DNA of 30,318 nucleotides. Origin: a virus. Of this stretch, positions 1 to 30,318 are shown piece after piece. The stretch covers positions 1 to 30,318 of the IMG/VR virus record IMGVR_UViG_3300037111_000093. One strand, given 5' to 3'. Each line of letters begins with the position of its first letter. The stretch's first letter is position 1. Both the position numbers and the translations under genes were made by a program. A model generated the notes under the pieces. The model was not told the origin of the DNA. It searched no databases and worked only from the letters and a program-made list of their open reading frames with translations.

Positions 1-486
1 GTCGTAAACAAGATTAACAGAATCGCCATTAAAATTACTTACTGCAATTCCAGCCGTGACTGATATTGCTTTCCCGATCTGTATAAATTGGCCAGTATTT
101 GCTTGAATAGTTAAAATTCCTGCAACTGATTTCACAATAAAATCTATTTCGTCGCCATTGAGTGGACTGGCAGGCAAAGTCGCCGTTGCTGATGCCGTGA
201 CGACATAACCGTTTTGTGCTAGCGCGTTAAAACTTGATGCTTCGTCATTCCACGGTCTTTTATTAAAGGGAACTGCTGCATAGGCTGGGTTACTCGATGC
301 GCCATTGGAAGTTAGGACTTGTCCAGCGGTTCCAGGAGTTATATTTACGACTGTATTAGCAGTTGCCGCGACAAGAGTAGAATATTGTGTCAATGGCGTT
401 GTCGTCATTGATGCGACACCGTCCCAGTTTACTAAACCAGGTATGATGCTATTTAAATTCATTGCATTAGATGGAGTTGCTACCAT
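1..486 (-). CDS. Tail tip / fibre protein, C-terminus cut by window edge
   Basis: The reading frame runs from an ATG at 486 to the window edge without a stop (162 codons visible). An AGG-containing ribosome site lies about 7 bases upstream of the start. The N-terminal part is rich in T, N, A and V. From about residue 95 it matches the next gene (505-1038) in the same order: an NDEASSF motif, then ATATLPASP, then ILTIQANTGQF, then NFNGDSVNLVY. This bead-like, glycine/threonine-rich composition is typical of phage tail tip or fibre proteins, and the gene sits at the end of the late operon. The virion role is inferred from composition and position; no enzyme motif is seen. It follows its paralogue by 18 bases and is probably co-transcribed with it. 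Confidence 0.65.
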   Translation of the reverse strand, partial: MVATPSNAMNLNSIIPGLVNWDGVASMTTTPLTQYSTLVAATANTVVNITPGTAGQVLTSNGASSNPAYAAVPFNKRPWNDEASSFNALAQNGYVVTASATATLPASPLNGDEIDFIVKSVAGILTIQANTGQFIQIGKAISVTAGIAVSNFNGDSVNLVYD

Positions 487-504
487 AATAATACCTATTG
501 TTGA

Positions 505-1038
505 TTACGTTAAAGACCATGTTCCGCCTGACGCGGTGAATGCAAACCAAGTGGCATCCATTGCTCTATAAACCAATTCAATGGAATCTCCTTTAAAATT
601 GTTTACTGCTGTACCACCTGAAACGGTTATGTCGGATGCATTTCTAATGTATTGTCCTGTATTTGCCTGAATCGTAAGTATATCCGTGGTATCTACAATA
701 AAAGATACGACATTACCTTGAGACGGGGATGATGGTAATGTAGCCGTTGCAGTACCTATTATAAAGTAGCCATTGCCGGGAACGGCAGGGAAAGATGTGG
801 CTTCATCTGTCCAATTCGAAATAATATTTCCCGATAGATAGACTTCTCCTCCTACTGTCACGATAAATTGCTCAGGGTTGAATGAAGCTACGCCCACGGT
901 TGATGTTGTTGCATTAATACCAGATACGACAACGGCCCCAGTAGTTGGAGACGCGCTAACACCATTTGCGCCCGTGACGGATGTAACATTACCTCCTCCA
1001 CTACCACCTGGACCATTTCCTACGTAAACCTGGCTCAT
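505..1038 (-). CDS. Tail tip / fibre protein, paralogue of the neighbouring gene
   Basis: This encodes a 177-residue protein starting at MSQVYVGNGPGG. The start is set by a strong GGAGG site 5 bases upstream; a longer frame to 1104 lacks one. The first 25 residues are glycine-rich. From about residue 72 the protein has the same motif order as the partial gene at 1-486: TDEATSF, GYFIIGTATATLP, ILTIQANTGQY, NNFKGDSIELVYRA. The two therefore look like a tandem duplication with diverged N-termini. The start overlaps the stop of the upstream gene as ATGA (1035-1038), which suggests coupled translation. The virion tail role is inferred from composition and position. Confidence 0.7.
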   Translation of the reverse strand: MSQVYVGNGPGGSGGGNVTSVTGANGVSASPTTGAVVVSGINATTSTVGVASFNPEQFIVTVGGEVYLSGNIISNWTDEATSFPAVPGNGYFIIGTATATLPSSPSQGNVVSFIVDTTDILTIQANTGQYIRNASDITVSGGTAVNNFKGDSIELVYRAMDATWFAFTASGGTWSLT

Positions 1039-1373
1039 GTTGTTACCTCCATGAATTCGATATAAACATTTCCTGTAGGAGTTCCAGGTGCGCTTGCTTC
1101 CCACTTAATAAAAATAGTTGTACCCTGGCTTAACATTAATTGATTATGAGTTGGAGAATTGGTTGTAACGTCATATGCGCCCCCAGAACTAGCTGGAAAT
1201 CCCCATTTGGCCGTCGATCCATCTATACCCAAAACCACGTCACCATTGGTACCGTTTTTAATACCCATCATGACAACAGGAAGTGATACTGTTACAGCAG
1301 CTACATAGCTAGTTGTAATGCTACCAGATGCAACGACCGTCAAGGTTTCAAATTTAACGCTATCTTTCCACAT
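1035..1373 (-). CDS. Small virion-associated protein, function unknown
   Basis: This encodes a 112-residue protein beginning MWKDSVKFETLTVVASG, with a TAGGAG ribosome site 5 bases before the ATG. It is rich in beta-branched residues and glycine, with no signal peptide or membrane segment, which suggests a beta-sandwich fold. It lies between two tail tip genes, 12 bases after the upstream one, and overlaps the downstream one by ATGA. It is probably a small tail tip or fibre-associated protein. The family is not recognised, and the assignment rests on context and composition only. Confidence 0.6.
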   Translation of the reverse strand: MWKDSVKFETLTVVASGSITTSYVAAVTVSLPVVMMGIKNGTNGDVVLGIDGSTAKWGFPASSGGAYDVTTNSPTHNQLMLSQGTTIFIKWEASAPGTPTGNVYIEFMEVTT

Positions 1374-1385
1374 GGAAATCTCCTA

Positions 1386-2072
1386 TTAGTTAATAATCAA
1401 CCAGTTAACTGTCGATGTGTCTGAACTGCTATCAGAGGTGATTGTGAAACTAGTATTAGCTGTAATAGTTCCTACAGATAGATTTCCTAAAGTTCCTCCG
1501 GCCACAGCTCTTGTTAGAAAGATTTTAGAGGCGGCTGTTACAGCTGTCGTGGCGACTGTCACTGTACCACTGGATAATACACCGGAAGTACCCAAAGAAG
1601 CATTAGAACCCGTGGCAATCGTTAATTTATTTCCTGCCGTACCTAGAACTAGATTTCCATTGGTTGCTGCTATATTACCTAATGTTGATGTGATGGTCGT
1701 TCCTGCTATGATTGAAGTACCAGAAGATAGCGCAGTTCCTGCGGTCAATGTGGTTGTGGTTGATAATGATCCCGGAGTTGTGATAAGAGAAGGAAGAGAA
1801 ACTGTTGAAACACCTGCTACTGTGTTGAGAGTCACTTCATTTGCCGTACCTACGACCGATGCAATATACCCTGACCCACTTACAAATTCAAACCAGTTAC
1901 CAGCACCTGCATAAAGATAGAATGCCGTAGGTGCTTTTGGTGGTGTAAATACCACCTGCCCAATCTCATAATTGGTCTGGTTGACAGTTGGAGGATTTTC
2001 AAAAGGCAAAGGTGGGGGAAGTACAGGAATTAATGCTTGCCCGATACCATATACTTGAAACATTTTGGACAT
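1386..2072 (-). CDS. Tail fibre / spike-like repetitive protein
   Basis: This encodes a 228-residue protein with an AGGAG site before the ATG. The N-terminal 70 residues are proline-rich and aromatic and could be a virion anchor. From about residue 70 the protein becomes a run of short G/T/S/A-rich units (TLTAGTALSSGTSI, GNIAATNGNLVLGT, NASLGTSGVLSSGTV), as in elongated beta-structured fibre shafts. It ends with an SFTITSDSSSDTSTVNWLI segment, a type of C-terminal tip I recall from repetitive phage and environmental fibre proteins. It is the first gene of the leftmost minus-strand group, reading away from the control region at 2073-2214. Host recognition is inferred, not shown. Confidence 0.65.
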   Translation of the reverse strand: MSKMFQVYGIGQALIPVLPPPLPFENPPTVNQTNYEIGQVVFTPPKAPTAFYLYAGAGNWFEFVSGSGYIASVVGTANEVTLNTVAGVSTVSLPSLITTPGSLSTTTTLTAGTALSSGTSIIAGTTITSTLGNIAATNGNLVLGTAGNKLTIATGSNASLGTSGVLSSGTVTVATTAVTAASKIFLTRAVAGGTLGNLSVGTITANTSFTITSDSSSDTSTVNWLIIN

Positions 2073-2125
2073 TGTTTTTCTCCTGTTAAGGTTAAAACAA
2101 AAATTGCTGTATAAAATTCACGGAA

Positions 2126-2162
2126 GTCAACATTTATCTTTATCATTCATTTAAATGTTGAC
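2126..2162. promoter_or_regulatory. 11-bp inverted repeat in divergent control region (candidate operator)
   Basis: GTCAACATTTA at 2126-2136 is repeated in exact inverted form as TAAATGTTGAC at 2152-2162, with 15 bases between. The outer TTGAC of each arm is a consensus -35 core, one for each direction, so a protein bound here could control both the plus-strand genes from 2215 and the minus-strand tail tip genes. The HTH protein encoded at 2215 is the obvious candidate ligand, by proximity only. The region 2073-2214 holds no other gene. Confidence 0.6.
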
Positions 2163-2186
2163 GTATATTGCATAATATGTAATAAT
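2158..2186 (+). promoter_or_regulatory. Sigma70-type promoter for the HTH gene operon
   Basis: TTGACG (2158-2163) and AATAAT (2181-2186) are separated by 17 bases, giving 5 of 6 matches in each box. Transcription would begin near 2193, about 20 bases before the ATG at 2215. The -35 box lies in the right arm of the inverted repeat at 2126-2162, so binding there should occlude it. Confidence 0.6.
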
Positions 2187-2214
2187 AAGGTGAAATGAAT
2201 CAAACAGGTTAACG

Positions 2215-2406
2215 ATGAATTTTCTTACAGTTGAAGAGTTTAGTGAACGGATAAAATTGCATCCAGCGACTATTCGAAAGGCTATCAAAGAAGGCAAAAT
2301 ATTTGCATCTAGACCTAGTATGGGCAAAAGAGCGCCATTTCGAATAGCTGAATCTGAACTTGAGAGACTTCATCTACAAAGCATGTGCGAAAAGGATAAA
2401 AAATAG
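2215..2406 (+). CDS. Small helix-turn-helix DNA-binding protein (excisionase / MerR-like)
   Basis: This encodes a 63-residue protein. Residues 3-60 have the layout of the winged-helix excisionase/MerR-like family: LTVEEFSERIKLHPATIRKAI is the helix-turn-helix, the GKIFASRP segment is the wing, and FRIAESELERL is the final helix. Proteins of this type bind DNA as phage excisionases, directionality factors or small regulators. An AGG ribosome site lies 7 bases upstream. It is the first gene after the divergent control region with the 11-bp inverted repeat, which fits a local regulator. No integrase is in the window, so an excisionase role cannot be tested here. Confidence 0.75.
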   Translation: MNFLTVEEFSERIKLHPATIRKAIKEGKIFASRPSMGKRAPFRIAESELERLHLQSMCEKDKK

Positions 2407-2416
2407 GGAATACATT

Positions 2417-2590
2417 ATGGATTGGCTAAAACAACACGCAGACACACTTGTCATTCTAAGTTCATTCGTCTTATGTTTCTGGACTATGAATGAAAAAATA
2501 AACAATATCGAAAAAGACTTGACTATTGTGAAGACCGTTTTGATTATGCAAAATATCATGCCGATTGAATTAGCATGTCATAAGGAATAG
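2417..2590 (+). CDS. Small single-pass membrane protein with coiled coil
   Basis: This encodes a 57-residue protein. An open frame reaches 2360, but the ATG at 2417 has an AGGGAA site and follows the previous stop by 10 bases. Residues 9-24 (DTLVILSSFVLCFWTM) form one hydrophobic segment. It is followed by a heptad-like stretch, NEKINNIEKDLTIVKTVLI, suggesting a short coiled coil. Small membrane proteins with a coiled coil are common in phage lysis cassettes (holin or spanin-like), but no endolysin gene is found nearby, so a lysis role is a guess. Confidence 0.6.
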   Translation: MDWLKQHADTLVILSSFVLCFWTMNEKINNIEKDLTIVKTVLIMQNIMPIELACHKE

Positions 2591-2593
2591 GAA

Positions 2594-2806
2594 ATGAACT
2601 TAGATTTATTAATCGGTGGCTTCGTCGTCTTTGCTTTAGATTTATATATTTCTTACACAATTATGCACGAATTAAATATTTTTTTCGATTTACAATTAAC
2701 AAAAAAAAGAAAATGGAATTTTACATGGCTAATTTTTTCAAAAATAATGTTATTAATACTCTGTTGTTGTGCAGTACAGCGGTTACTCTCCCACTCAGCG
2801 CAATAA
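2594..2806 (+). CDS. Small membrane protein, two hydrophobic segments
   Basis: This encodes a 70-residue protein with an AGGAATAGGAA ribosome region just before the ATG and 3 bases from the previous stop. Residues 4-30 and 43-62 are strongly hydrophobic, separated by a basic linker (LTKKRKW). That is a two-transmembrane hairpin topology. Size and topology fit a class II-type holin, but other small phage membrane proteins look the same and no lysozyme or amidase gene is adjacent. Its 3' end overlaps the next gene by about 80 bases in another frame, which is unusually long for this compact genome. Confidence 0.55.
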   Translation: MNLDLLIGGFVVFALDLYISYTIMHELNIFFDLQLTKKRKWNFTWLIFSKIMLLILCCCAVQRLLSHSAQ

Positions 2807-3345
2807 TTCCATGCCAAATGGCGACAAATGTAGTTAATTTATCAATCAATATTAAAGCCAAGATAAAAAAACTGCAAAAATGTAAAACTTCAAGCAAACG
2901 CATATCTTGTATGTTATCAATCAAACGTGAATGCGAGCAGTACATCGGTGGAAAAATCGACATGTCATATGCATTCAATTTACTGGAAGCTGAATTTAAG
3001 AATCGTAATGTACCTATTGATGGTAGATTTAGCGAATTTAAAAAGGCTGTTAAGAAAAAAGACAAACGTCATAAAGCCCTAGTGAATCATCTTGCGGGGT
3101 ATTTGGAAGCCGATGAGTCAGGAATATCTTTGATAGAAGAACTGGAAATGACAAATTATCCCTCAGAATTAGATGAAAAGGCTAAAATGTCAGGAGTATA
3201 CGAAATAGGAATTTCATTAGTACTTGCTGGCATATTTTTAAAATTCGTTCCTAATCCTACTTGTCAAGCATGGTCACCTAGAGTAATCGATTATGGCATA
3301 GGAGTATTGACAGGAAAAGCTTTGCAAGATTGTTATGATCATTAA
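2725..3345 (+). CDS. Membrane-associated or exported protein, unknown function
   Basis: This encodes a 206-residue protein from ATG 2725, chosen because a GGA site lies about 7 bases upstream; an earlier ATG at 2713 has none. The N-terminus (MANFFKNNVINTLLLCSTAVTL and the following residues to about 30) is a basic then hydrophobic segment resembling a signal peptide or membrane anchor. The middle is highly basic and helical (residues about 45-110), with cysteines in KCKTSSKRISCM. A second hydrophobic stretch, YEIGISLVLAGIFLKFV, lies near residues 157-173. The protein is likely membrane-associated. The family is not recognised. Confidence 0.6.
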   Translation: MANFFKNNVINTLLLCSTAVTLPLSAIIPCQMATNVVNLSINIKAKIKKLQKCKTSSKRISCMLSIKRECEQYIGGKIDMSYAFNLLEAEFKNRNVPIDGRFSEFKKAVKKKDKRHKALVNHLAGYLEADESGISLIEELEMTNYPSELDEKAKMSGVYEIGISLVLAGIFLKFVPNPTCQAWSPRVIDYGIGVLTGKALQDCYDH

Positions 3346-3354
3346 TGGAAAATC

Positions 3355-3546
3355 ATGAGTAATAATTTCTATCCTCACAAAACAATAAAGGGTAAAAAAA
3401 ATACTGTTCATCGACATGTCATGGAAGATTATTTAGGAAGATCATTAGAATATGATGAGCATGTATATCACATCAATGGCATTTCTACGGATAATAGTAT
3501 TGAAAACTTAATCGTCATTAAAAAGAAATATAGAATACCAAGATGA
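3355..3546 (+). CDS. Mini HNH-fold protein
   Basis: This encodes a 63-residue protein with a TGGAAA site before the ATG. It carries the core of the HNH_3-type family: a basic N-terminus, HRHVMEDYLGR, then VYHINGISTDN and SIENLIVI. In full-length homing enzymes the second part reads V(H/Y)HxNGxxxDNxxxNL. So the beta-beta-alpha metal site (two His and one Asn) is largely present, with Tyr in place of the first His. No separate DNA-binding domain is visible. It may be a minimal nuclease, a remnant of a homing endonuclease, or a DNA-binding accessory. It overlaps the RtcB start by ATGA, so the two are translationally coupled. Confidence 0.65.
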   Translation: MSNNFYPHKTIKGKKNTVHRHVMEDYLGRSLEYDEHVYHINGISTDNSIENLIVIKKKYRIPR

Positions 3547-4733
3547 AAATGGAAATAATTGATGGAATTCCTGTATGGGGGGAAGCACTTCCTGAAGTTG
3601 TAGCGCAAATGAAGGCGGTTATGAATTATGAAAAAGCACCAGATTACTGTGCCCTTATGGCCGATCATCATTTGGGTTATTCTGTTCCTGTTGGAGGTGT
3701 ATTGGCATATGAAAAAAGCATCAATGTTAATGGTGTTGGTTTTGATATCGCTTGTGGCAATAAAGCTGTGCTGCTTGATTGTGATGCTACTGAAGTTAAA
3801 AATAACATCTACAGGACAATGAATGAAATACAAAAACATATCTCCTTTGGAGTGGGTAGAACGAATAACGAAAAAGTGGAACATAGTCTCTTCGATGACA
3901 ATGTCTGGAACGAATTGGAAATTCTCAGAAATCTTAAAGATAAAGCAATGCTTCAACTTGGTACAATCGGAAGGGGTAATCACTACGTGGATATCTTTAC
4001 GGATGAGCTTAATAGGATTTGGGTTGGCGTTCATTTTGGGAGCCGTGGCCTTGGGCATAGTATATGCACTCATTTCATAAAAGCAGCAGGGGGAAAAGAT
4101 GGAGTACACGCAGAGCCGGTCGTTCTTGATGAAAATTCAGACCTCGGACAACAATACATTAAATGCATGGAACTCGCTGGTAAATATGCTTACGCTGGCA
4201 GAGATTGGGTGTGCAGACGTGTAACCTGCATCTTACGAGGAAACATCTTGGACGAGTGTCACAATCACCATAACTTTGCATGGCGAGAACGACATTTTGA
4301 TAAAGATTTGTGGGTCATTAGAAAAGGTGCTACACCTGCCTTCCCTGGCCAAAAAGGTTTTGTTGGGGGTTCTATGGGAGATTTTTCCTTCATACTTGAG
4401 GGAGTCTCCTCGATTTCTAGTTCACAGGCTCTTAATTCGACAATTCATGGAGCAGGCCGTCTTCTTGGAAGAACTCAAGCCAAAGGAAAAACCTGTAGAA
4501 AAACAGGAAAGCAATTAACTGAGGGTCTTGTAAAAAAAGAAGATCATGAAATGTATATGAAAACATTTAGACCGGAGGTTAGAGGAGGAGAACTAGATGA
4601 AAGTCCCCTAGCTTATAAAAGGATTGAAGAAATACTCAAAGCGCATTCATCAACTGTAAAAGTGTTGCACACACTTTCGCCGATAGGGGTCTGTATGGCT
4701 GATGACAGGATTTTTGATCCATACAGAGATTGA
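3543..4733 (+). CDS. rtcB: RtcB-family RNA ligase (GTP-dependent, 3'-phosphate/2',3'-cyclic phosphate to 5'-OH)
   Basis: This encodes a 396-residue protein, close to the usual family length of about 400. The metal and guanylate site motifs are all present in order: GVGFDIACGNKA (D68, C71), GRGNHYVD (H147), VHFGSRGLGH (H164), ECHNHHNFA (H240-H243), RKGATPAFPGQ (260-270), GGSMGDFSFI, and STIHGAGR with the histidine that is guanylylated (H302). RtcB joins RNA ends left by tRNA splicing endonucleases or by stress and anticodon nucleases. The intact catalytic set suggests an active enzyme. A phage copy could repair host-cleaved tRNA, but this is inference. The gene is coupled to the mini-HNH gene, not to RtcA or RtcR genes. 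Confidence 0.93.
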   Translation: MKMEIIDGIPVWGEALPEVVAQMKAVMNYEKAPDYCALMADHHLGYSVPVGGVLAYEKSINVNGVGFDIACGNKAVLLDCDATEVKNNIYRTMNEIQKHISFGVGRTNNEKVEHSLFDDNVWNELEILRNLKDKAMLQLGTIGRGNHYVDIFTDELNRIWVGVHFGSRGLGHSICTHFIKAAGGKDGVHAEPVVLDENSDLGQQYIKCMELAGKYAYAGRDWVCRRVTCILRGNILDECHNHHNFAWRERHFDKDLWVIRKGATPAFPGQKGFVGGSMGDFSFILEGVSSISSSQALNSTIHGAGRLLGRTQAKGKTCRKTGKQLTEGLVKKEDHEMYMKTFRPEVRGGELDESPLAYKRIEEILKAHSSTVKVLHTLSPIGVCMADDRIFDPYRD

Positions 4734-4757
4734 AAAAAAAGAAAAAAGAGTTTTAAA

Positions 4758-4841
4758 ATGATTATATTAACAATTATAGCAGGATTATTAGGATTTAAAG
4801 TAATGATTTTAGCTATCTTATGGACGTGGTTTGAATCTTAA
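4758..4841 (+). CDS. Tiny single-pass membrane peptide
   Basis: This encodes a 27-residue peptide, MIILTIIAGLLG then FKVMILAILWTWFES, almost wholly hydrophobic. An AAGAG site lies upstream of the ATG in the purine-rich stretch after rtcB. The stop overlaps the stop of the convergent ejection protein gene at 4838. Its size and composition resemble toxin-like or auxiliary membrane peptides, but chance cannot be excluded at this length. Confidence 0.35.
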   Translation: MIILTIIAGLLGFKVMILAILWTWFES

Positions 4842-7324
4842 AGTACACCAAAAGTCGTAAGTGTCTTTAGAAAGGCTACTTTTTTTGCATATTTTATGAT
4901 ATTTTGTTTTGTAAAATCTGCGTCGGAAATTTTTTGAGCAGCTTCTAGCAGTTCCTTAGTCTCATTCTCTCCAATGAATTCAGATATGATTTCATAATTA
5001 TCACCTTTATTTAAAACTTCCGCCACTCTTTTTCCTGAAACCTTTCCAGGACTTATTTGGCCTTCATAAATAATTTCTCTCATTCTTTGTTGGCCTATTT
5101 TTTTAAAAACATCTTTTGATGTGTTTTTCTGTAATTGTTTGATGCCTGAAGGATAATCAGCCATATTTCTAATTTCTTCAGGCTTTTTGTTCATTTCCTG
5201 TGCAGCAATTTTCATTTCTGGCGTTTCTTCTAATTTTCTCCGGGCTATCTTGGCAGTCGTAATTTCCTTTCTTCTAGGAGGGCTTTTTGTAAATTCGGGC
5301 AAATTTTCTTCGGGAATTTTTTTCAGAGAGGGTGGTTTAGGCTGTTTTGTAATAGGTTCCGGTTGTGACCTACCACGATTAAATACACCTCTAATCGCAT
5401 TGGCTTCATCCGGAGTTATTACAGCACCAAGTTCTCTTAGGGCTATTTCAAAATCTCTACCATTGGCTTGATGTGGATTCTCTAAGAATTTACCTAACCG
5501 CGTTTCAACGGCTGCTCTTTTTGTTACCGATGATAATTGCTGACCTGAATTTGATCGAGATAGTATGTTGTTCAATGCATTAAATTCATCCGTGCTGTTG
5601 GCAGCTCTTTTGAACATTCCACTATAGTCTTTATTGGATGTGTCTCTATAAGGACGCATATAATCATTATTATAATCGTTAGCCCATTCTCGATATAATC
5701 TTCGAGCATTTACATTACCTTCAGCCGCTGCATCATTTCCCTGGTTTCTCGCAGCTAATTCAGCTGCCTCTTCTAATTGACGGACAGTTTGTCCAAATAT
5801 TCCTTTGGTATTTCCATGTTCAAAAGTAAAATCCATAACATAACGTAGAGATTTTGCCTGCTCATGTAATAAATGATTATCTACTTGTAAAAATCCAGTA
5901 ATAGAGCCAGATTCACTCACAGTCCTAAGTCTTTTAAGAATATCCTCAATAGCTTGTAAATGCTGTTTTTCAGGAGCTGAAGGATGAGGAATATTCCTGA
6001 TTTCAGCGGCTTTAGTTTCCAACTGCTGAACTAAATTTGTATGAATATCAGAGACGTTAGAACTTAACTCATCAGATAAAGTATAGGCTTCATTAACTGC
6101 TCTATAATCTATAGCATCATTGGCTCTAACCGCTTCCACAGTTGCGCGACCAGCATTTGTAGAATTTACAGCTTCATTTGAACTGATAATATTTCCTGCC
6201 TCATTAAGCAAAGAGGGATTTTCCATATTATTAGGAGAAGGCCGATATGGAAGATTTTCTTCCCCAGATCGTAACCTAGTGGAATTTTCAACTGCTGCTT
6301 CTCTAGCCCTTAATTGACGAAAAGATTCAGTAGCCTCTTCATATTCTTGTGTCATTCTTTCGTTTTCAGTTTGTATTTCCCTAGTCTTGGCCTCATGATC
6401 TTTCATATTTCTTTCTAAATTATTTTCATATTTTCTTACCGAATCTTCATAACTTTCTTTTGATAAATTATTTGCTAGCTCAGCTTCATAAAGCTCCTTT
6501 TCATGATTTGCTTTAGCTATCTGATTATCTTGAGTATATTTTTCAGTAGCAGCTTTTTCAGCCTTAGAGGAAGCATCTTTATATGATTTTTTTGAACTTT
6601 CTAGCCATTCCGGTGCTACTTCATCTTGCCAAAACTTATATTGATTCGGAGTTAAATTCTCGGGAAGAATGCCTTTCACGAAATCTGAGGCTTGATTCTT
6701 GGTTAATGATTTCACCCATTCTTTAGCTGGTGGAAAATATTTCACTAACCCATGCAATAAAGCTCCGAAGGCTGCAAATTCAGCTCCTTCTACTAAAGGA
6801 GCATATGGGTCGAATTCTTTTCCTTGTGTCATTCCTGCTACTTGTTTCGTAGCGCCATATGTTGCACCAGTGAAGCCTTGATGTATTATTTCAAGAGAAG
6901 TTGTGGCTTTTGGTCCGAATTTAAAAGTATTTTTTAATAAATTAAATCCTAAACCAATTCCTTTATATGTGAGTCCAATAGGAAGTAAAGCACCTGTTAA
7001 ATGTCCAGCAGAACTCTTCTCTTGTTCAAAATCAACTTTTAAAGGATCAAAATATTCTGAAAATCCTGCTGTTGATCCAGAAATAATTGACTTTAAAAAG
7101 TTCCTGTTATTTTCTGCTACAGCCAAATTACCTTCGGTCGTGAAATTTCTTTCAAACCAATTTAAATCGGATAATTTTCTTTTCTGTGTTTCTTGAGCCT
7201 CTTGAGGAGTTTGCTTAATAAATGATACAAAAGGATCGTTATTTGATTGTGAAGATTTAATGGCAACATTAGGCGAACCTCTTGGACTTGTTTTAATGAA
7301 ATCTTCAAATGGATCTGGATTCAT
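4838..7324 (-). CDS. Large internal virion / DNA ejection protein
   Basis: This encodes an 828-residue protein starting by ATGA overlap with the gene upstream. It opens with two copies of a short motif, DPFEDFIKTSP (residues 4-14) and DPFVSFIKQTP (30-40). Residues 75-200 are glycine- and alanine-rich with weakly hydrophobic stretches, as if able to contact membrane. Residues about 240-345 are charged and helical, a long coiled coil. The C-terminal third is lysine- and proline-rich. This architecture and the position after the nozzle gene fit the large ejection proteins of short-tailed phages (P22 gp16 or T7 gp15/gp16 by analogy), which form a channel for DNA entry. No lytic transglycosylase motif is evident. 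Confidence 0.6.
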   Translation of the reverse strand: MNPDPFEDFIKTSPRGSPNVAIKSSQSNNDPFVSFIKQTPQEAQETQKRKLSDLNWFERNFTTEGNLAVAENNRNFLKSIISGSTAGFSEYFDPLKVDFEQEKSSAGHLTGALLPIGLTYKGIGLGFNLLKNTFKFGPKATTSLEIIHQGFTGATYGATKQVAGMTQGKEFDPYAPLVEGAEFAAFGALLHGLVKYFPPAKEWVKSLTKNQASDFVKGILPENLTPNQYKFWQDEVAPEWLESSKKSYKDASSKAEKAATEKYTQDNQIAKANHEKELYEAELANNLSKESYEDSVRKYENNLERNMKDHEAKTREIQTENERMTQEYEEATESFRQLRAREAAVENSTRLRSGEENLPYRPSPNNMENPSLLNEAGNIISSNEAVNSTNAGRATVEAVRANDAIDYRAVNEAYTLSDELSSNVSDIHTNLVQQLETKAAEIRNIPHPSAPEKQHLQAIEDILKRLRTVSESGSITGFLQVDNHLLHEQAKSLRYVMDFTFEHGNTKGIFGQTVRQLEEAAELAARNQGNDAAAEGNVNARRLYREWANDYNNDYMRPYRDTSNKDYSGMFKRAANSTDEFNALNNILSRSNSGQQLSSVTKRAAVETRLGKFLENPHQANGRDFEIALRELGAVITPDEANAIRGVFNRGRSQPEPITKQPKPPSLKKIPEENLPEFTKSPPRRKEITTAKIARRKLEETPEMKIAAQEMNKKPEEIRNMADYPSGIKQLQKNTSKDVFKKIGQQRMREIIYEGQISPGKVSGKRVAEVLNKGDNYEIISEFIGENETKELLEAAQKISDADFTKQNIIKYAKKVAFLKTLTTFGVL

Positions 7325-8565
7325 ATTCTTTTTGCGCCTAATGCTTCAGCATCTTTAACATTTTCTCTATTTATTGGAACTTCTCGACCATCAGGTAATC
7401 TCATCAAAATACCATTTTCTTCTTCATAAGTATATTCATCAAATGCTTTCATGACTTCCCTTTCATAACCTAGAGGACGCAATTTTCCTCCCTTACGACC
7501 AACGCCCTTTTTCTCTAATACATCTTGCGAAATATCTTCTAATTTTATTGCTCTTTCAGCAGCTTTTTTCATAAGATTAAGAATAGCTAAATTGGCCTCT
7601 TTACTTTTCCCAATATCAGGCAATTTATCTTGTAAAAGTCTTAAGTCCGCATCAGAAAGTCTTACTCCAAAAAGTTCTTTCCGACCTTCCAAAAATTCAG
7701 GAATCGAGGCCAATAATTCTGCTTGTTCACCTGATAACAAAGCATTGGCTACTTTTTTTCCTGTCTCACCTAAACCTGAGAATATATTTGCAAGACTAGA
7801 AGGTTTAATTTTTCCTTCTTCTACGTTTTTAATATTATTTTGAATTAAAGGAATTTGTCTTCTTGCAACACTAGCGTTTTTTGTGAGAGAATCTTCAAAT
7901 TTGGCCGATTCTTGATGAAAAAGAATATCTTCTTTACTAGCAATTTTTCCCTTTTCATTTTCATTCTTGGCATTGGTTTCTTCTTTTCGTCTTCTATTCT
8001 CGATATAGGGACTGGAATATACAGGATTTACACCTGCTTTTCCTAAACCTATAGCTAAATCATCTGCACTAACATCAGGATTTTTTTGAATATAATTTTC
8101 AATTGCTTCAATCTGTTCTTTAGGAATCGGCTGTGCTGTTATCCCACCAGAAGGTTTAGGATTTTTAGCTTTATGCATAGCCACAAATTCTTGTGGTGTG
8201 AACATAGATTCTTCTTCTGGGGTTAAATCTTCACCTTTTAAATATCTACCTAAAGCCTTTCCTTTCAGCTTTTGTTGAGCTTCTTGTTTTTTTGTTTGTT
8301 TTTCTTGCTCTTCTAATTGATAAGTCTGCATTTTTTGTTGAACTATTTCTTTTCCTTTTTCTCCATATGGACTCATAGCAGTTTGTATAGCTTCAAGCTT
8401 TTTAGACTGAGGCGCATTTTCTAAGGATTTATCTTTCATGACACTATCAAGACTGCGATTGGCAAAGTAGGTATTTAATCCATTTCCAATACCTTGGCCA
8501 AGACTCATGCCAAGCATTTCTGAAAGTTTTCCTTGATGATTTTCTGATTGTATTACTTGTACCAT
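7321..8565 (-). CDS. Internal virion / ejection protein, coiled coil
   Basis: This encodes a 414-residue, mostly charged helical protein. The N-terminal 40 residues contain a glycine-rich amphipathic segment, LGMSLGQGIGNGLNTYF. Residues 75-115 are Q/K/E-rich (LEEQEKQTKKQEAQQKLK), a probable coiled coil. A central region near residues 255-310 (SSLANIFSGLGETGKKVANALL) is again glycine/alanine-rich. Its place between the glycine-rich small protein (8569-9150) and the 828-residue protein gives the three-gene ejection set usual in podoviruses. The role is inferred from order and architecture. There is a 3-base gap to the upstream stop and a GGTT ribosome site. Confidence 0.55.
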   Translation of the reverse strand: MVQVIQSENHQGKLSEMLGMSLGQGIGNGLNTYFANRSLDSVMKDKSLENAPQSKKLEAIQTAMSPYGEKGKEIVQQKMQTYQLEEQEKQTKKQEAQQKLKGKALGRYLKGEDLTPEEESMFTPQEFVAMHKAKNPKPSGGITAQPIPKEQIEAIENYIQKNPDVSADDLAIGLGKAGVNPVYSSPYIENRRRKEETNAKNENEKGKIASKEDILFHQESAKFEDSLTKNASVARRQIPLIQNNIKNVEEGKIKPSSLANIFSGLGETGKKVANALLSGEQAELLASIPEFLEGRKELFGVRLSDADLRLLQDKLPDIGKSKEANLAILNLMKKAAERAIKLEDISQDVLEKKGVGRKGGKLRPLGYEREVMKAFDEYTYEEENGILMRLPDGREVPINRENVKDAEALGAKRI

Positions 8566-8568
8566 GGT

Positions 8569-9150
8569 TTAACCTAATCCGCCAGATGATGGTTTGAATA
8601 AACTGCTGATACCAGCTCCTAACGCTCCTCCCAATGGACCTGCTACACCAGTTCCAATAGCTCCAAGAAGCGGCCCTAACATTCCACTTGAACCTTTCTG
8701 TTGGTTATATGAAAATGGCTCATAACCTAATCCCTGTTGAGAAAGATTCTGAAATTGACCCTGCTGTCTTCCGGCAGCTTGCCCTTGTAGTTGAGAAAAT
8801 AATTGAGCCAATTGGGATTGTAAACCCGACGCGGCTCCTCCGAGAGCTTGACCGAAACCGCTAGACGAAAGAGCGCCTCGGCCGGCAAATCTTTCGGCAA
8901 TTTGAGGAAGCAACTGTTCTTGAAATTGTTGCATATAAGGATCGGCGAATTGATTAAAGGCATCCGGTCCTTGACCAAGTAAGCCTTGATCATGTTGATT
9001 AGCTAAATTAAAGCCTCCACCTTGTTGCATCATTTTCTGAAGTAAACCTATAAGGTCTTGGCCACCAAACTGCTGTTGCTCTTTTGTTCCATTTGCAAGT
9101 TTCTTAAACTTGTCATCGCTTCCGAAAAGCCATTCACCGAATCCTGCCAT
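8569..9150 (-). CDS. Small glycine/glutamine-rich ejection (pilot-like) protein
   Basis: This encodes a 193-residue protein, MAGFGEWLFGSDDKFKK at the N-terminus, then a Q-, G- and F-rich centre (AERFAGRGALSSSGFGQAL) and a C-terminal glycine-zipper stretch at about residues 155-186 (LLGAIGTGVAGPLGGALGAG). Glycine zippers can insert into membranes. Small proteins of this kind precede the larger ejection proteins in many short-tailed phages. The ribosome site is a TAGG about 9 bases upstream. The role comes from composition and order. Confidence 0.6.
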   Translation of the reverse strand: MAGFGEWLFGSDDKFKKLANGTKEQQQFGGQDLIGLLQKMMQQGGGFNLANQHDQGLLGQGPDAFNQFADPYMQQFQEQLLPQIAERFAGRGALSSSGFGQALGGAASGLQSQLAQLFSQLQGQAAGRQQGQFQNLSQQGLGYEPFSYNQQKGSSGMLGPLLGAIGTGVAGPLGGALGAGISSLFKPSSGGLG

Positions 9151-9160
9151 AATAATAAAC

Positions 9161-9664
9161 CTACTGTTTCAAGTATTCCAAAACGAAAACACACCATGTC
9201 AGGGCGTTACCTGAATTATTTTGAATAATAATTGTATTTGTCGAGCTATTATATCTTACGTAAATCTGTGGATCATTTAGAAAATAAGATAATCCAGTAG
9301 TATCTTTAGCCCCTCCAAAACCTTGCACAGGATAGAGATAACCATTAATCATCATGGGTTGTGTAGAAGTTGTTAAAGCTAAACTAGTTGAACCTGTTGG
9401 AATGTTTCCGCCATTTAACAACACCAAATCAACGGTAATTCTATACGCACTACGATTCTGTTGAGGATTACCAATTTGATACCATTGTTCAAAAGGAGCA
9501 TTCTCTTGTAGAAGAAATAATCCGCTTTCTTTTGTATTGATAGCGTTAGCAACTCGACGCAAATAGAGAAGCAAAATAGAATCAAAATCCTTATCCTCTG
9601 GATTTACATCAAGTGATATGGGAAGTTGATTTGTGTTCAGCGATGGGTCGCTTGAGAATGTCAT
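9161..9664 (-). CDS. Virion-associated protein, unknown function
   Basis: This encodes a 167-residue protein starting inside the 3' end of the upstream small gene (56-base overlap), with a GAGAG site before the ATG. After a helical segment (residues 25-45, DFDSILLLYLRRVANAIN) it becomes beta-rich: ITVDLVLLNGG, YLYPVQGFGG, IYVRYNSSTNTIIIQNNSGN, WCVFVLEYLKQ. The short N-terminal helix followed by a beta-sandwich resembles small tail or head accessory proteins. It lies between tail nozzle and ejection genes. The family is not recognised. Confidence 0.6.
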   Translation of the reverse strand: MTFSSDPSLNTNQLPISLDVNPEDKDFDSILLLYLRRVANAINTKESGLFLLQENAPFEQWYQIGNPQQNRSAYRITVDLVLLNGGNIPTGSTSLALTTSTQPMMINGYLYPVQGFGGAKDTTGLSYFLNDPQIYVRYNSSTNTIIIQNNSGNALTWCVFVLEYLKQ

Positions 9665-9800
9665 CGTTTATTTCTCTCATTGTGTTATTTAAACTATACG
9701 CTATAAATAAAGAAAATAAATTTAATTCTCCATCAGACATATTTTTTACTTTTTCTTCCATTTCTTTGTTCATGAAGATGAATTTTGAGTATTCTTCCAT
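9609..9800 (-). CDS. Small acidic helical protein, unknown function
   Basis: This encodes a 63-residue protein starting MEEYSKFIFMNKEMEEKVK, with a good AAAGGA site 5 bases before the ATG. It is helical by composition and has no membrane segment or cysteine. The 19-bp palindrome at 9811-9829 lies immediately upstream, between this gene and the HNH gene. It overlaps the next virion gene by 56 bases in a different frame, so it may have been gained late or may be regulatory. Confidence 0.55.
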   Translation of the reverse strand: MEEYSKFIFMNKEMEEKVKNMSDGELNLFSLFIAYSLNNTMREINDDILKRPIAEHKSTSHIT

Positions 9801-9810
9801 ATTTCCTTTA

Positions 9811-9829
9811 AGGTAAAGCGGCTTTACAT
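9811..9829. repeat. 19-bp intercistronic palindrome, copy 1
   Basis: The sequence is AGGTAAAGCGGCTTTACAT, a 7-bp perfect dyad (GTAAAGC/GCTTTAC) around one central base, with an imperfect outer pair. It lies 2 bases past the stop of the HNH gene and just upstream of the ribosome site of the next gene. Close copies are at 20079-20097 and 25839-25857. On the minus-strand RNA it could form a short hairpin. Confidence 0.7.
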
Positions 9830-9831
9830 TG

Positions 9832-10551
9832 TCAAATATGCTTCCAATTTTTTCGGTTACAAATATATAGAATTGTCACCAAATTTACCTTAAAAATATC
9901 TGCTAATTCTGATAATTTTTTTCCTTCTAATCTCATTCTACGAATATCTAAAACATCTTTTTCTTTTAATTTTGATTGGGGATGTTTTTCACCTTTATGA
10001 TCAACTCCTCGACCTTTAATTTTCATATCTTGAAGATTGTCTTTTTGAGTTCCAATCCATAAATGTTCAGGATTAAAACATTTTCTATTATCACAGGTAT
10101 GACAAACAAATAATCCTTTTTCTATATCACCCTTCCATAATCTATATGAAATCTGATGCACAGGAGTTTTTCTTTTTTTTCCATCTATTGTAAAAGTTCT
10201 TCTTCCATATCCTTTATTATCTAATTGACCTAACCATTCCCAACATTCATTAACAATATTCCGTTTAGATAACAATTCTTTTTTTACATGATTATGATAT
10301 TCTTCAATTGTTTTACAAGGTCTCTTATGCCCTCTTGGATATGCACATCCACAACTATTTATGACACCTCTTTTTAATTCATAACCATTGACGTTTCTAC
10401 GAATATTTCCACATTCACAAAGACATTTATAAGCATAAGATTTATTGTTCATTCCATCATCTTCAATAACCGTAAGTTTACCAAACTTTTGTCCTATATA
10501 ATTTTTCCTACGTTTTTTATTAAACTCAGATAAATGACTTCCTTTAGGCAT
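9832..10551 (-). CDS. HNH homing endonuclease
   Basis: This encodes a 239-residue protein. The N-terminus has a cysteine cluster (KCLCECGN and SCGC, residues 43-69) as in a zinc ribbon. The HNH core is at about residues 131-176: VHQISYRLWKG, FVCHTCDNRKCFNPEHL, GTQKDNLQDM, with metal-binding cysteines and the catalytic histidine region. The C-terminus (192-237, KLKEKDVLDIRRM, LSELADIF) is a helix-turn-helix DNA-recognition domain. Such free-standing enzymes cut a target site and copy their own gene into it. It sits inside the tail gene block between the nozzle gene and a small gene, a typical landing place. It is dispensable for virion assembly by inference. Confidence 0.88.
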   Translation of the reverse strand: MPKGSHLSEFNKKRRKNYIGQKFGKLTVIEDDGMNNKSYAYKCLCECGNIRRNVNGYELKRGVINSCGCAYPRGHKRPCKTIEEYHNHVKKELLSKRNIVNECWEWLGQLDNKGYGRRTFTIDGKKRKTPVHQISYRLWKGDIEKGLFVCHTCDNRKCFNPEHLWIGTQKDNLQDMKIKGRGVDHKGEKHPQSKLKEKDVLDIRRMRLEGKKLSELADIFKVNLVTILYICNRKNWKHI

Positions 10552-10598
10552 AAAATCTCCTTTTTAGAGATTAATATACCATAATCCACCTTAACGAG

Positions 10599-13151
10599 TC
10601 AATTACAAATTCGCCCCCCCTCCCTAAAAAATAAATTCATCGCGTTCAATTCCATAGGTGTTTGATGTGTGGCTAATTGATTCATGAGAGTATCATCGTA
10701 GGTTAATCCAACGCGAAGATATTGCCCAAATTGCGTGCTATAGAATCGATACCATGCATATTCTGAGCCGGGGATATAAGTCTGGCCATTGGTGGGATCT
10801 GTATTCCAAATTCCTCCTTTCACGTATATAGAGAAACCTTTAGCATCCGTATTATCCAATGTAAAATTATTTGAATCCACGACAGTTATGGAATAAATAG
10901 CTGCATTTAATTGCGTCATGCCCTGAACATTGGCTATGTAAATCAATGTTCCAGTAATCAAGCTGTGATCTGGACTTTTTATTTGACATGGATTTGTCTT
11001 AGTTGCAGCAGTTATAAAGCCACAATTTTGAGATGAATTGATAATTTCTTGATTAGTCGCTATAAGATTTGCCTGTTCTCCCATACGAGAATTCACAAAT
11101 AATTGCACAGTAATAGCAGTAATAGCAGGAGACGCAAGATTTGAATCCATTTGGAAGTCAATAAATGATAATTTAAACTGCTTTCCAGCCCCTTGGAATG
11201 GATTAAAATCTTTTCCAACTATATTCATTTTAGGAAAAAGAGTGATCACCCCTCCTCCGATATAGATGGCGGAAGATGTCATAAACACTGCTTCGTAATT
11301 CTGAAATGTTTGATTCCATATGCTTAAAGTAATTACATTTGGATCAGGTAATAAGGGATCTCCTGTGCTTGCAATGGTGACTCTATAAATTTGATTATTT
11401 ATACCAGGATCAGTTCCATCCCAGATAGCGCCCGTAATATAAATTATTTCATCATTTTCAAAATTATGATTAGGAACTGTAAATTGATTTGGATTTTTTG
11501 TGAAATCAACAGCAGTTATAGCCATACTAGGCGCGTAAAGGGTACTAACTGGACGACCTGTACTCGCATCTGGATTATTGTAAATATTTATAAATCCATT
11601 TGGACTGCCTGATGTAATATAATCAACAAATTGTTGATCATCTACATTATCCCAACTTACATTACTTTCCCAAAGCGTAGTTAAACTATCCCAAGTAATA
11701 CCAAATTGAAATTGAGCCGGTCCAAAGCAAGTGATATTATCGCGGAATTTTGCCCAGGTATTATTTCGATAATTGAAAACTAGAACAGTATTTGGATAAG
11801 ACTGAGTCGTAGATTGATTGGAAATATCGAGATAATTCCAATAAACAAGTTCTTTTTCGAAATCACGAATTCCATGCACAAAATTAGGGGCATTATTTTG
11901 GATTTCAAAACTGAATACTTGTTCAGGTATCTGTTCATCAAGACGAGTAAGGCCGTTGGCAGCCGCTTGAATTACACCTCGATCACTAACGGCCATTACT
12001 CCTTGGTCAAAAACAATAGAACTATAAGTGCTAACAGCACCAAAATCTGAAGAAATTCTTTCGAAAATGAATGGTAAGCCATATTCACCTATATAACGCA
12101 ATTGCCAAGTTGAATATTCAAAAAAAACGATTAATGTATTTCTGAAAAATGCTGCACTAACAATTGATTCATTTGTTGGTGCATCGATAAAGCCACCTCG
12201 TCCGAAAATATCTGAGCGCCATGAATTTGTTTGATCTATCGGATCACCTAACTGGCTAAATCTGCATCTGGCAAAAAAATTAGTCGCACCTGTATACGTA
12301 GCGGACGTTAAACCTTCCCATGTGTTAAGAATCAATAAACGTCCATAGTAAGGTATTATAATTAGACCTTGCCAAAGAGTGATTGTTGCGGTAACTAATG
12401 GTTGTAAATCTGTCCACACTGAATTATTATAATAGCGAATGGGATCGTAAGTTCCTCCTAGAATATCTATGTTATTATTCGTTGTAAAGAAATATCTTAA
12501 GTCCGGAGTTGCTCCTTGAAAATTAGCAGCCCAAAAAAAATCAGTATTTGTTCCAGTCCATGTTTCTCCTGGTACTAATTCTTGAAAAACTCCCTCAGAA
12601 AATTGATAGGCATATTTAGTATCGAAGAAGATAGTGAAATCAATACCAATTGTTGCCACTTCTCGTCTTAATATTCCCATAACTGGAAGAGCTGGAAAAT
12701 AGGAAAAAGTAATCGTCGCTGCACTTCCTGGCGTGGCAGTCGTGATAAGCGTGACACTTCCTGTCATGTAATTAATGATACCAGAATTGCCAGCAGTAAT
12801 ATTAGTGAGGATTCCATTTCCTTGATCTACAAAAGGTGTGGCTAATCCAGCAATGAATATATTTACACTTCCCGGTTGAATTTCGGCATTTGGCTCAGGA
12901 GTAATACCAAGAAGTGTGTAGATATTGAAACTCCAAGGAGATGCGCCGCTTGTGCCTAAAGAAGAAGCTGTAAAAAGACGAGAAAGTCGCCCCATGGGCA
13001 CTTCGCCATCGCGTTTTTTAGTTCTTTCGCGAAAGACATAAGCATTTTCTAGATTTGAAAAGGCTTCATTTGGAAGAAATGCAGGTTTCTTATCCTGAGT
13101 AAGACCACCACCAGGATATCCGCCTATTAAGACCTGTTGAAAACCTGTCAT
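10599..13151 (-). CDS. Large tail nozzle / stabilisation protein with FCCH-like modules
   Basis: This encodes an 850-residue protein with a TAGGAA site. The first 60 residues (GGYPGGGLTQDKKPAFLPNE, NLENAYVFRERTKKRDGE) match the start of nozzle-type proteins that cap the adaptor ring in short-tailed phages (P22 gp10 and T7 gp12 type by analogy). The middle has repeated W/Y/F-rich blades, suggesting a beta-propeller. Two later modules, near residues 560-625 and 700-770, read ITAVDFTKNPNQFTVPNHNF and NPCQIKSPDHSLITGTLIYI, then VQGMTQLN with VDSNNFTLDN. That is the pattern of the FCCH-type domain often annotated in phage tail proteins. It is inferred to form the tail nozzle. Confidence 0.72.
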   Translation of the reverse strand: MTGFQQVLIGGYPGGGLTQDKKPAFLPNEAFSNLENAYVFRERTKKRDGEVPMGRLSRLFTASSLGTSGASPWSFNIYTLLGITPEPNAEIQPGSVNIFIAGLATPFVDQGNGILTNITAGNSGIINYMTGSVTLITTATPGSAATITFSYFPALPVMGILRREVATIGIDFTIFFDTKYAYQFSEGVFQELVPGETWTGTNTDFFWAANFQGATPDLRYFFTTNNNIDILGGTYDPIRYYNNSVWTDLQPLVTATITLWQGLIIIPYYGRLLILNTWEGLTSATYTGATNFFARCRFSQLGDPIDQTNSWRSDIFGRGGFIDAPTNESIVSAAFFRNTLIVFFEYSTWQLRYIGEYGLPFIFERISSDFGAVSTYSSIVFDQGVMAVSDRGVIQAAANGLTRLDEQIPEQVFSFEIQNNAPNFVHGIRDFEKELVYWNYLDISNQSTTQSYPNTVLVFNYRNNTWAKFRDNITCFGPAQFQFGITWDSLTTLWESNVSWDNVDDQQFVDYITSGSPNGFINIYNNPDASTGRPVSTLYAPSMAITAVDFTKNPNQFTVPNHNFENDEIIYITGAIWDGTDPGINNQIYRVTIASTGDPLLPDPNVITLSIWNQTFQNYEAVFMTSSAIYIGGGVITLFPKMNIVGKDFNPFQGAGKQFKLSFIDFQMDSNLASPAITAITVQLFVNSRMGEQANLIATNQEIINSSQNCGFITAATKTNPCQIKSPDHSLITGTLIYIANVQGMTQLNAAIYSITVVDSNNFTLDNTDAKGFSIYVKGGIWNTDPTNGQTYIPGSEYAWYRFYSTQFGQYLRVGLTYDDTLMNQLATHQTPMELNAMNLFFREGGRICN

Positions 13152-13766
13152 TTAATTTCCTATTGCAAACCAAAAAAATGGATTCCCACTAGATGTATCT
13201 CTAAAAGATATTGTACTTACTACGCCAGGTGTTGCATTCGTTGTTGAATATATGACATCGACATTAGAACTATTCCTTATCATGGTCGCTTGCGCAGCGA
13301 AGAAGTTTCTTGGAAAAGGTATAGGCAGTGTCACTATTTGACCAGGTCCTCCATCACTATTGAATGTTCCCCATTGAAAAAGAATTCCTCCCATCCAATT
13401 ATAGCCATTTGAGGCTGCATGATTTCCCGTCAATTGGGAAGGACCGCCTTGCGCTGTTAAATAAAAAAGCTGTGAATCTGTACTTGTTGATGTATTCGGG
13501 GTAACTACACCATTAATAATCAAAGTACCTGGCACACCGGAAAATATTTGACTATATCCGGGTACCGTTGAAACATTTGTTTGAGTGACTTCATGAATAA
13601 TCGTGTGGTAACCTGCTGGCTGAGAACCAGGTTGACCATTATTATTCACATGATCTATGCCCAATGTTTGAAAAGTCCCATCCAAGTTATTTCGTATGAC
13701 GGATTTAGTCTGTCCTAATGAAGAGCCATCGGGTGGATATTTTGGCGTATATGTTGGTATTGACAT
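13152..13766 (-). CDS. Tail fibre-like protein with gp53-type C-terminal domain
   Basis: This encodes a 204-residue protein with an AAAGGA site before the ATG and its stop next to the nozzle start. The N-terminus (YTPKYPPDGSSLGQTKS) is proline-rich. The C-terminal 80 residues follow the layout of the gp53-like tail fibre domain: LFQWGTFNSDGG, then VTLPIPFPRNFFAAQATM, then ISFRDTSSGNPFFWFAIGN, i.e. a WG start, a beta-rich core and a terminal FxWFAIG. Proteins with this ending are receptor-facing or tail accessory proteins. The position between adaptor and nozzle genes supports a tail role. Confidence 0.65.
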   Translation of the reverse strand: MSIPTYTPKYPPDGSSLGQTKSVIRNNLDGTFQTLGIDHVNNNGQPGSQPAGYHTIIHEVTQTNVSTVPGYSQIFSGVPGTLIINGVVTPNTSTSTDSQLFYLTAQGGPSQLTGNHAASNGYNWMGGILFQWGTFNSDGGPGQIVTLPIPFPRNFFAAQATMIRNSSNVDVIYSTTNATPGVVSTISFRDTSSGNPFFWFAIGN

Positions 13767-13778
13767 ATAATTTTTCCT

Positions 13779-13913
13779 TTAAACCGCAACAACGGCAATG
13801 GGTTGATTGTCTTGTGGTCTTCGCAATTTACGTTTAGCCTCATTGCTCATCTGAATTTTTGATTTATCAATCGGCTTTTTAAGTATTTTTTCTTTGCCCT
13901 TTATAACTACCAT
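13779..13913 (-). CDS. Small basic protein in tail operon
   Basis: This encodes a 44-residue protein (MVVIKGKEKILKKPIDKSKI start, ending in QPIAVVAV), lysine- and arginine-rich. An AGGA site lies 8 bases before the ATG. It fills the gap between the next small gene and the 204-residue tail gene. Strong basicity could mean nucleic acid or capsid-surface binding. No family is recognised. The ribosome site and dense packing support it being real. Confidence 0.5.
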   Translation of the reverse strand: MVVIKGKEKILKKPIDKSKIQMSNEAKRKLRRPQDNQPIAVVAV

Positions 13914-13917
13914 AAGT

Positions 13918-14034
13918 TTATCCTGTTGTGTGTCTGCCTACAAATGGACCGCCCCCAAGTGGTATCGGTTTATTAGGCAAGGATTTGAGTTTCTTTTTTT
14001 TAATAATTGGTGTTTTAATCGTTGTTTTCTTCAT
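13918..14034 (-). CDS. Small basic peptide coupled to the adaptor gene
   Basis: This encodes a 38-residue protein, MKKTTIKTPIIKKKKLKSL followed by a proline/glycine-rich tail. Its ATG overlaps the stop of the adaptor gene as ATGA (14031-14034), which is the main evidence that it is translated. Four base pairs separate it from the next small gene, also basic. The two may be short disordered head-tail accessory peptides. The function is unknown. Confidence 0.5.
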   Translation of the reverse strand: MKKTTIKTPIIKKKKLKSLPNKPIPLGGGPFVGRHTTG

Positions 14035-15167
14035 ATAGAACCAAATCCTGCGGTTAAACCGCCTTGTCCATAATTATGCGTCAATTGATCTGTGTAAATT
14101 GTATGAATCCTTTCTTGGCCTATCTGTGCGTAAGTTCTTGTCTCGATGATGTCGTAACGCTCTTTAAGCATTTTATCGATGAATATGACACCATCAGAAT
14201 CCAGTCTTTCTTCAAATATCTTCTTAGCAGCACCTACAGATAGTATTTCCCACCATTCTGAAAGCTCGGGATTACCGGTCATATCAGCTGCCAATAATGC
14301 TTGAATAGGCTGACGATAGCATGTGAGTTCTATAGTATAACCTTTATCCGGCACTGGGGCTAGCGTAAATTGGTTTTGGTAGAACATGATTGCTAAAGGA
14401 ATGGAGAATTTCTTTGGGTTGTATTGAATTTGTATTGGAATTCCGTCGGCTATAGCTTCGGCAAATACAAGGCCGGATATTTCACCTGTTAAATAATTGA
14501 TTGTCGCATTTCCGGGAGTATCAGGTGTGGATGATGCATATTGACGATAGTAAGTCCAACCATATTCTTGCTCTGCATTATCAGAAGTTTGAAATATTTG
14601 AATTAAATTACCAAGGCCATCGTCAGTAACATTTTGAGTTTGACCTATACCATTAGCGCCGATGACGTTTGCAGTAATTAAAACGTTTTGAACACGTCCT
14701 TGAGGAAAGAAAAGATTGCGACTAATTTTAGGACCGGGATCATTGTTAACGCTTGAAATAAGAGGATGCGCAGTTGTGAATCCTCCATAGGGACCAGTTG
14801 TGCCATTACCAAAATCAAAATTAGTATATTGTTGCCAATTATAATTGACTCCGTAGAAATTCCATGGATTATGAAAAAGTTTTATCTCTCTTTTAGCGCA
14901 ATAGCAAGGTTGATTTACCGTAATGTAAAGCTCGCTGTTAAAAGGATAGACATCTTGCCCTATGTTAGTTGTGAAGGTATAAATGTCTTTTAATTTGAGT
15001 GATCTAAATTTAGCAGGTAAGTCGTAAGAATAAAAGCTATGCATTTGTCTTACTATATATTCATCTGTAACCTGAAAAGCATTACTTGAACCAGTTAATT
15101 TACGTGTCTTAGTAACAGCATCGGCAAGTGTTGGATATAGAGGAAAAGGAGGTACAAATGTTATCAT
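14031..15167 (-). CDS. Tail tubular / head-tail adaptor-like protein
   Basis: This encodes a 378-residue protein. The N-terminal helix region (PTLADAVTKTRKLTGSSN, EYIVRQMHSFYSYDLP) and the following FRSLKLKDIYTFTTNIGQD segment match the start of adaptor/tail-tube A proteins (T7 gp11 or P22 gp4 type by analogy), which dock under the portal. The C-terminus is helical, with ELSEWWEILSVGAAKKIFEERLD at about residues 303-325. The middle is beta-rich and longer than minimal adaptors. It starts by ATGA overlap with the gene upstream and lies between capsid-related and tail genes, as expected. Confidence 0.62.
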   Translation of the reverse strand: MITFVPPFPLYPTLADAVTKTRKLTGSSNAFQVTDEYIVRQMHSFYSYDLPAKFRSLKLKDIYTFTTNIGQDVYPFNSELYITVNQPCYCAKREIKLFHNPWNFYGVNYNWQQYTNFDFGNGTTGPYGGFTTAHPLISSVNNDPGPKISRNLFFPQGRVQNVLITANVIGANGIGQTQNVTDDGLGNLIQIFQTSDNAEQEYGWTYYRQYASSTPDTPGNATINYLTGEISGLVFAEAIADGIPIQIQYNPKKFSIPLAIMFYQNQFTLAPVPDKGYTIELTCYRQPIQALLAADMTGNPELSEWWEILSVGAAKKIFEERLDSDGVIFIDKMLKERYDIIETRTYAQIGQERIHTIYTDQLTHNYGQGGLTAGFGSI

Positions 15168-15544
15168 AAAATTGGCCTATTATCAAATGCATCCTCAAGT
15201 GTAACTGTCCCAGATCCAGGTGGAATTCCTGAACCTGCCGGAACTGCTACGCAAGGAATTTGGGGATCTTGCACATATATAAATGGATAAAATTGCAAAC
15301 TGTCTACTGCTATTGTTACAGTCATTGGAGTTAGAGATATTATTAATGCTTTTTGATTATTAAGTTGAATCATCCCATTGGCAGGAGGGATGCGAAAACT
15401 AATCCATTCACCTAAAGTAAAATTATGATCATCTAAGAAATAAACAATAGCAGGAGACGACTGCGTAATATTGGTAATATATTGCAAGTTAGGTATGAAA
15501 TCCGTTCCAAATGGTGGACCAAAATTTGAATTATTCGTGGTCAC
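15164..15544 (-). CDS. Virion protein sharing a domain with the decoration-like protein
   Basis: This encodes a 126-residue protein starting at GTG 15544, where the start overlaps the upstream stop as GTGA. Most of it matches residues about 185-335 of the protein at 15954-17030: LQYITNITQSSPAIVYFLDDH with LYITQATQAVVYFARPHD, RIPPANGMIQLNNQ with QIPTPYGMIQLSNL, VPAGSGIPPG with FPAGSGIVPL, and LEDAFDNRP with LLDAFDNHA. One is therefore a stand-alone copy of the other's C-terminal domain. It is a structural protein by context. The exact role is unknown. Confidence 0.65.
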   Translation of the reverse strand: MTTNNSNFGPPFGTDFIPNLQYITNITQSSPAIVYFLDDHNFTLGEWISFRIPPANGMIQLNNQKALIISLTPMTVTIAVDSLQFYPFIYVQDPQIPCVAVPAGSGIPPGSGTVTLEDAFDNRPIL

Positions 15545-15903
15545 AGTACCGACACGGGGGTAAATCTTACTCTTGAAATAGTTTCATAGCTACGTGGAGT
15601 TTTTTGACCACTGGCAGCCAATTCCATGGAATATCTACGAACTTTTTTCTTAGTATTATTAAGATGTTTAATGATTCCCATAGGCAAATCGCATATCTCG
15701 CCATGGATCATTTTAATCATTTGAATCGGCTCGCCTGGATATTTTCTATAGGCAAACTCTAGCCATCCACCCTGGGCATCAAGAAATTCAAACATGCCAT
15801 TGACGAGTTTATCGTCTTCTTTGCGCATTTTCTTAATAAGTTCTTCTCTTTCTAAAGCAGGTAAACTTTTCTTTGGCTTCTTATTTATTTCTCTAATTTC
15901 CAT
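15541..15903 (-). CDS. Small basic head-proximal protein, unknown function
   Basis: This encodes a 120-residue protein starting at MEIREINKKPKKS. The start is set by an AAAGGA site 7 bases upstream; a longer frame to 15948 has none. It is basic and helical: a charged N-terminus with LPALEREELIKKMRKEDDK, then FEFLDAQGGWLEFAYRKYPG and ICDLPMGIIKHLNNTKKKVRR. It lies between the decoration-like protein and the small domain protein, in the position where podoviruses carry head-completion proteins. The family is not recognised. Confidence 0.55.
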   Translation of the reverse strand: MEIREINKKPKKSLPALEREELIKKMRKEDDKLVNGMFEFLDAQGGWLEFAYRKYPGEPIQMIKMIHGEICDLPMGIIKHLNNTKKKVRRYSMELAASGQKTPRSYETISRVRFTPVSVL

Positions 15904-15953
15904 TATTTTTCCTTTATGTAGAAGAGGAGAGCTTAATGCTCTCCTCACTTGAT

Positions 15954-17030
15954 CTATGCGTTTGTGATTGCATTATTAAAATCAGCCTTAAATGCCATAA
16001 CGACCATGTTGGCATTTGCAGCACCAACAACGGAAGTTCCTAGATTCATGACATATTGAGCGTGATTATCGAATGCGTCTAACAGATTGGTTCCAGGAGG
16101 GCTTTGAGGAAGTGTTGGTGATCCATTTAATGGAACAATTCCAGATCCCGCAGGAAAACAAACAGCTGGTGATGCACCACCTGCAAATAAAGCAGATGTA
16201 GGATAAACAAATGCTGTAAATCCAGTCGTGTCAACATCAATGGTAATTGATGAGACAAGCGCGGTATTCACAACAGATAATACCCTTGCAGCGCCACTTG
16301 GATCATTTCCTAAAGCACTGTGACCACCTTTCTTTGTAAGATTACTTAATTGGATCATTCCGTATGGCGTTGGAATTTGGAAATCAACCAATTCACCGGG
16401 CGTATAGTCATGTGGTCTAGCAAAGTAGACAACAGCCTGTGTAGCCTGAGTAATGTAAAGAACCGGGGACAATTTTGGATACATGAAGCCAGGATAAACT
16501 TTTTGGTAAAATCCTGTAGTACCATTGGCAACCACAAGTCCTGCTGTTACTGCTGTTGCAAGCATACCAAGGGTAATACTTGTATTAGTTGTAATTGCAG
16601 TAATGGCGTAAAGAGTATTACTTAATTCAAGTGCACCTGTGACATTTATTAGACGAACATAATCGCCAATAGACAATCCTGCTGTACTTGCGGTTGCGAC
16701 AACTCCCGTAGTTCCATTGATTGCCGTAATTGCAACTTTTGGAAAAGTTGGAGGATGCGACTGATCAATGAATGTAAAACCATTGGCTGTTCCCGCAACA
16801 GATGTAAGAGCATCCGTAGTTACTGTCTGAGCAAGACCAATAAATGAACCTTGGGCCATACCACTAAACCATTCGGCTTGTATTGGCGAAACGGCTGTTG
16901 TATCACCCCAATTCGTCAGATCTTTTATGATCACCCAATCTGGTCTATCTGTCATGGGAATATTAACTGCAACAGGCGTTGCAGGATTGGTATAATTCCA
17001 CTTACCAATAAAACTAAACGGTAGTGACAT
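15954..17030 (-). CDS. Capsid-adjacent structural (decoration-like) protein
   Basis: This encodes a 358-residue protein with a strong GGAGG site, 9 bases after the capsid gene stop. Residues about 95-150 (AITAINGTTGVVATAS, GDYVRLINVTGALEL, SNTLYAITAIT) form an FCCH-like beta module like those in the nozzle protein. The C-terminal half is the domain also found alone at 15164-15544. Being directly downstream of the major capsid gene and made of beta modules, it could be a head decoration or fibre protein. No enzymatic motif is seen. Confidence 0.6.
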   Translation of the reverse strand: MSLPFSFIGKWNYTNPATPVAVNIPMTDRPDWVIIKDLTNWGDTTAVSPIQAEWFSGMAQGSFIGLAQTVTTDALTSVAGTANGFTFIDQSHPPTFPKVAITAINGTTGVVATASTAGLSIGDYVRLINVTGALELSNTLYAITAITTNTSITLGMLATAVTAGLVVANGTTGFYQKVYPGFMYPKLSPVLYITQATQAVVYFARPHDYTPGELVDFQIPTPYGMIQLSNLTKKGGHSALGNDPSGAARVLSVVNTALVSSITIDVDTTGFTAFVYPTSALFAGGASPAVCFPAGSGIVPLNGSPTLPQSPPGTNLLDAFDNHAQYVMNLGTSVVGAANANMVVMAFKADFNNAITNA

Positions 17031-17039
17031 ATTGTCCTC

Positions 17040-17987
17040 CTATATTCCTGTTGAGCGTAGGTTTTGAATCCAGAGGTCGTTCGTAATACATTGTCCTTGA
17101 TAGAACGAGCAACCTGCGGTATGGCGAAGCATACATGGGTCGTTGTTATATCCAGGAGGTAGATAGATAAAGCGAGCTTTCCCACCTGCTTGCCATACAA
17201 CCTTGTAAGCCTCTTTTGCAGCTACAAAGCAATTGGCTATGTCATTTCCAAGCATGGATGCGTTTGGCGTGACAGATCCTTGCTCAGAGGCAAAGAAGCG
17301 CACGTTATTAGCACCGCCAATTTCAACACTTAATGTCTGGCTGATGTTTGGATACTGGAATTTCTTGATAAAACCAGTCATGTTGTAAAGCACTGGAATC
17401 ATACGTGTAGTTAACATACAACCGTAGGAATCACCAATCGGGCTTGTGCCAAAACGCAACTCTGCTTCGACGATATTGGTAATATATTCGCCAGAGTTAT
17501 TCTGAAGCACTGTAAACACGTCATCCACGTCTGAGATAGTCATCTCACAAGGAATATCGCCATTAGTCCCCCCTACGCAATTTATAATACTCGCTGTACT
17601 TTCGAGATTATCACGCTGCAGGGCGTCCTGGGTTTCTCGGAGGGATTGTCCCAAGCGAGCGGCCGCAGAATTAAGCACAGGGTCTTCATTGGTGATCGTG
17701 ACCTGACGAGTCAATACGATATAAGTCGCATAGACACGTACACGGCAGTCCACGTCAACGCGATTAAGCTGTTGTGGTGGTGGGTTGTTTTGGCCATCGT
17801 CGAGAGGCACTTCAAACAGGTCAAGCCTGTCATAACGTGACTGACGATCAATGAAGCCCTGATTGTCTGGCAACTCAACTGGCACGGCAAACAACTGGTG
17901 AATTAAGTTGTGCTCAGGAGTTGACAGCAATTTTGAATTATATCTCTGCTGAATTTGTGGAGGCAGAGAGGCTATAGATACTGTCAT
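17040..17987 (-). CDS. Major capsid protein, N4-gp56 type
   Basis: This encodes a 315-residue protein with an AAGGG site before the ATG, 18 bases after the scaffold gene. The N-terminus (QRYNSKLLSTPEHNLIHQLF) and middle (VYATYIVLTRQVTITNEDPVL, LGQSLRETQDALQRD) follow the order of the N4-gp56-like capsid family with the HK97 fold. So does the C-terminal region FIKKFQYPNISQTLSVEIGG, then NNVRFFASEQGSVTPNAS. It is inferred to form the icosahedral shell. Cysteines are unusually frequent near the C-terminus (NDPCMLRHTAGCSFYQGQC). Confidence 0.8.
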   Translation of the reverse strand: MTVSIASLPPQIQQRYNSKLLSTPEHNLIHQLFAVPVELPDNQGFIDRQSRYDRLDLFEVPLDDGQNNPPPQQLNRVDVDCRVRVYATYIVLTRQVTITNEDPVLNSAAARLGQSLRETQDALQRDNLESTASIINCVGGTNGDIPCEMTISDVDDVFTVLQNNSGEYITNIVEAELRFGTSPIGDSYGCMLTTRMIPVLYNMTGFIKKFQYPNISQTLSVEIGGANNVRFFASEQGSVTPNASMLGNDIANCFVAAKEAYKVVWQAGGKARFIYLPPGYNNDPCMLRHTAGCSFYQGQCITNDLWIQNLRSTGI

Positions 17988-18005
17988 TATTTTCCCTTTG
18001 ACCTA

Positions 18006-18773
18006 CTAGGTCTGTTCGGGAACCGAATTGACAAGGGCTGCATATCCATGCATTTCACGATAAAGATCTTTCTTCATTGCATCAGTTAATTTAAAGGCTT
18101 GGGCAATAGGTCGCTTATCGTGTGCCATAGGAGACGTAATCGCCTTTTCTGACTTTGCGATAGCTTTATCTATTTCCTTTTCTCTTCGATTTTCCTTTGC
18201 AGATTGGGAAAGTCCCATCGCTTTAATGTATTTGTAGCTTTGGACACCGATTTTGTACGAATCTTTTAAATCCGCAATCGTTGCTGCCAATTCTGGCTCC
18301 GTTTCTTCCAAAATTGATAAAGTTTCTGGATTGACGATCTCGGAGAAATCTGAATATTGACGGTTCAAGCGATCCATGAATTGAGTGTCTTCTTGTCTCT
18401 TAAGTGCCTTTTGCACCTCTTGACGGACAAGTTCTTCAGTATTTTTAAGCATTTTCTGAGTATTCTTCTCAGCTAATTTCTTAACTTTTCCCAAAGGTAT
18501 AAACTCTTCATCACCGATATTATCGAATTCGTCAACTTCTTGGCGTACAGGATGAGAATTTGCAAGTTGAGCTTGCAAAATTTGCATCTGTGCATCGCGT
18601 AAGTTCTTCAATTCTCTTTCGAGGTCGGCATTCTTAAGACGCATAGCCTTCAAGTGCTGATTAGTTACCGGCTCTTGATGTGGCTGATGTGTCTCACTCA
18701 CTTCATTGACTTGGGATGGGACCTGAGTTGCTACCTCTTGGACTTCGCTATTTGGGTTCTCATTTTCTGTCAT
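18006..18773 (-). CDS. Probable scaffolding protein
   Basis: This encodes a 255-residue protein with an AAAAGGA site 6 bases before the ATG. The first 40 residues are acidic, glutamine-rich and probably disordered (TENENPNSEVQEVATQ). Residues 42-75 (KAMRLKNADLERELKNLRD) and 95-125 (AEKNTQKMLKNTEELVRQEV) are coiled coils. The C-terminus is charged and helical. Composition, size and position directly before the major capsid gene fit a head scaffolding protein. No protease motif is seen. Confidence 0.7.
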   Translation of the reverse strand: MTENENPNSEVQEVATQVPSQVNEVSETHQPHQEPVTNQHLKAMRLKNADLERELKNLRDAQMQILQAQLANSHPVRQEVDEFDNIGDEEFIPLGKVKKLAEKNTQKMLKNTEELVRQEVQKALKRQEDTQFMDRLNRQYSDFSEIVNPETLSILEETEPELAATIADLKDSYKIGVQSYKYIKAMGLSQSAKENRREKEIDKAIAKSEKAITSPMAHDKRPIAQAFKLTDAMKKDLYREMHGYAALVNSVPEQT

Positions 18774-18854
18774 GATTTTCCTTTTTTATATGGTCGGCTA
18801 AACCCATGGATAACGCCGCGGCAAATGGCTAGTTCGCCTTTTGTACGCCTTTCC

Positions 18855-18883
18855 TTGACTTTGTTAAATAAAATTATTATAAG
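18855..18883 (+). promoter_or_regulatory. Strong sigma70-type promoter of the cargo island
   Basis: TTGACT (18855-18860) and TATAAG (18878-18883) have an exact 17-base spacing, each matching consensus at 5 of 6 positions. Transcription would start near 18890, just before the GAGG site and ATG of the zinc-finger gene. The region 18774-18903 otherwise holds no gene. This gives the plus-strand island its own transcription, opposite to the late operon. Confidence 0.7.
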
Positions 18884-18903
18884 TCTATAAAAAAGTGAGG
18901 AAT

Positions 18904-19188
18904 ATGATTTGTGAGAATTGCAAAATCGATCGATTAGTTAGCGATTTTATAAATAATCATAAAATTTGTTATCGATGTGTTTATCAGAAAAAAACTGCAA
19001 AACAACCGAAAAAGCGAATATTTAAACCTTATTTTTGTCGCATTTGCGCAAAACAGGTTATTCGAGATGAGAGCTTAAAAAAAAGACAAAGATCCGTCTT
19101 TTGTTCGCCGACATGTGCACTACAAGGACATAAAATAATGATAAAAGATCATTGGACGAGAAAAGTTAGATCTGGGAGGGTCACATAA
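18904..19188 (+). CDS. Small zinc-finger protein (two Cys clusters)
   Basis: This encodes a 94-residue protein from ATG 18904, with a GAGG site 5 bases upstream; an in-frame GTG at 18895 overlaps that site. Two cysteine clusters are visible: MICENCKIDRLVSDF with KICYRC (residues 1-28), and YFCRICAKQVI with SVFCSPTCALQGH (residues 42-80). Each has four Cys in a zinc-ribbon spacing. Between them is a basic stretch, QKKTAKQPKKRIFKP. It is probably a nucleic acid or protein binding zinc protein. It begins the plus-strand island and is followed by the 185-residue gene after 4 bases. Confidence 0.65.
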   Translation: MICENCKIDRLVSDFINNHKICYRCVYQKKTAKQPKKRIFKPYFCRICAKQVIRDESLKKRQRSVFCSPTCALQGHKIMIKDHWTRKVRSGRVT

Positions 19189-19192
19189 CATT

Positions 19193-19750
19193 ATGGAATT
19201 TAAATCACAATTCGATCCTACACGTAAAACTGCTGGATCAATTTATCGAGACGCTCAGATTCACGGGGAAAGAGGTGTTGTCATTGGAGATGTCAATCAT
19301 GAAATCAAAAAAGATTTAGTAAAAGATATCAATGAGGCAATACAAAAAGGCAGGTGTCATCCTGATTTTCAATCAAAGCCATTTTATTTGGCTTTCTATG
19401 AAAAATACGACTTAACCATGAAGAGAAGTTTAGTTCGAATACCAAAGATAACAAAATATAGACCATATCCTGAACAGGATACCATGGTTTTTCATGTTTT
19501 TCCAAACGATGATGTATATTTTTGTTGGGAATTACCACATAGATCACACATGATAAATATAATAAATAGCGCTGATCTTTATCCCCCTGAGCAAGTTCAA
19601 ATGATACGCAGATGGGAAAATATTCAATTAGAATATTTTGGATTTATGAAAGATGAAAATGATAACTGGATAGAAAATCCCGTTTATAAAGGAGATATTC
19701 TTCTGGGTAGTAAAAGTGGAGAAAAGGAAGTGAAAATCTTGATGAGTTAA
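19193..19750 (+). CDS. Unknown cargo protein, 185 residues
   Basis: This encodes a 185-residue soluble protein, second in the plus-strand island. A GGGAGG stretch lies about 14 bases before the ATG, longer than the ideal spacing. It has a charged N-terminus (GSIYRDAQIHGERGVV, NHEIKKDLVKDINEAIQ) and an aromatic core (YLAFYEKYD, MVFHVFPNDDVYFCWELPHR) with HRSHMINIINSADLYPPEQ. No domain is recognised. The His/Cys/Trp-rich core could form a catalytic or metal site, but nothing shows this. The tRNA-like gene begins 1 base after its stop on the other strand. Confidence 0.6.
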   Translation: MEFKSQFDPTRKTAGSIYRDAQIHGERGVVIGDVNHEIKKDLVKDINEAIQKGRCHPDFQSKPFYLAFYEKYDLTMKRSLVRIPKITKYRPYPEQDTMVFHVFPNDDVYFCWELPHRSHMINIINSADLYPPEQVQMIRRWENIQLEYFGFMKDENDNWIENPVYKGDILLGSKSGEKEVKILMS

Positions 19751-19751
19751 A

Positions 19752-19846
19752 AGACACGTGAAGGACTTGCACCTTCGACCTTTTACGAAAGGATCCCACA
19801 CCCAGCGACCAATCCGTAAACGCTCTACTCTCTGAGCTAACATGCC
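19752..19846 (-). tRNA. tRNA-like gene with oversized (29-nt) anticodon loop
   Basis: Reading the minus strand from 19846: acceptor GGCATGT pairs with ACGTGTC over all 7 bp (two G-U pairs); U8-A9; D-stem GCTC/GAGC with loop AGAGAGTA; a stem TTTAC/GTAAA; variable loop AGGTC; T-arm GAAGG, TGCAAGT, CCTTC; discriminator U, no encoded CCA. The loop closed by TTTAC/GTAAA is 29 nt instead of 7, and an inner GGATT/GATCC helix can form in it. Trimming the loop to 7 nt from its two ends never places U at position 33. The D-loop lacks the GG pair, and T55 is G. So the fold is tRNA-like, but it is probably degenerate, interrupted or repurposed. No amino acid can be assigned. Confidence 0.5.
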
Positions 19847-20047
19847 ATAAGAGAGGCCGTCACCCCTCCGAATCCTCATTCCTACTTAACTATGCAAGTG
19901 GTCTGAATATAGCATGTGGAGTTATTTTTTAATAGTTTTTTTTGGAACAAAAGACATTTGAAGAAGTGGAAGCGGATTGCCTATAGTGCGAACGACTTTT
20001 TTTGTTTCTTTTTTCTTCTTCACGATATCTCTTATGAAATGAAAAGA

Positions 20048-20077
20048 AGGCTGTACTTTTTGATGAAGTAACAGCCT
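20048..20077 (-). terminator. Stem-loop downstream of the small basic gene
   Basis: AGGCTGT (20048-20054) pairs with ACAGCCT (20071-20077), and the stem continues inward as ACTT/AAGT with one bulged base, about 11 bp. On the minus-strand RNA it is followed by a TCTTTTC tract, so it could end transcripts from the portal block. The T-run is weak. The stretch 19847-20078 contains only this hairpin and no credible gene. Confidence 0.4.
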
Positions 20078-20078
20078 C

Positions 20079-20097
20079 ATGTAAAACCGCTTTACAT
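20079..20097. repeat. 19-bp intercistronic palindrome, copy 2
   Basis: The sequence is ATGTAAAACCGCTTTACAT, differing from the perfect dyad only at one position. On the minus-strand RNA that position makes a G-U pair, so the hairpin is kept there. It abuts the stop codon of the gene at 20098-20295. Confidence 0.7.
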
Positions 20098-20295
20098 CTA
20101 GCGTTTTGGCTCATGCTTTGTAAGCGTCATACCGGCTCTTCTTTCATCAAGATGCCTCATATCCTCACGAGTTCTTTCAGGTTCCCTTGGGAACGCTAAG
20201 GAGTATTGCTCATCCATGCTGATAGGGCCTCTTTGGATTTCTATTCCACCCGGTCTATCTTTTGAAGAAGGAGATGATGATGAAGATTTAGCCAT
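20098..20295 (-). CDS. Small serine- and charge-rich protein, unknown function
   Basis: This encodes a 65-residue protein: MAKSSSSSPSSKDRPGG, then many Arg, Glu and Pro residues (FPREPERTREDMRHLDERR). It is predicted disordered, with no membrane segment. Its ATG overlaps the stop of the upstream gene by one base (TAATG), and an AGGGAGA site lies about 9 bases upstream. It is in the portal transcript and is probably a head accessory peptide. The function is unknown. Confidence 0.55.
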   Translation of the reverse strand: MAKSSSSSPSSKDRPGGIEIQRGPISMDEQYSLAFPREPERTREDMRHLDERRAGMTLTKHEPKR

Positions 20296-20588
20296 TAGGA
20301 ATATCTCCCTTTATAAGCTTGCTTTTCCACCGTTGTGGCCTCAGTACCTTGGAATTTATCTTGACGTTCGATATAATCTAGTGTCTTACTAAATCCTTCC
20401 TGCGAAAAGTCTTTGCTTGGTTTTTGATAATCCTTAATTCTTGGAGACATGTCACCTTGATTAAGCCCTGCCATGGCCATGTCGCCACTTGGCATGCCAC
20501 CATTTCTTGATCCCTTGGATCCTTTTTCGCCGAAGCTTTTGTCACCATCCATACCTTTTCCTGATCGTCCACCGTAATTCTTAGCCAT
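20295..20588 (-). CDS. Small glycine/lysine-rich protein, unknown function
   Basis: This encodes a 97-residue protein beginning MAKNYGGRSGKGMDGDKSF, with an AGGAG site 7 bases upstream. An open frame extends to 20630 but has no such site and overlaps the portal. The N-terminal half is G/K/D/M-rich and probably disordered. The C-terminal part (SKTLDYIERQDKFQGTEATT) is helical and charged. Small disordered proteins next to portal genes are common in this phage type. No known family is recognised. Confidence 0.55.
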   Translation of the reverse strand: MAKNYGGRSGKGMDGDKSFGEKGSKGSRNGGMPSGDMAMAGLNQGDMSPRIKDYQKPSKDFSQEGFSKTLDYIERQDKFQGTEATTVEKQAYKGRYS

Positions 20589-20626
20589 TTTTTTGCTCCT
20601 TAATTCAAGCATCTTTAGTTTAACTT

Positions 20627-22591
20627 TCATGCAACATTTTGATTATTTGCAACTACATCTTTTTCAGGATTTGCAGCCGGACTTAGTTCATTAAGTATTT
20701 GAACTTGTGTCATAAGGTGATCAAGATCCATACCCTTTAATTCCTTAAGTGCTTTCACTACATTTAATAAACTTGCTGTATCTTCTTGATGTGCGCGTCG
20801 AAGTTTATCTTGTGCAACCGCTTGATCGGTTCCTATTTTAGCAATCCTTTCTTTTGCTAAACCTTCCTGACTATGAGCATAGGCAACTTTAGTTAAGTTA
20901 TTAACTTCAAGTTCTTTCATTTTCAACTCTTCCATTTTCTGCGCTTGCTCTTGCATAGCTTTTTGTTTAGACATGACTTTCTCAATAATTCTCTCTTTAT
21001 TTTGCAGGGTCATGCATTCAAGGATTTCATCAGGAGGAATAAGATCAGGAAATAGACTTTGAGCATGTAGAATTTGAGCTAGTTCTAGTTGCTGTTGCGT
21101 CTCTGTAAGTGGCGCTTGAACCACTTTACAACCATATTTAAAGAATATTTTGCTATCAAATTCAGATGTAGGTTCTTCACCAATAACTTGTCTAACTTTT
21201 CCATAGGTCCAGTTCTTTTGTATGTACTCTATTTCGATTTCAGCGCATAGCCTTTGTGATTCATCTGCTTGATCAAAAAGTCGTTGTAGATTTCTAGCAG
21301 TAGATGCCTGTCTCATCATCGTGATGATACCTGCTTTGTCATCTATATCCATGCCCATGGCTTTTGGATCAATACCGGAAATATTATAGAAAATTCCCTG
21401 CAACATTTCTTCCATTTGAAGCATTACGGGAGATGGGGGAACAATTGGCATTACCTCAACATCTGACATTTGAAAATCTGGATCAATTGAAAGCACTCTA
21501 CCATGACCTGAGTTTAAAGCGTCATCAGGTGTTACTAAAGCACCTTTTTTGATCTTTAGACCTTGTTGTTGCGCATCCAAAATTTCTAAATTTGATACCT
21601 TCAAACGGTTTAAGAGGTTTTGTGGATCCCTAAGATCCCTCATAACCCCCCTGAACTTATACGCATAATAGGGGGTATCCGCTGTAAAGTATGCTAGCGT
21701 AGGCACCACCGGGTATTTATCAATGGAATATGGGTTAGGTTCATCTACAAGCACTCTATCATTAAGAATAATGCTTCTGCGTACAGTAGGAACCTGTTTT
21801 TTAATAGTTGTTAATTTTCCTTTGAAAGCTTGTAGTATCTCTTTTAGCTGCTCTTCAGTTCCTTGAAATTCTTGACATTCTTCAGTTTTTTTATCCACGA
21901 GAAATTTGGCTTCGCGACTAGTAAGATACCAATACTCGTCAAAGGCGATGAGGTTTGGGAATTGGATTTGATAGACTTCGGGCATGTAAAAGAATTTGTC
22001 ATCTCTGTAAGTACCTTTTGGGAGTGAAAGTATTGCATCTGCATGTTCAGGATACATTAGAGCGGCTTCTTGCATATCTAGAAAGGTCCTTACCCACCAG
22101 AATCTTGCATCAGACATATCATGTTTGCGAAAGTATGGGTCAAATAAACATGATTTCATGTCGATATAGCGCCACCGAGGATCTGGACTTATTGGATCTT
22201 TTGTACTGTCCCCATACATATACATAAAGCCCAATCCTTGAACAACAGCGCCTAATTCAAAGGCATCGCTAAATGTTTGATGAAAGCCTGATTTATGATT
22301 GTGATATAGGCATTTCGTTAGTTGATCGGCAGTTTTTTGCATACCATTGTGTATTGGAATAACAGCTGAACTTTTTCTTGTTTGTCTTTGTTGTCCGCTT
22401 ATTGCTTGAGCTATGGGATTCATGATGTTGAAGTTCCATATCTTCCTGCGATAAGTTGCCACACCAGGAAAAATTAGACCCCAAACTTCTTGGTCGCCAA
22501 TAGTGAAGCGCTGATCTACGTCACTTTGATACCATTGAGTTTGTAATATGTTGATGCTGTCGGAGTAATTTTTTTCCATGCTTTGACGCAA
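20627..22591 (-). CDS. Portal protein (P22-like)
   Basis: This encodes a 654-residue protein from TTG 22591; ATG 22579 (MEKNYSD) is the first standard start. The large length, the N-terminal helices with TQWYQSDVDQRFTIGDQEVWG, the central stem region near 300-420 (GVMRDLRDPQNLLNRLKVSN, then FYNISGIDPKAMG) and the long glutamine-rich C-terminal coiled coil (after about residue 530) fit podovirus portal proteins. These form the 12-fold ring for DNA packaging. The same frame is open upstream to 22660, and a strong AGGAGG site lies at 22648-22653, but only an ATT at 22640-22642 follows it at the right spacing. The true start is uncertain. Confidence 0.82.
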   Translation of the reverse strand: MRQSMEKNYSDSINILQTQWYQSDVDQRFTIGDQEVWGLIFPGVATYRRKIWNFNIMNPIAQAISGQQRQTRKSSAVIPIHNGMQKTADQLTKCLYHNHKSGFHQTFSDAFELGAVVQGLGFMYMYGDSTKDPISPDPRWRYIDMKSCLFDPYFRKHDMSDARFWWVRTFLDMQEAALMYPEHADAILSLPKGTYRDDKFFYMPEVYQIQFPNLIAFDEYWYLTSREAKFLVDKKTEECQEFQGTEEQLKEILQAFKGKLTTIKKQVPTVRRSIILNDRVLVDEPNPYSIDKYPVVPTLAYFTADTPYYAYKFRGVMRDLRDPQNLLNRLKVSNLEILDAQQQGLKIKKGALVTPDDALNSGHGRVLSIDPDFQMSDVEVMPIVPPSPVMLQMEEMLQGIFYNISGIDPKAMGMDIDDKAGIITMMRQASTARNLQRLFDQADESQRLCAEIEIEYIQKNWTYGKVRQVIGEEPTSEFDSKIFFKYGCKVVQAPLTETQQQLELAQILHAQSLFPDLIPPDEILECMTLQNKERIIEKVMSKQKAMQEQAQKMEELKMKELEVNNLTKVAYAHSQEGLAKERIAKIGTDQAVAQDKLRRAHQEDTASLLNVVKALKELKGMDLDHLMTQVQILNELSPAANPEKDVVANNQNVA

Positions 22592-22665
22592 GGAGATGTT
22601 AAGTGACTCTTCGGGCCAAAAAATTGGACTATTATTCCTAATAACCCACCTCCTCTCTTATTTCT

Positions 22666-22693
22666 TGGACAGAAATACGAGATATGATATTAT
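22666..22693 (+). promoter_or_regulatory. Possible promoter for the HNH gene
   Basis: TGGACA (22666-22671) and TATTAT (22688-22693) are 16 bases apart. The initiation point would then fall on or next to the ATG at 22700, giving a leaderless message. Neither the ATG at 22700 nor the one at 22709 has a ribosome site, which fits. The call is weak because both boxes are approximate. Confidence 0.35.
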
Positions 22694-22699
22694 TAAACC

Positions 22700-23188
22700 A
22701 TGAAAAGCATGTCATACTTAGATATTGCCAAGTTTTGGATGAAAGTTCGGATTTGTGACCAAACAAAAGATCAACGTTATAAATCTGAATATATTGGTCC
22801 TTGTTGGATTTGGACTCTTTCATTATCTTTATCAGGCTATGGAAATTTTCAATGGGATGGAAAAAAGAGACGCGCACATCGAATAGCTTATCAAATTGCA
22901 TTCGGTCAAATAATGGAAGACCAGTTTGTTTGTCATAAATGTGACAATCCTGCATGTGTGAATCCACAACATTTATTTCTCGGAACTGCGAAAGAAAACA
23001 CTCATGATATGATTTCAAAAGGTAGATTGATTCGATCCCGTGGCGAAAACAAAGGCGTATCCTATCGAAAAGAAACAGCAAAATGGCGTGCTCGTCACAT
23101 GATAAACTATAAGAATGTTCTCGTTGGTGAGTTTGATACCAGAGAAGAAGCTTTGGAAGCATTGAAAAAAGCACGTGAAACCCTATAG
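22700..23188 (+). CDS. HNH homing endonuclease with AP2-type DNA-binding domain
   Basis: This encodes a 162-residue protein. The HNH core is at about residues 59-104: [42 protein letters not shown]. The C-terminal 42 residues ([16 protein letters not shown], then [14 protein letters not shown]) match the AP2-like DNA-binding domain that often follows HNH in homing endonucleases. It is on the plus strand, against the surrounding late genes, inserted between the portal and packaging genes. A typical phage homing endonuclease, it probably spreads by cutting alleles lacking it. No ribosome site is visible. Confidence 0.88.
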
Positions 23189-23244
23189 ATAATTATTAAT
23201 TTTATCTTGTATGATAAATTTTATTATCTGCAAGGAAGTTAATC

Positions 23245-23496
23245 ATGGAAAAAGTGCCAATATCGCAAGATGATTTATTAGATGTCATGGAAATGACAAA
23301 CAAAATGGAGACATATATTTCTAGAATTTTGAATGACAATGAACTATCGCTCGGTTTTTCCGCCTTGATGAGCGCAACAATTAATTGCATGTTGGCTCAA
23401 TGCAAAACCCTTGATGAAATTGTTTTTTATCGCAATCTTTTCATGCAGATATATGATGGTTCAATTAGAGATATTAAAATTAAGGAAAAGGATTAG
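23245..23496 (+). CDS. Small acidic helical cargo protein, unknown function
   Basis: This encodes an 83-residue protein with an AAGGAAG site before the ATG. It is predicted all-helical: MEKVPISQDDLLDVMEMTNK, LGFSALMSATINCMLAQC, KTLDEIVFYRNLFMQIYDG. The length and the amphipathic helices recall small phage dimeric proteins. It is the second plus-strand gene of the island, 56 bases after the HNH gene, and is followed by a short hairpin. No match to a named family is seen. Confidence 0.55.
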   Translation: MEKVPISQDDLLDVMEMTNKMETYISRILNDNELSLGFSALMSATINCMLAQCKTLDEIVFYRNLFMQIYDGSIRDIKIKEKD

Positions 23497-23497
23497 C

Positions 23498-23513
23498 GGT
23501 TAATGGGCTAACC
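23498..23513. terminator. Short convergent hairpin
   Basis: GGTTA and TAACC pair around a 6-base loop, and two further pairs extend the stem past one mismatch. It lies between the stop of the plus gene (23496) and the stop of the minus gene (23516). There is a short A-run on one side, so it could act weakly in the minus direction. Hairpin stability is low. Confidence 0.35.
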
Positions 23514-23515
23514 AC

Positions 23516-23833
23516 TTAAAAAGGTTTAGATTCATCAGATTTATTATCGGTTTTTTTACGTTCAGCAATTGATGCTCTTGCCATGGAAACAACACCCTTG
23601 AGCTCATTCACCATTTGATTTAGTTTATCCACATTCTTCATGTAATCGTCGAATTTATCTAAAGTTGCTCGAGCTAGACTTAATCTCTCTTCATAACGCT
23701 GAACATTTAATAATTTCTCTACTTTATCATTTAAAGAGTTGAATGGCGCATATTCATCTTCATCCAAGAAAATTTCTTCAATCGCTTCTCTAATTAATTC
23801 TTTTATTCCATGAGGCGTGTTATTACAAGTCAT
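23516..23833 (-). CDS. Coiled-coil protein, unknown function
   Basis: This encodes a 105-residue acidic, all-helical protein with no clear ribosome site. An N-terminal segment, GIKELIREAIEEIFLDEDEY, is followed by two long helices (NSLNDKVEKLLNVQRYEERL, and MKNVDKLNQMVNELKGVVSM) suited to a coiled coil, and the tail is basic and charged. It lies between packaging genes and the second plus-strand island. It could be a small accessory to head assembly. No family is recognised. Confidence 0.5.
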   Translation of the reverse strand: MTCNNTPHGIKELIREAIEEIFLDEDEYAPFNSLNDKVEKLLNVQRYEERLSLARATLDKFDDYMKNVDKLNQMVNELKGVVSMARASIAERKKTDNKSDESKPF

Positions 23834-23856
23834 AATTATTAATACCCATTAAGATT

Positions 23857-24192
23857 TCAAAGGCTTTTTTTGTTTGTGTTAACTAAATTGCATTTCCTTA
23901 TTTGTTCTTTAACAAATAATATTTTGATCTTTAGCCAGAATCTCCAACACCATCTTTTTGTATAGGCAACAGGATGTTTTATGCGAAATATAGTTCTTTG
24001 CCATCTATTCTTTCCAATAAGCATAAAGCCCCAAGGGTCTAAGAAATACACCCCTTGAGCGAATTTCACACCTAATGTCGCAGGTTGAGTCTCTGGATTG
24101 TGTGAATCTGTCACATTTGGAGGACGGTAGACGAAATTAGCTGCCTGCTTTTTATCGTCTAAGAGAAATCGTATGAAATTTTCTTCAATCAT
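23857..24192 (-). CDS. Small aromatic, basic protein, unknown function
   Basis: This encodes a 111-residue protein starting by ATGA overlap with the 48-residue gene. It has many aromatic residues (GVYFLDPWGFMLIGKNRWQR, KRWCWRFWLKIKILF) and a basic C-terminus. The hydrophobic-basic stretch near residues 80-95 may associate with membranes or nucleic acid. It is third in the terminase transcript. The family is not recognised. Confidence 0.5.
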   Translation of the reverse strand: MIEENFIRFLLDDKKQAANFVYRPPNVTDSHNPETQPATLGVKFAQGVYFLDPWGFMLIGKNRWQRTIFRIKHPVAYTKRWCWRFWLKIKILFVKEQIRKCNLVNTNKKSL

Positions 24193-24335
24193 TTACCCTC
24201 TTCGACGTTGTAATATTTGTATATTTCAGAACCTAACGATAAAAATAAATCGCTGCCTAGAACGCCTAGACGTAGACAGATATGAGATAAATGTAAAAAA
24301 CCCATGGCTATTTTAAATGCTATGTATTCGATCAT
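24189..24335 (-). CDS. 48-residue peptide coupled at both ends by ATGA
   Basis: The frame starts at ATG 24335, which overlaps the terminase stop (ATGA 24332-24335), and ends at 24189, which overlaps the next start (ATGA 24189-24192). The product begins MIEYIAFKIAMGFLHLSHI and is hydrophobic and probably amphipathic. The double stop-start overlap is strong evidence of translation despite the short length. The function is unknown; a membrane-associated peptide is possible. Confidence 0.55.
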   Translation of the reverse strand: MIEYIAFKIAMGFLHLSHICLRLGVLGSDLFLSLGSEIYKYYNVEEGK

Positions 24336-25840
24336 ACTCCGTAATACCTATTAACTGCTTTAATGTCTTCTTCAGGGCCTCTACCATCTTTTCTTTCTAG
24401 TTGTTTTAGCCCCACAGCTAAATAGCGAAACGAATCCCCCGCGTGCGAGTGTTCGTCATGTAAAGGAAAATTTTTAAAGCAACCAAGTCTATCGTCCCAT
24501 ACTTTTTTGTAAGCTTCAAGATGTTTAAAGCCTTTTCCCGTCTTCTCCTCATCGAAGACACACCTAGAAAGCATAGACCGAACAGTCTGTATGCCCTCAA
24601 GCTTGTCACATTCTTTGATGTCCAATACGACGAACTTGCCGTCGAGGAGCGGAGTAACATAGTCAAGATATTGCGTCTTAGAACCAATGTCTCGCTTTCT
24701 TGCATCATGAGGGAAGATATGGCGTCCAAAGCGATATCGTTGTTTATTAAGCCAGTCACAATAATGCGCCGCTCCTTCATCCCAATTTTCGTAATAGTTG
24801 ATAAGTGATATATTTCCGCCACGGTTTACCTGAAAGCACCAAATAGATGTAAAATCATCAAGACCAATATCCCAAGCAGTATGCACCGGCAAACTATCGT
24901 CATAAGGGACACGACAAAGACCACCAGTAGCGCGTATCTTAGAGAGCTGTGTGCCATAGTATAAACCTTCGTTAGCAGATTCAAAAGCCTCTTTTGGGGT
25001 TGAGGGGTATTCCTGCTTCATGCAATCGCCGAGAATTTTATGCTTCATTTCATACCATCGCCGTTGTTCTTCGTCAATCTTTCTTTTACGTTCTAGCTCA
25101 ATACGATCAAGATATTCATTAGTTTCCTTGCTCACAATTATTCCTTCGCTTGATTCTCTATATCCCGGCTCGTCGAACCACGGGAAGAAAAAGAAACGCT
25201 GTTGCATAGGCGACAATTCTCCCCCTCGCAATGCGAGAGCTTCCGCAGCTTGGCTAAAGTCAAAGAAATATCCGGAACGCCCTTCTGCAGTGGATTCGAT
25301 AGCAACGATTTGATCTGTACTAACAGTGTTGAGAGATCCCGTAACGATTTCCTTTGCAACGTCTGGGGACTTTGCGCATATCTTACCAAATTCGGATACC
25401 AGCAAGCGCTGATATGTGCCTGAGCGAAATCCTGTACTAACTCGATAGCTGCTTCCGTTTTCAAAAGCAAGTTCTCCAGATCTGTCGTTTGTTGCGGAGT
25501 TAAACGTTCGTGTCCATGTTGGCATCCTGTCATAAGCGTATTTAACCTTTTTTTTAAAGATATCTTCAGCATCCTCTTTTCTATGCGCTATTATACCTGC
25601 ATGGGTATTTCCATGCCAAAAACAATCGTCTAAGAAATTTATTGAAAAATAGGTAGTTACACCGAGTTGACGTGCTTTTAGCACGAGCATTTGATGCCAT
25701 TCTTTCTCGTATAATTCTTTTTGTGCCCAATTGAGATCAAAGAGCACCTCTTCGCCTGACTTGTTTGTGATATAATAGAGGTGTGTTAAACGCCATAGCT
25801 TGTCGTTTAGCTGCTCTTGGGTAGGTATGTAATCATGCAT
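24332..25840 (-). CDS. Terminase large subunit
   Basis: This encodes a 502-residue protein. ATPase motifs: a Walker A-like KARQLGVTT at residues 55-63, LLVSEFG (146-152) in the Walker B place, and a coupling ESTAEGRSG motif (182-190). Nuclease motifs: TAWDIGLDDF (321-330) with D324, PHDARKRD in the middle, and EHSHAGDSFRY near the C-terminus. Terminase packages DNA into the prohead through the portal and cuts it. The usual D in the Walker B motif is S before the E (SEFG), a notable but tolerated variant in divergent terminases. The ATG has no ribosome site and lies at the edge of a 19-bp palindrome. Confidence 0.88.
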   Translation of the reverse strand: MHDYIPTQEQLNDKLWRLTHLYYITNKSGEEVLFDLNWAQKELYEKEWHQMLVLKARQLGVTTYFSINFLDDCFWHGNTHAGIIAHRKEDAEDIFKKKVKYAYDRMPTWTRTFNSATNDRSGELAFENGSSYRVSTGFRSGTYQRLLVSEFGKICAKSPDVAKEIVTGSLNTVSTDQIVAIESTAEGRSGYFFDFSQAAEALALRGGELSPMQQRFFFFPWFDEPGYRESSEGIIVSKETNEYLDRIELERKRKIDEEQRRWYEMKHKILGDCMKQEYPSTPKEAFESANEGLYYGTQLSKIRATGGLCRVPYDDSLPVHTAWDIGLDDFTSIWCFQVNRGGNISLINYYENWDEGAAHYCDWLNKQRYRFGRHIFPHDARKRDIGSKTQYLDYVTPLLDGKFVVLDIKECDKLEGIQTVRSMLSRCVFDEEKTGKGFKHLEAYKKVWDDRLGCFKNFPLHDEHSHAGDSFRYLAVGLKQLERKDGRGPEEDIKAVNRYYGV

Positions 25841-25857
25841 GTAAAGCAGCTTTACAT
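25839..25857. repeat. 19-bp intercistronic palindrome, copy 3 (perfect arms)
   Basis: The sequence is ATGTAAAGCAGCTTTACAT: two 9-base arms in exact inverted repeat around one central base. It overlaps the last codons of the gene at 25852 and the region just before the terminase ATG, so it occupies the whole spacer where a ribosome site would be. It could act as a DNA dyad operator or, in RNA, as a hairpin affecting terminase translation. Confidence 0.75.
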
Positions 25858-26034
25858 TTCATTTGCATCTGCCTGAAAATCTATAGAATTTTGATGGCAA
25901 ATAATGTGCAGGCAACCAACAATAAATGCTGCCTCAATTTGCGATGAAACAACATTGTCGTGTAATAGACTAGCTATTTTTTCAAGTTTTACTTTGATGA
26001 ATTCAAACTCATAACTTGCGGACTTTTTTTCCAT
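25852..26034 (-). CDS. Small helical protein, unknown function
   Basis: This encodes a 60-residue protein with an AAAGGA site 4 bases before the ATG. It is predicted helical: EFEFIKVKLEKIASLLHDN, then SQIEAAFIVGCLHIICHQ with two cysteines. The stop TAA lies inside the 19-bp palindrome. It is in the packaging transcript. The family is not recognised. Confidence 0.5.
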   Translation of the reverse strand: MEKKSASYEFEFIKVKLEKIASLLHDNVVSSQIEAAFIVGCLHIICHQNSIDFQADANEM

Positions 26035-26058
26035 GGTATCCTTTAGATTGTTTCTTCA

Positions 26059-26295
26059 TTATTTCCCTCTACCTATTTCTCTTTGGCCATTTTCTTTATT
26101 CTCCTTTGCTTCTAATCTATCAAGTAGTTCCTCAACTAGTTTGATGATTTCTATCGGGGATAATCTCATGGGTCTACGTCTAATGACATCGAGCATTAAA
26201 GGGTCACAGTTAGCCAGTCCCTCTGAGCGTAGATATTCTGCCCAGATTGCATATATTTCATCATTCTGCAGGTCTTTCCATTTCCGATGACTCAT
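26059..26295 (-). CDS. Small packaging-operon protein, unknown function
   Basis: This encodes a 78-residue protein, starting by ATGA overlap with the probable small terminase gene. It has an N-terminal helix (SHRKWKDLQNDEIYAIWAEY) and a C-terminal amphipathic helix (SPIEIIKLVEELLDRLEAK), then a charged tail. Size and operon position fit an accessory terminase or head protein. No family is recognised. Confidence 0.55.
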   Translation of the reverse strand: MSHRKWKDLQNDEIYAIWAEYLRSEGLANCDPLMLDVIRRRPMRLSPIEIIKLVEELLDRLEAKENKENGQREIGRGK

Positions 26296-26726
26296 CTAGG
26301 TATCCTTTTGTGTCTCTGCACTTCTTCTAGCACTTTTAATCTTTCTTCTTCGATCGCTTTAGACTCGCTTTTGAGGGCATTAGCTTTTCTGGCAGCCTCT
26401 GCATCGGAGTCTATGTCTTCCGACTCTCTAACATCACCAAAATAAACCCTTTGCCATCTTTGTGAAATACTATCTCGGACATTTGAGGTTTTATCAAGAT
26501 ACTTTAATCCTACGATTTTAAGAGCTTGTTCGTAATAGGGAATAAATTCAGCTCTTTGAATGAATGTTTTCCATTCATTGTAGGTGAAACCTTTTTCAAT
26601 CGTATACCACTCGGAAAGGTGTAAAACTGTTTTTTTATTCTTTTTGATAAAATTCGTCATTTCTTTGCCGAGTTCAATCATTTCATTTTCCGACAAAGAA
26701 ACCGTTCTCGGTGTACCTGCTGACAT
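26292..26726 (-). CDS. Probable terminase small subunit
   Basis: This encodes a 144-residue helical protein. An N-terminal segment (SENEMIELGKEMTNFIKKN) precedes an HTH-like region at about residues 35-80, with LHLSEWYTIEKGFTYNEWKT and a second segment, EQALKIVGLKYLDKTS. The C-terminal part, from DSDAEAARKANALKSESKAI, is a charged oligomerisation-type helix. Small terminases bind DNA and recruit the large subunit. It stands three genes upstream of the large subunit and its start overlaps the stop of the TGA-interrupted gene. The size and layout fit, but the family match is not certain. Confidence 0.55.
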   Translation of the reverse strand: MSAGTPRTVSLSENEMIELGKEMTNFIKKNKKTVLHLSEWYTIEKGFTYNEWKTFIQRAEFIPYYEQALKIVGLKYLDKTSNVRDSISQRWQRVYFGDVRESEDIDSDAEAARKANALKSESKAIEEERLKVLEEVQRHKRIPR

Positions 26727-26911
26727 TATTGAATCTCCAAATGAACTTTAATTTGAATACTTTCAGGATCACCGTCGAAATTCTGCATTGCTTCATGGAT
26801 ACATCACAGAATAACTGGATCATCTTCAGACATACTGTAAGCCTCATAAATCAAGAATTTTTGTCTATAAGTGCGATCGGCATCTTTTAATATTACTGTA
26901 AGCTCTGTCAT
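26726..26911 (-). pseudogene. Small conserved-looking gene interrupted by an in-frame TGA
   Basis: From ATG 26911 the frame reads 35 codons (MTELTVILKDADRTYRQKF, then YSMSEDDPVIL), meets TGA at 26804-26806, then continues for 25 codons (CIHEAMQNFDGD, PESIQIKVHLEIQ) to TAA at 26726-26728. That TAA overlaps the next ATG as TAATG. Both halves have good, consistent codon content and form one plausible 61-residue protein. TGA is used normally as a stop elsewhere in the window, for example in ATGA overlaps, so a nonsense mutation is likely; readthrough is possible. The upstream half alone would be a 35-residue peptide. There is no strong ribosome site. Confidence 0.6.
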
Positions 26912-26965
26912 AATATCACAATAAGTAATACATAAAATTTTAGTCAAGAAAAGGTAAAAGAAGGC

Positions 26966-26994
26966 TTGCATTAAATACTAGCAAATGCTATATT
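26966..26994 (+). promoter_or_regulatory. Promoter with overlapping dyad operator for the small plus-strand gene block
   Basis: TTGCAT (26966-26971) and TATATT (26989-26994) are 17 bases apart. A small palindrome, TAGCA-AA-TGCTA at 26979-26990, overlaps the spacer and the start of the -10 box, a classical operator position. A TTGACT -35 core also lies in the opposite direction at 26942-26947, possibly for the minus-strand packaging genes, though its -10 is weak. The stretch 26912-27122 holds only this divergent control region and a purine-rich leader. Confidence 0.5.
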
Positions 26995-27122
26995 ACTTAT
27001 ATCGAAGCGAAAGAGTAACGATTAGATATTGACAATAACATTGCGATTATCGAAAGCAGAAAATTGCGAGATACAACAGAATAAACAAAACAAAAAAAAA
27101 CCATTAAAAAGGAATAAATAAA

Positions 27123-27398
27123 ATGACTGAAGAAATAGAATTTTTAAAAGAAAACGGTGTCCATCATCTAGTAAAATGGGGTGATTTATATGCTTATGTA
27201 AAAATCTTACATGATAAAATGGGTTACACTGCTCTAAGTCCAGAGTATCGCGGAACCCATACTGATCGTCAAGGTCAAAGACAATGTTTTGGTGGATTAT
27301 TAGGATGCGGAGATCATGCCATAAAATCTGTAGCCTATTGGACTACTCAAGGTATAGCAAAAAGAAGATATAATTCATGTTATAGAGAAGACGAATAA
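27123..27398 (+). CDS. Small protein of unknown function, first gene of the right plus-strand block
   Basis: This encodes a 91-residue protein with an AAAAAGGA site before the ATG. Parts: MTEEIEFLKENGVHHLVKWG, then DLYAYVKILHDKMGYTALSP, then a C-terminal region with GQRQCFGGLLGCGDHAIKSV and SCYREDE. It is mixed charged and aromatic with three cysteines. No domain is recognised. It is the first gene after the promoter and dyad at 26966-26994, a position used for early regulatory or anti-host proteins, but nothing in its sequence shows which. Confidence 0.55.
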   Translation: MTEEIEFLKENGVHHLVKWGDLYAYVKILHDKMGYTALSPEYRGTHTDRQGQRQCFGGLLGCGDHAIKSVAYWTTQGIAKRRYNSCYREDE

Positions 27399-27442
27399 TG
27401 GATACAACTAAACAACTAAACAACTAAAAAAAAAAGTTTAAA

Positions 27443-27634
27443 ATGAAAAGTGAAACTTTACTCCAAATCCTTAGAGAGCTAGAAGCTACAAGTTTAAAGC
27501 ACGCTCACAAATGTTTCAATCAATGGATAGAAACGGGTGAAAGCGTTTATAAAGAACAGGCATCTGTTCACCTTGGAGCGGCGTTCGCTTATATGGATTT
27601 GATAATCTTAATTAGCGAAAAATTAGAGAGTTAA
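27443..27634 (+). CDS. Small helical protein, unknown function
   Basis: This encodes a 63-residue protein with only a weak purine-rich ribosome region. It is all-helical: MKSETLLQILRELEATSLKH, then FNQWIETGESVYKEQ, then HLGAAFAYMDLIILISEKL. The helix lengths suggest a small dimer. It lies 2 bases before the next gene, with which it shares transcription. No family is recognised. Confidence 0.5.
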   Translation: MKSETLLQILRELEATSLKHAHKCFNQWIETGESVYKEQASVHLGAAFAYMDLIILISEKLES

Positions 27635-27636
27635 AA

Positions 27637-27768
27637 ATGAAAAAACAAATTTGTTTTAGAATCGACGAGAAAATATTCAAACAATTAAAGATTAAACTTA
27701 AAAAAGAATCGAAATCCTTGACTCTTTTTTTACAAAATCTTGTAGAAAAATATATTGAGAAAAGTTAA
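27637..27768 (+). CDS. Ribbon-helix-helix-like small protein (Arc/CopG type)
   Basis: This encodes a 43-residue protein: MKKQICFRIDEKIFKQLKIK, then LKKESKSLTLFLQNLVEKY. The layout is a short beta strand with basic residues, then two amphipathic helices, as in ribbon-helix-helix DNA-binding dimers (Arc/CopG class). An AGAGAG site overlaps the stop of the upstream gene. It is probably a transcriptional repressor acting within this block, perhaps at the dyad near 26979. The binding target is inferred from location. Confidence 0.6.
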   Translation: MKKQICFRIDEKIFKQLKIKLKKESKSLTLFLQNLVEKYIEKS

Positions 27769-27850
27769 TCAAAATTTTCTAAAGATATCATCAATTTTAA
27801 CTTGATATTTTTATTTGTATTGTGCTAGTTTTTTTATGTTTCATACATGG

Positions 27851-27880
27851 GGCTATACCACCGTGGTATGGCCTCTTTTT
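27851..27880 (+). terminator. Strong intrinsic terminator
   Basis: An 11-bp stem (arms 27851-27861 and 27863-27873, one G-U pair) with almost no loop is followed by a T-tract ending TTTTT at 27880. It closes the transcript of the three small genes upstream. The next gene starts 37 bases later and would need its own promoter, or readthrough. Confidence 0.7.
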
Positions 27881-27916
27881 AAGGGGATTTTTTGGACTGC
27901 AAAGGAAAAAAATACG

Positions 27917-28315
27917 ATGGATCTTAAGGATCGATTAAAAGAATTTTTAGAAATGACGCACTCATTACTGCAAGCAGATATGCAATTTTGTGGAAAAAAT
28001 TGTGAGAAAGAAGAACAAGAAGAAGAAGAAGAAGAAGAAGAAGAAGAAGAAAAAGAAAAATGTGAATTTTATGAAAGTCTCAAAAATGATTATGAAGAAC
28101 TCATGATGTGGGTTTTCGGACGTAAAAATGGAACTATTCTTAATCGTGAAGCTCTCAAAATATGGAAAGAACTGCATCCAACGTTACCTATTCCAAGAGT
28201 TTTTGAAACTGTACAAAATTTAGGTAGGGAACAGACTTTTATTTGTCTGTTGTTAGATGTCTTTCCCCTTTTTTTAAAAGAAAAAAATAAACCTAAATCT
28301 CGTTGGGGGTCATAA
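27917..28315 (+). CDS. Small acidic protein with a poly-glutamate run
   Basis: This encodes a 132-residue protein from ATG 27917 (MDLKDRLKEFLEMTHSLLQ), with an AAAGGA site about 11 bases upstream; a longer frame to 27815 runs through the terminator. Residues about 29-48 are a glutamate run encoded by an uninterrupted (GAA)11 tract at 28019-28051. The C-terminal half is helical and aromatic (MMWVFGRKNGTILNREAL, VQNLGREQTFICLLLDVFP). The poly-E tract probably forms a highly charged linker. No family is recognised. Confidence 0.55.
   Translation: MDLKDRLKEFLEMTHSLLQADMQFCGKNCEKEEQEEEEEEEEEEEKEKCEFYESLKNDYEELMMWVFGRKNGTILNREALKIWKELHPTLPIPRVFETVQNLGREQTFICLLLDVFPLFLKEKNKPKSRWGS
28019..28051. repeat. 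(GAA)11 microsatellite inside a gene
   Basis: Eleven exact GAA codons in a row, in the reading frame of the gene at 27917. Slipped-strand changes of whole units would add or remove glutamates without a frameshift, so the tract can vary in length without breaking the gene. Confidence 0.8.
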
Positions 28316-28325
28316 GCAAAGATCT

Positions 28326-28346
28326 TCCCACTTATGTGTGGGATTT
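28326..28346 (+). terminator. Hairpin after the poly-glutamate gene
   Basis: TCCCAC (28326-28331) pairs with GTGGGA (28338-28343) around a 6-base loop, followed by TTT. It is placed 11 bases after the plus-strand stop and faces the convergent minus-strand gene. Short T-run, so moderate confidence. Confidence 0.4.
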
Positions 28347-28383
28347 ATCAAGCTATTGCCTTTTCCAAAAAAGACTAAAATCC

Positions 28384-28815
28384 TCATGCATTAAAACTTA
28401 TCTCAATTCTCACCCCATATTCAGCACTTTTCACCTGATCGCAAGCAAGCGAAATTCTTTTATCGCTATCAGCGCGTCCGGGTCTATAATCCCCGGTAAT
28501 AATAGCGCAAATCGCGTCCACAATATATTTGAAAGACATAGGCAAGTTTTCAAATGCATCCAATTCATTCGGCGCAAAACGTGTTAGCATAACCTTACAG
28601 GGCAATTTTATCTTTGCTCGATGCGGATTAAGCATAAGCGCAACTATCCGCTGTTGTGCTTTGTGTCTTCCGTGTTTGACTTGCCAAGGCTCAAAACAAT
28701 TCGCTTCACTGACAGTTTGCAAAGGAAGATCCAAAATGACCTTTCCTTCGCAAATTTCCGAATTCATCTTTATCTTCGCCACAGGCTTCTTTTTTCGCTT
28801 ACCCACTACCTTCAT
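28384..28815 (-). CDS. RusA-like Holliday junction resolvase (probable)
   Basis: This encodes a 143-residue protein. After a basic N-terminus (MKVVGKRKKKPVAKI), the region ELDAFENLPMSFKYIVDAI (about residues 84-102) followed by GRADSDKRISLACDQVK has the order of acidic residues and helix seen in RusA-type nucleases (D..DN..K..DA then a DD-like pair). RusA resolves four-way DNA junctions in phage replication and packaging. The match is partial: one usual Asp is Glu here. The frame is open for about 29 further codons upstream of the ATG without a standard start. It lies beside helicase-loading genes, as RusA often does. Confidence 0.5.
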   Translation of the reverse strand: MKVVGKRKKKPVAKIKMNSEICEGKVILDLPLQTVSEANCFEPWQVKHGRHKAQQRIVALMLNPHRAKIKLPCKVMLTRFAPNELDAFENLPMSFKYIVDAICAIITGDYRPGRADSDKRISLACDQVKSAEYGVRIEISFNA

Positions 28816-28891
28816 ATTACCCGACGCATTTAAAGGGCTAGAAGACCTGTTTCTGTGCGAATTAGACCCATTGGAATCACTATTTGCAACA

Positions 28892-29200
28892 TCAAAAGGG
28901 TAACTGGTCGCTTTTTTGCTCTACTCGACCTCCTTTTGCCCAAGATCTAGATTCAAGAAAATGCTTGATATCATCGGCTAAAAAATTGCTATCTGCCGAA
29001 AATCCCTTAAGATATTTCTTTGCACCTTTTTGCTTCACACTCGTAGAGATAACATCCCAAAACATACCGCCATTTTGCATTTTCTTACGCAAATATGTCA
29101 CTCTGTACTTATTGTCAAAGCATAAAACTACAGATTCAGCATTGTACTGATCTTCAGGGTAACTTTCGTGACTTCCATTAACATATTCAAAAATACTCAT
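28892..29200 (-). CDS. Unknown protein in the replication block
   Basis: This encodes a 102-residue soluble protein: MSIFEYVNGSHESYPEDQYN, then an aromatic middle with YRVTYLRKKMQNGGMFWDVI, then a basic, helical end (KGAKKYLKGF, FLADDIKHFLESRSWAKGGR). An AGGAGA site lies before the ATG. It stands between the RusA-like gene and a small gene. Its stop region contains a CCC TTT TGA sequence that could slip into the frame leading to the RusA-like ATG. A role in recombination or replication is a context guess. Confidence 0.5.
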   Translation of the reverse strand: MSIFEYVNGSHESYPEDQYNAESVVLCFDNKYRVTYLRKKMQNGGMFWDVISTSVKQKGAKKYLKGFSADSNFLADDIKHFLESRSWAKGGRVEQKSDQLPF

Positions 29201-29216
29201 TTTCTATCTCCTAAAT

Positions 29217-29414
29217 TTACAAGGCATTTGATTGTTTTTCCGTGATATCAACTACTGAATTCCATTCTTTAAAAATAGCTACAATACGATTGTTTTCAAA
29301 AAGGCACAAAGGTTCTTTACATGTTTCCGTAAAAAAATCCTTTTTAACAACTATTTCGTCACATTGCATTTGAAAAATTTGTCCGTGATTTGTATAAATT
29401 TCATACTCTCTCAT
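29217..29414 (-). CDS. Small protein in the replication block, unknown function
   Basis: This encodes a 65-residue protein from MREYEIYTNHGQIFQMQCDE. The ATG at 29414 is preferred over 29420 because the AAGGA site is spaced well only for it. It is beta-rich with two cysteines (MQCDEIVVKK, CKEPLCLF, RIVAIFKEW), like a small domain that binds nucleic acid or another protein. No family is recognised. It lies directly downstream of the helicase loader. Confidence 0.5.
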   Translation of the reverse strand: MREYEIYTNHGQIFQMQCDEIVVKKDFFTETCKEPLCLFENNRIVAIFKEWNSVVDITEKQSNAL

Positions 29415-29441
29415 TTTCATATCCTTTTTAATGTTAATTTT

Positions 29442-29999
29442 TTAAGACAATCTTCTTTGGGCTCTTAAATCAATTCCTGAGAATTCAATCATGGAAAATT
29501 CTTGAAATCTCGACGCAATGGCTTTGTTCATGTGATTTTCAATCTGTGCTAGAGTCAAATTTGTCGAGATAAGCGTAGGAAGCTCATTTGCATATCTCAT
29601 GTTAAGAATTTCAAAATACTGTCTACCTACACGTGGAGAATTCATTTCTCTTCCAAAATCGTCGATGAAAAGAATATCTTCCGAGGCAATTTTTTGGATA
29701 ATGGCTTTGTCAGCCTCTTCATCACGAGAAGCCTTTAGCAAAATCGAGTCCATTTCAGGGCTAGTATAATACCTAGGCCAAAGCTTAATCCTACACTTAC
29801 GAAACATCTCACGAAGCATTGCAAAGGCAAATTGAGTCTTTCCTCTTCCTACATCTCCCAGTAAAATCACCGATTCAGGCTTTTTACCCCATTCACGAGC
29901 ATAGTCGAGAAAGCTTTGAGGTTGTTTATCGCAATGCTCAAGAGTGACATGGGCAAACTTTTTGGGTGCACAGAATTCAAAGAAATGCTTTTCACTCAT
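29442..29999 (-). CDS. DnaC-like helicase loader, AAA+ ATPase
   Basis: This encodes a 185-residue protein from ATG 29999 (MSEKHFFEFCAPKKF). A GGGAG site lies about 7 bases upstream and the start overlaps the upstream stop by 8 bases. A longer form from 30131 is possible but would overlap by 140 bases. Motifs: Walker A GDVGRGKT (48-55), Walker B ILFIDDFG (109-116), sensor 1 STN (145-147), and an arginine-containing SRFQEF (163-168). It would load the replicative helicase onto phage DNA with the initiator encoded upstream. It is shorter than E. coli DnaC, missing most of its N-terminal helicase-binding part. Confidence 0.8.
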   Translation of the reverse strand: MSEKHFFEFCAPKKFAHVTLEHCDKQPQSFLDYAREWGKKPESVILLGDVGRGKTQFAFAMLREMFRKCRIKLWPRYYTSPEMDSILLKASRDEEADKAIIQKIASEDILFIDDFGREMNSPRVGRQYFEILNMRYANELPTLISTNLTLAQIENHMNKAIASRFQEFSMIEFSGIDLRAQRRLS

Positions 30000-30318
30000 T
30001 TCCGCTCCCTTGATCGACCGATCCTGCATCGTTGGTTCCTCGAAGTATTCTGCGTGGCTGGAACTGCGTGTCTGAGGGTTGAATATTGCCTTGATGTTTT
30101 CCTGCTTGAGTAGGTTTGTTAGATTTTTCATTGGCGTTCTTTTGTTCCTGGTATTCTTTAAGGGCTTCTTTTATCACCCATCCGCCTTGCTTCATGGTGT
30201 GAAAGTCAGAGGCGTATTTGTAGCCTTTGCTTCCCTTGCGTGAGTCGAGGAAATTGAGCATGTGATCGAGAAACTCTTGGCCATGCTTTTCGAGCAAAGA
30301 GTCGTATTCTTTCTGCGT
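29992..30318 (-). CDS. Replication initiator-type protein, C-terminal part, cut by window edge
   Basis: The frame is open from the window edge to TGA at 29992. The visible 108 residues have a helical part, DSLLEKHGQEFLDHMLNFL, then KGYKYASDFHTMKQGGWVIK, a segment seen at the C-terminus of phage replisome organisers (DnaD- or O-like). A long, disordered, Q/N/P-rich tail follows. The stop overlaps the helicase loader start, the usual initiator-loader pair. The N-terminal DNA-binding domain lies outside the window, so the assignment is tentative. Confidence 0.5.
   Translation of the reverse strand, partial: TQKEYDSLLEKHGQEFLDHMLNFLDSRKGSKGYKYASDFHTMKQGGWVIKEALKEYQEQKNANEKSNKPTQAGKHQGNIQPSDTQFQPRRILRGTNDAGSVDQGSGNE

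Follow-up and report, generated by a model that had tools for sequence, protein, structure and literature searches.

A conserved phage tRNA-like RNA with a rebuilt anticodon arm, predicted 3' of the portal operon of P22-like phages

The usual explanations for tRNA genes in phages are codon supply and the replacement of tRNAs that have been cut by host defences. Phage-encoded tRNAs were also proposed to evade anticodon nucleases via changes in the anticodon loop (PMC10264068). According to a review of non-canonical tRNAs (PMC7609411), the anticodon stem has 5 bp as a rule, with 6 bp in tRNA-Pyl and in one mitochondrial tRNA-Ser. In the engineered tRNA scaffold, the acceptor, T and D arms are retained for host enzymes and the anticodon stem-loop is the insertion region, in which a hairpin is kept (PMC3753655).

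The IMG/VR record analysed here, 30.3 kb long and from a P22-like phage, is referred to in its whole length as the window; the genes of its portal, terminase and major head proteins lie on the minus strand. The portal gene is followed by short genes and then, on the same strand, by a tRNA-like element (Table 1). Like the engineered scaffold (PMC3753655), this element has the top half of a tRNA and, where the anticodon arm would be, a hairpin; by analogy of build, it corresponds in nature to the laboratory construct; however, the scaffold is man-made whereas the phage element is natural, conserved and diversifying. It shares altered anticodon arms with the phage tRNAs of PMC10264068, and an arms race fits both, but those tRNAs are treated as decoding molecules with point changes in the loop, whereas here the whole decoding arm is rebuilt. 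As in the tRNA-like domain of tmRNA, a tRNA upper half is found without a normal anticodon arm, the difference being that the D-arm is retained, that no mRNA-like region was found and that there is no tmRNA match. Compared to canonical tRNAs (RF00005), the cloverleaf, the contacts between T-loop and D-loop and a score above the gathering threshold are common to both, but the element has an anticodon arm of 39 nt, no U33 and no encoded CCA.

Table 1 Coordinates of the tRNA-like element, of its neighbours in the window and of two related subtypes in other contigs.
Feature	Position	Strand	Remarks
tRNA-like RNA, whole element with rebuilt anticodon arm	19752..19846	-	read 19846->19752
Acceptor stem, 5' half GGCAUGU	19840..19846	-	helix pairs in 99.4% of family cells
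D-arm GCUC-AGAGAGUA-GAGC (A18, G19)	19822..19837	-	100% of family cells paired
Basal anticodon stem, 5' half UUUAC	19816..19820	-	helix extends to 19813 (8 bp)
29-nt apical part in place of 7-nt anticodon loop	19787..19815	-	top of 8-bp stem and GGUC/GAUC helix
Basal anticodon stem, 3' half GUAAA	19782..19786	-	pairs with UUUAC
Variable loop AGGUC	19777..19781	-	
T-arm GAAGG-UGCAAGU-CCUUC (G55)	19760..19776	-	
Acceptor stem, 3' half ACGUGUC	19753..19759	-	pairs with GGCAUGU
Terminator-like hairpin GGAGGGGU-GACG-GCCUCUCU	19850..19869	-	ends 3 nt before the 5' end of the element
Portal protein (P22-like)	20627..22591	-	Pfam PF16510, E 3.6e-46; PHROG 156
Convergent gene, 185 aa, no assigned function	19193..19750	+	conserved beyond the element in relatives
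RtcB RNA ligase	3543..4733	+	Pfam PF01139, E 5.9e-67
GATCC-hairpin-GGGGAGAGGTC subtype	L094 7519-7603; L157 5639; L175 3291; L246; L019 13276; L021 12766	L094 -	
D-arm subtype, long, with TCGTACG hairpin	L040 12590; L001 2927; L042 3330; L022 4172		

The presence of a tRNA fold was examined with covariance models. Run with permissive cmscan filters, the Rfam tRNA model matched the element end to end, over its positions 1-71, at E 5.7e-8 and 43.5 bits, the gathering threshold being 29, but the window member escaped both ARAGORN and the default-filter Rfam search. No tmRNA was reported at the element by ARAGORN or by cmscan under either filter setting. The original prediction had described a tRNA-like gene with a 7-bp acceptor, a D-arm, a 5-bp stem, an AGGTC variable loop, a T-arm and a 29-nt loop, located opposite the end of a cargo island. 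All these parts were confirmed on the minus strand, and two bases separate the 3' end of the element from the stop codon of the convergent plus-strand gene, in agreement with the location given. The acceptor GGCAUGU/ACGUGUC includes two G-U wobbles, and base 73 is U. The inner GGATT/GATCC helix that had been proposed was not used in the minimum-energy fold, in which the anticodon stem has 8 bp (UUUACGGA/UUCGUAAA) with GGUC/GAUC stacked above it. The element may thus be drawn either with a 29-nt loop or with an 8-bp stem and a 23-nt apex, U33 being absent in both cases, and the hairpin alone folds better than 98.7% of its shuffles.

A search with the portal protein of the window gave 76 IMG/VR loci with relatives of this protein, on metagenomic contigs that are partly fragmentary. 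In about 26 of them the element occupies the same position, immediately 3' of the portal operon and between the short post-portal genes and the first cargo or convergent gene; most of the portal-homologous loci that cover this position are without it. Members were assigned to the family by a strict pattern scan and by R1, a covariance model of 82 positions. On 1.18 Mb of shuffled sequence, the strict scan produced 2 hits on one strand; an earlier, looser tRNA scan, with its thousands of chance hits, was not used further. The window element, itself in the R1 training set, scored 79.6 bits, and members outside this set scored 61-85 bits, with E-values of about 1e-10 for L008 and L014 and about 1e-16 for L115. 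One of these loci, L032, is a 100% match to the window. The same build was also found in phages with little protein similarity (L086, L087, L094, L095 and L106), where the constancy of the acceptor GGCATGT reflects ascertainment since it is fixed by the search pattern. Most family members encode U73 and no CCA; an ACCA 3' end is encoded by L028 and by two unrelated expanded-arm members, L147 and L245. One member (L101 6025-6127, minus strand) carries an extra insert within its D-loop.

The closest match of the portal among phage records is about 24% identical, and there is no close cultured relative. The phage records match no more than a short tRNA arm of the element, and the one E. coli phage match that was opened lies inside a predicted protein gene. 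The portal was found in four contigs of genomes labelled Verrucomicrobia, Myxococcales, Deltaproteobacteria and Acidobacteria; these labels disagree and therefore no host is claimed. The family contigs that occur in these four differently labelled genomes are L115-L118, of which at least some look misbinned.

Conservation was then assessed on the pairing of the helices. In the alignment A1, built on sequence only, 93.1% of the cells pair, 12 of the 21 pairs have two-sided changes and 58 cells are compensatory; none of 500 shuffles reached these values, and sliding the structure left at most 60% of the cells paired. Among the helices, variability is highest in the basal anticodon stem, yet all five of its pairs have double changes, with several pair types. 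In the same way, the elbow contact 19-56, G-C in most members, is A-U in L071, a tertiary compensatory change. Over 210 phage pairs, the median divergence of the top half (acceptor, D and T arms) was 0.18 and that of the fourfold-degenerate portal sites 0.65; the anticodon arm diverged by 0.47 compared to 0.556 for shuffled arms, two values from gapped alignments that are comparable to each other and not to the fourfold value. The anticodon arms vary in length and sequence, and shuffled versions of them fold less well (mean z of the real arms -2.26, 28 members). From these rates, the covariation and the folding of the arms, we infer that the top half is held and that the arm is held as a hairpin, barely as a sequence. 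The element is thus very probably a conserved phage tRNA-like RNA with a rebuilt anticodon arm, as judged from its comparative pattern.

These data bear directly on the idea of a degenerate tRNA, which had been put forward for this locus. A decaying tRNA or a remnant of an integration site, having no function as RNA, would fit the missing standard anticodon and the variable cargo that, in many relatives, separates the element from the convergent gene. However, a decayed tRNA would lose its arms and its compensatory pairs, and the locus contradicts this: the top half diverges far less than fourfold sites, the paired arms persist and covary in the approximately 26 portal-homologous loci, compensatory changes occur in all helices, and the build recurs in unrelated phages. 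The odd D-loop and G55 (T55G), which had been taken for signs of decay, turned out to be features conserved throughout the family and found also in phage tRNAs with ordinary arms. We consider decay to be hardly credible.

The element probably has a role other than codon translation, and it is very unlikely that the window member decodes. The whole explanation that we favour, with a confidence slightly below even, is a conserved, scaffold-like tRNA-like RNA that does not decode and would serve in trans as a decoy or a resistant mimic. With the acceptor, D and T arms kept, the RNA would be folded and matured by the host tRNA machinery, by RNase P at the 5' end and by RNase Z and CCA addition at the 3' end. 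The longer, fast-changing hairpin in place of the anticodon arm would bring about, for the window member, the loss of decoding. The RNA could then act in trans on a host factor that handles or attacks tRNAs, either as a decoy or as a nuclease-resistant mimic; the likeliest such factor would be a defence nuclease, and the arm may diversify because this factor probes it. Defence nucleases are the best candidates since only this arm diversifies and since loop changes have been proposed for phage tRNAs (PMC10264068). A decoy had also been among the original proposals for this locus. No motif was shared across the anticodon arms of the family, which makes a single decoy target hard to name. The U73 without CCA of most members and the absence of the element from most of the loci that cover its position also speak against the favoured explanation. 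The decoy role specifically is less likely than not. An antisense role within the phage was considered and rejected: the longest own-locus matches of 17 arms were generally no better than those of shuffled arms, and the two best arms, L115 and L019, were equalled by 16 and 20 of 200 shuffles, respectively.

The main rival, which we regard as unlikely, is that the element belongs to the portal mRNA as a 3'-end or processing element, the tRNA shape being cut by RNase P and RNase Z and thereby defining and protecting transcript ends. The tRNA top half, which is the conserved part, is the part that RNase P and RNase Z read, and the anticodon arm would vary freely since these enzymes ignore it. Such a role agrees with the location of the element, on the strand of the portal operon and immediately 3' of it, and in L002, L012, L017, L028 and L030 the element begins approximately 10-20 nt past the last reading frame with no terminator between. 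However, a terminator-like hairpin stands upstream of the element in L004, L008, L009, L010, L014, L015, L052, L069, L115 and others, so that the element is not needed for ending the mRNA, and in L006 and L018 a terminator alone occupies its position. The hairpin of the window lacks a clear U tract, and several relatives have clear intrinsic terminators in the same place. In addition, covariation maintains the hairpin form of the arm, which exceeds what mRNA processing requires. A conserved terminator-like element with two inner hairpins (GAGTGGCCCCGCAAGGGATGTGATATGCGATACAACCCGCACCACTC) was observed in six contigs (L007 12438, L008 3080, L011 4903, L014 10638, L052 2024 and L115 10441), directly upstream of the tRNA-like gene in 4 of the 6 cases; that of L115 had no Rfam match.

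Two further explanations would keep the element in translation. It might be a decoding tRNA with a long anticodon stem, in which the tip of the hairpin would serve as the anticodon loop, with UAU or CAU in several relatives. Between 7 and 10 unbroken pairs were counted in 12 of the 25 arms listed, and on stems of 7-10 bp some relatives have tips that resemble UAU, CAU or GAA anticodon loops: 7-nt tips with U33 and sensible anticodons are GTTATGA (L008, L025), ATTATAA (L115) and CTGAAAA (L071), to which the GTCATGA/GTTATGA cores of L014/L028 can be added, also with U33 and sensible anticodons. The phage tRNAs with ordinary arms that share the elbow are also mostly CAT. However, stems of 7-10 bp displace the anticodon, the apex of the window has no U33, and the anticodon differs or is missing between relatives, which leaves decoding improbable overall, though conceivable for the relatives with such tips. 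Even less probable is a tRNA whose short intron would be removed by some unknown nuclease, with the phage RtcB ligase rejoining the ends, close to the short insert removed by an unknown route that had also been envisaged. RtcB is encoded by the same phage, its relatives are present in several family members, and 10 of the 50 records searched carry it, six of which also hold an element of the same class. What disfavours splicing is that a 7-nt loop with U33 cannot be obtained by any single excision, either from the window's loop or from those of 18 of the 25 members; besides, members with stems of 8-10 bp and a 7-nt tip leave no intron. The co-occurrence of RtcB with the element is weak, and its role as a splicing partner is doubtful: among the near-complete family records (at least 35 kb), too few for a decision, the element is present in 3 of 7 with RtcB and in 2 of 15 without, and none of the 12 unrelated expanded-arm records, several of them short, carries RtcB. 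A self-splicing intron does not fit either because 29 nt are far too short and because no intron family was obtained with cmscan of 19500-20100. The RtcB of L094 is 66% identical to that of the window, and the L094 contig has three tRNA or tRNA-like genes of the same build.

Beyond this family, the A18/G55 elbow was tried as a diagnostic of the class and rejected, as it is shared by the phage tRNAs with ordinary arms and mostly CAT anticodons. When the unique viral-contig hits for the G55-type T-arm and the related loci are counted together, about 59 have normal arms (22-24 nt from D-stem to T-stem) and about 30-35 have expanded arms. In L019, L021, L094, L157, L175 and L246, GATCC-hairpin-GGGGAGAGGTC replaces the anticodon arm under several different acceptors. 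A second subtype at the same locus has an expanded D-arm (L001/L042, L022 and L040); two of these D-arm-expanded elements pass the Rfam tRNA threshold, and L040 has a normal-looking anticodon loop, TTTTAAA, that would read UAA. The open-access literature that was searched contained no account of phage tRNA-like RNAs whose anticodon arm is expanded. Tentatively, and with less confidence than for the favoured explanation, the anticodon-arm expansions, the conserved GATCC...GGGGAGAGGTC subtype and the related D-arm-expanded subtype could together make up an undescribed and widespread class of phage noncoding RNA, in which a natural tRNA scaffold shows hypervariable hairpins in trans in a conflict between phage and host over tRNAs. 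A conserved family that keeps the tRNA body without the standard reading loop would be evidence for non-decoding roles of phage tRNAs. The family supplies natural examples of the engineered tRNA scaffold, and its approximately 28 sequences offer a one-frame test set for RNase P, CCA addition, anticodon nucleases and RtcB.

Finally, long inserts break the matches of the major head protein in L003 (13261-15974), L009, L017, L028 and others; these phages also carry HNH endonuclease genes, which suggests that the inserts are introns or homing elements.
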